Assembly: GCF_019285735.1 (NCBI RefSeq)
Contig: NZ_CP079107.1
Coordinates: 1,736,001-1,800,000 of the forward strand
Origin: Paeniglutamicibacter sp. Y32M11
Lineage (GTDB): Bacteria; Actinomycetota; Actinomycetes; Actinomycetales; Micrococcaceae
Direction: 5' to 3'
Length of the DNA stretch: 64,000 bases
Positions 1 to 64,000 of the stretch are shown in pieces (the stretch's first letter is position 1; each line of letters opens with the position of its first letter). Under the pieces are notes generated by a model, which saw only the letters and a list, made by a program, of their open reading frames with translations, had not been told where the DNA came from and made no database searches. Position numbers and translations under genes: made by a program.

Positions 1-374
1 ATCGCCCGGCGGTTGAGGGAATCGAGGCACTGGAGGACCGTGCCGAGGCTCTGAGTGAAGTACTCAGTGCCGATGGTTTTGTTGCCTCCACTCGAAAGGT
101 CGGGGCAGGTTCGCCCACGGCCACCATGCTCAGCGTTCAGCTGTGCCAGGGGCACTGCCCCATTCAAGATTTGGCCAGGGAATTCCCCGTCTTTTGCGAG
201 ATGGAAACCCAAGCCTTTTCCCGTCTGCTGGGTGTCGATGTGCGAAGGCTCTCGACACTAGCCAGCGGCGGGCATGTGTGTACGACCCACGTCCCCGTGG
301 GCCGGAACCAAACTCCTCAGCCAGCTGAGAAGAGAACTCGAATCAAGATCACGAAGCAGGAGAGGCCGCGATGA
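1..374 (+). CDS. sufR: SufR-type Fe-S cluster-sensing transcriptional regulator, C-terminal part
   Basis: Only the C-terminal ~123 codons are present; the reading frame is open from position 3 and the DNA-binding N-terminus lies upstream of the window. The visible part has the cysteine-rich end of the ArsR/DeoR-like SufR repressors: CQGHCPI, then [19 protein letters not shown] and a late VCTTH, giving four cysteines suited to hold an Fe-S cluster. SufR proteins repress the suf operon when their cluster is intact. The TGA stop overlaps the ATG of sufB (ATGA), so the regulator is probably co-transcribed and translationally coupled with its target operon. Family call is firm; the operator is outside the window. 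Confidence 0.88.
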
Positions 375-1831
375 CGGATCAGATTGCCCCCGAGTCCACT
401 GACGCCGGCGTGATTACCGAGATCTTGGAGAAGAACCCAGAACTCCAGGGAATCGGTAGTTACGAATACGGGTGGAGCGACAAGAATGACGCAGGTGCCA
501 ATGCGCGCCGCGGCATCAACGAAGACGTTGTCCGCAACATCTCGGAGCTCAAGAGTGAGCCCCAGTGGATGCTGGACATGCGCCTGAAGGGCCTGAAGTA
601 CTTCGACCGCAAGCCCATGCCTACCTGGGGTGCAGACCTCTCGGGCATTGACTTCGATAACATCAAGTACTTTGTGCGCTCCACCGAGAAGCAGGCAACC
701 AGTTGGGATGACCTGCCCGACGACATCAAGAACACCTACGACAAGCTCGGCATCCCCGAGGCAGAAAAGCAGCGCCTGGTTTCCGGTGTCGCCGCCCAGT
801 ACGAGTCCGAGGTTGTTTACCACCAGCTCCGCGAGGATCTGGAAAAGCAGGGTGTCATCTTCCTAGATACCGACACCGCGCTGCGCGAGCACGAAGACAT
901 CTTCAAGGAGTACTTCGGCACGATCATCCCGGTGGGCGACAACAAGTTTGCGTCGCTGAACACCTCGGTGTGGTCCGGTGGATCCTTCGTCTACGTCCCC
1001 AAGGGCGTCCACGTGGACATCCCGCTGCAGGCCTACTTCCGTATTAATACGGAAAACATGGGTCAGTTCGAGCGCACCCTGATCATTGCCGATGAGGACT
1101 CCTACGTTCACTACATCGAGGGCTGCACCGCCCCGATTTACACCTCGGATTCGCTGCACTCGGCAGTTGTGGAAATCATCGTGAAGAAGGGCGCTCGCGT
1201 CCGTTACACCACGATCCAGAACTGGTCGAACAACGTGTACAACCTGGTGACCAAGCGCGCCGTCTGTGAAGAGGGCGCCACCATGGAGTGGGTCGATGGC
1301 AACATCGGTTCCAAGGTCACCATGAAGTACCCGGCCGTTTACCTCGTGGGTGAAGGCGCTCGTGGAGAGACGCTCTCGCTCGCATTCGCCGGCGAAGGCC
1401 AGCACCAGGACACCGGATCGAAGATGGTGCACATCGCACCGAATACCTCCTCGAAGATCGTCTCGAAGTCGGTCGCCCGCAACGGTGGTCGCTCAGCCTA
1501 CCGCGGCCTGGTCCAGGTTCGCGAAGGCGCCAAGGGTGCACGCAACTCGGTCGAGTGTGACGCGCTGCTGGTTGACCAGATCTCGCGTTCGGATACCTAC
1601 CCGTACATCGACGTCCGCGAGGACGACGTGACCATGGGCCACGAGGCAACCGTTTCGCGCGTCTCCGAAGAGCAGCTGTTCTACCTGATGAGCCGCGGCA
1701 TGACCGAAGAAGACGCCATGGGCATGATCGTGCGTGGCTTCGTCGAACCGATCGCCCGCGAGCTCCCGATGGAGTACGCCATGGAACTGAACCGCCTCAT
1801 TGAACTGCAGATGGAAGGATCCGTCGGTTAA
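371..1831 (+). CDS. sufB: Fe-S cluster assembly protein SufB
   Basis: SufB is the core scaffold subunit of the SufBCD complex, on which Fe-S clusters are built in the cytoplasm. The 486-residue product has the normal family length and the characteristic stretches [21 protein letters not shown] and [10 protein letters not shown], plus the conserved C-terminal region ([20 protein letters not shown]) shared with SufD. The ATG start overlaps the sufR stop by 4 nt. sufD follows after 2 nt. Order and spacing indicate one operon sufR-sufB-sufD-sufC-sufT, expected to respond to iron limitation and oxidative stress through SufR. No anomaly in length or frame. Confidence 0.97.
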
Positions 1832-1833
1832 TC

Positions 1834-3117
1834 ATGACTGATACCGCAACTCACTTATCGGGCGAAAAGGCCCGTCTCGGTGCACCCAGCATTTCCGGAT
1901 TCACCGAAGAGGGCGAAAACCTTTCGCCCTTGAACGCAGCAGAAGTTTCCTCCCCGCTGGGCGGCGACGCCTCCAAGGCGCACAGCCACGGTGCCGGTGC
2001 GGGAATCCCTGACTCCTCACGCGCTGGCCGCAAGACCAGCTACAACGTTGAGGACTTCGCGGCGCTGACCGGCCGTGAAGAGGACTTCCGCTTCACCCCG
2101 CTCAAGCGCTTGGGCGGACTGCACAAGAACGAGCTCACCGGCGCGGCCCCCGAGGTGTCCTTCGTCGGCGCCAAGGCAGTCACCCTGGAAACCGTTGCCA
2201 TGACCGACGCTCGCGTTGGCTCGGCCGGAATCCCGGAGGACCGGGTTTCTGCCAATGCGTGGAAGTACGCTGCAGAAGCCAAGGTACTGACCATTCCCGC
2301 TGACTCCAGCGGCGAAGAAGTCACCCTGACCTTCACCGGCACGTCCACCGAGGCTGCAGCCAGCCACCTGGTGGTTATTGCGGAAAAGAACTCCGAATCG
2401 GTGCTCGTCATCGACCACGTGGGATCCGCAGTATTGGCACAGAACATTGAGATTGATGTTCGCGAAGGCGCCAAGCTCACCGTCATCTCGCTGCAGGCTT
2501 GGGCCGATGACGCAATTCACGCCTCGGCACACCTCGCCAAGGTCGGCAAGGATGCGCACCTGAAGCACATCGCCGTTACCTACGGCGGAGACCTGGTCCG
2601 CGTGACCCCCTCGGCGCACTTTGAGGGTGAGGGTGGAGAAGTGGAGCTCTTCGGACTGTACTTCGCCGATGCCGGACAGCACCTCGAGCACCGCCTGTTT
2701 GTTGATCACGCCACGCCGAACTGCAAGTCCAACGTTCTGTACAAGGGCGCGCTGCAGGGCAAGGACGCGCACACCGTCTGGGTTGGCGACGTACTGATCC
2801 GCAAGGAAGCCAAGGGGACAAACTCCTACGAGGCGAACCGCAACCTGGTTCTCACCGACGGGGCACGCTCCGACTCGGTCCCCAACCTGGAAATCGAGAC
2901 CGGCCTGATTGACGGTGCGGGACACGCATCGACCACCGGCCGCTTCAACGATGAGCACCTCTTCTACCTGATGGCTCGCGGCATCGACGAGAAGACTGCC
3001 CGCCGTCTGGTGGTGCGCGGCTTCCTGAACGAAATCGTGCAGCAGATCCGGGTTCCGGAGATCGAGGAACGCCTCGCCGAAACCATCGAGCGCGAACTGG
3101 CGGCCACGGACAGCTAG
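1834..3117 (+). CDS. sufD: Fe-S cluster assembly protein SufD
   Basis: SufD pairs with SufB and binds SufC in the cytosolic Fe-S assembly complex. The 427-residue protein ends with the SufB/SufD core signature (HASTTGRFNDEHLFYLMARG, then a run ending in RGFLNEIVQQI). The N-terminal ~75 residues are poorly conserved and include a small Gly/His/Ala-rich segment (KAHSHGAGAGIP). It starts 2 nt after sufB, so it is translationally linked. A 75-nt gap separates it from sufC; in several relatives a small Rieske-type ferredoxin gene sits at this point, but nothing codes for one here. Confidence 0.96.
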   Translation: MTDTATHLSGEKARLGAPSISGFTEEGENLSPLNAAEVSSPLGGDASKAHSHGAGAGIPDSSRAGRKTSYNVEDFAALTGREEDFRFTPLKRLGGLHKNELTGAAPEVSFVGAKAVTLETVAMTDARVGSAGIPEDRVSANAWKYAAEAKVLTIPADSSGEEVTLTFTGTSTEAAASHLVVIAEKNSESVLVIDHVGSAVLAQNIEIDVREGAKLTVISLQAWADDAIHASAHLAKVGKDAHLKHIAVTYGGDLVRVTPSAHFEGEGGEVELFGLYFADAGQHLEHRLFVDHATPNCKSNVLYKGALQGKDAHTVWVGDVLIRKEAKGTNSYEANRNLVLTDGARSDSVPNLEIETGLIDGAGHASTTGRFNDEHLFYLMARGIDEKTARRLVVRGFLNEIVQQIRVPEIEERLAETIERELAATDS

Positions 3118-3192
3118 TCCGAGGCCTTCCTCCACCACAAAAAACTTTGTCGATTCACTTCGACTTTACGACTGAGAGAACGGACTCAAGGT

Positions 3193-3951
<759 letters not shown>

Positions 3952-3953
3952 CC

Positions 3954-4298
3954 ATGAGCGTAGAAAACGAAGCGGCCAGCGGGTCGACTGAAACCCAAAT
4001 TGAGGACGTCGAAGAGGCGCTCAAGGATGTTATTGACCCCGAGCTCGGGGTGAACATCGTTGACCTCGGCCTGCTTTACGGGCTGAAGTATGCCGATGAT
4101 GGCGCACTGCTAATCGACATGACGTTGACAACGGCTGCATGCCCGTTGACCGATGTCATCGAGGAGCAGGTAGCCCAGGCACTGGATTCGGTTGTCGATT
4201 CCTACCGCCTGAACTGGGTCTGGATGCCACCATGGGGTCCGGAGCGGATCACCGATGACGGTCGCGACCAGATGCGAGCCCTCGGCTTCAACATCTAG
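3954..4298 (+). CDS. sufT: SufT-like metal-sulfur cluster assembly factor (DUF59/MIP18 family)
   Basis: This 114-residue protein belongs to the DUF59/MIP18 family, whose SufT/PaaD members help mature Fe-S proteins. The family core is clear: DVIDPELGVNIVDLGLLYGL, followed by DMTLTTAACPLTDVIEEQV with the conserved cysteine in TTAACPLTD. It begins 2 nt after the sufC stop and is the last gene of the suf operon, closed by a strong hairpin at 4311-4356. The cysteine desulfurase sufS and carrier sufU that usually accompany actinobacterial suf operons are not in the window, so they must lie elsewhere. Confidence 0.88.
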   Translation: MSVENEAASGSTETQIEDVEEALKDVIDPELGVNIVDLGLLYGLKYADDGALLIDMTLTTAACPLTDVIEEQVAQALDSVVDSYRLNWVWMPPWGPERITDDGRDQMRALGFNI

Positions 4299-4310
4299 TC
4301 AGCATCGAGA

Positions 4311-4356
4311 AAACAAAGCGAGGCGCACTCCATGCGGAGTGCGCCTCGCTTTGTTT
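4311..4356. terminator. Strong hairpin terminator after the suf operon
   Basis: A perfect 21-bp stem (left arm 4311-4331, right arm 4336-4356) with a 4-nt ATGC loop. Because the arms begin with AAACAAAG and end with CTTTGTTT, it can work in both directions, for suf on the plus strand and the peptidase gene on the minus strand. Confidence 0.88.
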
Positions 4357-4374
4357 GTAGTAGTGGGGCAGTGC

Positions 4375-5290
4375 TTAGGCTCCGGGACGATCCAAGTCTT
4401 TGGCACTGAGGGTGTCACACTTGTTGATGTCCCCGGTGGAGTAGCCCTGCAGGAACCATGCCTGACGCTGATCCGAGGAACCGTGGGTCCAAACCTGCGG
4501 ATTCACTCGCCCGGAGGAGGCCTCCTGGATCCGGTCATCACCGACGGCGGATGCTGCGGAGAGTGCCGAGCTGAGGTCGGCCTTGGAGAATGGCTCCAGG
4601 AAGGCGGTGCCGTTTTCGTCCTTGGTGTTTGACGCGTGGGGCCGCCCACATTCCGGCGAAGCAGTCGGCCTGCAACTCAACGCGCACCGAGCCGGAGGTC
4701 GCTCCCTTTCCGCCCTGCTGGGAGGCCGAGAGTGTGCCGATGGTGTTCTGGATGTGGTGCCCGTATTCGTGGGCGACCACGTACTCTTCGGCCAGTGGGC
4801 CACCATCGGAACCGTAGGTGCTGCTCAACTCGGCAAAGAATCCGGTGTCGAAGTAGGCCACCTGATCACCGGGGCAGTAGAACGGGCCTACAGCGCTGGT
4901 CGCCGTGCCGCAGGCGGTGTCCACCTGATCATCAAAGACCTCAACGCCGGGCTTCCGAACCTGGACGTCATATTGTGGCAGGTAGTCCAGCCAGAAGCTG
5001 TCCAGGGATTGCGTGGTTGCCAAGATTCGGCAATCGGCCCGAGCATTGGCATCCGCGCCGGTCTTGCACTCGGTGATGCTTGGCCCCCCATTTTCACCGG
5101 TGGTCTGTTCGGTGGTGGTGGAGCTGCCCAAGCCCAATTGCGTGAGCATGTCCGGGTTGATGCCTAAAAGTGCGGCAAGCAGCACCACGATGATGCCGCC
5201 ACCACCCGCGGCAATCTTTGTACCGCGGCCGCGGCCGCGCGAATCCTTGATGCGTCCGGAATCCAAGCGTGCGTTGTCATTAAAACTCAT
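4375..5290 (-). pseudogene. Neutral zinc metallopeptidase (YpfJ/KPN_00260 family), frameshifted
   Basis: The N-terminal frame (start at 5290) encodes a basic cytoplasmic tail, one transmembrane segment (about residues 27-43) and the catalytic HEYGHH (residues 174-179) of the membrane-anchored YpfJ zinc peptidases, running to VELQADCFAGMWAA. It then enters a wrong frame. The correct continuation (HASNTKDENGTAFLEPFSK to the stop at 4375) sits in the next frame. The switch maps to a run of four G on the plus strand at 4638-4641; removing one base restores one protein of 304 residues, close to the family length. The zinc site is upstream of the shift. A sequencing error, a phase variant and a young pseudogene are all possible. 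Confidence 0.82.
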
Positions 5291-5353
5291 GATTCATACA
5301 CTACGTGCGCAAACCTCTTTTTGGCGCCGTGTCGCACAAGATCGTGGGGAGGC

Positions 5354-5980
5354 TTAGTTGCGTTCCATGATTCCACGCGCGGCCAATGCATCGGCCGTGC
5401 GCTGGGCGTAGGCAACGGTGTTGATGACCACCGGAGCGGCAAGAATGGCAGGGTTGCGCTTGATATCGCGGGCCTTGGCGGCGTCCGTGAGATCTTGTAC
5501 GGAGGTAGCAATGGCCGGAATACTGCGGAGCATTAGTGCCACAGCCAGGGCGATGGTGGCAGGGTTGCCGCCGATGAATCGTACGGGGGCAGCGGCTGCC
5601 TCGAGTCCATCAAGCAGTGCCGACTGGGTGGTGGTCAGCAGGATCAAACGCCCGCATTGGATCACCGCGAGCATTCCACTGATGAGGCTCAGCGCGAAAA
5701 GCGGGGAATTAAGGATTGCTTGATAAATCCCCAAAATGGCGAAGACCCACCAGAGCTGACGCAGCGGTGCAACCCAGGCGCGCAATACCCTGGGGCCAGC
5801 GAGGGCAAAGAGGCCCACGCCGAACAAAAGAGCTCCGATGCCGACCGCGGGAATTCGATAGATCAGCACCGCTGCGCCGATGATGAGAACCACGAGGTAT
5901 TTAGCCAGCAGCGGGGCTCGGTGGATCAGACTGGTGCCGGGCAGATAGTGCCCCAGTAACATCTGGTGGTTGGCGCTCAC
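5354..5980 (-). CDS. bioN: Biotin ECF transporter T component BioN (EcfT)
   Basis: A 208-residue integral membrane protein with several hydrophobic segments in the N-terminal two thirds and, near the C-terminus, the two short Ala-Arg coupling motifs of EcfT proteins (AKARDIKRN and ADALAARGI) that contact the ATPase. It links the ATPase to the substrate-binding component in energy-coupling-factor transport. Its ATG overlaps the end of bioM by 4 nt, so translation is coupled. Gene order bioY-bioM-bioN assigns biotin as substrate. It is the last gene of the operon. Confidence 0.92.
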   Translation of the reverse strand: MSANHQMLLGHYLPGTSLIHRAPLLAKYLVVLIIGAAVLIYRIPAVGIGALLFGVGLFALAGPRVLRAWVAPLRQLWWVFAILGIYQAILNSPLFALSLISGMLAVIQCGRLILLTTTQSALLDGLEAAAAPVRFIGGNPATIALAVALMLRSIPAIATSVQDLTDAAKARDIKRNPAILAAPVVINTVAYAQRTADALAARGIMERN

Positions 5981-6690
5981 GGGGTCAGTCGTCCATCACG
6001 AACCAGCCGACGATACGTGGACACGGCCTCGGGGGCAGGACCATCAAAGATGATCTGTCCGTTGGAAACCAACAGTGCTCGGTCGGCTGAGGCGGCAAAA
6101 TCCAGATCATGGGTGGCGTAGATGACCTGCTGCGTTAGTGCGTCGAATGTTGATTGAAGCAATTGGTTATTGGCCAGATCCAGCAGTGTGGTGGGTTCAT
6201 CGGCCACCAAGATGCTCTGCCCTGCTGCCAATACGCTGCAGAGAGCCACTAGCTGACGCTCGCCACCGGAGAGGTCGTAGATGCTGCGGTGAGCCAGATG
6301 TTCAAGGCCGAGCGTGGCGAGGGCGCGTTGCGCGGCCTCGGTGCGCTGTGCACGGTTCTTGTGGCTGGCCTTCAGCGATAGCTCAACGTCTTCAATCACG
6401 ATGGGCATCACCAATTGCGAGAGCGGATCGGTGAATAAAAACCCCACCCGTTGACGCACCGCCTTGGCCTGCCCGACGGTGTTAAACCCCTGGACGTCCA
6501 CCGATCCGGTAGAGGGGGAAACCAACCCATTGATCAAACGCAGCAACGTGGATTTTCCCGAGCCGTTGGCTCCGATGACGGCGATCCGAGGCTCGCTGAG
6601 TTCAACGGTGCAGGGGGAAAGGACGGTGCGCTCAGGCATAGACGGGTCTTCGGACGGAATGGATACGCCCGCAAGGTTAAATCGGATCAC
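5977..6690 (-). CDS. bioM: Biotin ECF transporter ATPase BioM (EcfA)
   Basis: A 237-residue ABC ATPase with Walker A GANGSGKST (residues 40-48), a Q-loop region GFLFTDPLSQLVMP, signature LSGGERQLVALC and Walker B ILVADEPTTLLD. It is a single ATPase serving the BioMNY module at the inner face of the membrane. It lies 62 nt after bioY and overlaps bioN by 4 nt. Motifs are intact. The best match in kind is the BioM/CbiO class, not a generic importer ATPase, judged from the neighbours. Confidence 0.93.
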   Translation of the reverse strand: MIRFNLAGVSIPSEDPSMPERTVLSPCTVELSEPRIAVIGANGSGKSTLLRLINGLVSPSTGSVDVQGFNTVGQAKAVRQRVGFLFTDPLSQLVMPIVIEDVELSLKASHKNRAQRTEAAQRALATLGLEHLAHRSIYDLSGGERQLVALCSVLAAGQSILVADEPTTLLDLANNQLLQSTFDALTQQVIYATHDLDFAASADRALLVSNGQIIFDGPAPEAVSTYRRLVRDGRLTP

Positions 6691-6752
6691 GCTTAACGGT
6701 ATTCCCTGCTGGTGGTGTGGAGCGAATGTGGGTTGAGCGCGAGCCGCGCGGA

Positions 6753-7361
6753 CTAACTCTGGTAGCGGCGGCGGGCGAAGGCGGGGAAGGCCTTGAACAC
6801 GCTCACGGCAATCGCGGCGGCCAACAAGTTCTTCACCACGTCACCCGGCCAATAGGCCATGTCAAGGATGAAGGCCTTGCCCAGTGGGATCTGCGCATTG
6901 AGGCTCATGCCCAGGATGCCCATCGGGTGGATGATGAGAATCGATCCGCCCATGGCGGCCAAGAACAGGAAGAGAAAGCGGAATCGGCGTACCTTGCGTA
7001 ACACGAGTGTCGCAAGGGCTCCGGTGACTAATGCGGCGATGGGGAAGGCCAGCAGGTAGCCGGCGCTCGGTGCGGCCAAGGAACCAACGCCGCCGGAGAA
7101 TTTGGCGAAGATGGGTACTCCCGCCAGTCCCACTAGTAGGTATAGCCCGGTGGCGGAGAAGCCGCGGAGGGATCCAAGGATGAGCGCGGTGAGAGCCACA
7201 CCCATGGTTTGCAGGGTGATGGGGACACCTAATGCGCCGACCGGAACGGCCGGGACCAGCGTGAGCACGGCGATGAGCGCGGCGAAAACGGAAACGAGGG
7301 CAAGATCGCGGGCGCCGATGCGCGGAGTAGTTCCGGAGATCCGCTGCGTGGGTGAAGTCAT
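6753..7361 (-). CDS. bioY: Biotin transporter substrate-binding subunit BioY
   Basis: BioY is the membrane S component that binds biotin. The 202-residue product (start chosen at ATG 7361) has six hydrophobic segments and the family stretches LVPAVPVGALGVPITLQTMG and GPLA-like loop regions (SLAAPSAGYLLAFPIAA), followed by a basic end. A longer frame runs to 7469, but the residues added are unlike BioY and the 7361 start has an AGGA ribosome site 9 nt upstream. It heads the operon bioY-bioM-bioN and is preceded by two palindromic operator-like sites at 7442-7476. Confidence 0.94.
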   Translation of the reverse strand: MTSPTQRISGTTPRIGARDLALVSVFAALIAVLTLVPAVPVGALGVPITLQTMGVALTALILGSLRGFSATGLYLLVGLAGVPIFAKFSGGVGSLAAPSAGYLLAFPIAALVTGALATLVLRKVRRFRFLFLFLAAMGGSILIIHPMGILGMSLNAQIPLGKAFILDMAYWPGDVVKNLLAAAIAVSVFKAFPAFARRRYQS

Positions 7362-7441
7362 CGTGTGGTTCCTGACGGTGGAAATAATGGGGCCAATCGT
7401 TGGGCGGCCCGCAGGGAGTATGACGCTGAAAAGAACAATAC

Positions 7442-7476
7442 TTGAACGTCGTTCAAATATCTTGATCACTGTTCAA
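7442..7476. promoter_or_regulatory. Tandem BioQ-like operators upstream of bioY
   Basis: Two 15-bp inverted repeats with 3-nt centres: TTGAACGTCGTTCAA (7442-7456, perfect arms) and TTGATCACTGTTCAA (7462-7476, one mismatch per arm pair). Their centres are 20 bp apart, about two helical turns. The TGAAC-N3-GTTCA pattern fits the operator of BioQ, the TetR-type biotin repressor of actinobacteria (motif from memory). They lie about 80-115 bp upstream of the bioY start, in the position of its promoter. Confidence 0.7.
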
Positions 7477-7495
7477 GTATTTCGTCACACAAGAC

Positions 7496-8950
7496 CTATT
7501 GGAGCATCGAAGTCAGTCGCGCTAAGTTGTCAGCAGTGCGCTGCCACAGCGGCCTGGCCAGCCATTCTTCGAGGTGCAGCTCGCATGAACGCTCCCGATA
7601 GCCGTCCTGAACTGCCAACAGATTATTGAGCAGTTCCGGGCCGTGGAGCAGCACCGAGACTTCCATATTAAGTGAAAACGAGCGCATATCCATGTTGGAC
7701 GAACCAACAATTGCCACCTCGTCGTCGATGGAGAAATGCTTGGCGTGGAGCACCTTGGGGGCGCGGTACAGATAGATGCGAACCCCGGCACGCAACAATG
7801 CCTCGTAGTAGGAACGCTGCGCATGATGAACTAGGGCTTGGTCCCCGATCTCCGAGACAAAAAGTTCAACCGGAACTCCGCGTGCTGCCGTAGTTAAGAT
7901 CGCTAACAGGATTGATTCGTCGGGAACGAAGTAGGGGCTGGTGATGGAAACGCGCGTTGTGGCCTGATGGATCATCAACGTGAAGAGCTTCAGGCTGTTG
8001 TCGTTTTCGAAGCTGGGACCACTGGGTAACACCTGGGCATCAATATTTCCATTCCACGTTGGTGCACCGCTGCTCGGCGGGCGCAGCTCTAGCAGTGTTC
8101 CGGTTTCGCTATACCAGTCGGTGATAAAAACAGCGTCGAGTTCACGTACCGCAGGGCCCTCAATACGCATCATCAGTTCGTGCCAGGTGAGCCCGCGTCG
8201 GATGTTTTTGGCCTTGTGGTACCGCGGTTCGATGAGGTTCATAGAACCGGTGAATCCTACCGATCCGTCGATCACCAGAAGCTTGCGGTGATTTCTCAAA
8301 TCCGGACGTTGCCATTGCCCCCGCCAGGGACGCAACGGCAACATTTGATGTAGTTGCGCGCCAATAGAATCCAAAAACCTGATGGTCTCTCTGCGTCGCG
8401 GATACATCAGCGAGGCCACATGATCAACTAATACGCGCACCTGCACTCCGCGTTCGCATGCGCGGGACAGCGCATCAAAGAACGGCGCTGTGGCATCGTC
8501 GAGAACTCCGATGTAAAACTGAACGTGAACATGTTCCTGCGCGTCATCAATGGCTTCGGCCATCTCCTTGATGGTGCCTAGATAATCATCATTTAGTGTG
8601 ATCCGATTCCCGCCCACCATCGGCAGGGCGCCGAGCGCCATGTTCAGTTCGGCCGCGGAGCTGAGCCAGTCTGGCCATAAAGGCGAATGAGTTTTAGGCC
8701 AGGAGTCACCGGTACGGCGGAGCATCTGCTCATTGACCTCGCGCTGCTTGGCCCGGCGATGGGCGGGGAGTCGTCCAAAACCGATCAGCAGGTAGGCAGC
8801 GACGCCCAGAAAGGGAATAAACACGATCATCATGACCCAGGCGATGGCCTCGGCCGGCTTGCGGTTGCGAGAAACCAGCACCGTGGCTAATAATCCCAAG
8901 ACCACGTGGGTGATGCCGAGCAATAACGCCCAGATATCGATCTCGCTCAT
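7496..8950 (-). CDS. cls: Cardiolipin synthase (phospholipase D family)
   Basis: A 484-residue protein with two N-terminal transmembrane segments (about residues 6-27 and 34-57), then two phospholipase-D HKD motifs: NHRKLLVIDGSVGFTGSMN (H221, K223, D228) and LHAKHFSIDDEVAIVGSSN (H402, K404, D409). This architecture is that of bacterial ClsA, which joins phosphatidylglycerol molecules into cardiolipin at the membrane. The start overlaps the upstream AI-2E family gene by 4 nt, implying coupled translation. Length and both catalytic motifs are complete. Confidence 0.94.
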   Translation of the reverse strand: MSEIDIWALLLGITHVVLGLLATVLVSRNRKPAEAIAWVMMIVFIPFLGVAAYLLIGFGRLPAHRRAKQREVNEQMLRRTGDSWPKTHSPLWPDWLSSAAELNMALGALPMVGGNRITLNDDYLGTIKEMAEAIDDAQEHVHVQFYIGVLDDATAPFFDALSRACERGVQVRVLVDHVASLMYPRRRETIRFLDSIGAQLHQMLPLRPWRGQWQRPDLRNHRKLLVIDGSVGFTGSMNLIEPRYHKAKNIRRGLTWHELMMRIEGPAVRELDAVFITDWYSETGTLLELRPPSSGAPTWNGNIDAQVLPSGPSFENDNSLKLFTLMIHQATTRVSITSPYFVPDESILLAILTTAARGVPVELFVSEIGDQALVHHAQRSYYEALLRAGVRIYLYRAPKVLHAKHFSIDDEVAIVGSSNMDMRSFSLNMEVSVLLHGPELLNNLLAVQDGYRERSCELHLEEWLARPLWQRTADNLARLTSMLQ

Positions 8951-9981
8951 CGGTTTGCCTGCGCCGGAACGATGACCTTCTTGATGATGAGCAAGAGAGC
9001 CGCGCTGGCGGGACAGGCAACTAGTGCGCCCAGCAGGCCAGCCAGTGTGCCACCGGCCATGGCCCCAATCAGCACCATGGAGGCGGGGATACTGATCGCC
9101 TTGCCTACCACGCGTGGGGTCAGGACGTAGGCCTCAACCTGCATATAGATAATCATGACGAGCAGGACCGCCAACGCGGTTCCTGGGGAATGGAAGAGGG
9201 CTACTGCGGTGACGATCGCGGTGCTGATGACGGATCCGATCAGCGGGATCATGGTGATCGGCAGCGCCAGTACCGCAAGAACGGGTGCGAAGGGAACCTG
9301 CAAGATGGTGAGGAGGAGGAAAGTGAAGGTCGCGTTGATGGTCGCCAGAATCGCCATGCCGCTGAGGTAACTGCCCACGGAAGCGGCGATCTCTTCGGCA
9401 ATTTCCACCGCCGCAGCGCGCCGGCTGGCGGGTATTAAGTCGTAGAACCCATTCTTGATGGCATCCAAGCCGATGACGAAGTAGAGCGTCAGCATCGTCA
9501 CGAAGAGCACCGCGAAGACGCCATTGGCCACACCGAAACCGGCTTTAAGCGCGCCATTACCCAGAGCAACCCACAGCACCGGATCGCTGACCGCGCGCTG
9601 TAACCATTCGATGCCGGGCACCAGTGCGCCGTCGAGCGTGTCATCCAGCGCCATGAACCAGCTTTGGGATTCGATCCCTTCCAATCGGCCGGGCAATGAG
9701 ACTAACAACGCGCTGCCCTCGGTCACCAGCAGCGGGACAATAAGGCACAGGACCGCTGCCCCGAAGAGAACGATGGCGCCGGCGACGCAGAAAACTGCTC
9801 TAACCCTGCTCATGCCCAGTCCGGCGAGTTTGCGCACCACCGGGTCCAATCCCAGAGAAATGAAAAGCGAGACGAATACCAACGTCAGTACATAGGTCAG
9901 TGATACGACGGCCGCGCCCAGAGCCAGAGCAGTCAGCACTCCCAATGTCACCACGAACCCCGCGCGAAAGGTGAGTTTCAT
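8947..9981 (-). CDS. AI-2E family (PerM-like) membrane transporter
   Basis: A 344-residue polytopic membrane protein of the AI-2E/PerM family: paired hydrophobic segments at the N-terminus, a central soluble stretch, then segments including LPITMIPLIGSVISTAIVTA and the typical QVEAYVLTPRVVGKAI near the end. The open frame extends to 10215, but the start at ATG 9981 has an AAGGAG site and agrees with family length. Substrates of most members are unproven; Na+/H+ antiport and signal export have both been reported in the family. It overlaps the cardiolipin synthase gene by 4 nt. Confidence 0.88.
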   Translation of the reverse strand: MKLTFRAGFVVTLGVLTALALGAAVVSLTYVLTLVFVSLFISLGLDPVVRKLAGLGMSRVRAVFCVAGAIVLFGAAVLCLIVPLLVTEGSALLVSLPGRLEGIESQSWFMALDDTLDGALVPGIEWLQRAVSDPVLWVALGNGALKAGFGVANGVFAVLFVTMLTLYFVIGLDAIKNGFYDLIPASRRAAAVEIAEEIAASVGSYLSGMAILATINATFTFLLLTILQVPFAPVLAVLALPITMIPLIGSVISTAIVTAVALFHSPGTALAVLLVMIIYMQVEAYVLTPRVVGKAISIPASMVLIGAMAGGTLAGLLGALVACPASAALLLIIKKVIVPAQANR

Positions 9982-10100
9982 GTTGCTGGCGCTCCTTGTA
10001 TGAGTGCGGTGTAGGGATGCCCCCCACTTGCACGACTGTAGACGATCATCACATCTGGGTGAATACAGCGCGCTGAACGGCAAACGGGCAGAATAGAGAC

Positions 10101-10565
10101 ATGGACATGAATGATGGGACATTGCAGGACCTGAGCGTGGGACAGGTAGCGGCGCGTTCGGGGGTTGCCGTCTCGGCCTTGCATTTCTATGAGCGTGCGG
10201 GGCTGATCGCCTCACGGCGTACCGCCGGCAATCAGCGTCGCTATGACCGTAGCGTGCTACGCCGGGTGGCCGTCATTCGCGCGGCCCAGCGGGCGGGAAT
10301 TCCGTTGAAGTCGATCGGAGAGATCTTTGCTGGACTGCCTAACGATGTTGCTCCCCTCAAGGAGGACTGGCAGGAAGTCTCCGCCGCATGGCGTGAGGAT
10401 TTGCAGGAGCGGATCCACCAACTTCAATCCCTGCGTGATGGTTTGGGTGGTTGCATTGGTTGCGGTTGCCTTTCATTGGCCGAATGTGGCTTCGTGAACC
10501 CTAACGACAAACTGGCCGATGAACTTGGTGGGGCCAGGTTGTTTAGGGATGACGACTCAATTTGA
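10101..10565 (+). CDS. soxR: SoxR, redox-sensing MerR-family activator
   Basis: The 154-residue protein has a MerR winged helix at the N-terminus (VGQVAARSGVAVSALHFYER), a dimerising helix, and the [2Fe-2S] ligand cluster CIGCGCLSLAEC (C118, C121, C123, C129) that defines SoxR. SoxR turns on its targets when its cluster is oxidised, often by redox-cycling compounds. The start could also be ATG 10107. The stop codon is embedded in a SoxR-type promoter (10562-10592) that faces the next gene, so in this genome the regulator sits directly upstream of a likely target. Confidence 0.95.
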   Translation: MDMNDGTLQDLSVGQVAARSGVAVSALHFYERAGLIASRRTAGNQRRYDRSVLRRVAVIRAAQRAGIPLKSIGEIFAGLPNDVAPLKEDWQEVSAAWREDLQERIHQLQSLRDGLGGCIGCGCLSLAECGFVNPNDKLADELGGARLFRDDDSI

Positions 10566-10592
10566 CCTCAACCTTGGTTGAGGTTCTAGCGT
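10562..10592 (+). promoter_or_regulatory. SoxR box inside a 19-bp-spacer promoter
   Basis: The near-perfect palindrome CCTCAACCTTGGTTGAGG (10566-10583) matches the 18-bp SoxR box (known form CCTCAAG...CTTGAGG). It is centred between a -35 TTGACC (10562-10567) and a -10 TAGCGT (10587-10592) with a 19-bp spacer, the overlong spacing typical of MerR/SoxR-activated promoters. The -35 overlaps the soxR stop codon. It would drive the flavin reductase gene and possibly sodA. Confidence 0.85.
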
Positions 10593-10605
10593 TGAGGGAG
10601 TAGAA

Positions 10606-10634
10606 GGTCGTCCCCGCCCATGCGGGGATGCTCA
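10606..10634. repeat. Single 29-bp unit resembling a type I-E CRISPR repeat
   Basis: The core TCCCCGC-CCAT-GCGGGGA (10611-10628) forms a 7-bp hairpin with a 4-nt loop. In length, spacing and sequence it resembles type I-E repeats (TCCCCGC-N4-GCGGGGAT). Only one copy is seen and there are no cas genes. It lies in the predicted 5' leader of the flavin reductase mRNA, so it may simply be a leader hairpin. Confidence 0.35.
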
Positions 10635-10657
10635 ATGAAAGGATCTCCACACCCGCC

Positions 10658-11176
10658 ATGCAAATCCTGAACCGGTCCGAGTTGGTGGCCGAGCAATTTC
10701 GTCTCGCCTTTGGGAACCATCCCGCAGGTGTCGCTGTCGTCACGGCCAGCGGAGCTCGGGGGCCGGTCGGGATCACCGTTTCGTCGCTGATTTCCGTATC
10801 CGCTGATCCCGCGTATCTGGCCTTCAGCGTCGCCCGGGTCGCGGGTTCGGCCGAAGTGATCCTTCAGGCCAAGAGCATAGTTGTTCACCTGCTAACAGCG
10901 AGCAACGCCGAGATCGCCGCGTTGTTCTCTCGTCCAGGGGCGCAGCGATTTGCGCAACTCCAACGGTGGGAAGAATTATCCACCGGAGAACCACTCATCC
11001 ACGGAGTGGGAGCAGCCCTGCGTTGCACCATCGAGTCCCGGGTCGAAGCCGGGCCAGCCACATTGGTGGTTGCCTCAGTTATGGAGATCCTTGACGGAGA
11101 ATCCCTTGCCGCGCCGCTGGTCTATCACCGGCGCGGCTATCACAGCATCGGTGAGCATTCCCGCCTCACCGCTTGA
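10658..11176 (+). CDS. Flavin reductase family protein (FMN-binding split barrel)
   Basis: A 172-residue protein with the flavin reductase-like fold: FGNHPAGVAVVTASGARGPVGITVSS near the N-terminus is the flavin-contacting region, and the C-terminus has the usual RRGYHSIG. Such proteins reduce FMN or FAD with NAD(P)H, often feeding a partner monooxygenase; no partner is adjacent. The start at ATG 10658 fits the family better than ATG 10628, which lies inside a hairpin. The upstream SoxR-box promoter suggests induction by redox-active compounds, where a flavin reductase could restore reduced flavin or detoxify. Confidence 0.86.
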   Translation: MQILNRSELVAEQFRLAFGNHPAGVAVVTASGARGPVGITVSSLISVSADPAYLAFSVARVAGSAEVILQAKSIVVHLLTASNAEIAALFSRPGAQRFAQLQRWEELSTGEPLIHGVGAALRCTIESRVEAGPATLVVASVMEILDGESLAAPLVYHRRGYHSIGEHSRLTA

Positions 11177-11234
11177 CCAGACCCCCGAAAACCGGGTGTT
11201 CTGGGGTCCACGAAACACGATTTGAGGAGTCATT

Positions 11235-11864
11235 TTGGCTATTTATACCTTGCCTGAGCTGCAGTACGATTACGCCGCTTTGGAGCCGAATATTTCGGCG
11301 CGGATCATGGAGCTGCACCACTCCAAGCACCACGCTACGTATGTTGCTGGGGCGAATACTGCGTTGGAGCAGTTGGCTGAGGCTCGCGAGAAGGGTGAGT
11401 TCGGGGCGATTCCGAAGTTGTCCAAGGATTTGGCGTTCCACTTGGGTGGTCACACCAACCACTCGATTTTCTGGAACAACTTGTCTCCGGAGGGTGGCGA
11501 TAAGCCCGAGGGTGAGTTGGCTGCTGCGATTGATGATGCTTTTGGTTCTTTTGATGCTTTCCGTGCGCACTTCACTGCTGCTGCGATGAGCTTGCAGGGT
11601 TCGGGTTGGGCGTTGTTGGGCTTTGAGGGCTTGGGTGGCCAGTTGGTCATTGAGCAGCTTTATGATCAGCAGGGCAATGTTCCGGTGGCGACGACTCCGT
11701 TGTTGATGTTGGACATGTGGGAGCACGCTTTCTACCTGGATTACGTGAATGTTAAGGCCGACTATGTGAAGGCTTTCTGGAACATTGTGAATTGGGCGGA
11801 TGTGTCGGCTCGTTTTGATGCTGCGCGGGCTGGTGCGGCGAAGCTGATCGTCCCCGGCAAGTAA
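11235..11864 (+). CDS. sodA: Superoxide dismutase, Mn/Fe family
   Basis: The 209-residue enzyme converts superoxide to hydrogen peroxide and oxygen. The metal ligands of the Mn/Fe family are present: H28 in ELHHSKHH, H76 in [11 protein letters not shown]160 and H164 in [13 protein letters not shown]121 in LQGSGW favours the manganese type. Start is TTG 11235, 5 nt after GAGGAG. It lies 58 nt downstream of the SoxR-linked flavin reductase, with a short GACCCC/GGGGTC hairpin between. Codon use is strikingly different from its neighbours: leucine is mostly TTG and many codons end in G or T. A terminator follows at 11885. Confidence 0.96.
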
Positions 11865-11884
11865 CAGGCACTAAAACTAAGTCG

Positions 11885-11932
11885 GGCGGCTCTGAAGCCG
11901 GAGAATTTCTCCGCTAACAGAGCCGCCTTTTT
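11885..11932 (+). terminator. Rho-independent terminator after sodA
   Basis: GGCGGCTCTG (11885-11894) pairs with CAGAGCCGCC (11918-11927), followed by five T. The enclosed sequence contains a small secondary stem (CGGAGAA/TTCTCCG). Confidence 0.88.
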
Positions 11933-11962
11933 GTGCAATTTATCAAGGAGCAATGTGCGAAC

Positions 11963-13411
11963 TCAGAACCGCGATGAAGAACCCGATCCGGAGAAGCTGC
12001 CACCACTGGAGCCGTATCCGGTGCTCCCGCCGGAAGAAGTACTAGGAGAGCGACTTTCCTGAACACTGGAGCGGCCCGCCCTGAAACCGCTACTCAGGCC
12101 GATCACCGACCAGAATCTGGTCGAAGGATACACCGTTCCCAGAATGCTGTGCTCCGAAGCTCCGCTGGCTTTTGAGGCATCTGCCGATCCCATGGCAGTG
12201 CGCATGAGTTCGGCCTCCTTGGTCGTTTTGGCGTATTTTTTGATCATGGTTTCGGAGTGCTGCTTCAGCAGTTCTGTTAGTTCTTCACGGGACGCAGCGA
12301 TCTTGTCCAGTGCGTCTTCCGGGGTCAACTCTCCGGAGCTAATATCGGCTGCCCACTTGTCCATTTGAATGGCCGTCAAGGATTCAAATCTGCTCAGGGC
12401 GAGCGCTGAGGCGGATTGCGGATCAGAGTCTTTGTCTGCCAAGAGTTGTTGGATGGCGGTGAGGTCCTCGCGTAGGGGAACCAGCTGGCGATCCCACGCT
12501 GCGCCCCAGCCCGATCCCATGTTAAGCAACATATTGGTATCGGCAATGACATCATCGAGGCGGTCTAGCTCCGTTGCTTTCGTGGCGAATTTTTCTAAGA
12601 GAAGTGCCGTTCGTTTGCTGTTAAGGTCTTTTGTCGTCAATGCCTCGGCCGCGTGGCTCTGCTTTGTCAGTTGTGCATAAGCAACCATGAAACCGCGGTA
12701 TTTTTCCAGAACTAGGCTCCCGTAGCGCGATGAACTATTGATGGTCTTGGCATTAAGCTCGGTGACTTCCAGATCCATGCTCACGTTCGCGTAGCTGGTA
12801 TTTGCGGTTTGCAGTGCCTTTTTGGAGCGGTTCCGATAGATTCTGCGGACAGCCAGGGTGCTGCCCAGCGATATGCCACCAGTCACCACGAGAATACCCG
12901 TCCAGATATAGAGCACGGGAGACTTGTACCAGGGGCGATTCATCAATTGTGCTGCGCGTTCAACGCCCGCGATCGTCGCGTCGGTCCACTGAGCCTCGCG
13001 CAGTAGTTCTTTCGTGGATTCTTGGATGTCGTCACGTTGACTGGGTGAGACCTTGCGGTCTTCTCCGAAGTAGGTGCCTACCTGACGCCCCGATGTGTCT
13101 AGTGCAAAAATGAATAACGAGTCCGCCCATTCTTGCCGGTTTGAACTGAGCCACTCGGGATGGGCTTCGCGGGCGAAACGCAGCACCTCCTCATTGAGGT
13201 TGTCGTTGGGGTCACCGGCACGGGTATAGATGACGACCTTGGTCGGCTCGTTGAAATTGATCTCTTCGATGGCAGGAATCAAGGACTTTGATTCCAATGA
13301 TCCAGCAGTGTCTTCAACGACGATGTCCGCCGCCGCGACGGCCTGCGCCGCAGGCGCTCCCGTCAATAGCAACAGGGCCGCCACGGCCAGTGTGGTGTAT
13401 ATCGTTCGCAT
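11963..13411 (-). CDS. DUF5129 domain protein with TPM-like extracytoplasmic domain
   Basis: A 482-residue protein with a signal peptide (residues 1-25, cut after AQA), an extracytoplasmic domain of TPM/YgcG type (residues ~30-155; IVVEDTAGSL, VVIYTRAGD), one transmembrane segment (about residues 166-188), a long helical cytoplasmic region, and a Gly/Ser-rich tail ending SGGSFSGSGSSSRF, as in many TPM proteins. This fits the DUF5129 family known from Micrococcaceae. Function is not established; TPM domains are discussed in connection with membrane-protein quality control. It stands alone between sodA and the LysE gene, with no obvious operon partner. Confidence 0.8.
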   Translation of the reverse strand: MRTIYTTLAVAALLLLTGAPAAQAVAAADIVVEDTAGSLESKSLIPAIEEINFNEPTKVVIYTRAGDPNDNLNEEVLRFAREAHPEWLSSNRQEWADSLFIFALDTSGRQVGTYFGEDRKVSPSQRDDIQESTKELLREAQWTDATIAGVERAAQLMNRPWYKSPVLYIWTGILVVTGGISLGSTLAVRRIYRNRSKKALQTANTSYANVSMDLEVTELNAKTINSSSRYGSLVLEKYRGFMVAYAQLTKQSHAAEALTTKDLNSKRTALLLEKFATKATELDRLDDVIADTNMLLNMGSGWGAAWDRQLVPLREDLTAIQQLLADKDSDPQSASALALSRFESLTAIQMDKWAADISSGELTPEDALDKIAASREELTELLKQHSETMIKKYAKTTKEAELMRTAMGSADASKASGASEHSILGTVYPSTRFWSVIGLSSGFRAGRSSVQESRSPSTSSGGSTGYGSSGGSFSGSGSSSRF

Positions 13412-13506
13412 GTTATGCCGTTCCTCGGATGCAGTCTCTGCTTTGCACCTTAGCTGGATTACCCCAACCGATCGACCGTACGTTCGTGGTGGCGCGCCGC
13501 GGTGAA

Positions 13507-14271
13507 CTACGACAGTATCGAGCGAACCAAGTCCAGCAAGACGGGAGCCTGCTCGAGAATGAGGACCAGGCCCAGCGAAATCATGACGATGCCGCTGAAC
13601 AGAGTGATGAAGCGGGCTGCCGTCGGGCGCTGACGCAGCAGGACTTTGGCACCAAAAGCAACACCTGCGTAGATGAACACCGTGAGCACCATGTGGCTAG
13701 TGCCCAAGATGGCCGTCTGAAGCGGCACCGGAAGCGGTGCATCGGCGTGGATGAACTGTGGGATGAGGGCTAGGTAGAGCAGCAGGGCCTTGGGATTAGT
13801 CCCGCTGGTACCCAAACCACGGACGAAGGCCCGGCCAAAGAAGCGATCTTGATGTTTTGAGACAGTTTGAGCAGGAACGCGGGTCAGGACCATGGTGTCG
13901 GTGCGACCGAGGGTGTCGGGTACTGGAACATTGGTCGACATGGCGCTGGGGCGTTCTCGATTCACCGCTGCATCGGCCGAGAACCCGGCCTTTCGCCATG
14001 ACCTGCAGGTGCCGATTCCTAGCCAGATCAGGTAGGCGGCTCCACCGAGAGTGAGCCAAGTCAGTAATTGCGGCATGCTCACGATCAAGGCAGCCATTCC
14101 GGCCACGATCAGAAGTGTATGGAAAACATAACCGGCACCGAGCCCCACAATGGCGGAGGACATGCGGTATCGACCCAGCCCAGCGGCGATAGCGTAGGCC
14201 CAGTCGGCGCCTGGTGTCATTGCTAGCGCGAATGAGACTGCCAAGAAGCCAAGTATGGCGTTCAGTTCCAT
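13507..14271 (-). CDS. LysE/RhtB family amino-acid exporter
   Basis: A 254-residue membrane protein with the LysE fold: five to six hydrophobic segments, the early FALAMTPGADWAYAIAAGLG (with the conserved TPG) and GTNPKALLLYLALIPQFI in the middle. It is longer than the usual ~210 residues because of a polar insert at about residues 98-145 between the third and fourth segments. LysE-type exporters expel basic or neutral amino acids. The divergent Lrp-type regulator gene at 14438 is the probable controller, as in lysE/lysG pairs, though the regulator class differs. Confidence 0.9.
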   Translation of the reverse strand: MELNAILGFLAVSFALAMTPGADWAYAIAAGLGRYRMSSAIVGLGAGYVFHTLLIVAGMAALIVSMPQLLTWLTLGGAAYLIWLGIGTCRSWRKAGFSADAAVNRERPSAMSTNVPVPDTLGRTDTMVLTRVPAQTVSKHQDRFFGRAFVRGLGTSGTNPKALLLYLALIPQFIHADAPLPVPLQTAILGTSHMVLTVFIYAGVAFGAKVLLRQRPTAARFITLFSGIVMISLGLVLILEQAPVLLDLVRSILS

Positions 14272-14364
14272 GATGGATCACTTTCTTCGTTTGAATCTAC
14301 CGGCAAGTTTAGGAAGAAAATGACGAAATGTGCTTGCCTGTTCTCGCATAAAAATTCACAATCG

Positions 14365-14410
14365 AGCAAGATATAAGTTGATACAGTAAGTACTGTGCAA
14401 GAATCTTGCT
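14365..14410. promoter_or_regulatory. Nested inverted repeats between lysE-like and lrp-like genes
   Basis: An inner palindrome ACAGTAAGTACTGT (14383-14396) sits inside outer arms AGCAAGAT (14365-14372) and ATCTTGCT (14403-14410). The centres differ by 2 nt. The location, an AT-rich divergent promoter region next to an Lrp-family gene, makes this the likely regulator binding region. Confidence 0.5.
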
Positions 14411-14437
14411 TCGGCAATGGGACGTGCTTGAAAATCT

Positions 14438-14902
14438 ATGGATGGATGCCCGCCAATGGACGGAATGGACCGAGCTATGCTGCGTCGACTGCAGGACGAC
14501 GGCAGAATGACCGCCACTGCTCTGGCCGAAGGCGTGGGGTTGACGCTCGCTCCGTGCCACAGGCGGCTGCGCGAGTTGGAAAACAGCGGTGTCATTCGTG
14601 GGTATCGGGTGGATGTCGATCCGGCCAAGGTGGGGCTTGGATTCGAGGCCTTGGTGTTTGTGACACTCAAGGACCGCCTGAGCCTGAAGCCCTTTGAAGA
14701 AGAAGTCGCTGAAATTGGTCCGATTATTGACGCCCAGCGGCTCTTTGGCGACCCTGACTTCCTGCTCCGCGTTATGGCCGAAGACCTACCGGCCTACCAA
14801 CGTTTTTATGACGACGTTCTGGTGGGGTTACCCGGCGTGGAGAAGCTCACCAGCACGATCGTTATGAAGAGCATTAAGTCTGGTGGCCGGCTCCCGATCT
14901 AA
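14438..14902 (+). CDS. Lrp/AsnC family transcriptional regulator
   Basis: A 154-residue regulator with an N-terminal helix-turn-helix (MDRAMLRRLQDDGRMTATAL, then VGLTLAPCHRRLRELENSG) and a C-terminal RAM/AsnC ligand-binding domain (YRVDVDPAKVGLGFEALVFV and the GDPDFLLRV region). Lrp-family proteins sense amino acids as octamers. The start may be ATG 14438 or 14456; neither has a clear ribosome site. Divergent orientation to the LysE-family exporter implies it controls export of an amino acid. A bidirectional terminator follows at 14919. Confidence 0.92.
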   Translation: MDGCPPMDGMDRAMLRRLQDDGRMTATALAEGVGLTLAPCHRRLRELENSGVIRGYRVDVDPAKVGLGFEALVFVTLKDRLSLKPFEEEVAEIGPIIDAQRLFGDPDFLLRVMAEDLPAYQRFYDDVLVGLPGVEKLTSTIVMKSIKSGGRLPI

Positions 14903-14918
14903 CTACGCATCGACACAA

Positions 14919-14960
14919 AAAAGCGGCACACGCCAGGGAATTCTGGTGTGTGCCGCTTTT
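14919..14960. terminator. Bidirectional hairpin terminator
   Basis: An 18-bp stem (14919-14936 with 14943-14960, one G-T pair) and a 6-nt GGAATT loop, flanked by A and T runs. It can end the Lrp-family gene on the plus strand and tRNA-Arg on the minus strand. Confidence 0.87.
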
Positions 14961-14963
14961 ATT

Positions 14964-15040
14964 TGGTGCCCCCGACGCGATTCGAACGCGTGACCTAGAG
15001 ATTAGAAGGCTCTTGCTCTATCCATCTGAGCTACGGGGGC
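14964..15040 (-). tRNA. tRNA-Arg (anticodon UCU)
   Basis: Acceptor GCCCCCG pairs perfectly with CGGGGGC; D arm GCTC/GAGC; anticodon loop CTTCTAA gives UCU, reading AGA (and AGG by wobble); T arm has TTCGAAT. The discriminator is A at 14967 and CCA is encoded at 14966-14964. The last anticodon-stem pair is a C-U mismatch. Confidence 0.95.
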
Positions 15041-15079
15041 GGCACAAGAATCATAGCCCAAACCGGCCGGTCACTCATA

Positions 15080-15127
15080 TTTCACCCTTGGCGATACTCT
15101 GATATGAAGGGTGGCGAAGGGGTGAAA
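15080..15127. promoter_or_regulatory. Inverted repeat upstream of the MFS gene
   Basis: TTTCACCCTT (15080-15089) is mirrored by AAGGGGTGAAA (15117-15127), with a further AAGGGTG copy at 15107-15113. The repeat lies 40-90 bp upstream of the MFS transporter start and may be an operator. No regulator gene is adjacent. Confidence 0.35.
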
Positions 15128-15166
15128 GCAATTACTCACGACGTATGATGAAAGAGTCAACTTTGC

Positions 15167-16474
15167 GTGTCATCTACCGCAGAATCACCTGCCAGCCCGC
15201 CACCAAGAAAACGAGAGGATGCCGTGCCGAACCAATCTCGAGAAATATCCATCGCTCCACCATCGACGAACCATATGACATGGAGAAACTCGATTTTCGG
15301 CATCTTCTTTTTGTGCGGCTTTGTGTTCGCAACTTGGGTGGCACGGCTTCCGGCAGTACGCGAACAGCTTGAGCTCTCCACCGCAGATGTTGGAGTCCTA
15401 CTCTTTTCGATGGCAGTCGGATCGATCGGCGGTCTGGCCTTCGCCCCGAGCATCTTGGCAAGATTGGGCATCCGGCGCGGCATTAGATTGGGCCTGCTAA
15501 CCCTGGGCGTAGCTATGTCTCTACTGGGAGTTGCTACGGAGGCACTTGGCAGCACCGTGAGCGCCATGGCCATTCTTGTTGTCTACGGCTTCGTTTTCAG
15601 CGCGACCGACGTCATGATGAACGTTGACGGAGCTGCACTCGAACGCTCTCTGGGTAAGACGATCCTGCCCATGATGCACGCCTTCTTCAGCTTTGGGACC
15701 ATCGTTGGAGCTGTTGCCGGAGCGGGCGCCGCGCGACTAGGCATCGACGTGATGCTGAACTTTGCCGGAGCCGGCGTGCTGACCATGGGGCTCGGCCTGT
15801 TCTTTGTTCGCAATGTCTCGGGCAGAGCCGCAAGCGTCGAACCATCGATCGAGAAGCCTGGGGAACACCGCTGTTGGCACCGGCGACTGACCGGGCTGAT
15901 GCGTGAGGGTAACTTGTTGCTCATCGGGCTCATGGTCGCAGGACTTGCATTTGCCGAAGGCACCGCCAACGACTGGCTGACCATCGCCTCGGTGGATGAC
16001 CATGGATTCAGCGAAGCAACCGGTGCGCTGGTCTTTGGAGCATTCGTGGCAGCGATGACCGTGGGCCGAGTCTTTGGTGGGCCGTTGATCGACCGGATGG
16101 GTCACAAACGCGTCCTGGTGTTTATGGGAGTGCTCGGCTTGGCAGGAATTGTCCTGTTTATTGTTGCGCCAGCTCCGTGGGCGGTATTCGCCGGAGCGGT
16201 GCTCTGGGGTCTGGGCGGCTCGCTGGGTTTCCCCGTGGGTATGAGCGTCGCCGCGGCGCATCCCACCAATGGGCCGCGACGCGTGGGGATTGTTGCCGTA
16301 TTTGGCTATTCATCGATGCTCATCGGGCCGCCGGTGCTCGGCTTTCTCGGTGAACACTTTGGAGTACTGCGCGCGTTCATCTTGGTAGCAGGCATCTTGC
16401 TACTCACGCTGTTGATCACGCCCAAGGCAACTGCAGCGCCGGCTTTGCACCAGGCGCCGCAGCGCGTGAATTAG
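15167..16474 (+). CDS. MFS transporter, YbjJ-like
   Basis: A 435-residue major facilitator with about 12 hydrophobic segments. The first loop has VARLPAVREQL, and the second half carries GRVFGGPLIDRMGHKR, the MFS motif between segments. The overall pattern (NDWLTIASVDDHGFSEATGA) resembles the YbjJ group of drug/sugar-like MFS proteins of unknown substrate. GTG 15167 is the longest start; GTG 15224, preceded by GAGAGGA, is also plausible and would remove a 19-residue polar extension. The stop overlaps the convergent aldo/keto reductase gene by 4 nt. Confidence 0.86.
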   Translation: MSSTAESPASPPPRKREDAVPNQSREISIAPPSTNHMTWRNSIFGIFFLCGFVFATWVARLPAVREQLELSTADVGVLLFSMAVGSIGGLAFAPSILARLGIRRGIRLGLLTLGVAMSLLGVATEALGSTVSAMAILVVYGFVFSATDVMMNVDGAALERSLGKTILPMMHAFFSFGTIVGAVAGAGAARLGIDVMLNFAGAGVLTMGLGLFFVRNVSGRAASVEPSIEKPGEHRCWHRRLTGLMREGNLLLIGLMVAGLAFAEGTANDWLTIASVDDHGFSEATGALVFGAFVAAMTVGRVFGGPLIDRMGHKRVLVFMGVLGLAGIVLFIVAPAPWAVFAGAVLWGLGGSLGFPVGMSVAAAHPTNGPRRVGIVAVFGYSSMLIGPPVLGFLGEHFGVLRAFILVAGILLLTLLITPKATAAPALHQAPQRVN

Positions 16475-17316
16475 TGCCCGAAAGTCATTGGATCCGCCGG
16501 CTTATCGGCAGTGCCGTTGAGGCTATCGATAGCCAGAATTTCCTCGGCTGAAAGATTAAAAGCAAAGACATCCAAGTTCTCCGCCAAGCGACTGGGATCC
16601 GATGTCTTGGGGATTGGGACAACTCCGCGCTCGATCTGCCAGCGAAGCACTGCCTGAGCCGGGGTGACATCGTGCGCTCGTGCCGCCGCCAAGACCGGGG
16701 CTGCCTGCAGCAGATCATGCTTCCCCCGACCCAATGGTGCCCAGCCCTCGGTGAGGATACCGTGTTTGGCGTGGAAGGCGAGGCGTTCATCTTCCAGCCA
16801 AAACGGCGAGTGTTGAATTTGGTTGACGTCGGGGGCCACTCCGGTGGCTTCGATCAGTTCCTGCAGCTGCCCGGTGGTGAAATTTGAGGTTCCGATAGCG
16901 CGCACGCGTCCGCGTTTGAGCAGCTTCACCAATCCCTCCCATGCAGCCACATATTTCCCTTCCTGCGGGTTGGGCCAGTGGATCAGGAATAGGTCAAGGT
17001 ATTCCACACCTAGCCGCTGGCAGCTGTGCTCCCACGCGTCCTGCACACCCTGCAACGAATGCCACTGCACGTTGAACTTTGAGGTGATAAACAGTTCCTC
17101 GCGGGGGATTGACGTTGATCCGATGCCTTCCCCGATGCCCTTCTCATTGCCGTAGTTCTCGGCGGTGTCGATCAGGCGGTATCCGGCGTCCAGGGCGTGC
17201 ACGACAGCCGCACCAGCCGCAATGTCATCCAACGGCCACGTACCAAGGCCGATGGAAGGGATAAATGCGCCATTGTTGAGTTCTCGAAGTGGGACCGCTG
17301 CATGATTATCTGACAT
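16471..17316 (-). CDS. Aldo/keto reductase
   Basis: A 281-residue NADPH-dependent oxidoreductase with the full AKR catalytic tetrad: D50 and Y55 (RLIDTAENYGNE), K80 (FITSKFN) and H113 (LIHWPNP). The C-terminal nucleotide-binding region IPKTSDPSRLAENLDVF is present. It resembles the AKR5 2,5-diketo-D-gluconate reductase group, which reduce diverse aldehydes and ketones. The physiological substrate cannot be read from context: its neighbours are a convergent MFS gene and a divergent SSB gene. Confidence 0.93.
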   Translation of the reverse strand: MSDNHAAVPLRELNNGAFIPSIGLGTWPLDDIAAGAAVVHALDAGYRLIDTAENYGNEKGIGEGIGSTSIPREELFITSKFNVQWHSLQGVQDAWEHSCQRLGVEYLDLFLIHWPNPQEGKYVAAWEGLVKLLKRGRVRAIGTSNFTTGQLQELIEATGVAPDVNQIQHSPFWLEDERLAFHAKHGILTEGWAPLGRGKHDLLQAAPVLAAARAHDVTPAQAVLRWQIERGVVPIPKTSDPSRLAENLDVFAFNLSAEEILAIDSLNGTADKPADPMTFGH

Positions 17317-17589
17317 TTGGCCATGCTATGGCACCAACGAGATTCCCGATAGGGGGCCATCGCCCAGCACTCCGGAGACCGGCGCTTTGCTCAAGATGCG
17401 TACGAGCGGGCAGCACCATGAAATCGCGGACAGTTCCCCGCACGGCAACGGCCGAAAATCGCGACTCGTGATGGCAAAAGGAGTTTTCCACACCCGGTTC
17501 ACGGAGCGAGGTGCTGCGCGGCAAGAAGCTTGCACACTGAGGTGATGTAGCAGGAGGTACCTGCAAACAGTCGAACATTGGAGTGCACC

Positions 17590-18084
17590 ATGACGGACCA
17601 CATTACGTTGCGCGGTGTGGTGGGAACCGAGCCCCGCCAGAACGCGGGTAGCAGCGGTACTCTCATTGCAAAATTCCGGATGGTGAGCAACGAGCGCCGC
17701 CAGGATCCCGAAACGGGGCAATGGGCCGACGTGCACAGCAATTGGTACACCGTGTCTTGTTTTCGGGCCATGGCCACCAACCTGCTCGCCAGCATCCACA
17801 TGGGTGACCATGTGGTGGTCTACGGCAAGATGCAGGTGCGCGAATTTGATCGCCAGGATGGCACTCGCGGATTCAGCGTGGACATTGAGGCCATGGCGTT
17901 GGGCCATGATCTACGGTTCGGAGTCAGCCGATTCGAGCGGGTGAGGCGCGCAGGTAGTGAAGAAGGTGCCGACGGTCGAACTCACCAGACAACCGCAGCG
18001 CGTGGTCACAACGAGTCAAATGACGAGCTCGCCGAGACCGGTTGGTCGGAAGAGGAATCGGGAAAAGAAGCTGAGGCGGCCTAG
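17590..18084 (+). CDS. ssb: Stand-alone single-stranded DNA-binding protein
   Basis: A 164-residue OB-fold SSB: ITLRGVVGTEPR, FRMVSNERR, SNWYTVSCFRAMATNLL and GDHVVVYGKMQVREF follow the family pattern. The tail is acidic but lacks the usual DDDIPF-like tip that binds partner proteins. This is not the rpsF-ssb-rpsR-rplI locus, so it is a second SSB. A TTG codon at 17578 could extend it by four residues, but ATG 17590 with GGAG 6 nt upstream is preferred. It lies upstream of ettA with a 150-nt gap. Likely role: repair, recombination or competence, as for other paralogous SSBs. Confidence 0.87.
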   Translation: MTDHITLRGVVGTEPRQNAGSSGTLIAKFRMVSNERRQDPETGQWADVHSNWYTVSCFRAMATNLLASIHMGDHVVVYGKMQVREFDRQDGTRGFSVDIEAMALGHDLRFGVSRFERVRRAGSEEGADGRTHQTTAARGHNESNDELAETGWSEEESGKEAEAA

Positions 18085-18199
18085 CGGGTTTGCGGCATCG
18101 AACACAGCGTCAGATACCTGGTCGGCCACGGCGATTGACCGCCGTGGCCGACTCATGTGTGCAGGAACATGTGCCATCAGCCGAAACTAGTGGCGAAAA

Positions 18200-18230
18200 T
18201 TGGGAGTAAGTCTCTATCAGGCACTAGCCT
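18200..18230 (+). promoter_or_regulatory. Predicted promoter giving a leaderless ettA mRNA
   Basis: TTGGGA (18200-18205), a 19-bp spacer, and TAGCCT (18225-18230) end 7 nt before the ATG of ettA. No ribosome site precedes that ATG. The arrangement fits leaderless actinobacterial transcripts. Confidence 0.55.
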
Positions 18231-18237
18231 TGATGCC

Positions 18238-19920
18238 ATGGCGGAATTCATTTACACGATGACCAAGGCTCGCAAGGCCGTTGGCGACAAAGTCATTCTT
18301 GACGATGTCAGCATGTCGTTCTACCCAGGCGCAAAAATTGGCGTGGTTGGACCGAACGGTGCGGGCAAATCAACGATCCTGAAGATCATGGCAGGGCTAG
18401 ACATACCCTCCAACGGCGAGGCACGCCTCAGCCCGGGATACAGCGTAGGAATCCTCTTGCAGGAACCCCCGCTGAACGAAGAAAAGACGGTCCTGGGCAA
18501 CGTCCAGGAAGGCGTCGGGGAGATCTACGAAAAGATCACCCGATACAACCAGATCTCCGAGGAGATGGCACAAGATGGTGCCGACTTCGATGCATTGCTC
18601 GAGGAAATGGGCCACCTGCAGGAAGCCATCGACACCGCCGATGCTTGGGATATCGACTCCCAGCTCGAGCAGGCCATGGATGCTCTGCAGTGCCCACCGG
18701 GAGACTCCGAGGTGACCCACCTTTCCGGTGGTGAGCGCCGTCGTGTCGCCTTGTGCAAGCTCTTGCTGCAGAAGCCGGACCTGTTGCTCCTTGATGAGCC
18801 CACTAACCACTTGGACGCCGAGTCGGTGCTGTGGCTCGAGCAGCATCTGTCCGCGTACCACGGTGCAGTTTTGGCCGTCACCCACGATAGGTACTTCCTG
18901 GACCACGTGGCCCAGTGGATCTGTGAAGTCGACCGCGGTCGCCTGCACGCCTACGAGGGTAACTACTCGGCCTACCTGGAAAAGAAGCGCGAGCGCCTCG
19001 AAGTCCAAGGCAAGAAGGACCAGAAGCTGGCCAAGCGCCTCAGCGAAGAACTCGAATGGGTTCGCTCCAACGCCAAGGGCCGCCAGACCAAGTCGAAGGC
19101 CCGTCTGGCCCGGTACGAGGAGATGGCCTCGGAGGCTGAGCGCACCCGCAAGCTGGACTTCGAAGAAATTCAGATTCCGGCCGGCCCGCGTTTGGGTTCC
19201 GTGGTGATCGAAGCAAAGAACCTGAAGAAGGGCTTCGACGATCGCGTCTTGATCGACAACCTGTCCTTCTCGCTGCCGCGTAACGGCATCGTGGGTGTCA
19301 TCGGTCCCAACGGCGTCGGCAAATCAACACTGTTCAAGACCATTGTTGGCATGGAACCGATTGACTCCGGTGATCTGAAGGTCGGCGAGACCGTCAAAAT
19401 TTCCTACGTTGACCAGAACCGTGGCGGCATTGACCCGGAAAAGTCGCTGTGGGAAGTTGTTTCCGAAGGGAACGACTACATCCAGGTCGGCCAGGTCGAG
19501 GTGCCCTCACGCGCCTACGTCTCGGCTTTCGGCTTCAAGGGACCGGACCAGCAGAAGAAGGCTGGTGTGCTTTCCGGTGGTGAGCGTAACCGCCTGAACC
19601 TGGCACTGACCCTCAAGCAGGGCGGCAACTTGCTGCTCCTCGATGAGCCAACTAACGACCTGGACGTGGAAACGCTCGGTTCCTTGGAAAACGCGCTGCT
19701 TGAATTCCCCGGTTGCGCCGTGGTCGTCTCGCACGATCGCTGGTTCCTTGACCGAGTTTCCACCCACATCCTTGCCTATGAGGGCACCGATGAGGACCCG
19801 GCGAACTGGTACTGGTTCGAGGGCAACTTCGAATCTTACGAGGCCAACAAGATCGAGCGCATGGGCCCGGAAGCTGCGAAGCCGCACCGCGTCACCCACC
19901 GTCGCCTGACCCGCGACTAG
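18238..19920 (+). CDS. ettA: Energy-dependent translational throttle protein EttA (ABC-F)
   Basis: A 560-residue soluble protein with two ABC ATPase domains and no membrane segments. Walker A motifs are GPNGAGKST (residues 38-46) and GPNGVGKST (from 356); both signatures (LSGGERRRVALCKLLLQ and LSGGERNRLNLALTL) and Walker B sites are intact. The arm and linker regions match EttA, which binds the ribosomal E site and gates the first elongation step according to energy charge. The start at ATG 18238 (MAEFIYTMTKARKAVGDK) is the conserved EttA N-terminus. A perfect terminator follows. Confidence 0.96.
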   Translation: MAEFIYTMTKARKAVGDKVILDDVSMSFYPGAKIGVVGPNGAGKSTILKIMAGLDIPSNGEARLSPGYSVGILLQEPPLNEEKTVLGNVQEGVGEIYEKITRYNQISEEMAQDGADFDALLEEMGHLQEAIDTADAWDIDSQLEQAMDALQCPPGDSEVTHLSGGERRRVALCKLLLQKPDLLLLDEPTNHLDAESVLWLEQHLSAYHGAVLAVTHDRYFLDHVAQWICEVDRGRLHAYEGNYSAYLEKKRERLEVQGKKDQKLAKRLSEELEWVRSNAKGRQTKSKARLARYEEMASEAERTRKLDFEEIQIPAGPRLGSVVIEAKNLKKGFDDRVLIDNLSFSLPRNGIVGVIGPNGVGKSTLFKTIVGMEPIDSGDLKVGETVKISYVDQNRGGIDPEKSLWEVVSEGNDYIQVGQVEVPSRAYVSAFGFKGPDQQKKAGVLSGGERNRLNLALTLKQGGNLLLLDEPTNDLDVETLGSLENALLEFPGCAVVVSHDRWFLDRVSTHILAYEGTDEDPANWYWFEGNFESYEANKIERMGPEAAKPHRVTHRRLTRD

Positions 19921-19941
19921 CATTTACTGCTAGATATGGGT

Positions 19942-19994
19942 GAGGGGGTTGGTGGTTTGGATGAATTTCATCCAAACCACCAACCCCCTCTTTT
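19942..19994. terminator. Long perfect hairpin terminator after ettA
   Basis: A 24-bp perfect stem (19942-19965 with 19967-19990) followed by TTTT. The convergent thioesterase gene ends at 20019 on the other strand, so the hairpin may serve both. Confidence 0.92.
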
Positions 19995-20018
19995 GTTGTG
20001 GTTCTCGGAGCGCTGCGG

Positions 20019-20903
20019 TTACTTTTCGCGCGGAAGACGAACCATTCCCTCTTGGGCGACGGTGGCTACGAGCTCTCCTGCGCGGTTGAAGATTCGACCG
20101 GTCGACAGGCCGCGAGCTCCCGAAGCACTGGGGGACTCCTGAACGTAGAGCAACCATTCATCAACTCGGCAGGGACGGTGCCACCACATGGCGTGGTCAA
20201 GGCTGGCTACCGACATGCCCGGGGCCATCCAACTAATTCCGTGTCGGCGCAGGATGGGTTCAAGCAGCGTGTAGTCGCTGGCATAGGCCAACGCCGCGCG
20301 GTGCATGGCGGCATCCTCCGGCATGGGTGCGGTGGTCTTCATCCAGACGGCGTTGACGGCTAAACGCTCCTTGGCACCCCGCAAAAACAACGGCTGGCTG
20401 ATGTAGCGAATATCAAAGGGTCGCCCGTACGCAAGTTCCTGAGCCATCGGGTGATCGATGTCCCCGAGGAGATCCGCGGTGGTGGGCAGCGACTCGGGAT
20501 CCGGCACGCCCTCGGGCATGGTGTCCTGATGATCCAAACCCTCCGCGTGCGTCTGGAAGGAAGCGATCATCGAGAGGATCGGCACCCCCTCCTGATAGGC
20601 ATGCACCCGGCGGGCCGAAAAAGATCGTCCATCACGCAGGCGCTGCACACCAAAGGTGATGGGGAGGCTTGCATCTCCGGCACGCAGGAAGTATCCGTGC
20701 ATGGAGTGGATGGTGCGGTCATCCTCGACCGTTTTGGACGCGGCGATGATTGACTGACCCAGCACCTGGCCACCGAATACCCGTTCGCGTGCCTGCGGTG
20801 GGGTGTGGCCGACGAAGATATCCTCGTCGGTGCGTGCATCGGGATCCCCGCTGAGATTCAGCAGCTGGATCAGCTTCTGAGTTTCCGAAAGGTTGGTGCT
20901 CAC
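20019..20903 (-). CDS. tesB: Acyl-CoA thioesterase II (TesB family)
   Basis: A 294-residue double hot-dog thioesterase that hydrolyses acyl-CoA to free acid and CoA. Characteristic stretches are FGGQVLGQSIIAASKTV, HSMHGYFLRAGDASLPI and SLDHAMWWHRPCRVDEWLLY, with the active-site D in SLDHAMW and the conserved C-terminal GRIFNRAGELVATVAQEG. The chosen start is GTG 20903 with AAGGAG 7 nt upstream; a longer frame to 20945 has no such site. It stands alone, divergent from the unknown gene at 21029. Confidence 0.94.
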   Translation of the reverse strand: MSTNLSETQKLIQLLNLSGDPDARTDEDIFVGHTPPQARERVFGGQVLGQSIIAASKTVEDDRTIHSMHGYFLRAGDASLPITFGVQRLRDGRSFSARRVHAYQEGVPILSMIASFQTHAEGLDHQDTMPEGVPDPESLPTTADLLGDIDHPMAQELAYGRPFDIRYISQPLFLRGAKERLAVNAVWMKTTAPMPEDAAMHRAALAYASDYTLLEPILRRHGISWMAPGMSVASLDHAMWWHRPCRVDEWLLYVQESPSASGARGLSTGRIFNRAGELVATVAQEGMVRLPREK

Positions 20904-21028
20904 GGTGGTGCTCCTTGGTACGCGAATATTGATCTGGTAAGACACTATCGCCCCCGCGCTCCGAATGCCGTATCTCGCGTGGGGGGCGCATTGATCCCCA
21001 GCGTGCCCGACGTGGAAAGATGGGTGGT

Positions 21029-21688
21029 ATGGCTAGTGAAACCGTTGTATTTGAGGATCAGGAAACCGTTGCGGACCTGAGCACCTTCTTTTCCCGTGCG
21101 CGTTCGATCGAGGACGGTGCGGCGATGTTGCAGGCCAGTGGCACCGCGCTGGCAATCTATGTCCCGGTGCTCTATCCGGAGTTCCTGGGGGATGCGGTTC
21201 CCACCGTGTTGGGGATGCGCGCGGTACGCCTGAGTCAGGCAGCCGATGCCCAGGGAACCTACGCCATTGGCGCGCTCACCGACCGCTTGGCGCGAATGGA
21301 CGGTGCCTCGCGAGAATTATCCGTACCCCCCGCCGAGCTCAGCGCCTCGTGGGCCGGGCGTAGTGTGCCGCTCTCCGGCTGGGAGAAGCGTGAAACCATC
21401 GCCGATGACGTCCTGCTGGCCGAGGCCCTGCGGGGGATTGGGGTGGTGGCTCAGGCGCTGCCGGAGAACGCTGGCAAGCCGGTATTAAAAACCGTGCGTG
21501 CCCGCATCTGGTCCTCCCCACTTAATGGCACCCAAACGCCGATGCCGCTGGGCATGGCCTTCGGCGCCCACGCTCTGGGATTCCTGCGCGCGGGCGCGAC
21601 ATCAAGCGTCTATGCTTCCGCGGGTTGGCTGCGGCTGAGCAGCACCGGCGGGCACATGCTGGTGCGCCAGGGCGGGGTACTGGGCTAG
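21029..21688 (+). CDS. Unrecognised actinobacterial protein
   Basis: A 219-residue protein I cannot place in a family. It is soluble, with no signal peptide, membrane segment or metal motif, and has a mixed alpha/beta character. Visible landmarks: an acidic start (ASETVVFEDQETVADLSTFF), a central VPLSGWEKRETIADDVLLAEA, and a glycine-rich end (FGAHALGFLRAGATSSVYAS). Codon use agrees with neighbours and the frame is clean, so it is very probably a real gene. It lies between acyl-CoA thioesterase (divergent) and truncated globin (convergent), each separated by under 130 nt. Confidence 0.75.
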   Translation: MASETVVFEDQETVADLSTFFSRARSIEDGAAMLQASGTALAIYVPVLYPEFLGDAVPTVLGMRAVRLSQAADAQGTYAIGALTDRLARMDGASRELSVPPAELSASWAGRSVPLSGWEKRETIADDVLLAEALRGIGVVAQALPENAGKPVLKTVRARIWSSPLNGTQTPMPLGMAFGAHALGFLRAGATSSVYASAGWLRLSSTGGHMLVRQGGVLG

Positions 21689-21742
21689 AGATCGGCCCCG
21701 GCTCTCCCGGGTGAGCCGTCCCGGAGCTTTAGTCCGAGTCGT

Positions 21743-22255
21743 TCAGTCCGGGGCGTTCATCAGGGAGTGGGCGGCGCGGTCGAAGTAATCCCACAGCGTC
21801 GCTTCTTGCAGGGGCGGCAGCTCCAAGGAATCAACGGCCGTGCGCATGTGGCGCAGCCAGACATCGCGGTTGTGCGAATTGATCGTGTAGGGCGCGTGGC
21901 GCATGCGCAGGCGCGGGTGGCCGCGGCGCTCGGAATAGGTACCGGGTCCACCCCAGTACTGTTCCAAAAATAGCTGCAGGCGCATCGTGGCAGGGCGCAG
22001 ATCCGTTTCCGGGTACATGGCACGGAATTCGGCATCGGCCCCCACGGATTCGTAGAACTTTTCCGCCAACTTGGCGAAGGTCTCACGCCCGCCGACCTGC
22101 GCATAAAAGCTGCCCTCATACAATGCGGGATCATGCTCGTCGCCGGGTGTTAAGCGGCCCTCGGGCAGATCCGAGCTCAGCGATGCACCGACCTGACGCA
22201 CCGGCAAAAGCACCGGTTCGTGGGCGGAAGTAGGCTCCGGGGTTGGCTCGTTCAC
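21743..22255 (-). CDS. glbO: Group II truncated haemoglobin (GlbO type)
   Basis: A 170-residue protein with a ~45-residue disordered N-terminal extension and a truncated globin fold: SFYAQVGGRETFAKLAEKFYE, the EQYWGGPGTYSERRGHPRLRMRHAPY stretch (in two parts: YWGGPGTYSE and RLRMRHAPY, with the proximal haem histidine), and DVWLRHMRTAVD. GlbO proteins bind oxygen and are linked to respiration or peroxide handling. Start is GTG 22255, preceded by AAAGGA. In mycobacteria glbO lies near pepN, as it does here. Confidence 0.93.
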   Translation of the reverse strand: MNEPTPEPTSAHEPVLLPVRQVGASLSSDLPEGRLTPGDEHDPALYEGSFYAQVGGRETFAKLAEKFYESVGADAEFRAMYPETDLRPATMRLQLFLEQYWGGPGTYSERRGHPRLRMRHAPYTINSHNRDVWLRHMRTAVDSLELPPLQEATLWDYFDRAAHSLMNAPD

Positions 22256-22357
22256 GTGTGTGTCCTTTCATTCTCCGGCGGTGCGCCGGAGGGTGGGGCA
22301 ATACGGCCCATTATCCCGCGTTTGGTGTGGCCCGTGGGTCGACTTTCGCCCTCGGCG

Positions 22358-23071
22358 TCAGTGTTGGGAAGGTGGTGGGGGTAGCGGTCCCAGGTGCTTG
22401 AGCGCCTCGCGCAGCGCGAGTGGGCTCATCACCGTGTGCTGTTCGGCGATCCACCCGCGGACCCAATCGGGGTCTGTCTTGGCATACTGGCGCAACGCCC
22501 AGCCCATGGCCTTGCGGATAAAAAACTCGGGATCCTCCAGATTGGCGCGCAAGACCTCGTCAAGTAGCTCGGTATCCGTTGCCGTGCCCAGATGCAGCTG
22601 AGCGATCATGGACATCCGACGCTTCCACATGAACGGATCGGTGGACCACTCGCGCAGCAGGGAGGACATGGGCTCGGGATGCGCGCGCAGCAGCAATCCA
22701 AAATGTCGTGATAACCCATCAACGATGTCCCACCACGCCCCGGTGATGATCATCCGCTCATACAGCGGCAGGAACTCTAACTTGCCGCGGCACGGTGTGC
22801 TCGCGCAGATTTCCTGCACGGCGTACCAATGCTCACGATGGGTGGCACCTTCCCAGATCTCCGTTGCCAAATCCAGCAGGTTCGCCGGGCCGGGGGTGTC
22901 CCTGGCCAGCTCACGGGCGATGCGCCGCACCGTGGGTACGGGGACACCGATAAATGGTTGTTCGGTCTTCATGTAGGCGGCGGCCGCCGCGGCCTTGCCC
23001 TCGATGGCTTGGGGCGCCAGCGCAGCATTCAGCCGCTCGATGGCCGGGGAATACTCAAAGGCCGGTGCCAT
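22358..23071 (-). CDS. DNA alkylation repair protein, AlkD-like HEAT repeat
   Basis: A 237-residue helical protein of the AlkC/AlkD family, which removes alkylated purines using a curved HEAT-repeat solenoid. Seen here: MKTEQPFIGVPVPTVRRIAR near residue 35, WEGATHREHWYAVQEICAS, WDIVDGLSRHFG and WMWKRR-like FMWKRRMSMIAQL, ending with IRKAMGWALRQYAK, all typical of the group. It starts 3 nt downstream of the OsmC stop, so the two genes are likely co-transcribed. Some members are not proven glycosylases, so activity is inferred. Confidence 0.86.
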   Translation of the reverse strand: MAPAFEYSPAIERLNAALAPQAIEGKAAAAAAYMKTEQPFIGVPVPTVRRIARELARDTPGPANLLDLATEIWEGATHREHWYAVQEICASTPCRGKLEFLPLYERMIITGAWWDIVDGLSRHFGLLLRAHPEPMSSLLREWSTDPFMWKRRMSMIAQLHLGTATDTELLDEVLRANLEDPEFFIRKAMGWALRQYAKTDPDWVRGWIAEQHTVMSPLALREALKHLGPLPPPPSQH

Positions 23072-23074
23072 CGT

Positions 23075-23575
23075 TCAGCGTTTGGTGGAAACAGGAAGCG
23101 TGGGTTCATGGTGCACGGGGAAATTCACGCTGCGCGCAATGAAGCAGACCGAGTTGGCTTCCTCGTGCAATGAATCGGCCAGTGCCCGCTGAGACTCATC
23201 CTGCAAAACCACACGAGGGGTGAGTGTCACCTCGAGGAATTCGCCACTGCCATCGCGGTTCAGTCGCAGCGTGCCACGTGCTTCATCGTCATAACCGGTG
23301 ACCACCACGTGGCGCTTCACCGCGATGTGCAGGTAGGAGAGCATATGACACTGCGACAGGGCAGTGAGGAGCAACTGTTCGGGGTTCCAACGATCCTTGT
23401 CCCCATGGAACGTCGGGTCTGCGGTACCCGCAAGATCCGGCAGCCCGGGGGCACTGATCACGTGGTCGCGGCCGTAACCGCGATAGCTGGCGGTGCCCGC
23501 TCCGCGGTTTCCTGTCCACGAAAGGGAGATGGAGTAGTTGTGTAGGGCCAGGTTCATGAATCCATTCTCGGTCAT
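23075..23575 (-). CDS. OsmC/Ohr family peroxiredoxin-like protein
   Basis: A 166-residue protein with the two catalytic cysteines of the OsmC fold: C76 (LTALSQCHMLSYLH) and C143 (EANSVCFIARSVN). These reduce organic hydroperoxides. It is of the OsmC-like type, not Ohr proper, judging from the SQCHML motif. An alternative start is the methionine at 23557. It probably forms a two-gene unit with the AlkD-like repair gene downstream; together they suggest defence against peroxide and alkylation damage. Confidence 0.88.
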   Translation of the reverse strand: MTENGFMNLALHNYSISLSWTGNRGAGTASYRGYGRDHVISAPGLPDLAGTADPTFHGDKDRWNPEQLLLTALSQCHMLSYLHIAVKRHVVVTGYDDEARGTLRLNRDGSGEFLEVTLTPRVVLQDESQRALADSLHEEANSVCFIARSVNFPVHHEPTLPVSTKR

Positions 23576-23618
23576 GCCCCACGCTGGCGCACAACCGCCC
23601 GGCGGTTTAAGGGGATAA

Positions 23619-23651
23619 CGCCGGGCCGCGGAAGTAAAACGCGGCCCGGCG
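23619..23651. terminator. GC-rich hairpin between osmC and pepN
   Basis: CGCCGGGCCGCG (23619-23630) pairs perfectly with CGCGGCCCGGCG (23640-23651) across a 9-nt loop. There is no T run on the minus strand. It sits 29 nt after the pepN stop and probably ends that transcript. Confidence 0.65.
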
Positions 23652-23679
23652 CTCGTGGCAAAAACGCCCCGGTTCCTCC

Positions 23680-26223
23680 CTAGACGTCGGCCCTTTGTGC
23701 TGCCAGAGAGCGCACCACCGAATCGCGAGCCTCGGTGACCAATCGGCGCAGTGCGGGGGAGTCGGAACCCAGGGTGTTCAGGAACGCATCGCTGGCATCC
23801 AACGTCGCCTCAGAAACTTGCGCGGCAGGGAAGAGGCCGACGATGATCTGCTGAGCGATCTCGTGGCTCTTGGACTCCCAGATGCCGCGCGCCGCGGCAA
23901 AGTAGCTCTGCACATACTCGGAGAGCAGTGCCGCATCGTGCACGCGGTTAAACCCGGTGATCGCCGCCCGCTGTTCCAGGTTGGACAGTTCCCCGCCCAG
24001 AATCCCAGCCCAGGCGCTGGCCTTGGCCTCGCTACTGGGGATCGCTGCCTTGGCGGTATGAGCGGCGAGCGAACCGTTGGCGGTGTTATCACGTGCCAAT
24101 TCCGCGTTGATTTCCGCCTCGGTGGCCCGGGAACCGGCGGCCAGTGAGGTCAGCAGCTCCCAACGCAGATCGGTGTCGATGCTCAGACCATCCAAGACCA
24201 GCTCTCCGGCCAGCAGGGACGCCACCACGTCCAACTGCTCCGCGGAGTTGGCCCGTTGGGCAAAGGCCTTGGTGAACTGCAGCTGGGAGTCCGAACCGGC
24301 GGCGGCACCGCGTGCCAGCGCCCAGAGGCTCTGCGCGGCCCGCGTCGATGTTTGCGCTGCCACCTCGGGGTTAACATAGTAATCCAGGGCGGTATTCAGC
24401 TGGCGCAGCAGCACCATGACCACCGAGGAATCCGATTCGTGGGCGATGTTTTTCAGCACCAGCTCGACGTAGGCGCGGGCCGGGGTCTCGGCATCGCGCA
24501 CCGCGTCCCATGCGGCTCCCCAGACCAGGGTGCGCGGCAGGGAGTGGGCGAAGTCCTTCAGGTGCTCGGTGGCGGTGGCCAGGGAGAGCTCATCAAGCCG
24601 AATCTTGGCGTAGGCCAGGTCATCGTCGTTCACCAGCACCAACGCGGGGCGCTGGCGTCCCAGCAGGGTCGGGACCTCGGTGCGCACACCCGCCACGTCG
24701 AGTTCTTCGCGGTGTACCCGGACCAGCGATCCGCTCTCATCAAGGTCGTAGAAACCCACGGCCAGGCGATGCGGGCGGATCGTGGGGTACGCCTCGATGG
24801 CGCTCTGGGTGATGGCGAAGGACGTGATCACTCCGGATTCGTCGGTATCGATCACCGCGCGCAGGGTATTGACGCCCGCGGTTTCCAGCCATGCGGCCGA
24901 CCAGGCCGAGAGGTCGCGGCCCGAGGCGGCCTCCAGCTCACGCATCAAATCCGGAAGTTCGGTATTGCTCCACGCGTGCTTGGCGAAGTAGCTTCGCACG
25001 CCAGCCATGAACTGCTCCTGGCCCACCCAGGCGACCAACTGGCGCAGAACCGAGGCACCCTTGGCGTAGGTGATGCCGTCGAAGTTCACCTGCACGTCTT
25101 CCAGATCGTTGATCTGCGCGACGATCGGGTGGGTGGAGGGCAGCTGGTCCTGACGGTACGCCCAGTTCTTCTCCATGATGTTAAAGGTGGTCCACGCGGA
25201 GGTGAATTCGGTGTTCTGCGCCGCGGCGAGTGTTGACATGAACTCGGCAAAGGACTCGTTCAACCACAGATCGTTCCACCAGCGCATGGTCACCAGATCG
25301 CCGAACCACATGTGAGCCAGTTCGTGCAGCACCGTGATGGCGCGGCGTTCAACCATGGCGTCGGTGGGCCGCGAGCGGAAGACGTAGGACTCCAGGAAGG
25401 TGACGGCACCGGCATTTTCCATCGCCCCGGCGTTAAACTCGGGCACAAAGAGCTGGTCGTACTTCTCAAAGGGGTAGGGCGTGCCGAACTGTTCCTCGAA
25501 GAACTCGAAGCCCTGGCGGGTCAGGGTGAAAATATTCTCCGCGTCCAGGTGTTCCATGAGCGAGGCGCGGGCAAAAACACCCAGCGGGATGACCCGGCCA
25601 TCGCTGCTGGTCAGCTCGGAACGCACGGCCTTGTACGGGCCGGCGATGAGCGCGGTGATGTAGGAGGAGATGGGTGCGGTGGGGGCAAAGGCCCACGTTG
25701 TGGCGCCGGGGTGCGCGGGCACCGGCACCGGGGTGGTGGCGTTGGAAATGACGTCCCAGTGTTCCGGCGCGGTGATGGTGAAGGCGAAGGTGGCCTTCAA
25801 GTCTGGCTGTTCAAAAACGGCGAACATGCGACGAGCATCCGGAACCTCAAATTGCGAGTAGAGGTAGACCTCGGAATCCACGGGGTCAACAAAGCGGTGC
25901 AGGCCCTCGCCGGTGTTCATGTACAACGCATCGGCGTCGATCACCAGGGTATTTTCCGCCGCCAGATCCGAGAGACTGATGCGTACCCCGTCCGATACCT
26001 TGGCCGGATCCAGCTCGGTCCCGTTCAGGGTCACGGAGCGGACGGCGGCCGTTACGGCGTCGATGAAGGTGCTGCTGCCGGCGGTGGCGGAGAAACGTAC
26101 CGTGGTCCGGGAACCGAAGATGGTGTCGGAAACGGTCAAATTCAGCTCGACATCGTAGGAGTGCACGGTGATCAGTGCGGCCCGGGCGCGGGCCTCTTCG
26201 CGAGTGAGGTTCATTCCTGGCAT
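23680..26223 (-). CDS. pepN: Aminopeptidase N (M1 family)
   Basis: An 847-residue zinc aminopeptidase that removes N-terminal residues from peptides in the cytoplasm. The exopeptidase motif GAMEN is at residues 266-270 and the zinc site HELAHMWFGDLV begins at residue 300, with the third ligand in LNESFAEFMS. The C-terminal ERAP1-like helical domain is complete. The frame is open as far as 26715, but ATG 26223 (GAAAGG upstream) gives the normal family length and N-terminus (NLTREEARARAALITVHSYD). It is monocistronic, with a GC-rich hairpin downstream. Confidence 0.96.
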   Translation of the reverse strand: MPGMNLTREEARARAALITVHSYDVELNLTVSDTIFGSRTTVRFSATAGSSTFIDAVTAAVRSVTLNGTELDPAKVSDGVRISLSDLAAENTLVIDADALYMNTGEGLHRFVDPVDSEVYLYSQFEVPDARRMFAVFEQPDLKATFAFTITAPEHWDVISNATTPVPVPAHPGATTWAFAPTAPISSYITALIAGPYKAVRSELTSSDGRVIPLGVFARASLMEHLDAENIFTLTRQGFEFFEEQFGTPYPFEKYDQLFVPEFNAGAMENAGAVTFLESYVFRSRPTDAMVERRAITVLHELAHMWFGDLVTMRWWNDLWLNESFAEFMSTLAAAQNTEFTSAWTTFNIMEKNWAYRQDQLPSTHPIVAQINDLEDVQVNFDGITYAKGASVLRQLVAWVGQEQFMAGVRSYFAKHAWSNTELPDLMRELEAASGRDLSAWSAAWLETAGVNTLRAVIDTDESGVITSFAITQSAIEAYPTIRPHRLAVGFYDLDESGSLVRVHREELDVAGVRTEVPTLLGRQRPALVLVNDDDLAYAKIRLDELSLATATEHLKDFAHSLPRTLVWGAAWDAVRDAETPARAYVELVLKNIAHESDSSVVMVLLRQLNTALDYYVNPEVAAQTSTRAAQSLWALARGAAAGSDSQLQFTKAFAQRANSAEQLDVVASLLAGELVLDGLSIDTDLRWELLTSLAAGSRATEAEINAELARDNTANGSLAAHTAKAAIPSSEAKASAWAGILGGELSNLEQRAAITGFNRVHDAALLSEYVQSYFAAARGIWESKSHEIAQQIIVGLFPAAQVSEATLDASDAFLNTLGSDSPALRRLVTEARDSVVRSLAAQRADV

Positions 26224-26409
26224 GGTCTGACGTGCCTTTCGATGGTTGCCGGTCTGCAATAACTGTTTTTTGCTGCACGCGCTAGTGGGCGGGCACCATG
26301 GGGATGCACCGGTAGCGGGGAATGTGAAACAAACCTTGAACAGTGTGCCCATTCTCTCACCAACACCCCTCGGTGTCGCAAGTGGCGAAGTGCTGGTTGG
26401 ATAGATGAC

Positions 26410-27201
26410 ATGGTTATGGGCGTGGTTTTGCTGGGGTATGGCGCGATCGGTCGGGCGGTTCACCGCTCGCTGGCCGAGCATCACGAGGATGTTGAGGTGC
26501 TGCGCATCGTGGACCGCGCGGTCCTGGAGAGCGGCGCACAGAATGCCGCAACGGCCCTTAGCGAGGCGATCGCTGGCGCACGGCTGGTGGTCGAGTGCGC
26601 TTCGCCCGCCGCCGTGCGCAGCTACGGCCCGGGCATCATCGGTTCCGGGACCGATCTCCTGGTGGCCTCCCTCGGGGCGCTGGTTGACCCCCGGCTGGCT
26701 CAGAGGTTGTTGCACGATGGGCCCGGGCGTTGTTACCTATCCACCGGAGCCATCGGGGGACTGGACCTGATCCGCGCCACGGCAGCAACGATCCAGGAGA
26801 TTACCCTGTGTACGCGTAAGGCGCCGCTGGCCCTGCTGCACCCCGGCCTTCCCGAGCAGCTTCGCGCGCTGCTCGCCGGGATGCGGCCAGAACATGGCCC
26901 AGAGCAGGTCTTTAGTGGCAGCGTTGCCGACGCCATCCACCTGTTTCCTTCCAACATCAACGTCGCCGCAGCCCTGGGTTTGGCCGCGGGGAATATGGAT
27001 CGGGTGCGAGTGCAGATCATCGCCGATCCGACCGCCCTCAGTACCACCCACGGCATTAACGTCCACACCACTAGCGGGCACTATAGTTTCGAGATTTCCA
27101 ACGTTCCCGATCCCGCCAACCCCGCCACCAGCGCCCTGACCGCGCGCTCGATGGTCTCCGGAGTGCTGCGCCTGGCGGGCCGCGGGCCGCACTTCATCTA
27201 G
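26410..27201 (+). CDS. Aspartate dehydrogenase-like protein (NadX/DUF108 family)
   Basis: A 263-residue protein with an N-terminal Rossmann motif (GVVLLGYGAIGRAVHRSL) and the C-terminal aspartate dehydrogenase domain: STGAIGGLDLIRA, FPSNINVAAALGLAAG and the TSGHYSFEISNVPDPANPAT stretch. NadX-type enzymes oxidise L-aspartate to iminoaspartate, the first step of NAD synthesis. No nadA or nadC is nearby, so an alternative role in aspartate metabolism is possible. Start ATG 26410 or 26416; no strong ribosome site is seen at either. Confidence 0.83.
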   Translation: MVMGVVLLGYGAIGRAVHRSLAEHHEDVEVLRIVDRAVLESGAQNAATALSEAIAGARLVVECASPAAVRSYGPGIIGSGTDLLVASLGALVDPRLAQRLLHDGPGRCYLSTGAIGGLDLIRATAATIQEITLCTRKAPLALLHPGLPEQLRALLAGMRPEHGPEQVFSGSVADAIHLFPSNINVAAALGLAAGNMDRVRVQIIADPTALSTTHGINVHTTSGHYSFEISNVPDPANPATSALTARSMVSGVLRLAGRGPHFI

Positions 27202-27288
27202 GGCGAGAGGAATGAAACCCATTCAATGTTCTGGATAGGCTGTGGGTAAAACCAACTATCCACAACAAGCAGGGGGACCAAGCCCACC

Positions 27289-28317
27289 ATGAGCGCACTA
27301 TCGCATCGACCGGCACCGTCATCCGCCCCACGATCGTGGCCACTGTGCCTGGGCACCATGGCCGTGATGCTGGTGGTGCACCTGGGCAGTACGGCCCTCT
27401 GGCACCAGCGGCTGCCCGATCCGCTGGCCACCCACTGGAACGGTGCTCTGGTGGCCGATGGGGCAGGCGGCATCCTCACGCACCTGTTGGCCGGCAGCTT
27501 CGTCCTGGTGTTGCTCGGGATCCTCATGCCCTTCAGCGCCCGTTCGGCCACGGGTTCGCGCACCGGTGCACCACTGCTGGTGGGCCTGGGCAATGCCCTG
27601 CTGGTGATCATCGGCGGCATGCTGCTCTCCGGTCTCATCGGGCAACTTGACGCACCGGAGGCGCTGGGCACCAGCATGGATCTTCGCGTGCTGATCTCCG
27701 TCCTGCTACTGGGGATCGGCTGGGGTGTGGCCTCCGCCGTCCTGGTTCGCGCGGCGCTACCCGCAGAACCAGCCATGACCGAGCATCTGCTCGGAGAGCC
27801 GGCGGCTGCCAACGCGGCCGCCGGGACGGTGTTTACTCCGGGTACCGTCATCAGCTCCACCGTGCGGATGCCCAAGGTGCTGGTGCTGGTACTCGGCGCA
27901 CTCATTGCCGCGCTGCTGGTCTTCACCTTCACCACCCGCGCCGAGGGCTCGTTGGTCAATTGGTCGCTGCTCCCAGCCGCCGTCATCGTGCTGCTGGCTT
28001 CGGTGCTCTTCCTGAGCGGACGCGTGGTGGTTGATGAGCAAGGCATCCGCGTCTACGGTGGTGGCCTTGTCAAGCTGCTGCACGTGCGCCCGGAGCACTT
28101 GTTAAGTGCCGAACACCGGGACATCAGCCCGTCCGAATTCGGTGGCTGGGGTCTGCGCATCAGCGGTGCGGGAGTGGCCTTCATTACCGGGGCCGGACCG
28201 GGAGTCATTGTGCAGCGCAAACGCGGGGCGGCGCGCATCTATTCGGTAGCCACCACCGAAGACGCACAGAAGATGGCGCTGGCACTGAACTCATTAAGAA
28301 CCACCAAACCCCTCTAG
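27289..28317 (+). CDS. DUF1648-containing membrane protein
   Basis: A 342-residue integral membrane protein with hydrophobic segments near residues 20-40, 65-80, 95-115, 130-150, 195-215 and 225-245. The first loop has LPDPLATHWNGALVADG, the hallmark of DUF1648 (LPxxxxxHWN). The C-terminal third is soluble, with GRVVVDEQGIRVYGGG and ISPSEFGGWGLRISGAGVAF. Function unknown; relatives include SdpI-like immunity and stress proteins. GGGGGA lies upstream of the ATG. Two DnaA-box-like sequences in the leader are probably fortuitous. Confidence 0.84.
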   Translation: MSALSHRPAPSSAPRSWPLCLGTMAVMLVVHLGSTALWHQRLPDPLATHWNGALVADGAGGILTHLLAGSFVLVLLGILMPFSARSATGSRTGAPLLVGLGNALLVIIGGMLLSGLIGQLDAPEALGTSMDLRVLISVLLLGIGWGVASAVLVRAALPAEPAMTEHLLGEPAAANAAAGTVFTPGTVISSTVRMPKVLVLVLGALIAALLVFTFTTRAEGSLVNWSLLPAAVIVLLASVLFLSGRVVVDEQGIRVYGGGLVKLLHVRPEHLLSAEHRDISPSEFGGWGLRISGAGVAFITGAGPGVIVQRKRGAARIYSVATTEDAQKMALALNSLRTTKPL

Positions 28318-28400
28318 TTGTCATCGACTTCGTACCACGGCGCGCCCGGGGCTAGGCTGGTTTCTGCACCACACCCCCTCCATGCCTAAGGACACCACTC

Positions 28401-28874
28401 ATGCGCGTTCACATTGCCACCGATCACGCGGGCCTCGAGCTCAGCGCCCACCTCATCAACCACCTGCGCTCCAAGGGCTTTGACATGGTTGACCACGGGC
28501 CGGCGGCTTACGACGCCGAAGATGACTACCCGTCCTTCTGCATCAACGCGGCCCTAGCCGTGGTGGCCGACCAGGACGCTGGTCTGGACTCGCTCGGTAT
28601 CGTGCTGGGCGGATCGGGCAACGGCGAGCAGATCGCTGCCAACAAGGTGGCCGGCATTCGTGCCGCCCTCGCCTGGAATCTGGACACCGCCCGACTGGCC
28701 CGCGAACACAACAACGCCAACGTTGTTGCCGTCGGCGGGCGCCAGCACTCCCTGGAGGAAGCCACGGCCATCATCGAGGCATTCCTCGCCGAGCCCTTCT
28801 CCAACGTTGAACGCCACATTCGCCGCATCTCCAAGATCGCCACCTACGAAACCACCGGCGAGGTTGTGGCCTAA
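28401..28874 (+). CDS. rpiB: Ribose-5-phosphate isomerase B
   Basis: A 157-residue enzyme interconverting ribose-5-phosphate and ribulose-5-phosphate in the pentose phosphate pathway. The N-terminal MRVHIATDHAGLELS and the phosphate-binding GIVLGGSGNGEQIAANK are diagnostic. As in the mycobacterial type, there is no catalytic cysteine; E76 in GNGEQ is in position to act as base. A TAGGCT -10-like element lies about 50 nt upstream and AAGGA precedes the start. The DNA glycosylase gene follows 20 nt later and is probably co-transcribed, matching the rpiB-nei2 pairing seen in mycobacteria. Confidence 0.95.
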   Translation: MRVHIATDHAGLELSAHLINHLRSKGFDMVDHGPAAYDAEDDYPSFCINAALAVVADQDAGLDSLGIVLGGSGNGEQIAANKVAGIRAALAWNLDTARLAREHNNANVVAVGGRQHSLEEATAIIEAFLAEPFSNVERHIRRISKIATYETTGEVVA

Positions 28875-28894
28875 GTCAAGGTCAACCGCCCACC

Positions 28895-29854
28895 ATGCCC
28901 GAAGGCCACTCGGTACACCGCCTGTCCCGCCAATTTGACGACGTCTTTGGCGGGCAGGTCCTCACTATCTCCTCCCCGCAGGGCCGATTTGCGCCTGCGG
29001 CTGCCCTGATTGACGGTCAACGACTGATCAGCTCCCGGGCCCACGGAAAGCAGCTGTTTCTCGGGTTCGGAAACGACCTGGTATTGCGGGTGCATCTGGG
29101 CCTCTATGGCGCCTGGAGTTTCGGCGGGGACGAGCATTTCTCCGGCGCCTCCTCGATTGGTGCCCCGCGCAAGGTGGGGGAGCGGGAGCAGGGCCCCGCT
29201 GCCGCGCCCGGTCCCTACAGCGGTCCGCCGGAGCCGGTGGGGATGGTGCGCGCCAGATTAGTCTCCGCCCACGGCTGGGCCGACCTGCGTGGCCCCAGTG
29301 CCTGTGAGGTCCTCACCGTCGAGCAGGCACTGGCCGTGCGCGCCAAGCTGGGCCCGGATCCGCTGGTGGCAGCGGCCGGGGAATTTGAGCTGAGCAAGGG
29401 GCGGGGAAGTGCCCAGGCGCATCAAGCCGATGCCCGAACCGCCCGCAGGGACTTCGTGGCACGCCTGAGCCGCAAGCGCACCCCCATCGGAACCACGCTC
29501 ATGGATCAGGGCGTGCTGGCCGGAGTGGGAAATATCTACCGGGCCGAGGCCCTGTTCCGACGAGGAATTGACCCCTTCATGGTGGCCAGCGAGCTGTCGG
29601 TGCGCGCGGCGGGGATGCTGTGGGATGACATCGCAGAAATTATGTCCGATGGCGTTCGCGACGGAAAGATCATCACCACCCGCGTGAACGATCGTGGTCC
29701 CGGGGACCTCTGGCCGGATAACGCCTACTACACCTACCAGCGTCAGGGCCGCGGGTGCAGGTTATGCTCCGCCACCATCGCGCTGGCGGAGGTTGGCGGT
29801 CGCAAGCTCTACTGGTGCCCCGGCTGCCAACGGGTAAAGCCGAGCCGTCCCTGA
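28895..29854 (+). CDS. Fpg/Nei family DNA glycosylase (Nei2-like)
   Basis: A 319-residue base-excision repair enzyme. After Met removal the N-terminus is PEGHSVHRL, giving the catalytic Pro2-Glu3 of the family with the His typical of Nei2. The helix-two-turn-helix region follows (MDQGVLAGVGNIYRAEALF), and the C-terminal zinc finger is C288, C291, C308, C311. It removes oxidised pyrimidines and cuts the abasic site. An insert around residues 85-115, rich in Gly, Pro and Glu, lengthens the N-terminal domain. It lies 20 nt after rpiB. Confidence 0.94.
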   Translation: MPEGHSVHRLSRQFDDVFGGQVLTISSPQGRFAPAAALIDGQRLISSRAHGKQLFLGFGNDLVLRVHLGLYGAWSFGGDEHFSGASSIGAPRKVGEREQGPAAAPGPYSGPPEPVGMVRARLVSAHGWADLRGPSACEVLTVEQALAVRAKLGPDPLVAAAGEFELSKGRGSAQAHQADARTARRDFVARLSRKRTPIGTTLMDQGVLAGVGNIYRAEALFRRGIDPFMVASELSVRAAGMLWDDIAEIMSDGVRDGKIITTRVNDRGPGDLWPDNAYYTYQRQGRGCRLCSATIALAEVGGRKLYWCPGCQRVKPSRP

Positions 29855-29957
29855 CCTCGCACGATCACGTGAATCGGGACGAGAACCGTCGATTTGCGCG
29901 GCGCCGAAAGATGGTGCTAAAGTCTAATCCGTTGCCACCGACAAGGTGAGCAAATGC

Positions 29958-30028
29958 GGGGATGTAGCTTAGTGGTAAAGCCTCAGTTTTCCAAACTGAT
30001 GATGCGGGTTCGATTCCCGTCATCCCCT
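29958..30028 (+). tRNA. tRNA-Gly (anticodon UCC)
   Basis: Acceptor GGGGATG pairs perfectly with CATCCCC; D arm GCTT/AAGC; anticodon stem TCAGT/ACTGA with loop TTTCCAA, giving UCC; T arm GCGGG/CCCGT with TTCGATT. 71 nt; CCA is not encoded. A terminator follows at once. Confidence 0.96.
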
Positions 30029-30033
30029 CCGCT

Positions 30034-30075
30034 AAAGAGTGTTTTGGTTTCCACGGAAACCAAAACACTCTTTTT
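30034..30075 (+). terminator. Terminator after tRNA-Gly
   Basis: A perfect 19-bp stem (30034-30052 with 30055-30073, AC at the tip) followed by T residues, 5 nt after the tRNA. Confidence 0.9.
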
Positions 30076-30284
30076 CTTTGCCCCGGTGCCGGCGGTGGAT
30101 CGGATGCTTTTGCGGCCCCGAATAGTGGCCGCAGCGGGAGCTCTTGACCCAAGCGGGAGCCCGAATTTGGTTTTCCGCGAAATGCTTGTATGGTTGTTCC
30201 GCGCCGTCGACGAATTCCAAACTTCTGGTCGACGGGCGATTAGTAGAAATATGTTTATTCCGCATAGACTGTTTCTGCACTAAT

Positions 30285-30359
30285 CGGGGTGTAGCTCAGC
30301 TTGGCTAGAGCGCGCGCTTTGGGAGCGTGAGGTCGCAGGTTCGAATCCTGTCACCCCGA
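30285..30359 (+). tRNA. tRNA-Pro (anticodon UGG)
   Basis: Acceptor CGGGGTG pairs with CACCCCG; D arm GCTC/GAGC; anticodon stem CGCGC/GCGTG with loop TTTGGGA, giving UGG; T arm GCAGG/CCTGT with TTCGAAT. CCA is not encoded. A TAGACT element at 30265-30270 is a possible -10. Confidence 0.96.
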
Positions 30360-30368
30360 CTCTGTATT

Positions 30369-30399
30369 CAACCCCGTAACGGAATCCGTTACGGGGTTG
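30369..30399. other. Perfect hairpin between tRNA-Pro and tig
   Basis: A 15-bp perfect inverted repeat (30369-30383 with 30385-30399) with a single central base, 9 nt after tRNA-Pro and 43 nt before tig. There is no T run, so it is either a non-canonical terminator or part of the tig leader. Confidence 0.6.
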
Positions 30400-30441
30400 A
30401 AGTCCAGCTCAGACCAAACAACACACCAGGAGTACACCGCT

Positions 30442-31818
30442 GTGAAGAGCGCCGTCGAAACCCTCACCCCCACCCGGGTCAAGCTCACTGTTGAAGTTCC
30501 TTACGAGGAACTGAAGCCGCGTATCGCTGAGGCCTACAAGACCATCGCCAAGCAGATCCAGGTTCCCGGCTTCCGCGCCGGCAAGGTCCCGTCCCGCATG
30601 ATTGATCAGCGCGTCGGCCGTGGCTACGTCCTGGAAACTGCCATCAACGAAGGCATGAACACCTACTACCAGCAGGCCGTCACCGAGAACGAAATCGTTC
30701 CGCTGTCGCGTCCCGAGGTAGAAATCACCGAGCAGCCCTCCGCTGAGGTTGCCGGCGAAGGCCAGCTGGCCTTCCAGGTCGAAATCGACATTCGCCCGAG
30801 CATCGAACTGCCTGACTACAAGGGCCTGGCAGTCACCGTTGAAGCCAGCGAAGCCGGCGACGCCGACATCGAAAAGGCACTAGATGACCTGCGCGGTCGC
30901 TTCGGCACGCTCAAGTCCATCGAGCGCCCGGCCGCCAACGATGACTTCATCACCTTGGACCTGACCGCTACGGTCGAGGGCGAAGAAGTCGATTCGGCCA
31001 CCGGCCTGTCATACCAGGTTGGCGCGGGCACCATGCTTGAGGGCATGGACGAAGCCGTCACCGGTCTGTCCGCAGGCGAAGACGCTACGTTCGTCACCAA
31101 GCTGGCCGGCGGCGAGCACGCAGGTGCCGATGCACAGGTTACCGTCGTGGTGACCGCCGTCAAGGAGCGCGAGCTTCCCGAGGCCAACGACGACTTTGCA
31201 CAGCTGGCGTCCGAATTCGACACCATGGCCGAACTGCGCGAATCTTTGGCTAAGGATGCGGCAGAGTCCAAGGTTGTTGAGCAGGGCGTTGCAGCTCGCG
31301 ACCTGGTTCTCGAGCAGCTCTTGGCACTGGTTGAGGTTCCGGTTCCGGAATCCGTCATCGCCGAGCAGGTTGAGCAGCACTTCGAACAGGGCGCTCACAA
31401 CGAGGGCGAAGAGCACGACACCGAAGAGCACCGCGCCGAGGTCAGCGAGAACACCGCCAAGGCCTTCAAGAACGAGATCGTTCTCGACGCAGTGGCCGAA
31501 GCAGAGAAGATTGGCGTTGCCCAGTCCGAACTGATCGACTACATCGTGCAGACCGCAGGTCAGTACGGCATGGACCCGAACCAGTTCGCGCAGATGCTCG
31601 ACGGTGCCGGCCAGGTCCCGATGCTGGTTGGCGAAGTTCGCCGCCGCAAGGCACTTGCCAAGGTCCTGGAGCTGGCAGTTGTCACCGACAGCAACGGCAA
31701 CGTTGTGGATCTCTCCGACTTCGTTCGCCCGGGCGACGAAGCAGAGAACGCCTCCTCGGCGTCGTCCGCTTCCTCGGCCTCATCAGCCTCATCGGCTTCG
31801 GCAGCATCCGCTAAGTAG
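30442..31818 (+). CDS. tig: Trigger factor, ribosome-associated chaperone
   Basis: A 458-residue chaperone and peptidyl-prolyl isomerase that receives nascent chains at the exit tunnel. The N-terminal ribosome-binding loop GFRAGKVP is present, then the FKBP-type domain ([33 protein letters not shown]) and the long helical C-domain. It ends in a low-complexity tail of repeated Ser-Ser-Ala triplets (last ~20 residues). Start GTG 30442 has AGGAG 9 nt upstream. It precedes clpP1, clpP2 and clpX, as in many actinobacteria; a terminator at 31850 separates them. Confidence 0.96.
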
Positions 31819-31849
31819 TGCGGCGCCGCTGACGCGGCAAGAGTTTCCC

Positions 31850-31890
31850 AGCGTGGAGTCACCTGTAAAAGGTGGCTCCACGCTTCTTTT
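31850..31890 (+). terminator. Rho-independent terminator after tig
   Basis: A 14-bp stem (31850-31863 with 31871-31884, one G-T pair), loop TGTAAAA, then TCTTTTAT. Confidence 0.9.
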
Positions 31891-32065
31891 ATCTGAGCTT
31901 TTAAGCCTACGGCGATGGCATCAGCCCCGACCATGCGCCGACAGCGAACAGTTGGACTTAGGCCCCCAAATCCGCTGGCCAAGGCAGTAATGTTCAAGGA
32001 AGTAAAGAGCCAGTGGCCCGACGGACAGAACATCGGGTCACGGCATCACGGAGAGGTATCAGAAC

Positions 32066-32686
32066 ATGTCCAGTGACTCCCGCACTCCCACGATGGCTTC
32101 GGTAGATCCGGCCGCACGTGAGGACTACATCTACAATCGTCTCCTCAAGGAGCGCATCATTTGGTTGGGCACCGAGGTGAGCGATGCTAACGCAAACGCC
32201 ATCTGCTCCCAGCTTTTGCTGCTCTCCGCAGAGGACCCGGACAAGGACATCTGGCTGTACATCAACTCACCGGGTGGTTCCATCACCGCCGGTATGGCGA
32301 TCTACGACACCATGAACTACATCCCTAACGATGTCGTCACCGTCGCCACCGGTCTGGCCGCCTCGATGGGGCAGTTCCTGCTCTCCTCGGGTACCCCGGG
32401 TAAGCGTTACGCCACCCCGAACGCCCGCATCCTGATGCACCAGCCGTCCGGCGGCATCGGCGGTACCGCCTCGGATATTCGTATTCAGGCAGAACTGATC
32501 CTGCACATGAAGAAGGTCATGAGCGAGCTGACCGCGGCCCAGACCGGCCAGACCCTTGAGACCATCCTCAAGGACAACGAGCGCGATAAGTGGTTCACCG
32601 CCACCGACGGACTCGCTTACGGCTTCTTTGACCACATCGCCCAGTCCGCCGGCATTGTTTCCGGTGGCGGCGGAGTCACGAAGTAA
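32066..32686 (+). CDS. clpP1: ATP-dependent Clp protease proteolytic subunit ClpP1
   Basis: A 206-residue serine peptidase forming one of the two rings of the actinobacterial ClpP1P2 tetradecamer. The catalytic triad is S100 ([12 protein letters not shown]), H125 (ILMHQPSGG) and D174 (KDNERDKWF). GAGAGG precedes ATG 32066. clpP2 follows 44 nt later, so the two are co-transcribed and give the obligate hetero-complex. Operons of this kind are usually controlled by ClgR; I could not identify a convincing ClgR site in the 180-nt leader. Confidence 0.96.
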
Positions 32687-32730
32687 CGCGACGGCACCCG
32701 GCAGACCTAACTGATTTCCCAGGAGTAACG

Positions 32731-33393
32731 ATGAATTTCACCCCGCATGCCACCTCCGGCGAAATGCCGTCGGCGCGCTACATCCTTCCGCAGTTCGAGG
32801 AGCGTACCCCCTACGGGTTTAAGCGCCAGGACCCGTACGCGAAGCTTTTCGAAGACCGCATCATTTTCCTGGGCACCCAGGTTGATGACGCTTCGGCCGA
32901 CGATGTCATGGCTCAGCTGCTGGTCCTCGAATCCATGGACCCCGAGCGCGACATCACCTTGTACATCAACTCACCCGGTGGCTCGTTCACCGCGATGACG
33001 GCGATCTACGACACGATGCAGTTTATTCGTCCAGAGATCCAGACCGTCTGCTTGGGTCAGGCCGCCAGCGCAGCAGCAGTATTGCTCGCCGGTGGTACCC
33101 CGGGCAAGCGCCTGGCGCTTCCCAACGCCCGTGTGCTGATCCACCAGCCGGCCATGGGTGGCGGCGAACGCGGTACCGCGAGCGATCTGCAGATCCAGGC
33201 CGAAGAGGTCATGCGCATGCGCGCCTGGCTGGAAAACACCCTGGCCGGGCACAGCAACAAGACCGCTGAGGAAGTCGGCAACGACATCGAACGCGATCTG
33301 TACATGACCGCCGAAGAAGCCAAGACATACGGCCTGATCGACGAGGTGCTTTCACCTCGTAAGATCAAGCCGCAGAGCACGATTACCCGCTAG
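32731..33393 (+). CDS. clpP2: ATP-dependent Clp protease proteolytic subunit ClpP2
   Basis: A 220-residue ClpP paralogue with an N-terminal propeptide-like extension (about residues 1-30). The triad is S113 ([11 protein letters not shown]), H138 ([10 protein letters not shown]) and D189 (NDIERDLYM). In actinobacteria ClpP2 is the ring that docks ClpX or ClpC. AGGAG lies upstream of ATG 32731. A hairpin with long arms (33408-33464) and 167 nt separate it from clpX, which may have its own promoter. Confidence 0.96.
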
Positions 33394-33407
33394 AAATAGC
33401 GGCACAC

Positions 33408-33464
33408 CGAACGGGCGGCCATCGCTGGAGGCGCGAAATATGCGCACCACGGGCCGCCCGTTCG
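33408..33464. other. Long-armed hairpin between clpP2 and clpX
   Basis: CGAACGGGCGGCC (33408-33420) is mirrored by GGCCGCCCGTTCG (33452-33464) around a 31-nt loop, 15 nt after the clpP2 stop. There is no strong T run; it may be a terminator or an RNA-stabilising element. Confidence 0.55.
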
Positions 33465-33560
33465 CCCATTCTGTCCTAGCTCTGTCATAGAGTTAAGGCA
33501 GTTCAGCATTTCCGGTTCTTGTGGCCGGTCATACCGGTACCAGGCAAGGGGACCAATTCG

Positions 33561-34853
33561 ATGGCACGCATGGGTGAAGGATCCGATCTGCTCAAGTGCT
33601 CCTTCTGCGGAAAGAGCCAAAAGCAGGTTCGCAAATTGATCGCCGGTCATGGGGTCTACATTTGCACCGAGTGCATCGAACTCTGCAACGAGATCATCGA
33701 AGAAGAGCTCGCCGAGGTGGAAGAGGGCGTCGCCTTCGAACTGCCCAAGCCCAAGGAGATCTTCGGTTCGCTGCAGGAATACGTCATCGGGCAAGAGGGC
33801 GCCAAGCGCTCCCTGGCGGTGGCCGTGTATAACCACTACAAGCGCATTCAGGGTGGAGCGGCGGCAAAGTCCGTTTCCACGATCAAGGAATCGGACAGCT
33901 TCGACGATGTTGAGGTAGCCAAGTCCAACATTCTGCTCATCGGTCCCACCGGTTGCGGCAAGACCTACCTGGCGCAGACGCTGGCCAGACGACTGAACGT
34001 TCCCTTCGCCGTGGCCGACGCGACCTCGCTGACCGAGGCGGGTTATGTGGGCGAGGACGTTGAAAACATTCTGCTGAAGCTCATTCAAGCGGCAGATTAC
34101 GACGTCAAAAAGGCCGAACAGGGCATCATCTACATTGACGAGATCGACAAGATCTCACGTAAGTCCGAGAATCCCTCGATCACCCGTGACGTTTCCGGCG
34201 AGGGAGTGCAGCAGGCACTGCTCAAAATTCTCGAGGGCACCGTGGCGGCTGTGCCGCCGCAGGGCGGGCGCAAGCATCCGCACCAGGAATTCATCCAGTT
34301 AGACACCACCAACGTGCTGTTCATCGTCGCCGGCGCCTTTGCCGGACTCGAGGAGATCATCTCCTCGCGGGCGGGGCGCAAGGGTATCGGCTTTGGTGCT
34401 CCGCTTTCGGCACTGAAATCCGAGGTTGCCTCGTATTCCGATGTCCGCCCGGAGGACCTGCTGAAGTTCGGGCTGATCCCCGAGTTCATCGGTCGACTGC
34501 CGGTGATCACCACCGTGGAGAAGCTTGACCGCGAGGCCTTGATCCGGATCCTGTCCGAGCCCAAGAACGCCCTGATTAAGCAATACCAGAAGATGTTCCG
34601 CATGGACGGGGTGGAGCTGACCTTCGAACAGGGTGCCCTGGAAGCCATCGCCGATAAGGCTCTGGCCCGTGACACCGGTGCCCGCGGTCTACGCGCCATC
34701 CTTGAAGAGACGCTCAGCGCCACGATGTTCGAGATGCCGAGCCGCGAGGATGTTGCCGAGGTCGTGATCAGCGCCGACGTGGTGAACAACGGTGCGGAAC
34801 CAGCATTAATCTCCGCACAGGTCGCCGATAAGCGTGGCAAGAAGTCCGCGTAA
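33561..34853 (+). CDS. clpX: ATP-dependent Clp protease ATP-binding subunit ClpX
   Basis: A 430-residue AAA+ unfoldase that feeds substrates to ClpP1P2. The N-terminal zinc-binding domain has C13, C16, C35 and C38 (CSFCGK, YICTEC). Walker A GPTGCGKT is at 128-135 and Walker [11 protein letters not shown] follows. The pore loop [10 protein letters not shown] and sensor region are present, and the ClpP-docking loop is in the C-terminal part of the AAA+ domain. The start at ATG 33561 (AAGGGGA upstream) gives the conserved [17 protein letters not shown]-terminus. A frame to 33519 adds 14 unsupported residues. Confidence 0.97.
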
Positions 34854-34865
34854 CCCTTTTTGATT

Positions 34866-34898
34866 CAGCAGCATCCGGTGCTGTGCCGGTGGCTGCTG
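34866..34898 (+). terminator. Hairpin downstream of clpX
   Basis: CAGCAGCATCCGG (34866-34878) pairs with CCGGTGGCTGCTG (34886-34898) with two central mismatches. The T run lies before the stem, not after it, so terminator function is uncertain. Confidence 0.5.
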
Positions 34899-34942
34899 AG
34901 CCACATCAGCTTTCTCACCTCTTAAATAGAAGGAGCAGTACG

Positions 34943-35587
34943 TTGTCCGAGAAGACTCAGGTAGATTTTTGGTTTGACCCGACCTGCCCATTCGCCTGGG
35001 CCACCTCTCGCTGGGTGCTTGAGGTTAAAAAGGTTCGTGACATCGAGGTCGCGTGGCATGTCATGTCACTTTCGGTGCTCAATGATGGCCGCGCCGACTT
35101 GCCCGAGGAATACCGTGCCCGTGTGGCCCAGGGCTGGGGACCGGTTCGGGTACTGATCGCCGCAGCGCAGGCCCACGGAGATCAGGTACTGGGTGATTTG
35201 TACACCGCCATGGGTGAATTGCTGCACTACGAAAAGGTCAGCGATTACACCGAAGTCATCACCCGCGCACTGGCCACCGCCGGTCTGGAACCAGAACTGG
35301 CTCGGGCAGCAAACGTCACAGATTACGATGACGCGCTGCGCGCCAGCCACGAGACCGGCATTTCGAAGGTGGGCCAAGATGTTGGCACTCCCGTGCTTGC
35401 ACTGAACGGCACGGCGTTCTTCGGCCCGGTCATCACCCGCGTACCAAGCGGTGAAGACGCCGGCAAGCTCTTTGACGCCGCAGTCACCTTGGCCTCGTTC
35501 CCGTACTTCTTTGAGATCAAGCGCAGCCGCACCGAAAGCCCGCAATTCGATGTTGAATCCAGCCAGAATGTGGTTGCCAGCAAGTAA
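34943..35587 (+). CDS. DsbA-like mycothiol-dependent nitroreductase/oxidoreductase (Rv2466c family)
   Basis: A 214-residue thioredoxin-fold protein of the DsbA family, similar to mycobacterial Rv2466c, which uses mycothiol. The active site is [13 protein letters not shown] with C15 only; the resolving cysteine of a CxxC is replaced by Ala, a form that occurs in many actinobacterial members. The cis-Pro loop [10 protein letters not shown] is present. Start is TTG 34943, with AAGGAG 7 nt upstream. It lies after clpX and is followed by a strong hairpin at 35633. In mycobacteria the homologue neighbours rpiB and pepN. Confidence 0.88.
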
Positions 35588-35632
35588 GCGCAAAAGCGTG
35601 TCAATGGCTTAACCCGCCAACAAAGATGGTTT

Positions 35633-35668
35633 GGGGCCGGTGTGCAGAACAATAATTGCACCGGCCCC
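35633..35668 (+). terminator. Terminator after the DsbA-like gene
   Basis: GGGGCCGGTG (35633-35642) pairs with CACCGGCCCC (35659-35668) across a 16-nt AT-rich loop. It directly precedes the promoter at 35669. Confidence 0.75.
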
Positions 35669-35698
35669 TTGCCGTACCCGGGACACGGGGCGTATAAA
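35669..35698 (+). promoter_or_regulatory. Predicted promoter of a structured non-coding RNA
   Basis: TTGCCG (35669-35674), an 18-bp spacer and TATAAA (35693-35698). TATAAA is unusually AT-rich for this genome. The predicted start, around 35704-35706, coincides with the first of a series of hairpins, and no gene with a ribosome site follows on this strand. Confidence 0.6.
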
Positions 35699-35704
35699 AG
35701 TTGT

Positions 35705-35936
35705 ACGCATCACTACCGGAATGATGCGGAATAAAAACCGAATTCGCGGTGACGAACTACTGGAATCTCTTTTAGTTCGGCTGCAGCAGCGATGCAGCAA
35801 GACCCACGCAAAGAGGATTTTGTTCGGTTCTCAAGATCAACGCTGCACGAGAACCACCACCGAGTCGAAGCCCCTCCGACATTCATTTGTCAGCCGAAGG
35901 GGCTTCCCCTCTGTCCGGGACATTTTTGGATTCAGC
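35705..35936 (+). ncRNA. Candidate structured non-coding RNA (unassigned)
   Basis: About 230 nt with no credible reading frame but a chain of perfect short hairpins: CGCATCA/TGATGCG (35706-35728), ACCG/CGGT (about 35737-35750), CGAACTA/TAGTTCG (35753-35779), GCTGCA/TGCAGC (about 35780-35798), GGTTCTC/GAGAACC (35826-35855) and GAAGCCCCT/AGGGGCTTC (35867-35906). A small TGTC/GACA stem followed by TTTTT ends at about 35936. A good promoter lies directly upstream. I do not recognise tmRNA, RNase P, SRP or 6S features (no GAGGAAAGTCC-like or tag-peptide elements). Small open frames overlap on both strands but have no ribosome sites. The exact 3' end is uncertain. Confidence 0.5.
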
Positions 35937-35963
35937 ACCGAACCGCTCCGGCCAAGCAACGAC

Positions 35964-36045
35964 GAAGGGCGCCGCACCCATCTGTGGCGTGTACAAACAC
36001 GCAGCAGATCGGTACGACGCCCTTCATGGTGTCCGTAGGGACACC
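35964..36045 (-). terminator. Two hairpins after valS, one a long rod-like stem
   Basis: The long stem (35964-36025) has paired blocks GAAGGGCG/CGCCCTTC, ACC/GGT, ATCTG/CAGAT and GCGTGT/ACACGC around a 4-nt ACAA tip, with symmetric internal loops of 4x4, 1x1 and 2x2 nt. The second, GGTGTCC/GGACACC (36028-36045), has a 4-nt loop. Both lie just past the valS stop (36059) and likely end that transcript. No T run is seen. Confidence 0.55.
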
Positions 36046-36058
36046 GGCACGCCAATGA

Positions 36059-38695
36059 TTAGGCCTGAACGGTGTCTTCCACCGGAGCCAGCACCACGTC
36101 GCTAACGCTCAGATCGCCATCGGCGGCGACCAGGGTCATGTCGCTGGCGTTACCGGCGGCCAACAAGTCACCCAGACCGGCGCGCAAGAGCTCCAGCGTC
36201 GACTCCGGTGCGGAAATCACACCGGAGAGAACAGCGGTGCGCTGCTTAACCTTCGCCTCGGACTTGGACTTGCGGATACCGGAGAGTGCCTCACCAACGA
36301 TGGGCAACACCGCGGTGTTGGCACCCTCGATGGCACCGGCCAGGTGAGCGGAACCGGGCCATTCGGCGCGGTGAACCGAACCAGCACGCCACCAACCCCA
36401 GACCTCTTCGGTGGCGAAGGGCAGGAATGGGGCGAAGAGTCGCAGCACCGAATCCAGGGTCGTGGCCAAGGTAGCCAAGACGCTGGCCTGCTCCTGATCA
36501 CCACGGGCACCGTAGGCACGATCCTTGATCAGTTCCACGTAGTCATCGGTGAACGACCAGAAGAACGACTCGGTGATATCCAGCGCGCGGGCATAGTCGT
36601 AGGCATCAAAGGCGCGGGTGGCGTCGTCGATGACCTGCGACAAGCGAGCGAGCAGGGACTTGTCCAGACCATTGGTGATGATCGAGGCATCCCCGGAAAT
36701 GACGTTGGCCTCGGTAGCGCCGAGGTTCAACACGAACTTCGAAGCATTGAGGATCTTGATCGCCAGGCGGCGGCCGATCTTCATCTGGTTGATCTCGTAC
36801 GCGGTGTCCGCGCCCAGCTTGGCGCTGGCGGCCCAGTAACGCACGGCATCGGAACCATAGTCGTTCAGCACGTCGGTGGGGACCACCACGTTGCCCTTGG
36901 ACTTGGACATCTTCTTACGATCCGGATCCAGGATCCAGCCGGAGATCGCCGCGTGCTTCCACGGGGCCACATCGTGCAGCGCGTCGGCGCGCACGGCCGT
37001 CGAGAAGAGCCAGGTGCGGATGATGTCGTGACCCTGCGGGCGCAGGTCAAACGGGAAGACCTTGGCGAAGAAGTCCTCATCGCGGCTCCAACGACCAACA
37101 ATCTGCGGGGTCAACGAGCTCGTGGCCCAGGTATCAAGCACGTCGGCATCCCCGGCGAAGCCGCCGGCAACATTGCGCTGTGCCTCGCTGAAGCCCGGTG
37201 CGGTATCCGCGGCCGGGTCAACCGGCAGCATCTCATCGGTGGGCAGGATCGGGTGCTCGTAGTCGGGTTCACCGGAGGCATCCAGTGGGTACCAGACCGG
37301 CACCGGCACGCCGAAGAAGCGCTGGCGGGAAACCAACCAGTCACCGTTGAGGCCGGAGATCCAGTTTTCATAGCGTGAGCGCATGAACGCCGGGTGGAAC
37401 TCGATCTGCTCGCCACGCTTGATCAAGCGGGCGCGGCGTTCCTCGTCGCGTCCACCATTGCGGATGTACCACTGGCGTGAGGAAACAATTTCCAGGGGCT
37501 TGTCGCCCTTTTCGAAGAAGTTCACCGGGTGGGAGATCTTCTTCGGCTCGCCATCGAGCAGGTTGGCGGCAATCAGGAGATCAACAACGACCTCCTTGGC
37601 GGAGAACACGGTCTTACCGGCGATGGCTGCGTAGGCTTCGGCGCCGGCCTCGGTGGTGATCCACTCCGGGGTCTCGGCGATCACGCGGCCGTCGCGGCCG
37701 ATGATGGCGCGGGTCGGCAGCTGCAGTTCACGCCACCAGATGACGTCGGTCAAATCGCCGAAGGTACACACCATCGCGATGCCCGAACCCTTGTCGGCCT
37801 TGGCCAACGGGTGTGGGTAAACGGTGACCGGTACATCAAAGAGCGGGGAGGTGACGGTCTTGCCGAAGAGCGGCTTGTAACGCTCATCGTCGGGGTTCGC
37901 TACCAGAGCTGCGCAGGCGGCCAACAGTTCGGGACGGGTGGTCTCGATGAAGATCTGCGTGCCATCTTCGGCGGTGAATGGGTAACGGTAGTACGCTCCG
38001 GGCATCTCGCGGTCTTCGAGCTCGGCCTGGGCCACGGCGGTGCGGAAGGTCACGTCCCACAAGGTGGGCGCCTCGGACATGTAAGCGTCGCCGGCGGCCA
38101 GGTTGGCCAGGAAGCCACGCTGCGAAACCGCGCGCGAGACATCGTCGATGGTGCGGTAGGTCAAATCCCAGTCAACGGACAGGCCCAGGGTGGAGAAGAG
38201 GTGCTCAAAGACCTTCTCGTCCTCCACCGCCAGCTCTTCACACAGCTCGATGAAGTTCTTGCGGCTCACGACATCCCAGTCGCGCTGGTTCTTCGCCGGA
38301 GTGGCCGGCGGGCGGTAACCCTCAACGTAGGCGTACGTTGGGTCGCAACGCACACCGTAGAAGTTCTGCACGCGACGCTCGGTGGGCAGACCATTGTCGT
38401 CCCAGCCCATCGGGTAGAACACGTTTTTACCGTTCATCCGCTGGTAGCGGGCCAGCACATCGGTCTGCGTGTAGGAGAACATGTGTCCCACGTGCAGGGA
38501 TCCCGACGCCGTCGGTGGGGGAGTGTCGATCGAGTAGACCTGCTCGCGCGTGGTCTCGGTGTTGAATTTGTAGGTGCCTTGTTCGCGCCAGCGGGCGCCG
38601 AGGCGTTCCTCGAGGCCCTCAAGTACGGGCTTGTCGGGAACGGAAACGATGACGGGCGTGTCTGTGCCCAAGGTGTCTTCTGCCATGTTCCCCAT
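36059..38695 (-). CDS. valS: Valine-tRNA ligase
   Basis: An 878-residue class I synthetase. The HIGH motif appears as HVGH (residues 68-71, in PPPTASGSLHVGHMFSYTQ) and the second signature as KMSKS (595-599, followed by KGN). The editing domain has ETTRPELLAACAALVANP. The sequence style, with CDPTYAYVEGY and NFIELCEEL, is the archaeal-like ValRS form used by many actinobacteria. A C-terminal coiled coil is short or absent. The start may be ATG 38695 or 38686. Large open frames on the opposite strand are shadows of this gene. Confidence 0.96.
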   Translation of the reverse strand: MGNMAEDTLGTDTPVIVSVPDKPVLEGLEERLGARWREQGTYKFNTETTREQVYSIDTPPPTASGSLHVGHMFSYTQTDVLARYQRMNGKNVFYPMGWDDNGLPTERRVQNFYGVRCDPTYAYVEGYRPPATPAKNQRDWDVVSRKNFIELCEELAVEDEKVFEHLFSTLGLSVDWDLTYRTIDDVSRAVSQRGFLANLAAGDAYMSEAPTLWDVTFRTAVAQAELEDREMPGAYYRYPFTAEDGTQIFIETTRPELLAACAALVANPDDERYKPLFGKTVTSPLFDVPVTVYPHPLAKADKGSGIAMVCTFGDLTDVIWWRELQLPTRAIIGRDGRVIAETPEWITTEAGAEAYAAIAGKTVFSAKEVVVDLLIAANLLDGEPKKISHPVNFFEKGDKPLEIVSSRQWYIRNGGRDEERRARLIKRGEQIEFHPAFMRSRYENWISGLNGDWLVSRQRFFGVPVPVWYPLDASGEPDYEHPILPTDEMLPVDPAADTAPGFSEAQRNVAGGFAGDADVLDTWATSSLTPQIVGRWSRDEDFFAKVFPFDLRPQGHDIIRTWLFSTAVRADALHDVAPWKHAAISGWILDPDRKKMSKSKGNVVVPTDVLNDYGSDAVRYWAASAKLGADTAYEINQMKIGRRLAIKILNASKFVLNLGATEANVISGDASIITNGLDKSLLARLSQVIDDATRAFDAYDYARALDITESFFWSFTDDYVELIKDRAYGARGDQEQASVLATLATTLDSVLRLFAPFLPFATEEVWGWWRAGSVHRAEWPGSAHLAGAIEGANTAVLPIVGEALSGIRKSKSEAKVKQRTAVLSGVISAPESTLELLRAGLGDLLAAGNASDMTLVAADGDLSVSDVVLAPVEDTVQA

Positions 38696-38771
38696 TCTTC
38701 CACGAGGGCGGGCATTCCCCCCAGTTGACCCGGGTTGATGCCCGCCACAGCGACGGACGGTTCACCAGGGA

Positions 38772-40460
38772 CTAAGGGGCGATCCAGATCGTTGTTTCCC
38801 CCGCAAGCTGCCCCGGGACCGGTGCGGTGGCACCGCTGCACACCACGATCTTGCTCTCATCCACGGAAGAGGGCAGATCAACAGGCGCAGCGCCAAAGTT
38901 GGTGAGCACCGCCCAGCCGTTGGGTCGTTGGTAATGTGCCAACGTGGCCTCGGAAGCCGAAATCCAGGACAGTTCCTCGTGCGTCTGCAACCGTCGGCGC
39001 CAGGTGAGGGCACTGCGGTAGAACTCCAGCGTGGAGCCGGGCACCGCCTCCTGGGCATCAACCGCGTGCTCGGCGAACCAGGCCGGCTGCGGTAACCAGG
39101 GCGCGGCACCAAAACCGAAGTGCGTGTCTCTGGCCTTCCACGGCAGCGGTACCCGGGTGCCATCACGGCCCTTAACGGTATTCCCGGTGCGGAACCATGT
39201 GGGATCCTGCAGGGCATCTGCCGGCAGATCGGCCACCTCAAAGAGGCCAAGCTCCTCACCCTGATAGAGGTACGCCGAACCGGGCAGACCCAACATGAAC
39301 AGCGTTGCTGCCCGCGCCCGGCGCAATCCGCGCACCGGATCGCTGATTGGTTCACTGCCGCCGGAAAGCAGCCAGGCTTCCAATGCCGTGGCATCGGTGC
39401 CATCGGGAAGTGAATAACGCGAGGCATGACGGATGACGTCGTGGTTCGAGAAGACCCAGGTGGAGGACGCCCCGGAGGCTTGCGCCTCGGCCAGGCAGCG
39501 CGCCACGATGCTGCGGAATTCGGTGGCGTCAAAGGGAGCCTGGAGTAGGTCGAAGTTGAAGGCCTGGCCCAGGCCGGTGGGCTGGGCGTAACGTAGCCGG
39601 CGGTGGGTGAAAGGTACCCAGGCCTCGGCGACGGCAATGCGTGGCGGGTCATATTCGTTGAGCACCGAGCGCCAGCCGGCGTAGATTTCATGCACCTCGT
39701 CGCGGTCAAAGAGCACGTCGGTGCCGTCATCAACCAGGATCTCCAACGATGGCTTGGAACGCAGCGGCAGCGTCATGTCCTTGACCAGGGCATGGGCCAC
39801 ATCAACGCGGAAACCATCCACACCACGATCGGCCCAGAAGCGCAGCGTGGTCTGGAAGTCCTCGCGGACCTCGGGGTTATCCCAGTTCAGATCCGGTTGT
39901 TCGGAGGCGAAGAGGTGCAGGTACCACTGCCCCGGTGCCCCGGCATTTTCCCCGGTGGTTTCGTTAATGCGGGTCCAGGCCGATCCGCCAAAGTGTGATG
40001 GCCAGTCCGATGGTGGAAGCTCACCGTTTTCACCCAGCCCGTCGTGGAAGTGATAGCGGGCCCGCTCGGGGGAGCCCGGGGCGGCGGCCAAGGCGGCGGT
40101 GAACCATTCATGACGGTTGGAGGAGTGGTTGGGAACTACATCGGCGATGACCCTGATGTTTGCCGCATGAGCCGCTGCAACCATGGCATCAAAGTCCGAA
40201 AGGGTTCCCAGCCGTGGGTCAACGTTGCGGTAGTCATCCACGTCGTACCCGCCATCGGCCAACGCCGAGGGATAAAACGGGGAGAGCCAGATCGCGTCGA
40301 TGCCCAGCTCCTGGAGATAGCCCATGCGCGATGTCACGCCCGGCAAATCGCCCAGTCCGTCGCCCGTGGCATCGGCAAAGCTGCGTGGGTAGATCTGGTA
40401 GACGGCCGCTTGGCGCCACCAATGGGCATCGGGCGCGGATTTCGAAACATGCTCATTCAT
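38772..40460 (-). CDS. aglA: Alpha-glucosidase, GH13 family
   Basis: A 562-residue glycoside hydrolase of the oligo-1,6-glucosidase/alpha-glucosidase subfamily. GH13 regions are intact: DVVPNHSSNRHEW (region I), GFRVDVAHALV with nucleophile D220 (region II), E279 in IAVAEAWVPF (region III) and VFSNHD ending at D341 (region IV). The N-terminal AVYQIYPRSFADATGDGLGDL is typical. No signal peptide, so it acts in the cytoplasm on imported maltose-type sugars. Its ATG overlaps by 1 nt (TAATG) the stop of a permease remnant, so it was once the last gene of a sugar ABC transporter operon. Confidence 0.94.
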   Translation of the reverse strand: MNEHVSKSAPDAHWWRQAAVYQIYPRSFADATGDGLGDLPGVTSRMGYLQELGIDAIWLSPFYPSALADGGYDVDDYRNVDPRLGTLSDFDAMVAAAHAANIRVIADVVPNHSSNRHEWFTAALAAAPGSPERARYHFHDGLGENGELPPSDWPSHFGGSAWTRINETTGENAGAPGQWYLHLFASEQPDLNWDNPEVREDFQTTLRFWADRGVDGFRVDVAHALVKDMTLPLRSKPSLEILVDDGTDVLFDRDEVHEIYAGWRSVLNEYDPPRIAVAEAWVPFTHRRLRYAQPTGLGQAFNFDLLQAPFDATEFRSIVARCLAEAQASGASSTWVFSNHDVIRHASRYSLPDGTDATALEAWLLSGGSEPISDPVRGLRRARAATLFMLGLPGSAYLYQGEELGLFEVADLPADALQDPTWFRTGNTVKGRDGTRVPLPWKARDTHFGFGAAPWLPQPAWFAEHAVDAQEAVPGSTLEFYRSALTWRRRLQTHEELSWISASEATLAHYQRPNGWAVLTNFGAAPVDLPSSVDESKIVVCSGATAPVPGQLAGETTIWIAP

Positions 40461-40561
40461 TATGTGATGGTTCCTCTCATGACACCGGAAATAACCCAGC
40501 GTTGGGCGAATACATAGACCAGCGGCCGTGGGGCCATCGCCATGAGATAGGAGCCGAAGGC
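40460..40561 (-). pseudogene. C-terminal remnant of a sugar ABC transporter permease (MalG type)
   Basis: The last ~33 codons before the alpha-glucosidase start encode AFGSYLMAMAPRPLVYVFAQ followed by RWVISGVMRGTIT. This resembles the end of MalG-type carbohydrate permeases, where a final hydrophobic segment is followed by QRxxxxGxxxGxxK. The frame runs upstream to 40792 but loses any resemblance to a permease, and a GGGAAG/CTTCCC inverted repeat lies at 40577-40594. I infer that malE-malF-malG-like genes were deleted, leaving this tail and the divergent regulator. Confidence 0.68.
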
Positions 40562-40722
40562 GCTAGCTCGTGACGGGGAAGCGTGAACTTCCCGCGATGG
40601 TGGGACCCTGCTGCCACCCAGAACGTTCCCGCAAGACGACGCCCAAGCTGGCGGCTTCCTTGGTTCCTCCGGGGTCACACTACGGACGGTGCGGTACAAG
40701 GAGGGGCCGTCGCGGTCGTTAA

Positions 40723-40743
40723 TTATTTTTACGTCAAAACTAA
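40723..40743. promoter_or_regulatory. Candidate operator of the ROK regulator
   Basis: TTATTTTTAC-GTCAAAACTAA is an imperfect inverted repeat in an AT-rich patch of the divergent region between the alpha-glucosidase unit and the ROK regulator gene. A similar GTTTATTT-like sequence (AAATAAACTAA) overlaps the ROK gene's own -10 at 40843-40853. Apart from these sites and the permease remnant, the 40461-40856 interval shows no gene. Confidence 0.4.
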
Positions 40744-40856
40744 TGCATGTGTCAAGGGCCACAGAGGTCGAGGAATTGCTGCGCTTTGTCACTGCTCAAG
40801 CGATTTTATGGCGGCCTGGTTCGATGTTAAGGTTCGGTGTGAAATAAACTAACCGC

Positions 40857-42059
40857 ATGTCACCGCGATCCATGGCGAGTAGCCACCCGATCACTACCCG
40901 CAGCCAGCCCCAGCCCCCGGGCCGGGGAGCCGACGCGGGGTTAGCCCTGAGCGACCCGGAACTAGAGGTGGCCCGGGCGATTCTGATCCACGGACCTAGC
41001 TCTCGCGGATCTCTTTCCCAGCGGCTAAAGCTCAGTGCCGCCAGCTTAACCCGGCTGAGTAAGCCATTGCTGGACGCTGGAATCGTGGGAGAAGGCGACC
41101 TGGTCCTCGACGGTAGTGTGGGGCGCCCGGTTCGTTTGCTCGATATCCGCCAAGACGCCGGCTTCTTCGTCGGCATCAAAATCACCGGAACGATGGCGCA
41201 AGGGGTACTGACCGACCTGCGAGCTCACACGCTGGCCAGCGCCGAACATGAGCTGGGGACGCACGAGGTGGCGCAGGTGGTGGAGACGCTGGTGCAGCTC
41301 ATCAACGACCTCCGCGAGCAGACTGGTCGGGAAATATCCGGGGTAGGCATCTGCATCGGCGGCCAGATCTCCGAGGGAACACTCATCGCCCGCGCTCCGT
41401 TCCTGGGCTGGCGCGACGTGCCGTTGGGCGAACTACTTCACCAGCGCATGGGGTTACCGGTGCTGGTCGAAAACGACGTGACAGCACTGGTTGCCGCCGA
41501 ACAGTGGTTTGGTGTGGGACGCGAAGTCGCCAATTTTGCCGTGGTCACCATTGGAGCCGGTGTCGGGTACGGATTGGCCATTCACCGTCAGGTGGTGCGC
41601 GGCCGCGACGCGGGGTTGGGCCTGGGGGGACATTTCCCCCTTGATCCCAACGGGCCGGTGTGTCGGGAGGGGCACCGGGGATGTTCCACCGCCATGCTCA
41701 CGATCCCCAGCATCTGTGCGCAGATCTCCACCGCACTGCTGCGTGAGATCGACTATGCCCAGGCCCTCGAGCTGGCCGAGCAGGGCAACAAGGTGGCCAG
41801 CTCGGTGCTGCGGGCCGCGGCGGTGGCGCTCGGACGGTTCCTTGCCGCCGCCGCAAATCTGACCATGGTTAATGTGGTGGTCCTAGGTGGGGAAGGCATC
41901 GAACTTTTCACCAGGTTCGAGGCCACGGTACGCGCGGCGCTGTCCGCCGACCGTGATCCCGAGGCTCTAGACGTCCGGATTGCCGTCTTAGATGGCGAGT
42001 TCGATTTATGGGCACGAGGTGCCGCGGCCGTCGCCATTCAAAAGTACGCCTTCATCTAG
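40857..42059 (+). CDS. ROK family transcriptional regulator
   Basis: A 400-residue regulator with an N-terminal winged helix (about residues 35-80: ARAILIHGPSSRGSLSQRLK, TRLSKPLLDAGIV) and a C-terminal ROK sugar-kinase-like domain (VGICIGGQISEG, LVENDVTALVAAEQWFG, TIGAGVGYGLAI). The ROK zinc motif CxCGxxGCxE is degenerate: CREGHRGCST lacks the second cysteine and the glutamate. ATG 40857 has no ribosome site but TAAACT ends 6 nt upstream, suggesting a leaderless mRNA. It is divergent from the alpha-glucosidase unit and is its likely repressor, responding to a sugar. Confidence 0.9.
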   Translation: MSPRSMASSHPITTRSQPQPPGRGADAGLALSDPELEVARAILIHGPSSRGSLSQRLKLSAASLTRLSKPLLDAGIVGEGDLVLDGSVGRPVRLLDIRQDAGFFVGIKITGTMAQGVLTDLRAHTLASAEHELGTHEVAQVVETLVQLINDLREQTGREISGVGICIGGQISEGTLIARAPFLGWRDVPLGELLHQRMGLPVLVENDVTALVAAEQWFGVGREVANFAVVTIGAGVGYGLAIHRQVVRGRDAGLGLGGHFPLDPNGPVCREGHRGCSTAMLTIPSICAQISTALLREIDYAQALELAEQGNKVASSVLRAAAVALGRFLAAAANLTMVNVVVLGGEGIELFTRFEATVRAALSADRDPEALDVRIAVLDGEFDLWARGAAAVAIQKYAFI

Positions 42060-42146
42060 CACCGCCACCTCGGCCGAGGCAGCCCTCAAGATGCTGGATC
42101 GCCCGTGATGCTGGAACATTGCTCCACCGCGACTTAAGGTTGCGCC

Positions 42147-42545
42147 ATGGGTACCTTTCGCTTGCTGCGCGCGTATGAACCGGCCGATGGGGGTTATCGG
42201 ATCCTGATTGACCGACTCTGGCCACGGGGACTGAGCAAGGAGCGTGCGGCGCTGGATGATTGGGCCAAGGACGTGGCCCCGTCGACCGAGTTGCGCGTGG
42301 CCTTCAGCCATAAGGCCGAGCACTTTGCCGAGTTCACCGATCACTACCGCCACGAACTGGAGGTCGGATCCGCCGCGGCAGGGGCCCGCCGCTTGCTGGA
42401 AATCGCCGATCAGCAGCCGGATGTGGTGCTGCTCTACGCGGCCCGCGACATCGTGCACAACCACGCCACGGTGCTGCTCGACTTCCTTCGTGAGGCCCAA
42501 GGTGAGGCCGACGACACGATGGGGAACCCCGGTACGGCAGACTAA
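42147..42545 (+). CDS. DUF488 family protein
   Basis: A 132-residue protein of the YeaO-like DUF488 family, recognised by RILIDRLWPRGLSKERAALD and WAKDVAPSTELRVAFSH. Function is unproven; these small cytoplasmic proteins often lie near redox or metal-stress genes. No ribosome site precedes the ATG, and TAAGGT ends 6 nt upstream, which may mark a leaderless promoter. It is followed 64 nt later by the SDR gene, which has its own promoter-like element. Confidence 0.87.
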   Translation: MGTFRLLRAYEPADGGYRILIDRLWPRGLSKERAALDDWAKDVAPSTELRVAFSHKAEHFAEFTDHYRHELEVGSAAAGARRLLEIADQQPDVVLLYAARDIVHNHATVLLDFLREAQGEADDTMGNPGTAD

Positions 42546-42609
42546 GGCACAGCGCCACGAATCGACACTGTGCTTGGGCATCAACCATCGGGCTGGATAG
42601 TCTTTGTAC

Positions 42610-43380
42610 ATGTCAACACAGAACTCAGTCATCCAGCCTGCAGCCGTCGTCACCGGAGCCTCCAGCGGCATCGGGGAAGCCACCGTCCGCGCCCTGAGCG
42701 CCCGCGGATGGAAGGTCTTCGCCGTCGCCCGCCGCGCCGAACGACTTGCGGCGCTCGCCGAAGAAACCGGTGCGGTGCCAGTTCCCGCGGATATCACCGA
42801 TGATGATCAGGTGGCCGCGCTGCTGGCCACCGTTGAAGCAGCCGGTGGCATCAACACCCTGATTAATATCGCCGGCGGTGCCCGCGGCGCCGACTACCTG
42901 GCCGAGGCCAAGAACGAAGACTGGGACTTCATGCTCCAGGCCAACGTCATGGGCACCATGAAGATCACTCGCGCCTTCCTGCCGATGCTCCGTGCGAACG
43001 GCGAGGGCACGGTACTGAACCTGACCTCAACCGCCGGACTGGTCAGCTACGAGGGCGGATCGGGCTACAACGCGGCCAAGGCCGCCCAACGAGCACTCAC
43101 CCAGGCGCTCCGCCTGGAAGAAGTTGTCCATAACATCCGGGTCATCGAGGTGCTCCCCGGATTGGTGCAGACCGAGGAATTTGCCCTCCGGCGTCTTGGT
43201 GGAGACAGCGAAAAGGCGGCGAAGACCTACGCCGGTGTGGCCAAGCCGCTCACCGCGGAGGACATCGCCGACATCGTCTCCTATGCCGTAAACGCCCCGC
43301 ACCACGTGAACCTCGACGAGATTGTGGTGCGACCGGTGGCGCAGGCCGCGGCTCACAAGCTGATCCGCGACCAAGCATGA
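42610..43380 (+). CDS. SDR family NAD(P)-dependent oxidoreductase
   Basis: A 256-residue classical short-chain dehydrogenase. The cofactor motif TGASSGIGEATVRAL is near residue 15, NIAGG follows mid-chain, and the catalytic Ser-Tyr-Lys set is in NLTSTAGLVSYEGGSGYNAAK. The Arg-Arg pair after beta-2 (VARRAERL) favours NADP(H). Substrate unknown; it resembles the YdfG/serine dehydrogenase-like group. ATG 42610 is preceded by TAGTCT ending 6 nt upstream and no ribosome site. Its stop overlaps the chelatase start by 4 nt (ATGA). Confidence 0.93.
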   Translation: MSTQNSVIQPAAVVTGASSGIGEATVRALSARGWKVFAVARRAERLAALAEETGAVPVPADITDDDQVAALLATVEAAGGINTLINIAGGARGADYLAEAKNEDWDFMLQANVMGTMKITRAFLPMLRANGEGTVLNLTSTAGLVSYEGGSGYNAAKAAQRALTQALRLEEVVHNIRVIEVLPGLVQTEEFALRRLGGDSEKAAKTYAGVAKPLTAEDIADIVSYAVNAPHHVNLDEIVVRPVAQAAAHKLIRDQA

Positions 43381-44114
43381 GCGCGGCCTCTTCGGCCGGG
43401 AACCGCCCCTTGCACGTGGTGGCCTGCGCCCATGGGACGGATCATCCCACGGGCCGGAGGCTGATCCATGCACTGCGGGCGGAGCTGGCCGCCGAGCTGG
43501 CCGCCGAGGGGCTGCGCGCGGTGGTGCATGAGGCCTATGTAGATGTGCAGGAGCCCGGACTGGAATCGGTGCTCACCGCGCTGCCGGCAGGTGAGCAGGC
43601 CATCGTCGCCCCTCTCTTGCTCTCGGAGGGGTTTCATACCTCGGTGGACATCGCGAACGCGGTGGCCACGCGGAGCCACACCACTTCCAGTGCGCCGCTG
43701 GGACCGGACCCGCGCCTGGCCACGGTGCTGGCGGCGCGCCTCACCGAGGCCGGATATCAACCCGGGGATGCGGTGGTGCTCGCCGCCGCCGGAACTCGCA
43801 TTCAGGCCGGTGCCGCGCAGGCGGCAGCAATGGCAGCGCTTCTGGCCACCGAACTAGGCCAGGACGTGAGCATCGCCTATTGCTCGGCCGCCACCCCCGC
43901 GGTGCCAGATGCGGTGGCGGCGGCGCGCGCGGCCGGTGCCACCCGCGTGGGCATCGCCGCCTTCCTACTGGCCCCCGGATTTTTCCACGACCGGCTGGCC
44001 ACCGCCGGGGCCGACTATGTTTCCGCGGCACTGCTTCCGAGCTTAACAATCGCGAAATGTGTCGCCACAAGACTCGCTGAGGCCCGCGAAACGGTCTGCG
44101 AAGACGCCGAATAG
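43377..44114 (+). CDS. Sirohydrochlorin chelatase (CbiX/SirB-like)
   Basis: A 245-residue protein with two CbiX-type halves. The first has VVACAHGTDHPTGRRLI (His for metal insertion) and LLLSEGFHTSVDI; the second has VVLAAAGTRI and AAFLLAPGFFHDRL. It inserts Fe2+ into sirohydrochlorin, the last step of siroheme synthesis (cobalt is the alternative metal). Its position beside sulfite reductase supports the iron role, and the dehydrogenase/methyltransferase fusion at 51850 supplies the earlier steps. It overlaps the SDR gene by 4 nt. A promoter region of 76 nt separates it from sir. Confidence 0.9.
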   Translation: MSAASSAGNRPLHVVACAHGTDHPTGRRLIHALRAELAAELAAEGLRAVVHEAYVDVQEPGLESVLTALPAGEQAIVAPLLLSEGFHTSVDIANAVATRSHTTSSAPLGPDPRLATVLAARLTEAGYQPGDAVVLAAAGTRIQAGAAQAAAMAALLATELGQDVSIAYCSAATPAVPDAVAAARAAGATRVGIAAFLLAPGFFHDRLATAGADYVSAALLPSLTIAKCVATRLAEARETVCEDAE

Positions 44115-44183
44115 GACCTCATATGACCTCATGACGCGTTAGGTCGGGGGCGTTGGCGGGCGACGGCGCCGCGCCCCTAGAGT
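44115..44183 (+). promoter_or_regulatory. Predicted leaderless promoter and direct repeats upstream of sir
   Basis: Two direct repeats GACCTCAT (44115-44122 and 44125-44132) lie 10 bp apart, and AGGTC at 44141-44145 is an inverted half. Downstream, TTGGCG (44153-44158), a 19-bp spacer and TAGAGT (44178-44183) end 7 nt before the ATG of sir, which has no ribosome site. The repeats upstream of the -35 could bind an activator or repressor of sulfur assimilation. Confidence 0.5.
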
Positions 44184-44190
44184 CGTGGCC

Positions 44191-45906
44191 ATGACACAGG
44201 CAACTCACACCCCGGCCAACACCCGGCCCACCCGCCCGGCGGGTAAACCGCACGGACAGTGGAAGATTGATGGCACCGAGCCGCTGAACGCCAACGAGGC
44301 GTTTAAGGCCGATGACAACGGGCTGAATGTGCGCGAGCGCATCGAAAACGTCTATGTGCACGGAGGATTCGACTCCATCGAACCCGACGACTTGCACGGC
44401 CGCTTCCGCTGGTGGGGTCTTTACACCCAGCGGAAGCCCGGCATCGATGGTGGGCGCACCGCAACACTTGAGCCACACGAACTCGAAGACCGCTACTTCA
44501 TGCTGCGCGTGCGCATCGATGGTGGAACCCTGAGCACGACGCAGCTGCGCACCATCGGGGAAATTTCCCGCGACTTTGCCCGCGACAGCGCGGATGTGAC
44601 GGACCGGCAGAACATTCAGCTGCACTGGATCGACGTGGTCGATGTCCCAGAAATCTGGCGCCGACTCGAGGCCGTGGGACTGGACACCACCGAGGCCTGT
44701 GGAGACGTACCGCGGGTGATTCTCGGTTCCCCCGTCGCCGGCATCGCGAAGGACGAGCTGCTGGATCCGACCGGCGTCATCGCCGAAATTCGCGAGCGCT
44801 TCATCGGGGACCCCGAGCTGGCGAACCTGCCGCGAAAATTCAAGACCGCCATCTCCGGGCACCCCTCTCAGGATGTGGTGCACGAAATTAACGACATCTC
44901 GCTGATCGCCGTGAATCACCCGGAGCTCGGTCCCGGTTATGACCTGTGGGTGGGCGGCGGATTATCCACCAGTGCCAGGTTGGCCGAACGCCTCGGGGCG
45001 TTTGTGAGCCCGGAGCGTGCCGCGGAGGTATGGCTCGGCGTTGTCTCGATCTTCCGCGACTACGGCTACCGTCGCCTGCGTAACAAGGCTCGGCTGAAGT
45101 ACCTGATGAACGACTGGGGGCCGGCTCGCTTCCGCGAGGTACTGGAAAACGAGTACCTGGGTTATGCGCTGCCCGACGGTCCGGTGCCGCCCAGGCCCAC
45201 CACTCCCGGGGACCACGTGGGAATCCACGAGCAGAAGGACGGGCGCTACTTCATTGGTGCCTCGCCCAACGCGGGCCGGCTCTCCGGCACGCTACTGCTT
45301 CAGCTGGCCGATCTTTTGGAACGCCACGGCTCCCAGCGTATGCGCACCACCCCGCACCAAAAACTGCTCGCCCTGGACATTCCCGCCGCGTCGGTGACGG
45401 CGGCCGCAGCGGAGTTGGACGCGCTGGGGTTGGCCACGGCGCCCTCGATCTTCCGCCGCTCGGCCATCGCCTGCACCGGCATCGAGTACTGCAAACTGGC
45501 GATTGTTGATACCAAGGACACCACCATCGCCGCGGTGGCCGAACTGGAGGAACGCTTCGCCGCCAAAACGGCGGTGCGCTTGCCGGCAGCCCTCTCGCTG
45601 CACGTGAACGGTTGCCCCAACTCCTGCGCCCGCATCCAGACCGCCGACATCGGGTTGAAGGGGCAGCTGTTGCCCGATGGCAACGGTGGGATGAGTCCCG
45701 GATTCCAGGTTCACCTGGGCGGGGGACTGGCCTCCAGCGCACGAGCGGAGGCCGGCCTGGGCCGCACCGTGCGCGGGCTTAAAGTCACCGCAGATGAGTT
45801 GCCGAACTACATCGAACGGGTGTTGGAAAACTACTCGGCAGGGTCCACCGAGGGCGAATCCTTCGCCACCTGGTCCCACCGAGCCGCCGATGAGGAAGTC
45901 CTATGA
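44191..45906 (+). CDS. sir: Ferredoxin-dependent sulfite reductase (siroheme/4Fe-4S)
   Basis: A 571-residue assimilatory reductase taking six electrons from ferredoxin to turn sulfite into sulfide. The [4Fe-4S]-siroheme ligands are C428 and C434 (CTGIEYC) and C475 and C479 (NGCPNSC). The two ferrodoxin-like halves are seen in RDSADVTDRQNIQLHWI and GRYFIGASPNAGRLSG. Nitrite reductases share this fold; the following cysH-cysD-cysN genes fix the role as sulfite reduction. Start ATG 44191; an in-frame GTG lies 6 nt earlier. The stop overlaps cysH by 4 nt. Confidence 0.95.
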   Translation: MTQATHTPANTRPTRPAGKPHGQWKIDGTEPLNANEAFKADDNGLNVRERIENVYVHGGFDSIEPDDLHGRFRWWGLYTQRKPGIDGGRTATLEPHELEDRYFMLRVRIDGGTLSTTQLRTIGEISRDFARDSADVTDRQNIQLHWIDVVDVPEIWRRLEAVGLDTTEACGDVPRVILGSPVAGIAKDELLDPTGVIAEIRERFIGDPELANLPRKFKTAISGHPSQDVVHEINDISLIAVNHPELGPGYDLWVGGGLSTSARLAERLGAFVSPERAAEVWLGVVSIFRDYGYRRLRNKARLKYLMNDWGPARFREVLENEYLGYALPDGPVPPRPTTPGDHVGIHEQKDGRYFIGASPNAGRLSGTLLLQLADLLERHGSQRMRTTPHQKLLALDIPAASVTAAAAELDALGLATAPSIFRRSAIACTGIEYCKLAIVDTKDTTIAAVAELEERFAAKTAVRLPAALSLHVNGCPNSCARIQTADIGLKGQLLPDGNGGMSPGFQVHLGGGLASSARAEAGLGRTVRGLKVTADELPNYIERVLENYSAGSTEGESFATWSHRAADEEVL

Positions 45907-46625
45907 GCACCACCAAGCCAAAGTCCGCCGACGTATTAGCCGCCGACCGCGCGCTGGCCGAAGCCGGTGCCGCCGAATTGGGGTTTGACGCCTCCGCCAC
46001 CGAGGTCATCGCCTGGGTGGCACAAAACTTCACCACCGCGCAGGTGGCCGTCGCCTGCTCGATGGCCGATGCCGTCCTCCCGGCGGTGGTTGCCGAACAA
46101 CTCCCGGGGGTCGATGTGCTCTTCCTGGAGACCGGCTATCACTTCCCCGAAACCCACGCGACCCGCAATGAGGTGGCCGCCACCCTAGACGTGAGGATCA
46201 TCGATGTGCTGCCGGTGCGTACCGTCGCGCAGCAGGATGCCGAATGGGGACCCAAACTGCATCAGCGCGATCCCGCCGCCTGCTGCAAGCTGCGCAAGAT
46301 GGAGCCACTGGCCAAGGCGCTTGCCGGCTACCGGCTCTGGTTCACCGGAGTGCGCCGCGAGGAGGCACCGACGCGCACCAACACCCCGCTGATCACCTGG
46401 GATCAGGCGCACTCGTTGATCAAGGTCAACCCGCTGGCCGCCTGGAACGTCGATGAGCTCACCGGCTACGCCGCGGCCAACAGCGTCCCGGTGAACCTGC
46501 TGCTGACTAACGGCTACCCGTCGATCGGCTGTGCCCCGTGCACCGCCCCGGTGGCCGACGGTGACGATCCGCGCGCCGGCCGTTGGGCCGGGGTTGCCAA
46601 GACCGAATGCGGTATCCACCAATGA
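45903..46625 (+). CDS. cysH: Adenylyl-sulfate (APS) reductase CysH
   Basis: A 240-residue reductase converting APS to sulfite and AMP. It has the CC...CxxC set C127, C128, C210 and C213 that binds a [4Fe-4S] cluster, which marks the APS-using (bacterial/plant-like) form over the cluster-free PAPS form. The catalytic C236 is in the C-terminal ECGIHQ. The absence of cysC (APS kinase) in the operon agrees with direct use of APS. It overlaps sir by 4 nt; its stop also overlaps an ATG at 46622. Confidence 0.95.
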   Translation: MSTTKPKSADVLAADRALAEAGAAELGFDASATEVIAWVAQNFTTAQVAVACSMADAVLPAVVAEQLPGVDVLFLETGYHFPETHATRNEVAATLDVRIIDVLPVRTVAQQDAEWGPKLHQRDPAACCKLRKMEPLAKALAGYRLWFTGVRREEAPTRTNTPLITWDQAHSLIKVNPLAAWNVDELTGYAAANSVPVNLLLTNGYPSIGCAPCTAPVADGDDPRAGRWAGVAKTECGIHQ

Positions 46626-46672
46626 GCCTGGCCCGCACCCCCTACCAGTATCCACTTTCGAAGGAGTCCGAG

Positions 46673-47626
46673 ATGAGCAGCACCGCACCGGGGATCGCCC
46701 CACCGCTCGGTCGCGCGCAGCAAAGCGCCACGCCGGCCACCGACGTGCTCAATGCGTTGGAAGCAGAATCCATCCACATCCTGCGCGAAGTGGTGGCCGA
46801 GTTTGAACGTCCGGCCATGCTGTTCTCCGGCGGAAAGGATTCGGTGGTGATGTTGCACCTGGCCACCAAGGCCTTCTGGCCCGGAGTTGTTCCCTTCCCG
46901 GTGCTGCACGTGGACACCGGGCACAACTTCGATGAGGTCATCGAGTTCCGCGATCGCACGGTCAGTGAGCTGGGGCTGCGCCTGGAGGTGGCGCGCGTGC
47001 AGGATTACATCGACGATGGCCGGCTCTCCGAACGTGCCGATGGCACAAGGAACCCACTGCAAACCACGCCGCTGCTGGACGCCATCGCCGAGCATAAATT
47101 TGACGTGCTTTTTGGTGGCGGACGCCGCGACGAGGACAAGGCCCGAGCCAAGGAACGGATCCTCTCGCTGCGCGACGAGTTTGGCCAGTGGGATCCGCGC
47201 AACCAGCGCCCCGAACTGTGGAACCTGTACAACGGGCGCCACACCGCGGGACAACACGTGCGCGCCTTCCCCATCAGCAACTGGACCGAACTGGACATCT
47301 GGCGCTACATCGAGCGCGAAAACATCGCCCTTCCCTCCCTCTACTACGCCCACGAACGTGAGGTTTTTGAACACGCCGGGATGTGGCGGGCCGTGGGCGA
47401 ATTCAGCGCCCCTGGCCCCGGGGTTGTGAGAGAGCACAAGACGGTGCGCTACCGCACCGTGGGGGACATGTCCTGCACCGGTGCGGTGCTCTCGGAGGCC
47501 AACACCACCTCGGAGGTGATCCGCGAGGTCGCCACCACCACCATCACCGAACGCGGGGCCACCCGGGCCGATGATCGCATCTCCGAGGCCGCCATGGAAG
47601 ATCGCAAGAAGGATGGGTATTTCTAA
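46673..47626 (+). CDS. cysD: Sulfate adenylyltransferase subunit 2 CysD
   Basis: A 317-residue PP-loop ATP pyrophosphatase-type subunit that joins sulfate and ATP to form APS. The PP-loop is AMLFSGGKDSVVMLHLATKA, and FPVLHVDTGHNFDEVIEFRD follows the family closely; the end is DRISEAAMEDRKKDGYF. The start at ATG 46673 has AAGGAG 6 nt upstream and is preferred over ATG 46622, which overlaps the cysH stop and would add 17 residues. Its stop codon shares a base with the cysN start, so the two subunits are coupled. Confidence 0.95.
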   Translation: MSSTAPGIAPPLGRAQQSATPATDVLNALEAESIHILREVVAEFERPAMLFSGGKDSVVMLHLATKAFWPGVVPFPVLHVDTGHNFDEVIEFRDRTVSELGLRLEVARVQDYIDDGRLSERADGTRNPLQTTPLLDAIAEHKFDVLFGGGRRDEDKARAKERILSLRDEFGQWDPRNQRPELWNLYNGRHTAGQHVRAFPISNWTELDIWRYIERENIALPSLYYAHEREVFEHAGMWRAVGEFSAPGPGVVREHKTVRYRTVGDMSCTGAVLSEANTTSEVIREVATTTITERGATRADDRISEAAMEDRKKDGYF

Positions 47627-48996
47627 TGAGCACCACGAACCTGGACAGCACCACCGGCAACACCAACACCGCGCAGCTCGGTCGCCGCGGACTCTTCCGC
47701 TTCGCCACCGCCGGCTCGGTGGATGACGGCAAATCAACACTCGTGGGTCGACTGCTGCACGACGCCAAGGTGGTCCTCGCCGACACCCTGGAAACCCTGG
47801 CGCGCACCTCCGCGGCCAACGGTTTCGGCGGCGGGGACGGCACCCTGGATCTGGCGTTGCTCACCGATGGGTTGCGCGCCGAACGCGAACAGGGCATCAC
47901 CATCGACGTGGCCTACCGCTACTTCTCCACCGGCGAGCGCTCCTTTGTGCTCGCCGACTGCCCGGGACACGTGCAGTACACCCGCAATACCGTCACCGGG
48001 GCCTCGACCGCCGACGCCGCCATCGTCCTCATCGACGCCCGCAAGGGCGTGCTGGAGCAGACCCGGCGCCACCTAGGCGTCATTGGCCTGCTGCGGGTGC
48101 CCAACGTGATCATCGCGGTGAACAAGATTGACCTGATTGATTACGATGCGGACCGCTTCGCGAGCATCGCCGCGGACGTGGCACGGGTTGCCGCGGGGCT
48201 GGGCCTGCCGACCCCGCACACGCTGCCGGTCTCCGCGCTGGTGGGCGATAACGTGGTGGCCCGCTCGGCACACACTCCCTGGTACACCGGGGACACGTTG
48301 TTGGGGCTGCTCGAATCTCTGCCCACCCGCGATGAGCAGGACACCGTGGCCGAGGACTTCCGCTTCCCGGTCCAGCTGGTCTTGCGCCCCCAGGGCGCGC
48401 TGGCGCCGGGGTTGGACGCCGGGGACTTCCGCGACTACCGCGCCTATGCCGGATCCATCGCCGCCGGCTCCATCACCGTGGGGGACCCGGTCACCATCGC
48501 CACCCCCGGGCAACCACGCCGGGAAACCACCATCGTGGGGATCGACGCCGCGGGGGTGGCCCTGAATTCGGCCAGCGCGCCGACCTCCGTGGCGTTGCGG
48601 CTGAAAGATGAGCTGGACATCGCCCGTGGGGATACCATCGCCGCGGCCGGCACCCTGCCCGACTCCTCTGTGGATCTGTACGCGCAGCTGTGCTGGCTGG
48701 CGCCTTTGCCGCTGCGTTCCGGGGCCACGGTGATCATCAAACACGGCAGTGCCACGGTGCGCGCCAAGCTCACCCGGATCCGCGGGAAGTTGGATCTGGA
48801 GGACTTCGGATTGCTGCCCACCGCGACGCTGGAGCTGAACGACATTGGCGCGGTGGTGCTGCGCTTGGCCCGCGAATTACCCACCGAGCCCTATGTCCGG
48901 CACCACCGGACCGGAGCGTTTTTGGTGATTGATCCGCAGAGCGGGAACACTCTGGCCGCCGGTCTGGTGGACGAAGCCCCGAAGACCGCGGGCTAA
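47626..48996 (+). CDS. cysN: Sulfate adenylyltransferase subunit 1 CysN (GTPase)
   Basis: A 456-residue EF-Tu-like GTPase that powers APS synthesis by CysD. G motifs are all present: GSVDDGKSTLVGRLLHD (about residues 29-45), DCPGHVQYTRN and NKIDLIDYD. The C-terminal beta-barrel domains follow. There is no CysC kinase domain fused at the end, in line with the APS-dependent CysH. It begins within the cysD stop codon (TAATG). 64 nt separate it from the ABC transporter genes, and AAGGAGAG restarts translation there. Confidence 0.95.
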   Translation: MSTTNLDSTTGNTNTAQLGRRGLFRFATAGSVDDGKSTLVGRLLHDAKVVLADTLETLARTSAANGFGGGDGTLDLALLTDGLRAEREQGITIDVAYRYFSTGERSFVLADCPGHVQYTRNTVTGASTADAAIVLIDARKGVLEQTRRHLGVIGLLRVPNVIIAVNKIDLIDYDADRFASIAADVARVAAGLGLPTPHTLPVSALVGDNVVARSAHTPWYTGDTLLGLLESLPTRDEQDTVAEDFRFPVQLVLRPQGALAPGLDAGDFRDYRAYAGSIAAGSITVGDPVTIATPGQPRRETTIVGIDAAGVALNSASAPTSVALRLKDELDIARGDTIAAAGTLPDSSVDLYAQLCWLAPLPLRSGATVIIKHGSATVRAKLTRIRGKLDLEDFGLLPTATLELNDIGAVVLRLARELPTEPYVRHHRTGAFLVIDPQSGNTLAAGLVDEAPKTAG

Positions 48997-49060
48997 CACC
49001 CGCCATGCTGCGGGCCGTTGGCCGCAGGTCATAAATCTGGATTACGAAGGAGAGCTGTTC

Positions 49061-50188
49061 ATGGATACCACCAGGTACACCGCCGCGGCGCAGACCACCG
49101 GGCCCGCCCGCCGGGCGCTACTTGCCGGCGGCACCGGGCTGCTGGGCCTGTTGGTGCTCGGAGCCGCTACCACCACCACCGTGCCGCGGCCCGGATCCAC
49201 CGCCACGACTCCCGCCACCGCTGCCACCACGTTGCGCTTGGGCTACTTCGCCAACCTCACCCACGCCCCGGCGCTGGTGGGTCAGGCCAAGGGCCTTTTT
49301 GCCGCGGAACTTGCCGGTTCCGGGACCACCGTGGCCACCAGCATCTTCGGTGCGGGTCCGGCCGCCGTGGAGGCGCTGAATGCCGGCGCCATCGACGCCG
49401 CCTATCTGGGGCCCAACCCGGCCCTCGCGGCCTACGCCTCCAGCGGTGGGCGCGGATTGCGGGTGCTGGCCGGCGCCGCGGCCGGTGGTGCCCAATTGGT
49501 GGTGCGTGAGGAATTGGCCGATGCCGCGCGCGGCGATGTTGGTGTCCTGCGCGGTGCCACACTGGCCACCCCGCAGCTGGGCGGCACTCAGGATGTCGCC
49601 CTGCGGACCTGGTTGACCGCGCAGGGACTCGGTACCGATGTGCGTGGCGGGGAGGTGTCCATCACCCCGACGGCCAACGCGCAGACCCTGGAACTCTTCC
49701 GCTCCGGGGCCATCGACGGGGCCTGGCTGCCCGAACCCTGGGCCTCGCGGTTGGTGCTGGAGGCCGGCGCCGCGGTGTTAGTCGATGAGGCGCAGCTCTG
49801 GGATGGGGCAGAAACCGGTGCGCCGGGACTCTTCCCCACCACGGTGCTCGCCGTCTCCCCAAACTTCGCCGCCGCTCACCCGCTGACGGTTGACGCCCTG
49901 CTGCGGGGCCACCTTGCCGCCCTGCACTGGCTGAACACCGCAGATCGTCGAGAGGTCAGCGAGTTGTTGAATGCCGAGCTGTCCGCGAGTGCCGGGGCTC
50001 CGCTGGCCCCAAAAGTGATCAACCGGGCGCTGAGCTCGCTGAGCTTTACCGCCGACCCGCTGGCCGGGGCCTACCCGCGCCTGCTCCAAAATGCCGTGGA
50101 TGCGTCCCTGGCCGAATCCGCCAACCTCGATGCCCTGGTGGATGACTCCTTCCTGGCCCGGGCACGCAAGGAGCGAGCGGGCGCATGA
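49061..50188 (+). CDS. SsuA-like ABC transporter substrate-binding protein
   Basis: A 375-residue periplasmic-binding-type protein of the SsuA/TauA/NrtA group: LRLGYFANLTHAPALVGQAK, GAGPAAVEALNAGAIDAAYL, and DGAWLPEPWASRLV. The N-terminus has a hydrophobic export signal preceded by RR (ARRALLAGG), but the expected lipobox cysteine is absent (LLVLGAATTTT), so normal lipoprotein anchoring is not predicted. ATG 49061 has GAAGGAGAG 8 nt upstream. Position in the cys operon without an SsuD monooxygenase leaves the substrate open: sulfonate, taurine, or sulfate itself. Confidence 0.85.
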   Translation: MDTTRYTAAAQTTGPARRALLAGGTGLLGLLVLGAATTTTVPRPGSTATTPATAATTLRLGYFANLTHAPALVGQAKGLFAAELAGSGTTVATSIFGAGPAAVEALNAGAIDAAYLGPNPALAAYASSGGRGLRVLAGAAAGGAQLVVREELADAARGDVGVLRGATLATPQLGGTQDVALRTWLTAQGLGTDVRGGEVSITPTANAQTLELFRSGAIDGAWLPEPWASRLVLEAGAAVLVDEAQLWDGAETGAPGLFPTTVLAVSPNFAAAHPLTVDALLRGHLAALHWLNTADRREVSELLNAELSASAGAPLAPKVINRALSSLSFTADPLAGAYPRLLQNAVDASLAESANLDALVDDSFLARARKERAGA

Positions 50189-50907
50189 GCATCCTCATCG
50201 AGAAACTCTCCAAGGACTACGGTGGAGCCCCGGTGCTCTCCTCGATCACCACCAGCATCGCGCAGGGGGAATTTGTGGCGGTGCTGGGCGCATCGGGCTG
50301 CGGCAAATCCACCCTGCTGAACATCGTCGCCGGTCTTGAGCCACCCACCGCCGGAGCCGTCACGGTGCCGGCGGGCGGAGCCGCCTTTATGTTCCAGGAT
50401 GCGGCCCTGCTGCCCTGGCTCACCGCACGGGCCAACATCGAACTCGCCCTTCAATTGCGCGGGGTGCCGCGCGCGCAGCGCAAGGACCAGGCACAAGAAC
50501 TCCTGGAACTGGTCCACCTGGGCGACGCCGGATCCAAACGCCCCCACGAACTCTCCGGTGGCATGCGCCAGCGGGCCTCCCTGGCCCGCGCACTGGGTCA
50601 GGACAAGCCGGTGCTGCTGATGGATGAACCGTTTGCCGCCCTGGATGCGATCACCCGGGATTTGCTGCACGAGGAACTGGAACGGATCTGGCTGGCGCAA
50701 CGGCGCACCGTGCTCTTTGTGACCCACAATGTGCGTGAGGCGGTACGGCTGGGCCAGCGTGTTCTGCTGCTCTCCTCACGCCCCGGACGCCTAGCCGCGC
50801 AATGGGACATCGACCCCATGGTGCGCAGAGATCCAGCCGCCCAAGCGGCACTGACCCGGGAGATCACCCAGGCACTACGCGAGGAGATCCGCCATCATGC
50901 CCACTAG
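50185..50907 (+). CDS. SsuB-like ABC transporter ATP-binding protein
   Basis: A 240-residue ATPase of the nitrate/sulfonate/taurine importer class. Walker A is GASGCGKSTLLN (from about residue 35), the Q-loop region is FMFQDAALLPWLTA, the signature LSGGMRQRASLARAL and Walker B VLLMDEPFAALD, followed by the switch histidine in LFVTHNVREAVRL. FQD...LLPW is typical of the SsuB/TauB group. It overlaps the binding-protein gene by 4 nt and the permease gene by 11 nt. Confidence 0.93.
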   Translation: MSILIEKLSKDYGGAPVLSSITTSIAQGEFVAVLGASGCGKSTLLNIVAGLEPPTAGAVTVPAGGAAFMFQDAALLPWLTARANIELALQLRGVPRAQRKDQAQELLELVHLGDAGSKRPHELSGGMRQRASLARALGQDKPVLLMDEPFAALDAITRDLLHEELERIWLAQRRTVLFVTHNVREAVRLGQRVLLLSSRPGRLAAQWDIDPMVRRDPAAQAALTREITQALREEIRHHAH

Positions 50908-51805
50908 CCCCACCCTCTCCGGAGCACCGCGTACGCGGAGTGAGGCGCCGGAAACCGACACCCTGCGGGAACTCGAGGCGGGCCTCGACTCGCTTCAGGA
51001 CGCCCCCGTCGCAACGCGTTCTAACGCCGGACGGATTCTTTTGCCCGTGGGTACCGTGCTGGGACTGCTGAGCCTGTGGCAATTGGCCGCCTGGTTCGGC
51101 TCCCCACGCGAAGACCTGTTCCCCGGCCCGCTGCAGGTGCTGGGCACCGCCGGCGAGCTGGCGTCCGATGGGCGCCTGGGCGAAGCGATTGGCACCTCGC
51201 TGCAGCGTGGGGTGCTCGGCTTCCTGTTGGCCCTGGCCATCGGCACGCCGCTGGGTCTGCTGCTCGCCGGGGTCCCGATGCTGCGCCGCGGCATCGGCCC
51301 GCTGATCTCCGGACTGCAGGTCCTGCCGTCCGTGGCCTGGGTGCCGGCCGCCATCATCTGGTTTGGCCTCACCGACGCCACCGTCTACTTTGTGGTGCTG
51401 ATGGGCGCCACCCCATCGATTATCAACGGGCTACTCTCCGGGGTTGATACCGTCCCGCCGCAATACCGGCGCCTCGGCACGGTGCTGGGTGCCAGCCGCC
51501 TGCAGGGCCTGCTGCGCATCGTTTTGCCAGCAGCACTGCCCGGCTACCTCGCCGGACTCAAACAGGGCTGGGCGTTTTCCTGGCGCTCGTTGATGGCCGC
51601 GGAGATCATCGCGGTGGGCGGATCGATCGGCTTTGGCCTCGGTTCGCTGCTGCAACAGGGCCGGGATCTGTCCCACATGGCCATGGTGGTCTCCGCGATC
51701 CTGGCCATCCTCATTGTGGGCATCGCCATCGAACTGCTGGTCTTCGCCCCACTGGAGCGCAGATTGCTGCGCCGCCGCGGACTAGCACCGGGTGCCTCAC
51801 GATGA
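50897..51805 (+). CDS. SsuC-like ABC transporter permease
   Basis: A 302-residue permease with about six hydrophobic segments after a ~45-residue polar N-terminus. The importer EAA-like loop is YRRLGTVLGASRLQGLLRIV, and QVLPSVAWVPAAIIWFGLTD and GSIGFGLGSLLQQGRDL are typical of the SsuC/TauC group. It overlaps the ATPase gene by 11 nt. It completes a one-permease (homodimeric) importer with the two preceding genes. Its stop overlaps a possible ATG (51802) of the next gene. Confidence 0.93.
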   Translation: MPTSPTLSGAPRTRSEAPETDTLRELEAGLDSLQDAPVATRSNAGRILLPVGTVLGLLSLWQLAAWFGSPREDLFPGPLQVLGTAGELASDGRLGEAIGTSLQRGVLGFLLALAIGTPLGLLLAGVPMLRRGIGPLISGLQVLPSVAWVPAAIIWFGLTDATVYFVVLMGATPSIINGLLSGVDTVPPQYRRLGTVLGASRLQGLLRIVLPAALPGYLAGLKQGWAFSWRSLMAAEIIAVGGSIGFGLGSLLQQGRDLSHMAMVVSAILAILIVGIAIELLVFAPLERRLLRRRGLAPGASR

Positions 51806-51849
51806 GTCAGCACCACCAACACGCACATCACGAAGCGAAGGAAGAACCC

Positions 51850-53148
51850 ATGTCAGCATCGGCGAGCGAGCCCATCCACCCGCTAGCGCTGCGCCTTCGG
51901 GGCAAGGCCGTCCTCTGTGTCGGAGCCGGAAAGGTGGCCCACCGTCGGCTGAGTGCCCTGCTTGAGGCCGGCGCACGTATCACCGTCATCGCCCCCGCAG
52001 CGGTACCGGAGATCGGTGCCCTGGCCGAGGCCGGGGCGCTGACCTGGCGCCGGCGAGGTTATGAGCCCGGGGACCTGGAGGGCATGTGGCTGGTCCACAC
52101 CGCCACCGGGGACCCAGCGTTGGACGCCCGGGTGAGTCACGATGCCGAAGAACAACGAATCTGGTGCATCAACGCCGCCGATGCCCGGGCCTCCAGCGCC
52201 TGGACCCCGGCGATTACCCGGACCAGCGAGGGAATCACCATCGCGGTGAGCGCCGGCGGAGATCCGCGCCGCGCCGCCGGACTGCGCAACGCCATCGCCC
52301 TGGCCGCTGACACCGGATTACTGCCGCTGCGCCGCCGGCGCACCGGCAGCGGATCGGTGGCCCTGGTCGGTGGCGGCCCGGGGGATCCCGGGCTGATCAC
52401 CGTCACCGGGCGCCGGTTGCTGGCGGCCGCCGATGTGGTGGTGGCCGACCGGCTGGGCCCGCGCGCCCTGCTGAGCGAGCTGGACGCTGCGGTGAAAATC
52501 ATCGAGGTCGGCAAGGCCCCGGGCGACCACCTGGCCACCCAGGATCAGATCAACGAGGTACTGGTGCGTGAGGCCCGTGCGGGAAACCGCGTCGTGCGAC
52601 TCAAGGGCGGGGACCCGTTTGTCCTGGGCCGCGGCGGAGAAGAAGCAGCCTATTGCCGGGCCCACGGCGTATCGGTGGAGGTCGTCTCGGGCGTCACCAG
52701 CGCCATCTCGGTTCCCGCAGCCGCCGGTATCCCCGTCACGCATCGCGGTGTGGCTACCGGATTCTCGATGGCCACCGGGCACGACGAGCTGTGCGAACTG
52801 CCCGCACGGGCCGATCACACGCTGGTTCTGCTGATGGGGGTGGGGCGCCTGGAACGCAATGCCGCCACCCTGCTGGGCCGTGGTTTGGCTGCCGACACCC
52901 CGGTGGCCATCATCGAACGTGGGTACAGCCCCGACCAACGCGTGACCATCGGAGATCTGGGCACCATTGCCGCCACGGCCACCCGCATCGGGGTGGCAAA
53001 CCCTGCGGTGATCGTGATCGGCGACGTGGTGCGGCTCAGCCCGCACGCCGCCGGAATCCTGGAGCCACTCCAGCAGCCAGCCGCCGCCGTATCCCACGCC
53101 ATCGATGTGACTCGGGTGCGGCACCGCGTGCCACAGCCCGTCGGCTGA
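51850..53148 (+). CDS. Siroheme synthesis fusion: precorrin-2 dehydrogenase plus uroporphyrinogen-III methyltransferase
   Basis: A 432-residue two-domain protein. Residues ~10-155 form a Rossmann precorrin-2 dehydrogenase domain (GKAVLCVGAGKVAHRRLSAL). Residues ~170-410 form the SAM-dependent methyltransferase (VALVGGGPGDPGLITVTGRR, RLKGGDPFVLGRGGEEA, VVSGVTSAISVPAAAGIPVT). It converts uroporphyrinogen III to sirohydrochlorin; the separate chelatase at 43377 adds iron, so the operon can make siroheme for its own sulfite reductase. It lacks the chelatase part found in CysG. ATG 51850 follows AAGGAAG; ATG 51802 overlaps the permease stop and would add a His-rich leader. Confidence 0.92.
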   Translation: MSASASEPIHPLALRLRGKAVLCVGAGKVAHRRLSALLEAGARITVIAPAAVPEIGALAEAGALTWRRRGYEPGDLEGMWLVHTATGDPALDARVSHDAEEQRIWCINAADARASSAWTPAITRTSEGITIAVSAGGDPRRAAGLRNAIALAADTGLLPLRRRRTGSGSVALVGGGPGDPGLITVTGRRLLAAADVVVADRLGPRALLSELDAAVKIIEVGKAPGDHLATQDQINEVLVREARAGNRVVRLKGGDPFVLGRGGEEAAYCRAHGVSVEVVSGVTSAISVPAAAGIPVTHRGVATGFSMATGHDELCELPARADHTLVLLMGVGRLERNAATLLGRGLAADTPVAIIERGYSPDQRVTIGDLGTIAATATRIGVANPAVIVIGDVVRLSPHAAGILEPLQQPAAAVSHAIDVTRVRHRVPQPVG

Positions 53149-53246
53149 GAGTTCCCGGAACGGCTCGTTATCACCACTCGGCAGTAGACCGCCGAAAAGT
53201 ACCACTACCTACCTCGAATCTTTAGCTACTTAGGAGAACGCCCGTC

Positions 53247-54752
53247 ATGACGCAGCAGAACGACCCCGATGTGACCCCCGCCGTCTTTACCGCCCGCCCG
53301 CTGCGGGTCGCCATCATCGGCGCCGGCCCGGCAGGCATCTACGCGGCCGACATCCTCACCAAGTCGGAGCGTGACTTCGAGTTGGCCATCGACATTTTTG
53401 ACAGGTACCCCGCACCCTATGGACTGATTCGCTACGGTGTGGCCCCCGACCACCCGCGCATCAAGGGCATCGTTAAGGCACTGCACAAGGTCCTTGACCG
53501 CGGGGATATCCGCTTCTTTGGCAACGTGAACTTCGGCGTCGACCTGACCTTGGCGGAGTTGAACGAGCACTACGACGCCGTCATCTTCGCCACCGGCGCC
53601 ATCACCGACGCTGACCTGAACATTCCGGGCATCGAACTGGACGGTTCCTATGGGGCCGCCGACTTCGTTTCCTGGTACGACGGCCACCCCGACGTGCCGC
53701 GCACCTGGCCGCTTGAGGCCAAGGAAATCGCGGTGCTCGGCAACGGCAACGTGGCCCTTGACGTGGCCCGGGTGCTTTCCAAGCACGCCGAAGACCTCTT
53801 GGTCACCGAAATTCCGGAAAACGTGTTCGCGGGTCTGAAGGATTCCCCGGTCACGGATGTCCACGTTTTTGGTCGCCGCGGACCGGCCCAGGTGAAGTTC
53901 ACCCCGTTAGAACTGCGCGAACTCTCGCACAGCCAGGACGTGGACATCGTGCTGTACCCGGAAGACTTCGAATTTGATGCCGCCTCGGATGCCGCCATCA
54001 AGTCCAATAACCAGATCAAGACGATGGTCGGCACGCTGACCAACTGGCTCATCGAACAGGAAGAACGCGAAGAGAACGTCGACGTTGCGCAGTCGTCTGA
54101 GCCTGCCGTGGCCGGACGCCCGCGCCGTCGGCTGCACCTGCACTTCCTGCAGTCTCCGATCGAGGTCACCGGGCAGAACGGCAAGGTCACGGGGCTGACG
54201 TTTGAACGCCAGGAACTGGATGGAACCGGGCAGGCGCGCGGAACCGGCGAGCAGGTGCACTACCCGGTGCAGGCGATCTACCGCGCCATCGGCTACTTCG
54301 GCTCCGCCTTGCCGGAGATTGAGTACGACGGGCGCACCGGGACCGTGCCGAACCACGAGGGTAAGGTCCTTGATCGATCGGGCAGCCACGTGCCGGGCCT
54401 CTATGCAACGGGCTGGATCAAGCGTGGACCGGTGGGTCTGATTGGCCATACCAAGTCCGATGCCGCCGAGACCATCGCCCACCTGATCTCCGATCTTTCG
54501 ACGCTGCCGCTGGCCACCCATGCGGACCCGGAGGCGGTGAGCGCACTTTTGGTGACCAAGTCCGTGGCCTACACCAGCTGGGAAGGTTGGCTGGCACTTG
54601 ATGCCCATGAGCAGGCCCTTGGCGCCGCCGCGAAGCCTGCTCCCACGAAGGCGGGTCCGGTTCCGCGAGAACGCATCAAGGTGGTTGACCGCGCCGAGAT
54701 GCTTGCCGCGTCCGCTACCGCCCAGGAGGCCTCGGCATCTCTGGCGGGTTAA
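53247..54752 (+). CDS. fprA: Ferredoxin-NADP reductase FprA type
   Basis: A 501-residue FAD enzyme of the adrenodoxin-reductase type, like mycobacterial FprA. FAD site VAIIGAGPAGIYAADIL is near residue 24, the family stretch YPAPYGLIRYGVAPDHP follows, the NADP site is VLGNGNVALDVARVL, and the late GWIKRGPVGLIGHTKSDA binds both cofactors. It passes electrons from NADPH to ferredoxin. Placement 98 nt after the siroheme gene, with AGGAGA before its ATG, fits it as the electron source for the ferredoxin-type sulfite reductase. No ferredoxin gene is in the window. Confidence 0.94.
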   Translation: MTQQNDPDVTPAVFTARPLRVAIIGAGPAGIYAADILTKSERDFELAIDIFDRYPAPYGLIRYGVAPDHPRIKGIVKALHKVLDRGDIRFFGNVNFGVDLTLAELNEHYDAVIFATGAITDADLNIPGIELDGSYGAADFVSWYDGHPDVPRTWPLEAKEIAVLGNGNVALDVARVLSKHAEDLLVTEIPENVFAGLKDSPVTDVHVFGRRGPAQVKFTPLELRELSHSQDVDIVLYPEDFEFDAASDAAIKSNNQIKTMVGTLTNWLIEQEEREENVDVAQSSEPAVAGRPRRRLHLHFLQSPIEVTGQNGKVTGLTFERQELDGTGQARGTGEQVHYPVQAIYRAIGYFGSALPEIEYDGRTGTVPNHEGKVLDRSGSHVPGLYATGWIKRGPVGLIGHTKSDAAETIAHLISDLSTLPLATHADPEAVSALLVTKSVAYTSWEGWLALDAHEQALGAAAKPAPTKAGPVPRERIKVVDRAEMLAASATAQEASASLAG

Positions 54753-55010
54753 GTTGAGTGCGGGTCACTGTGCTGGGCAAGAGGTGAAGTGAGGGGCATT
54801 TTGCCGATGTTGCGGGCTCATGGCGAGTTTTGAGCGGGGTGATCACCACTAGCGGCTGACGGCGCTGCTGATGATGTGTCTTATGCTGTGAATACAGCGC
54901 ATCGTGTGACTTTGGATGGGCTGGTGGAGTGTCAGGCGACGCAGGGTGGCACCCACAAGCTCATCCGCAGAATTCAGAACACACACCTTGCCCCGAGAGG
55001 CGCCTCCCAC

Positions 55011-56717
55011 GTGATCAAATCCAGCCGGCCCTTCCTCACCAACGTACAGACGCGGCTGCCTCATCTAGCGTGCGGATTGGTGCTGGCATCGCTGGCACTC
55101 ACGCCGTCGTTGGTTCCTCGCCCCACGCTCTTTCAAGGCTTCTTGGCAGGGCTGTGGTTCATGATCGGCTTCGGCCTGGGGCATCCAGTGCGGAACCTCG
55201 GGCGGTGGCTTCGCACGTTGCTGCCCGGGCGGTTGGCAAACTTTACCCCGTCGTTGCGTAGTGCACGGATCTTGCGCACGGTCGTCCTTTTTCTCCTTGT
55301 TGTCTACCTGTTGATCTATGCCAGCATCGTGGTGCACTGGCAGAACGAGGTTCGCGCCCTGGTGGAGATGGACCCGGTGGATGGTGCCGCTCACGTGGTA
55401 TTCGTCCTCGCGGCGCTGGTCACGATGGTGCTGTGTTGGGGCATCGCACGGGGCATTTCTTCCATCGCGAGCCTGGCGGCTCGGCGAGTGGCCAACGCGG
55501 GGGGCTCTTTGCGGACAGCTGCCTGGACGTGGTCGCTTACCTCGGTGCTGAGCACAGTGCTCCTGGCGGCGGTGCTAGTAGGGGGTGGATTGGTGGCGGT
55601 GGGGAAAATTTACGCGGGGCGTGATGCCGGAACTCTCGATGGCAGTGTGCGCCCGATTCTTCCCACCCGATCGGGCTCCGCGGAATCCGCAGCCGCATGG
55701 GAAGGGTTGGGCCGCCAAGGCAGGGCCTTTGCTGGGGGCGGCCCAAGTGCCGATGCCATCGCCAAGATCACCGGCACCGCCCTTGACCCGGTACGCGTCT
55801 ATGCCGGGCTTTCTCAGGGCGCGGATATGCTCGAGCGCGCGGCGTTGGTGGTTGATGAGTTGGAGCGTACCGGCGGCTTCGAGCGCGAGGTGCTGCTGGT
55901 AGCCACCCCGACCGGCTCCGGTTGGTTGGAGCCCCAAGCCATCGCCGCTTTTGAATACCTCTACGCCGGTGACACGGCGACCGCCTCGATGCAGTATTCC
56001 GATCAGCCCAGCTGGGTGTCGTTCCTCTTTGACCCCGAGCTGGCGGCGGCGTCAAGCACTGCCCTTTTTGATACTGTGTATGAGCGCTGGGAACAGCTTC
56101 CGCGGGAGCATCGGCCCCGGCTTGCCGTCTATGGCCTCAGCCTGGGGGCGGCGGGGATGCAAGGTAATTTCACCGATCTAGAGGAGATGCTTCAGCGCAC
56201 AGATGCCGCCCTGTTCACTGGTCCTCCGGCAAATTCGGAGCCCTGGCGTACGCTGCAGAATACGCGTGATGACTCCAGTCCCATCTGGCGCCCGATTTAC
56301 CAACAGGGGAAAAATGTGCGGTGGCAGTCCAAGCCCGGCGACTTCTTGGAGCCCGCCGGAACATGGGAACCACCGCGGATCGGCTATCTTCAGCACGCCA
56401 CCGACCCGATCACCTGGCTTGATCCAGCGGTGATATACCAACGCCCCGAATGGCTCGGCGCTAGTGCAGCGGAAGGCGGCCGCGGAGCCGATGTGAGTGA
56501 CGCAATGATGTGGATGCCCGGTATCACGTACATGCATCTGGTGACCGACATGTTAGTCAGCGAGGCCGTGCCGCCGAGCCACGGACACAACTTCGGAGAT
56601 GTGGCCCTTGATGCGTGGGCCCAAGTGCTTCCCGGGCACGGATTGAGTGATCCGCAGCTGGACGCGGTCCAGGAACTCATCGCGGGCATCAACACGCATG
56701 ACCCGATCTGGGAGTGA
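55011..56717 (+). CDS. Membrane alpha/beta-hydrolase (Abhydrolase_9 family)
   Basis: A 568-residue protein with several transmembrane segments in its first ~210 residues (Abhydrolase_9 N-terminal domain: LALTPSLVPRPTLFQGFLAG, FMIGFGLG) and an extracytoplasmic hydrolase-like domain. Two GxSxG-like elbows are visible, AGLSQGAD and YGLSLGAAGMQGNF; the second fits the family's nucleophile. The end holds GHNFGDVALDAW, with the likely catalytic His. Function in the family is unknown, perhaps envelope lipid or cell-wall related. The frame opens at 54876, but GTG 55011 (GAGAGG upstream) gives a usual N-terminus. It converges with the HNH gene, 3 nt apart. Confidence 0.84.
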   Translation: MIKSSRPFLTNVQTRLPHLACGLVLASLALTPSLVPRPTLFQGFLAGLWFMIGFGLGHPVRNLGRWLRTLLPGRLANFTPSLRSARILRTVVLFLLVVYLLIYASIVVHWQNEVRALVEMDPVDGAAHVVFVLAALVTMVLCWGIARGISSIASLAARRVANAGGSLRTAAWTWSLTSVLSTVLLAAVLVGGGLVAVGKIYAGRDAGTLDGSVRPILPTRSGSAESAAAWEGLGRQGRAFAGGGPSADAIAKITGTALDPVRVYAGLSQGADMLERAALVVDELERTGGFEREVLLVATPTGSGWLEPQAIAAFEYLYAGDTATASMQYSDQPSWVSFLFDPELAAASSTALFDTVYERWEQLPREHRPRLAVYGLSLGAAGMQGNFTDLEEMLQRTDAALFTGPPANSEPWRTLQNTRDDSSPIWRPIYQQGKNVRWQSKPGDFLEPAGTWEPPRIGYLQHATDPITWLDPAVIYQRPEWLGASAAEGGRGADVSDAMMWMPGITYMHLVTDMLVSEAVPPSHGHNFGDVALDAWAQVLPGHGLSDPQLDAVQELIAGINTHDPIWE

Positions 56718-56720
56718 TGT

Positions 56721-58478
56721 CTAGGCCGCCTGAAGGGGACTGGTGGCGGGGAAGAAGATCCAGTTTCGCCGCGGCAGCTGTTCCGGATCCCGGGACTTGG
56801 CCGCAAGCACATGCGGGATCCCGCGGATCATTTCAATCCGGAACTTTCCTGCGTGATAACTCTGGTGGCATGCCGGACAGAGCAGACAGCCACGTGAGAC
56901 ATCGGTCCGCCCACCCAGCATCCAGGGATCAAGGTGGTGCGCCTCGCAGCGATTCGCCGACATGGTGCAGCCGGGATTGATGCATCCCCTATCTCGCACC
57001 GCGATGGCTCGGCGCTGAGCCCGATTGAAGTATCTTCGTGTGCGCCCCAGTTCCAACGGGACCCCCGTGCCGTCCAAAACAATCGGGATGATCCCGGCAT
57101 TGCAGGCGATGCGCCGGCAAGTTGCTGCGGAAATATCCTCGCCGTGATCGGTGAGGCCAGCAGTCTCTAACTGGCCCATGAACGTAGCCAGATCAACGGT
57201 GACATTCATGGTGAAGTTGGGGGCTAGCGGCATTTGATCCTCACCAGCTGATCCGGCGGTGGTGCCATCGGTGCTGCCAAAGCCGGGCTCCGGTGGGGCG
57301 GTGGCACTACGCAAGGCATCAAGCATGAATTGGTGAAGGCGTTTGGCTCGCTGCCGGGTGAGTGCTTGTTCGATGCTCTCGCCGGGTTGCATATTTATGG
57401 TTGGATCCAGTTGGACGGGCACGCCTACGTCGGTGAATTCGGCCGTGGGTCGTTGATCGAGAGGAACCTTGGGGTCGATGGCCCATTCGGGGATTGTTGG
57501 AGCCTCGTCGATGGGGACCCGGGGCACAGTTCCGGCCTTGGTCCTTGGGCTGTTGAGGATGTCCGCCGCGGTGGCCAGCAATTCGTGGCCCTCCGCGGTG
57601 GTGATGACCTTGTATTCGTAGCCCTTGGCTGTATGGCCGAGGTAGTGGGCGCCGATAAAGAGGTCTTCGGTTCCCAGTAGCGCCGTGGCAGCTCGTCGCT
57701 CATCGAGGCGTTTGGCCTGGTCCTTGAGCAGTTTTGCCGTTCCCTGAGCGTTGCGAGTGCGTGCCGCCGCGGCTAGCTCGCCCTCCAACTCGCGATCTGG
57801 TGCGAGGCCTCCTTGCCCATCGGCACGTTGAGGATCCAGTGCTTCAAACCTCGTGGCGAGCGTCGCAAGCGCCTTGGGATCCGCGGCGGCATCGGTGAGT
57901 ACCTGACCCAATAGCGGGTACTTGGGTGGAAGTTCGCGGCCGTTAAACCCGGTACGTGGCAACAGGTTCTCCGCGCTGCGGACCCGATGCTGGGCCTGAA
58001 AATGGGTGAGGTTGTGCTGTGCACTGAGAAAATCTGTTTCGTCCCGGTAGAGCGGTTGGCGGCCCGATGGTGTTGGAACATCGTGGGGCAGCGTCCCGGA
58101 CGAGGCGAAGTCGCTGGGCGTGGCCAGTGCCTGATTAACGGCGGCCAAGGATTCTTCGGTGATGGTGTGAAGGGCGGCGGAGGTGGCCGATGAGGTGGCC
58201 AACAACTGACCGTAGCCCGATTGCCGATAGAGATCTTCGGCGAGTTTCACGAACGTGGCGGCGCGTACCGGTGAGGATTGCACCGTTGCTGCCGAGCGGT
58301 CAAGTGCGAGACGAACCAGGGGAACCAGCAGGCCCAGCACACGCAAATCATCCGGTGCGGGATCGGCATCGGCCGCGCAGCCGATGGCAGCGTCGGAGCC
58401 AGCGCTGGGCAATAGTGCGGTGATCGCCTCCAACGCCGCGAGCGTGAGTGGTTCGTGTGCTTCCATGTCCACCAGCAT
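56721..58478 (-). CDS. DUF222 domain protein with C-terminal HNH endonuclease motif
   Basis: About 585 residues with a DUF222 (13E12-type) helical region in the N-terminal half and a C-terminal HNH nuclease motif: RRYFNRAQRRAIAVRDRGC, then CEAHHLDPWMLGG and CLLCPACHQSYHAGKF, with paired cysteines for structural zinc and the HH catalytic pair. Such genes occur in many copies in Micrococcaceae and are thought to be selfish or mobile-related, though cellular roles are unproven. The start is uncertain: ATG 58478 (MLVDMEAHE) or 58466 are likely; the frame stays open to 58688 with a low-quality Ser/Pro-rich extension. Confidence 0.85.
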   Translation of the reverse strand: MLVDMEAHEPLTLAALEAITALLPSAGSDAAIGCAADADPAPDDLRVLGLLVPLVRLALDRSAATVQSSPVRAATFVKLAEDLYRQSGYGQLLATSSATSAALHTITEESLAAVNQALATPSDFASSGTLPHDVPTPSGRQPLYRDETDFLSAQHNLTHFQAQHRVRSAENLLPRTGFNGRELPPKYPLLGQVLTDAAADPKALATLATRFEALDPQRADGQGGLAPDRELEGELAAAARTRNAQGTAKLLKDQAKRLDERRAATALLGTEDLFIGAHYLGHTAKGYEYKVITTAEGHELLATAADILNSPRTKAGTVPRVPIDEAPTIPEWAIDPKVPLDQRPTAEFTDVGVPVQLDPTINMQPGESIEQALTRQRAKRLHQFMLDALRSATAPPEPGFGSTDGTTAGSAGEDQMPLAPNFTMNVTVDLATFMGQLETAGLTDHGEDISAATCRRIACNAGIIPIVLDGTGVPLELGRTRRYFNRAQRRAIAVRDRGCINPGCTMSANRCEAHHLDPWMLGGRTDVSRGCLLCPACHQSYHAGKFRIEMIRGIPHVLAAKSRDPEQLPRRNWIFFPATSPLQAA

Positions 58479-58680
58479 GCGCCGGAAATATCGGGCGTGG
58501 GGGAAGGGGCTGGGGAATGTGGATAAGTATTCTGCGTGAGATCGTGGCCGGTCCTTGCCCCGATGCGTTCGGTGGGAACGTTGGGCGGCAAGGCAGGGAT
58601 TGGAGCAAGGCAGAGATTGGAGCAGGGTAGTGGGTCGGGGAGAGGAACTGGGCAGATGAAACCGGGACGAAACCGGGGGA

Positions 58681-58711
58681 TTGAGCATGATGGGGAATCG
58701 CGCGCTAGACT
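58681..58711 (+). promoter_or_regulatory. Predicted ileS promoter
   Basis: TTGAGC (58681-58686), a 19-bp spacer and TAGACT (58706-58711), placing transcription start near 58718, just before the T-box stem I. The 58479-58680 stretch upstream holds nothing else recognisable apart from a single DnaA-box-like TGTGGATAA. Confidence 0.45.
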
Positions 58712-58717
58712 GGAGGC

Positions 58718-58965
58718 ATTAGGACATCGACCCGGTTATCGCCGGTGAGTCCTCGGAAGAACAGCCGTTGTCGCCATCGTGCGCCCTGGCCCAGTAGAAC
58801 CGAGCGGGTAAGCCCGTCACAGCTATTAACGAGCGGCGCGAAACACCTCGAAGCAATTCGGGGCGAATCGGGCAAGCGGGGTGGTACCGCGAGGTGAAGT
58901 GACCAATTTACTTCATTCTCGTCCCTGTGTTGGAGAACGCCTAGCGTGTAAAAACGCCTTCGATC
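58718..58965 (+). promoter_or_regulatory. Translational T-box riboswitch of ileS
   Basis: The leader has an ultrashort stem I (CCCGG...CCGG) carrying the specifier ATC (58738-58740, isoleucine), the adjacent GAGTCCTCGGAAGAAC element, and the T-box bulge GGGGTGGTACCGCG (58878-58891). The TGGT in it can pair with the ACCA end of uncharged tRNA-Ile. A stem GAAGT/ACTTC follows. There is no T run, and the ribosome site (AGGA at 58968-58971) lies just downstream, which fits the actinobacterial class that controls translation instead of termination. Confidence 0.9.
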
Positions 58966-58980
58966 CCAGGACTGCCGCAG

Positions 58981-61900
58981 ATGACCAGTTACCCCAAGGC
59001 CTCGACCGACCCGCATGGCACCACGCCATCCTCTCCCCGTTTCCCGGAGATTGAGGAACGGGTCCTTTCCTACTGGAAGAACGATGAGACCTTCCAGGCC
59101 TCCATCGATAATCGTGATGCCGGAGAAAACGGCGACAACGAGTTTGTCTTCTACGACGGTCCGCCCTTCGCCAACGGCCTGCCGCACTACGGGCACCTGC
59201 TCACCGGCTACGTGAAGGACATGGTAGCTCGCTACCAGACCCAGCGTGGATCGCGGGTGGAGCGCCGCTTCGGCTGGGACACCCACGGACTGCCGGCCGA
59301 ACTAGAGGCCATGAAGCAGCTGGGCATGACCGACAAGGTGCAGATCGAGGCCATGGGCATCGATAAGTTTAACGACGCCTGCCGCACCTCGGTGATGAAG
59401 TATGCCGGAGAATGGCAGGAATACGTCACCCGTCAGGCGCGCTGGGTCGACTTTGAGAACGACTACAAGACGCTGAACGTCGAGTACATGGAATCGGTCA
59501 TCTGGGCGTTTAAGCAGCTGTCCGACAAGGGCCTGACCTACCAGGGCTTCCGCGTGCTGCCGTACTGCTGGAAGGACGAGACCCCGCTGTCCAACCACGA
59601 GTTGCGGATGGACGATGACGTGTACAAGGACCGTCAGGACCAGACGGTCACCGTCTCCTTCGAACTGCTCACCGGTTCATCGGAGATCTCCCAGGAGCTC
59701 GCCGGCGTCCAGGCCCTGGCCTGGACCACGACCCCCTGGACGCTGCCGACCAACATGGCCCTGGCCGTGGGTCCGAAGATCTCCTACGTGGTACTGCCCG
59801 CCGGCGAAAACGGCGTGAAGGCCTCGGACGCGAGCGGAAACTTCCTGCTCGCCGAGGACCTGGTCGGGGCCTACGCCAAGGACCTGGGTTATGCCGACGC
59901 CAAGGCGGCCAGCGCAGCGATCAGCGCCCGCTACACCGGTGAACAGCTCGCCGGCATCACCTACGCACCGCTCTGGGACACCTTCACCGACACCGAGACG
60001 TGGAACACCGCCAAGGCCTGGCAGATCCTGGTCGCCGACTACGTCACCACCACCGACGGCACCGGCATCGTCCACCAGGCACCGGCCTATGGTGAGGAGG
60101 ATCAGAAGATCTGTGAGGCCGCCGGCATCCCGGTGATCCTCTCGATCGATGAGGGCGCAAAGTTCCTGCCGCTCTTTAAGGGTGGAGACCTGGAGCAGAT
60201 CGTTGGTGTGCAGGTCTTTGACGCGAACAAGTCGATCACCGCGATCCTGAAGGACTCGGCGAAGCTGATCAAGCAGGCCTCCTTCGAGCACTCCTACCCG
60301 CATTGCTGGCGCTGCCGCACCCCGCTGATCTACCGCGCGATCTCCTCCTGGTACGTCCAGGTCACAGCGGTCAAGGACCGCATGCTGGAACTGAACCAGG
60401 GCATCAACTGGATCCCGGAGAACGTGAAGGAAGGCCAGTTTGGCAAGTGGCTGGCCAACGCCCGCGACTGGTCCATCTCGCGCAACCGCTACTGGGGATC
60501 CCCGATCCCGGTGTGGGAATGTGACGGCGAAAACTGCACGCACCGCGAGGTCTACGGTTCGTTGGCCGAGCTGCAGGCCGGCTTCGGCCGGCTGCCGCTG
60601 AACCTTGAGGGCCAACCGGATCTGCACCGCCCGTTCATCGACGAGCTGAGTAAAAAGCACGATGGCTGCGCCGAAAACGGCACCATGTACCGTGTGGAAG
60701 ACGTGCTGGATGTCTGGTTTGACTCCGGGTCGATGCCCTACGCCCAGGCGCACTACCCGTTTGAGAACAAGGAATGGTTTGACACCCACCACCCGGCGGA
60801 CTTCATCGTCGAATACATCGGGCAGACTCGCGGCTGGTTCTACACCATGCACGTGCTCTCCACCGCGCTCTTTGACCGCCCCGCCTACAAGAACGTGATC
60901 AGTCACGGCATCGTGCTGGGCTCCGACGGGCAGAAAATGTCTAAGTCGCTGCGCAACTACCCGGATGTTAACGAGGTGCTTGACCGCGACGGCTCCGATG
61001 CCATGCGCTGGTTCCTGCTCTCCTCCCCAATCCTGCGTGGTGGCAACCTGGTGGTCACCGAACAGGGCATTCGTGATGGCGTGCGTCAGGTCCTGCTGCC
61101 GATGTGGAACGTCTGGCACTTCTTCTGCCTGTACACCAACGCCGCAAATGACGGCGCGGGCTACACCGCGAAGCTCTCCTACTCCTCGAGTGACCCGCTG
61201 GATGCCTACATGCTGGCGGCCACCGGTGGATTGGTCCGCGACGTCACGGCCAAGCTGGACGCCTACGACATCTCCGATGCCGCAGAATCCATCCGCCAAT
61301 ACATGGACACGCTGACCAACTGGTACGTGCGCCGCTCCCGCCAGCGCTTCTTCGACGAAGACACCGCCGCCTTTGACACGCTCTACACCTGCTTAGAAAC
61401 CCTGACCCGGGTTTCGGCCTCGCTATTGCCGCTGGCGGCCGAGGAAATCTGGCGCGGACTCACCGGGGAACGCTCGGTCCACCTGGCCGATTGGCCCGAC
61501 GCCGAGCTCTTTGGTGAGCACGCCGACCTGGTGGCGGCCATGGAGGCCACCCGCCGCATCGCCTCGGTGGGTTCCTCACTGCGCAAGGCGGCGAACCTGC
61601 GGGTACGTCTGCCGTTGGCCGGCATGACCGTGGCAGCTCCCAACGCCGCGGCGTTGGAGGGCACCTTCGTGAGCATCCTGAAGGACGAGCTGAACCTGCG
61701 CAGCATCACGCTGATCGATGCGGCAACCGCCAACGCCGCCGAATACGGCATCAGCCAGCAACTAGTCGTCAATGCCCGTGCCGCGGGCCCGCGACTGGGC
61801 AAAAATGTCCAGCTCGCCATCAAGGGTGCGAAATCTGGTGACTGGTCCGTGGGTGATGACGGTGTGGTCACCGCCGGTGGACTGGCTCTGCAGGAGCACG

Positions 61901-62283
61901 AGTACACGCTAGAAACCGTGGTGGCTCCCAGTGTCGGTGAGGAATCGATCGCCGCAGCGGTGCTGCCCGGCGGCGGCTTCCTGGTCCTGGATACCGAGGT
62001 CACCGACGAGCTGGCGGCCGAGGGCCTGGCAAGAGATATGATCCGCGCCATTCAGTCCGCCCGCAAGGACGCGGACCTGTTGGTCTCTGATCGCATCCGC
62101 ACACAGATCACCGCCGATGAGGCCACCGTGGCCGCGCTGCATGCCAACGCCGAACTGATCAAGGGGGAAACGCTGAGCCTCGGGCTGGTACTCATCAGCT
62201 CCGCGGACGCAAAAGCCCCCGTCGTTTCCGTGGAAACCGTGGCATCCGCCGAAGCCGAGAAGGAAATGGGACCCAACGCATGA
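58981..62283 (+). CDS. ileS: Isoleucine-tRNA ligase, type 2
   Basis: A 1100-residue class I synthetase. The HIGH motif reads HYGH (residues 69-72, in PPFANGLPHYGHLLTGYVKD) and the second signature is KMSKS (652-656), followed by LRNYPDVNEV. The editing domain has AWTTTPWTLPTNMALAVGP. HYGH, the overall length and LRNYP after KMSKS mark the eukaryote-like IleRS2 form, known for weak binding of mupirocin. Expression is predicted to rise through the T-box when tRNA-Ile is uncharged. Its stop overlaps the folC start by 4 nt. Large open frames on the opposite strand are shadows. Confidence 0.97.
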   Translation: MTSYPKASTDPHGTTPSSPRFPEIEERVLSYWKNDETFQASIDNRDAGENGDNEFVFYDGPPFANGLPHYGHLLTGYVKDMVARYQTQRGSRVERRFGWDTHGLPAELEAMKQLGMTDKVQIEAMGIDKFNDACRTSVMKYAGEWQEYVTRQARWVDFENDYKTLNVEYMESVIWAFKQLSDKGLTYQGFRVLPYCWKDETPLSNHELRMDDDVYKDRQDQTVTVSFELLTGSSEISQELAGVQALAWTTTPWTLPTNMALAVGPKISYVVLPAGENGVKASDASGNFLLAEDLVGAYAKDLGYADAKAASAAISARYTGEQLAGITYAPLWDTFTDTETWNTAKAWQILVADYVTTTDGTGIVHQAPAYGEEDQKICEAAGIPVILSIDEGAKFLPLFKGGDLEQIVGVQVFDANKSITAILKDSAKLIKQASFEHSYPHCWRCRTPLIYRAISSWYVQVTAVKDRMLELNQGINWIPENVKEGQFGKWLANARDWSISRNRYWGSPIPVWECDGENCTHREVYGSLAELQAGFGRLPLNLEGQPDLHRPFIDELSKKHDGCAENGTMYRVEDVLDVWFDSGSMPYAQAHYPFENKEWFDTHHPADFIVEYIGQTRGWFYTMHVLSTALFDRPAYKNVISHGIVLGSDGQKMSKSLRNYPDVNEVLDRDGSDAMRWFLLSSPILRGGNLVVTEQGIRDGVRQVLLPMWNVWHFFCLYTNAANDGAGYTAKLSYSSSDPLDAYMLAATGGLVRDVTAKLDAYDISDAAESIRQYMDTLTNWYVRRSRQRFFDEDTAAFDTLYTCLETLTRVSASLLPLAAEEIWRGLTGERSVHLADWPDAELFGEHADLVAAMEATRRIASVGSSLRKAANLRVRLPLAGMTVAAPNAAALEGTFVSILKDELNLRSITLIDAATANAAEYGISQQLVVNARAAGPRLGKNVQLAIKGAKSGDWSVGDDGVVTAGGLALQEHEYTLETVVAPSVGEESIAAAVLPGGGFLVLDTEVTDELAAEGLARDMIRAIQSARKDADLLVSDRIRTQITADEATVAALHANAELIKGETLSLGLVLISSADAKAPVVSVETVASAEAEKEMGPNA

Positions 62284-63644
62284 GCGACACCTTTGACAAG
62301 TTCTCCGTAGCCAGCGTGTACGCCGAACTTCTGGCCCGCGCGCCGGAAAACAAGATCGAACCACGCATGGGCCCGATGTTCCGGGCCATGGAGATCCTGG
62401 GGGAGCCGAACAAGTCCTTCCCGATCATCCACATCACCGGCACCAACGGCAAGACCTCCACGGCGCGGATGATCGAATCCCTGTTGCGCGCCCACGACCT
62501 GCGCACCGGACGGTATTCCTCCCCGCACCTGGTCTCGGTCACCGAACGCATCGCCATCGATGGGGAGCCGGTGGACGATGAGACCTTCGTGCGCATTTGG
62601 GACGAGATCCGCCCCTACCTGCAGATCGTTGATGACGAGCTGAGCGCGGCCGGCGAAAATCGGCTGACCTACTTCGAAGCGCTCACGGTGCTGGGTTACG
62701 CGATCTTCGCCGACACCCCGGTGGACGTGGCGATCATCGAGGTGGGCCTGGGTGGAATCACCGATGCCACCAATGTGGGCGATGGACAGGTCTCGGTCAT
62801 CACCCCGATCTCCCTTGACCACGTGGAGCTCCTGGGTGATACCACGGAGCTGATCGCCCAAGAAAAGGCCGGCATCATCAAGCCCGGCGGCTTCCTGATT
62901 TCCTCCGCACAGCCGGCCGATGCCGCGCAGGTGCTGCTGGAACGTGCCCGCGAACTTGAGGTGCCCTACCGCTTTGAGGGCATCGAATTTGGTGTCTCCT
63001 CACGGATTGTGGCCGTCGGCGGCCAACAGCTGGAGATTCAGGGTCTGGCCGGACGCTACACCGACATCCTGTTGCCGCTGCACGGAGAACACCAGGCGCA
63101 GAACGCGGCGGTGGCCCTGGCCGCTGTTGAGGCGTTCATCGGCGGTGGGGAACGCGAGCTGAATCAGGATTTGGTACGCACCGGCTTCGGCGCCACCACC
63201 AGCCCCGGCCGGCTCGAGGTCATCCGCAAGGCACCGACCGTGCTGCTGGATGCCGGACACAACCCCGATGGCATCCGTGCCTCGGCCGCCGCGGTGAAGG
63301 AGTCCTTCGGCTTCTCGAAGCTGGTCTTGGTCATCGGGATTCTGGCCGAGAAGGACGCCGAGGCGATGCTCGTTCAGCTCCGCGAGGCCTACCTGGACCT
63401 GGTGGATGACATTGCCATCACCCAATCCAACTCGCCGCGGGCCATCCCCGCCGGGGAACTGGCCACCATGGCCCTGGAAGCGGGCTTTAACGAAGAAGAC
63501 CTGTTCATCAGCGAACGCCTCGACGAGGCCCTGGAATGGGCGGTCGGGCGTGCCGAGTCCGGCGAGGACTTTGGCGGCGGCGTATTGGTCACCGGCTCGA
63601 TCACGCTGGTCGGCGAGGCCCGCATGTTGCTCGGAGGGCTCTAG
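62280..63644 (+). CDS. folC: Folylpolyglutamate synthase / dihydrofolate synthase
   Basis: A 454-residue Mur-ligase-like enzyme that adds glutamate to dihydropteroate and to folates. The P-loop is HITGTNGKTSTARMIESLL (GTNGKTST at 54-61), then RYSSPHLVSVTERIAIDGEP, GLGGITDATN, and LDAGHNPDGI for the C-terminal domain. It overlaps ileS by 4 nt (ATGA) and is followed after 5 nt by the DUF4233 gene. Together they match the folC-DUF4233(-ndk) order seen downstream of a tRNA synthetase gene in actinobacteria, where the synthetase is often valS. Confidence 0.95.
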   Translation: MSDTFDKFSVASVYAELLARAPENKIEPRMGPMFRAMEILGEPNKSFPIIHITGTNGKTSTARMIESLLRAHDLRTGRYSSPHLVSVTERIAIDGEPVDDETFVRIWDEIRPYLQIVDDELSAAGENRLTYFEALTVLGYAIFADTPVDVAIIEVGLGGITDATNVGDGQVSVITPISLDHVELLGDTTELIAQEKAGIIKPGGFLISSAQPADAAQVLLERARELEVPYRFEGIEFGVSSRIVAVGGQQLEIQGLAGRYTDILLPLHGEHQAQNAAVALAAVEAFIGGGERELNQDLVRTGFGATTSPGRLEVIRKAPTVLLDAGHNPDGIRASAAAVKESFGFSKLVLVIGILAEKDAEAMLVQLREAYLDLVDDIAITQSNSPRAIPAGELATMALEAGFNEEDLFISERLDEALEWAVGRAESGEDFGGGVLVTGSITLVGEARMLLGGL

Positions 63645-63649
63645 TTACA

Positions 63650-64000
63650 ATGGCAAAAATGACCAAGGCGCAACGCGAATGGCGTCCGGGGCAACCCAAG
63701 AAACCGCGTTCCACGCGTGTGATGTTCGCCTCGACGGTGCTGAGTCTTGAGGCCTTTGTGGTGCTCTTCGCGACGCTGGCCATCTACGGGCTGAACCGTG
63801 AGACGCTCAATCCGGTGCTGATCATCGGTAGCGGTGTGCTGGTGGCTCTCATCTGCATTTTGACCTGTGCGCTGCTGAAAAAACCGCTGGGCTACGCGAT
63901 TGGCTGGCTGTTGCAGCTGCTGTTGATCTTCTCCGGTTTTTTGATCACCGAGATGTTTTTCATCGGCGCGGCCTTCGCCGTGACCTGGTGGTACGCGGTG
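63650..64000 (+). CDS. DUF4233 membrane protein, N-terminal part
   Basis: The first 117 codons are in the window and the frame runs off the edge. After a basic N-terminus (TKAQREWRPGQPKKPR) come four hydrophobic segments; the motif STVLSLEAFVVLFATLAIYGL and the WLLQLLLIFSGFLITEMFFI stretch fit DUF4233 proteins, small membrane proteins found between folC and ndk in actinobacteria. Function unknown. It starts 5 nt after the folC stop and is surely part of the same transcript. Confidence 0.88.
   Translation, partial: MAKMTKAQREWRPGQPKKPRSTRVMFASTVLSLEAFVVLFATLAIYGLNRETLNPVLIIGSGVLVALICILTCALLKKPLGYAIGWLLQLLLIFSGFLITEMFFIGAAFAVTWWYAV

Follow-up and report, generated by a model that had tools for sequence, protein, structure and literature searches.

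The interval between a DsbA-like gene and valS in Paeniglutamicibacter sp. Y32M11 contains a candidate RNA that is conserved, is preceded on the plus strand by a promoter-like region, can be folded into helices P1 to P7 with kissing loops, encodes no conserved peptide and has no gene behind it. We consider it about an even bet that this is a free-standing structured non-coding RNA gene, whose product would act in trans as a protein-binding scaffold (RNP) with a kissing-locked fold and not by pairing with mRNA. A preliminary description of the locus had proposed an independent, unassigned structured RNA gene with its own promoter. This proposal is supported by copies in nine genera, covariation, the promoter-like pattern, a relocated copy and the lack of an Rfam match.

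Within the analysed window, a stretch of 64,000 nt, the interval measures 471 nt (35588-36058), in agreement with the earlier estimate of about 470 nt. The DsbA-like gene on the plus strand and valS on the minus strand converge on it, and clpX sits upstream of the DsbA-like gene, whose product is 96% identical to its counterpart in Paeniglutamicibacter terrestris, the nearest named relative found. The earlier statement that the interval holds no credible gene also stands: a 135-aa frame with a TTG start exists (35631-36038), yet not one frame stays open across the RNA throughout the set of 13 congeneric sequences. A protein-coding reading was rejected from the stop and indel counts in these 13 congeners, in which no frame is kept. 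The coordinates of all features are listed in Table 1.

Table 1. Features of the dsbA-valS interval and of the relocated copies (window positions unless a locus is given)
Feature	Position	Strand	Basis
Upstream DsbA-like gene, Pfam PF22234, Rv2466c-like (mycothiol-dependent nitroreductase)	34943..35587	+	Pfam E 2.7e-82
Terminator-like hairpin behind the DsbA-like gene, directly next to the -35 element	35633..35668	+	10-bp perfect arms
-35 element TTGCCG	35669..35674	+	comparison of upstreams
Inverted repeat GCGTA-N9-TACGC over the -10 element and start site, possible operator (putative function)	35690..35708	.	read directly from sequence
-10 element TATAAA	35693..35698	+	comparison of upstreams
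Candidate RNA, about 213 nt (about 200-240 in range)	35705..35917	+	ends deduced from conservation and promoter spacing
P1, 5'-terminal hairpin	35706..35728	+	first 30 nt < -3 kcal/mol in 44/44 representatives
P2, long-range stem, 35731-35739 with 35815-35823	35731..35823	+	6/8 pairs with double changes, 95.4% of cells paired
P3, closing stem of the three-way junction, 35743-35749 with 35804-35811	35743..35811	+	covariation across genera
P4 hairpin, most variable arm between genera	35753..35779	+	4/10 pairs with double changes, 90.8% of cells paired
P5 hairpin, loop is one kissing side	35780..35798	+	86.7% of cells paired across genera
Kissing helix, 6 bp, 35786-35791 with 35841-35846	35786..35846	+	98.1% of 210 cells paired
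AAGAC in the junction, longest family-wide conserved unpaired run (5 nt)	35799..35803	+	at least 85% of 35 sequences
P6 hairpin, loop is the other kissing side	35826..35855	+	85.2% of cells paired across genera
P7, hairpin at the 3' end with hardly any variation, may be a bidirectional terminator	35861..35912	+	10/16 pairs never vary
Long hairpin 3' of valS, probable valS terminator, outside the RNA	35959..36030	-	34-nt arms, 79%
valS, convergent neighbour	36059..38695	-	ORF and Pfam
Relocated copy beside a universal stress protein gene	L226:9527-9722	-	
Relocated copy beside a universal stress protein gene	L227:9572-9767	-	

The preliminary description had made its proposal depend on conservation of the interval among relatives. 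BLASTN against 59 genomes (our own and 58 relatives) gave matches in the own genome and in 13 of the 14 other congeners (14/59 in all), the sole exception being a fragmented genome that is 88% complete, and in none of the 44 genomes of other genera; strong copies were found in nine genera with the covariance models described below. After removal of 8 identical duplicates from the 21 congeneric loci, 13 distinct intervals were aligned, and the intervals of seven further named loci (L023-L029) are identical to aligned ones. The alignment contains a single conserved block, which begins at the -35 element and ends with P7, while the flanks align poorly. When ten of the remaining 12 distinct congeners were compared with the window, identity over the RNA region (35705-35917) was 99% in the nearest, 88-93% in five close and 63-79% in four distant congeners. 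The corresponding values are 95%, 73-77% and 67-72% for the dsbA gene and 88%, 49-57% and 41-50% for its third codon positions. In the five close congeners the upstream flank is 18-49% and the downstream flank 31-34% identical; the latter reaches 22-34% in nine of the ten congeners and 87% in the nearest. By eye, a hairpin is present at the position of 35633-35668 in all 13 aligned intervals. At about the place of the hairpin 35959-36030, most congeners have a different hairpin-like sequence (by eye), and this hairpin weakly matches two other sites of its own genome (E 8.9e-4 and 0.04).

The -35 and -10 elements directly follow the terminator-like hairpin in the TTGCCG-N18-TATAAA arrangement described before, and the likely start at about 35705 coincides with the first hairpin (from 35706), again as proposed. 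A consensus scanner reported neither a promoter-like nor a terminator-like site in the interval, its -10 rule demanding T at position 6; the promoter assignment rests on the comparison between genomes. The pattern TTGNNN-N16-19-NANNNT occurs upstream of 62 of 84 RNAs (the set of 86 without two truncated matches), compared to 8.7 (maximum 16) for mononucleotide-shuffled upstreams, and in 44 of those 62 the -10 element lies exactly 7 nt from the first RNA base. When similar upstreams are merged, the pattern is seen in 38 of 49, compared to 5.1 for shuffles. The end of the hairpin abuts the -35 element in Paeniglutamicibacter and, by eye, in other genera. Dyads similar to the inverted repeat over the start site (GTATA...TATAC) are seen in another genus. 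RNA polymerase would be expected to start at about 35705. At the 3' side, the T run placed earlier near 35936 is actually located at 35923-35927 and is not conserved; conservation stops at about 35912-35917, and P7 is not followed by a U run on the plus strand in Paeniglutamicibacter. The RNA presumably ends at P7, which may equally stop transcription that comes from valS.

Folding of the single strand 35700-35940 gives -80.5 kcal/mol (z -3.07), and none of 200 shuffles folded as well. The preliminary description counted at least six consecutive perfect hairpins; this has to be revised to five local hairpins, with internal loops in P4 and P7. It also overlooked the long-range P2/P3 stem (35731-35749 with 35804-35823) and the loop-loop contact. 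For covariation analysis 87 reference RNAs (86 distinct) were reduced to 44 that are less than 92% identical and at least 195 nt long, and 35 of these make up alignment A3; the other 9 are longer RNAs in which the P4 arm is extended. The homologues were found with the covariance models R1 and R2, which are biased towards their own structures; alignments A1 and A3 are plain MAFFT alignments that were not fitted to a model. In the sequences of the genus, pairing is seen in 96.2% of 832 cells and double changes in 19 of the 64 predicted pairs (8.1 in shuffles, 2-8 in slid versions); across genera (A3, 35 sequences) these figures are 94.2% of 1645 cells and 32 of 48 pairs (23.6 in shuffles, 7-12 in slid versions), where the shuffles ignore relatedness. 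One of five measures, the number of further pair types, is no higher than in shuffles, with 144 of 500 (genus) and 103 of 500 (across genera) reaching the count. Stems that are not maintained among relatives had been named as an argument against the RNA; instead, the helices covary both in the genus and across genera, and the kissing helix is kept.

The contact between the P5 and P6 loops was spotted by eye; folding programs, which predict nested pairs only, would not have proposed it. All six pairs of the kissing helix show double changes, whereas slid versions are 17-60% paired with 0-2 such pairs. Over the wider set of RNAs, pairing is found in 511 of 516 cells, with all six pairs formed in 81 of 86 RNAs and at least five in 86 of 86. 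The six kissing pairs are also kept in all 9 RNAs with a long P4 arm that are left out of A3. This contact is predicted to lock the junction into a compact fold, and it could also be intermolecular, joining two molecules.

The RNA lies between dsbA and valS in 36 of 36 longer loci (30/30, 2/2 of genus g5 and 4/4 that were re-fetched longer), relocated copies apart, and clpX is also within reach in 27 of the 30. In 51 loci with 300-nt flanks, a lenient tblastn search detected both neighbours in 30, one in 14 and neither in 7; four of these seven were re-fetched longer, all showing dsbA and valS. The start of the RNA directly after the dsbA terminator would suit a riboswitch or other cis-acting leader, and likewise a terminator region that is extended and has no function of its own. 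This reading is barely credible, as the next gene here is convergent and the RNA is tied to neither neighbour: in L068 it is still beside dsbA with valS about 2.4 kb away, and in L052 it is 0.5 kb from valS with dsbA about 1.9 kb away. Moreover, covariation that includes a loop-loop helix is not expected of a spacer. A T-box leader of valS was considered and rejected, since the RNA is convergent at the 3' end of valS and not upstream and co-directional, and no model matched.

Two of 295 genomes, both of Arthrobacter type, harbour a second copy of the RNA (G249, E 6.3e-15; G204, E 2.4e-16) with no clpX, dsbA or valS nearby. The block common to both copies extends from 7 nt upstream of the -35 element to within P7 and is 94.9% identical over 233 nt. 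Both sites also have in common a universal stress protein stretch (Pfam Usp, 83.8% over 494 nt), and nothing else is common to the 19-kb surroundings at E<=1e-10. In both genomes the stress-protein gene is upstream of the relocated RNA on the same strand. What was kept is the plus-strand promoter-like region together with the RNA, which supports the strand, the boundaries and an action in trans. Against plasmids, the relocated stretch matches only in its universal stress protein part. In L227 an Hsp20-like gene is located nearby (11306-11773, by eye).

Assignment of the strand rests on the promoter-like region and the relocated copies because the minus strand folds more stably, with alifold values of -111.5 versus -94.9 for A1 and -97.8 versus -82.0 for A3, the difference being due chiefly to P7 and P1. 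Wobble cells are divided between the strands: A3 has 41 A.C (17 in one pair) and 26 G.U cells, A1 has 12 A.C and 29 G.U cells. It is thus conceivable that the selected structure belongs to the minus strand, i.e. to the 3' region of the valS transcript or to a minus-strand RNA. This would fit the folding energies as well as the conserved C.A mismatches of P7 across genera, which turn into G.U pairs on the minus strand, and the Arthrobacter locus L066, where about 27 nt separate the valS stop from P7 and the minus strand continues behind P7 with GACTTTT. We nevertheless regard a minus-strand structure as very unlikely. The promoter-like pattern is found on the minus-strand side of P7 in only 7 of 84 cases, the sequence beyond P7 is unconserved (the 22-34% given above), and in several loci 2 kb or more separate P7 from valS. 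The relocated block includes the plus-strand promoter-like region and begins inside P7, and a good minus-strand terminator in P7 would halt transcripts before they reach P6 to P1. The P7 hairpin scores on the reverse strand as well, and it is possibly a bidirectional terminator, perhaps shared with valS in Arthrobacter. Such a terminator would account for the extra stability of the minus strand with no need for a minus-strand RNA.

In line with the preliminary description, which recognised no known family in the RNA, no Rfam 15 model matches the interval at E<=0.1, and the best match (0.13) is a microRNA model far below its cut-off on the valS-side hairpin. Searching the whole window at gathering cut-offs returned 3 tRNAs only, and the 7 weak matches obtained for 35500-36200 at E<=10 all stay below their cut-offs. 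The same holds for 11 matches in 20 homologous loci at E<=1, two of which are on the reverse strand of P7. What was found corresponds to the general description of an independent bacterial ncRNA gene: a promoter-like region upstream, no conserved reading frame, conserved structure and a relocated copy. We conclude that the candidate forms a new family. It would be an independent structured ncRNA gene, which is a kind already known; its fold is unusual, and we assign it to none of the known families that were compared. Orphan structured RNAs such as raiA-type motifs combine an elaborate covarying fold with loop-loop pairing, and their function is not known. The RNA described here resembles them in both structural respects; it differs in that no Rfam 15 family reaches its cut-off on the RNA or on the 20 related loci. 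In a literature search that reached neither most subscription journals nor any supplements, no description of this RNA and no sRNA study of the Arthrobacter-type bacteria, which are common in soil, was found. The terms Arthrobacter, Micrococc-, valS and clpX are absent from the main texts of PMC11109978, PMC8632094 and PMC6429828.

6S RNA has a closing stem of paired 5' and 3' ends and one long bulged stem with a central bubble, and binds the sigma70-RNA polymerase holoenzyme, while Ms1 binds the RNA polymerase core. Like 6S (RF00013), the candidate is a conserved, structured RNA about 200 nt long that has a free-standing gene of its own in an intergenic region. In contrast to 6S, its predicted ends form the separate hairpins P1 and P7, its core is a three-way junction with a kissing loop, and the RF00013 model matches neither the interval nor the rest of the own genome. 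At E<=0.001 this model detected 6S in 0 of 100 family genomes and in 4 of 14 controls. Ms1 is likewise actinobacterial, intergenic, syntenic and a proposed stand-in for 6S. According to PMC9130861 and PMC11077062 it is about 300 nt long and flanked by an HAD-IB hydrolase and an oxidoreductase-type gene. By this description of length and flanks it is set apart from the RNA studied here, which is about 210 nt long and flanked by clpX and the Rv2466c-like gene on one side and valS on the other; the Rv2466c-like gene could be worded as an oxidoreductase, but the other flank is valS and there is no HAD hydrolase. CoRP RNA, described in 2024, is another lineage-restricted structured RNA of actinobacteria. 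In PMC11077062 it is given as 516 nt long, with tRNA-gene flanks and close homologues in Corynebacterium only, so that by description its length and flanks differ from those of our candidate.

These comparisons raise the question of whether the RNA is a functional analogue of 6S, Ms1 or CoRP that binds RNA polymerase and tunes transcription, which would be a special case of the RNP reading. The failure to detect 6S in the family genomes and the expectation in PMC11077062 that further classes of abundant RNAP-bound RNA exist, with Micrococcus luteus named as lacking known ones, point in this direction. The architecture, however, is unlike that of 6S, and a table in PMC9130861 names Arthrobacter, apparently among the genera that have a candidate for Ms1, so that the niche may already be taken. 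We therefore hold such an analogue to be unlikely. A broader version, in which the candidate is a new global-regulator RNA of Micrococcaceae, a kissing-locked scaffold on RNA polymerase or another central factor of stress or translation that takes the place of 6S and has a second copy beside a stress-protein gene in some strains, is similarly doubtful. RNA polymerase is an attractive, unsupported candidate for the protein partner, and the count of 0 of 100 for 6S does not show that the candidate RNA has replaced it. If another RNA takes over the task of 6S in Micrococcaceae, the RNA described here is one candidate for it.

The length, the promoter and the intergenic location are those usual for base-pairing sRNAs. 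As a trans-acting sRNA, the molecule would pair with the ribosome-binding sites of its targets through the P4 loops or an opened C-rich strand of P7, the rest serving for stabilization. The variability of the P4 arm is what a lineage-specific seed would lead one to expect, and P7 does contain C-rich strands. These strands, however, are part of a stem in which 16 pairs were counted, 10 of them without any variation, and unpaired runs conserved throughout the family do not exceed 5 nt. Pairing with mRNA thus seems possible and rather unlikely. Few unpaired positions are conserved, and these are at the junction, while the helices and the loop contact are kept, which makes recognition of the shape by a protein more likely than recognition of the sequence by mRNAs. 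In the preferred reading of a protein-binding scaffold, the compact fold would act in trans by providing the platform for a protein partner in an RNP. The family is supported by covariance, spans nine genera and combines a loop-loop contact with a fixed genomic locus and, upstream, a promoter-like region; it provides a concrete object for pull-down, deletion and structural work.

A total of 295 genomes of Micrococcaceae were searched. Covariance model R1, built from the genus, matched 84 of them at E<=0.1, and R2, built from 35 diverse sequences, matched 92 at E<=0.01 (13 of 32 genera). Strong full-length copies (E<=1.8e-16) are present in 83 of the 295 genomes and 9 of the 32 genera, the other 9 R2 matches being weak. 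As 212 of 295 family genomes have no strong match, the RNA is not required family-wide. No strong copies were detected outside Micrococcaceae in the genomes sampled. With stricter filters, and in overlapping samples, R2 gave matches at E<=0.1 in 27 of 396 genomes of the order (15 of them non-family) and in 10 of 394 genomes of the class (7 non-family). All non-family matches are weak (best E 9.6e-5) and most span P7 alone. Those in G473 and G594 were rejected as a tRNA gene followed by a hairpin, and four or five other weak longer ones (G654, G622, G565, G802) have no clpX, dsbA or valS nearby. Weak second matches in G240 and G281 are not copies, and L074, whose interval is long enough, has no hidden copy with filters off. 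Searches of plasmids, phages and viral contigs (blastn, in one case by the P7 pattern only) returned no copy of the RNA.

Among 72 named loci (L030, L032-L102), 26 are positive with R2, and these are labelled Arthrobacter, Pseudarthrobacter, Sinomonas, Specibacter and, in one case, Sporosarcina; 8 loci labelled Glutamicibacter, a Kocuria locus and a Zhihengliuella locus are negative. In seven loci labelled Arthrobacter, Paenarthrobacter, Renibacterium or Micrococcaceae (L049, L050, L053, L057, L063, L069 and L091) the dsbA-valS gap measures 50-180 nt and gives no RNA match, L091 having a P7-like hairpin only. This represents loss or primary absence, and the RNA is therefore dispensable in some lineages. 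The Sporosarcina label belongs to L084, a record titled Sporosarcina beigongshangi, which carries a Micrococcaceae-type dsbA-RNA locus and is probably mislabelled or contaminated.
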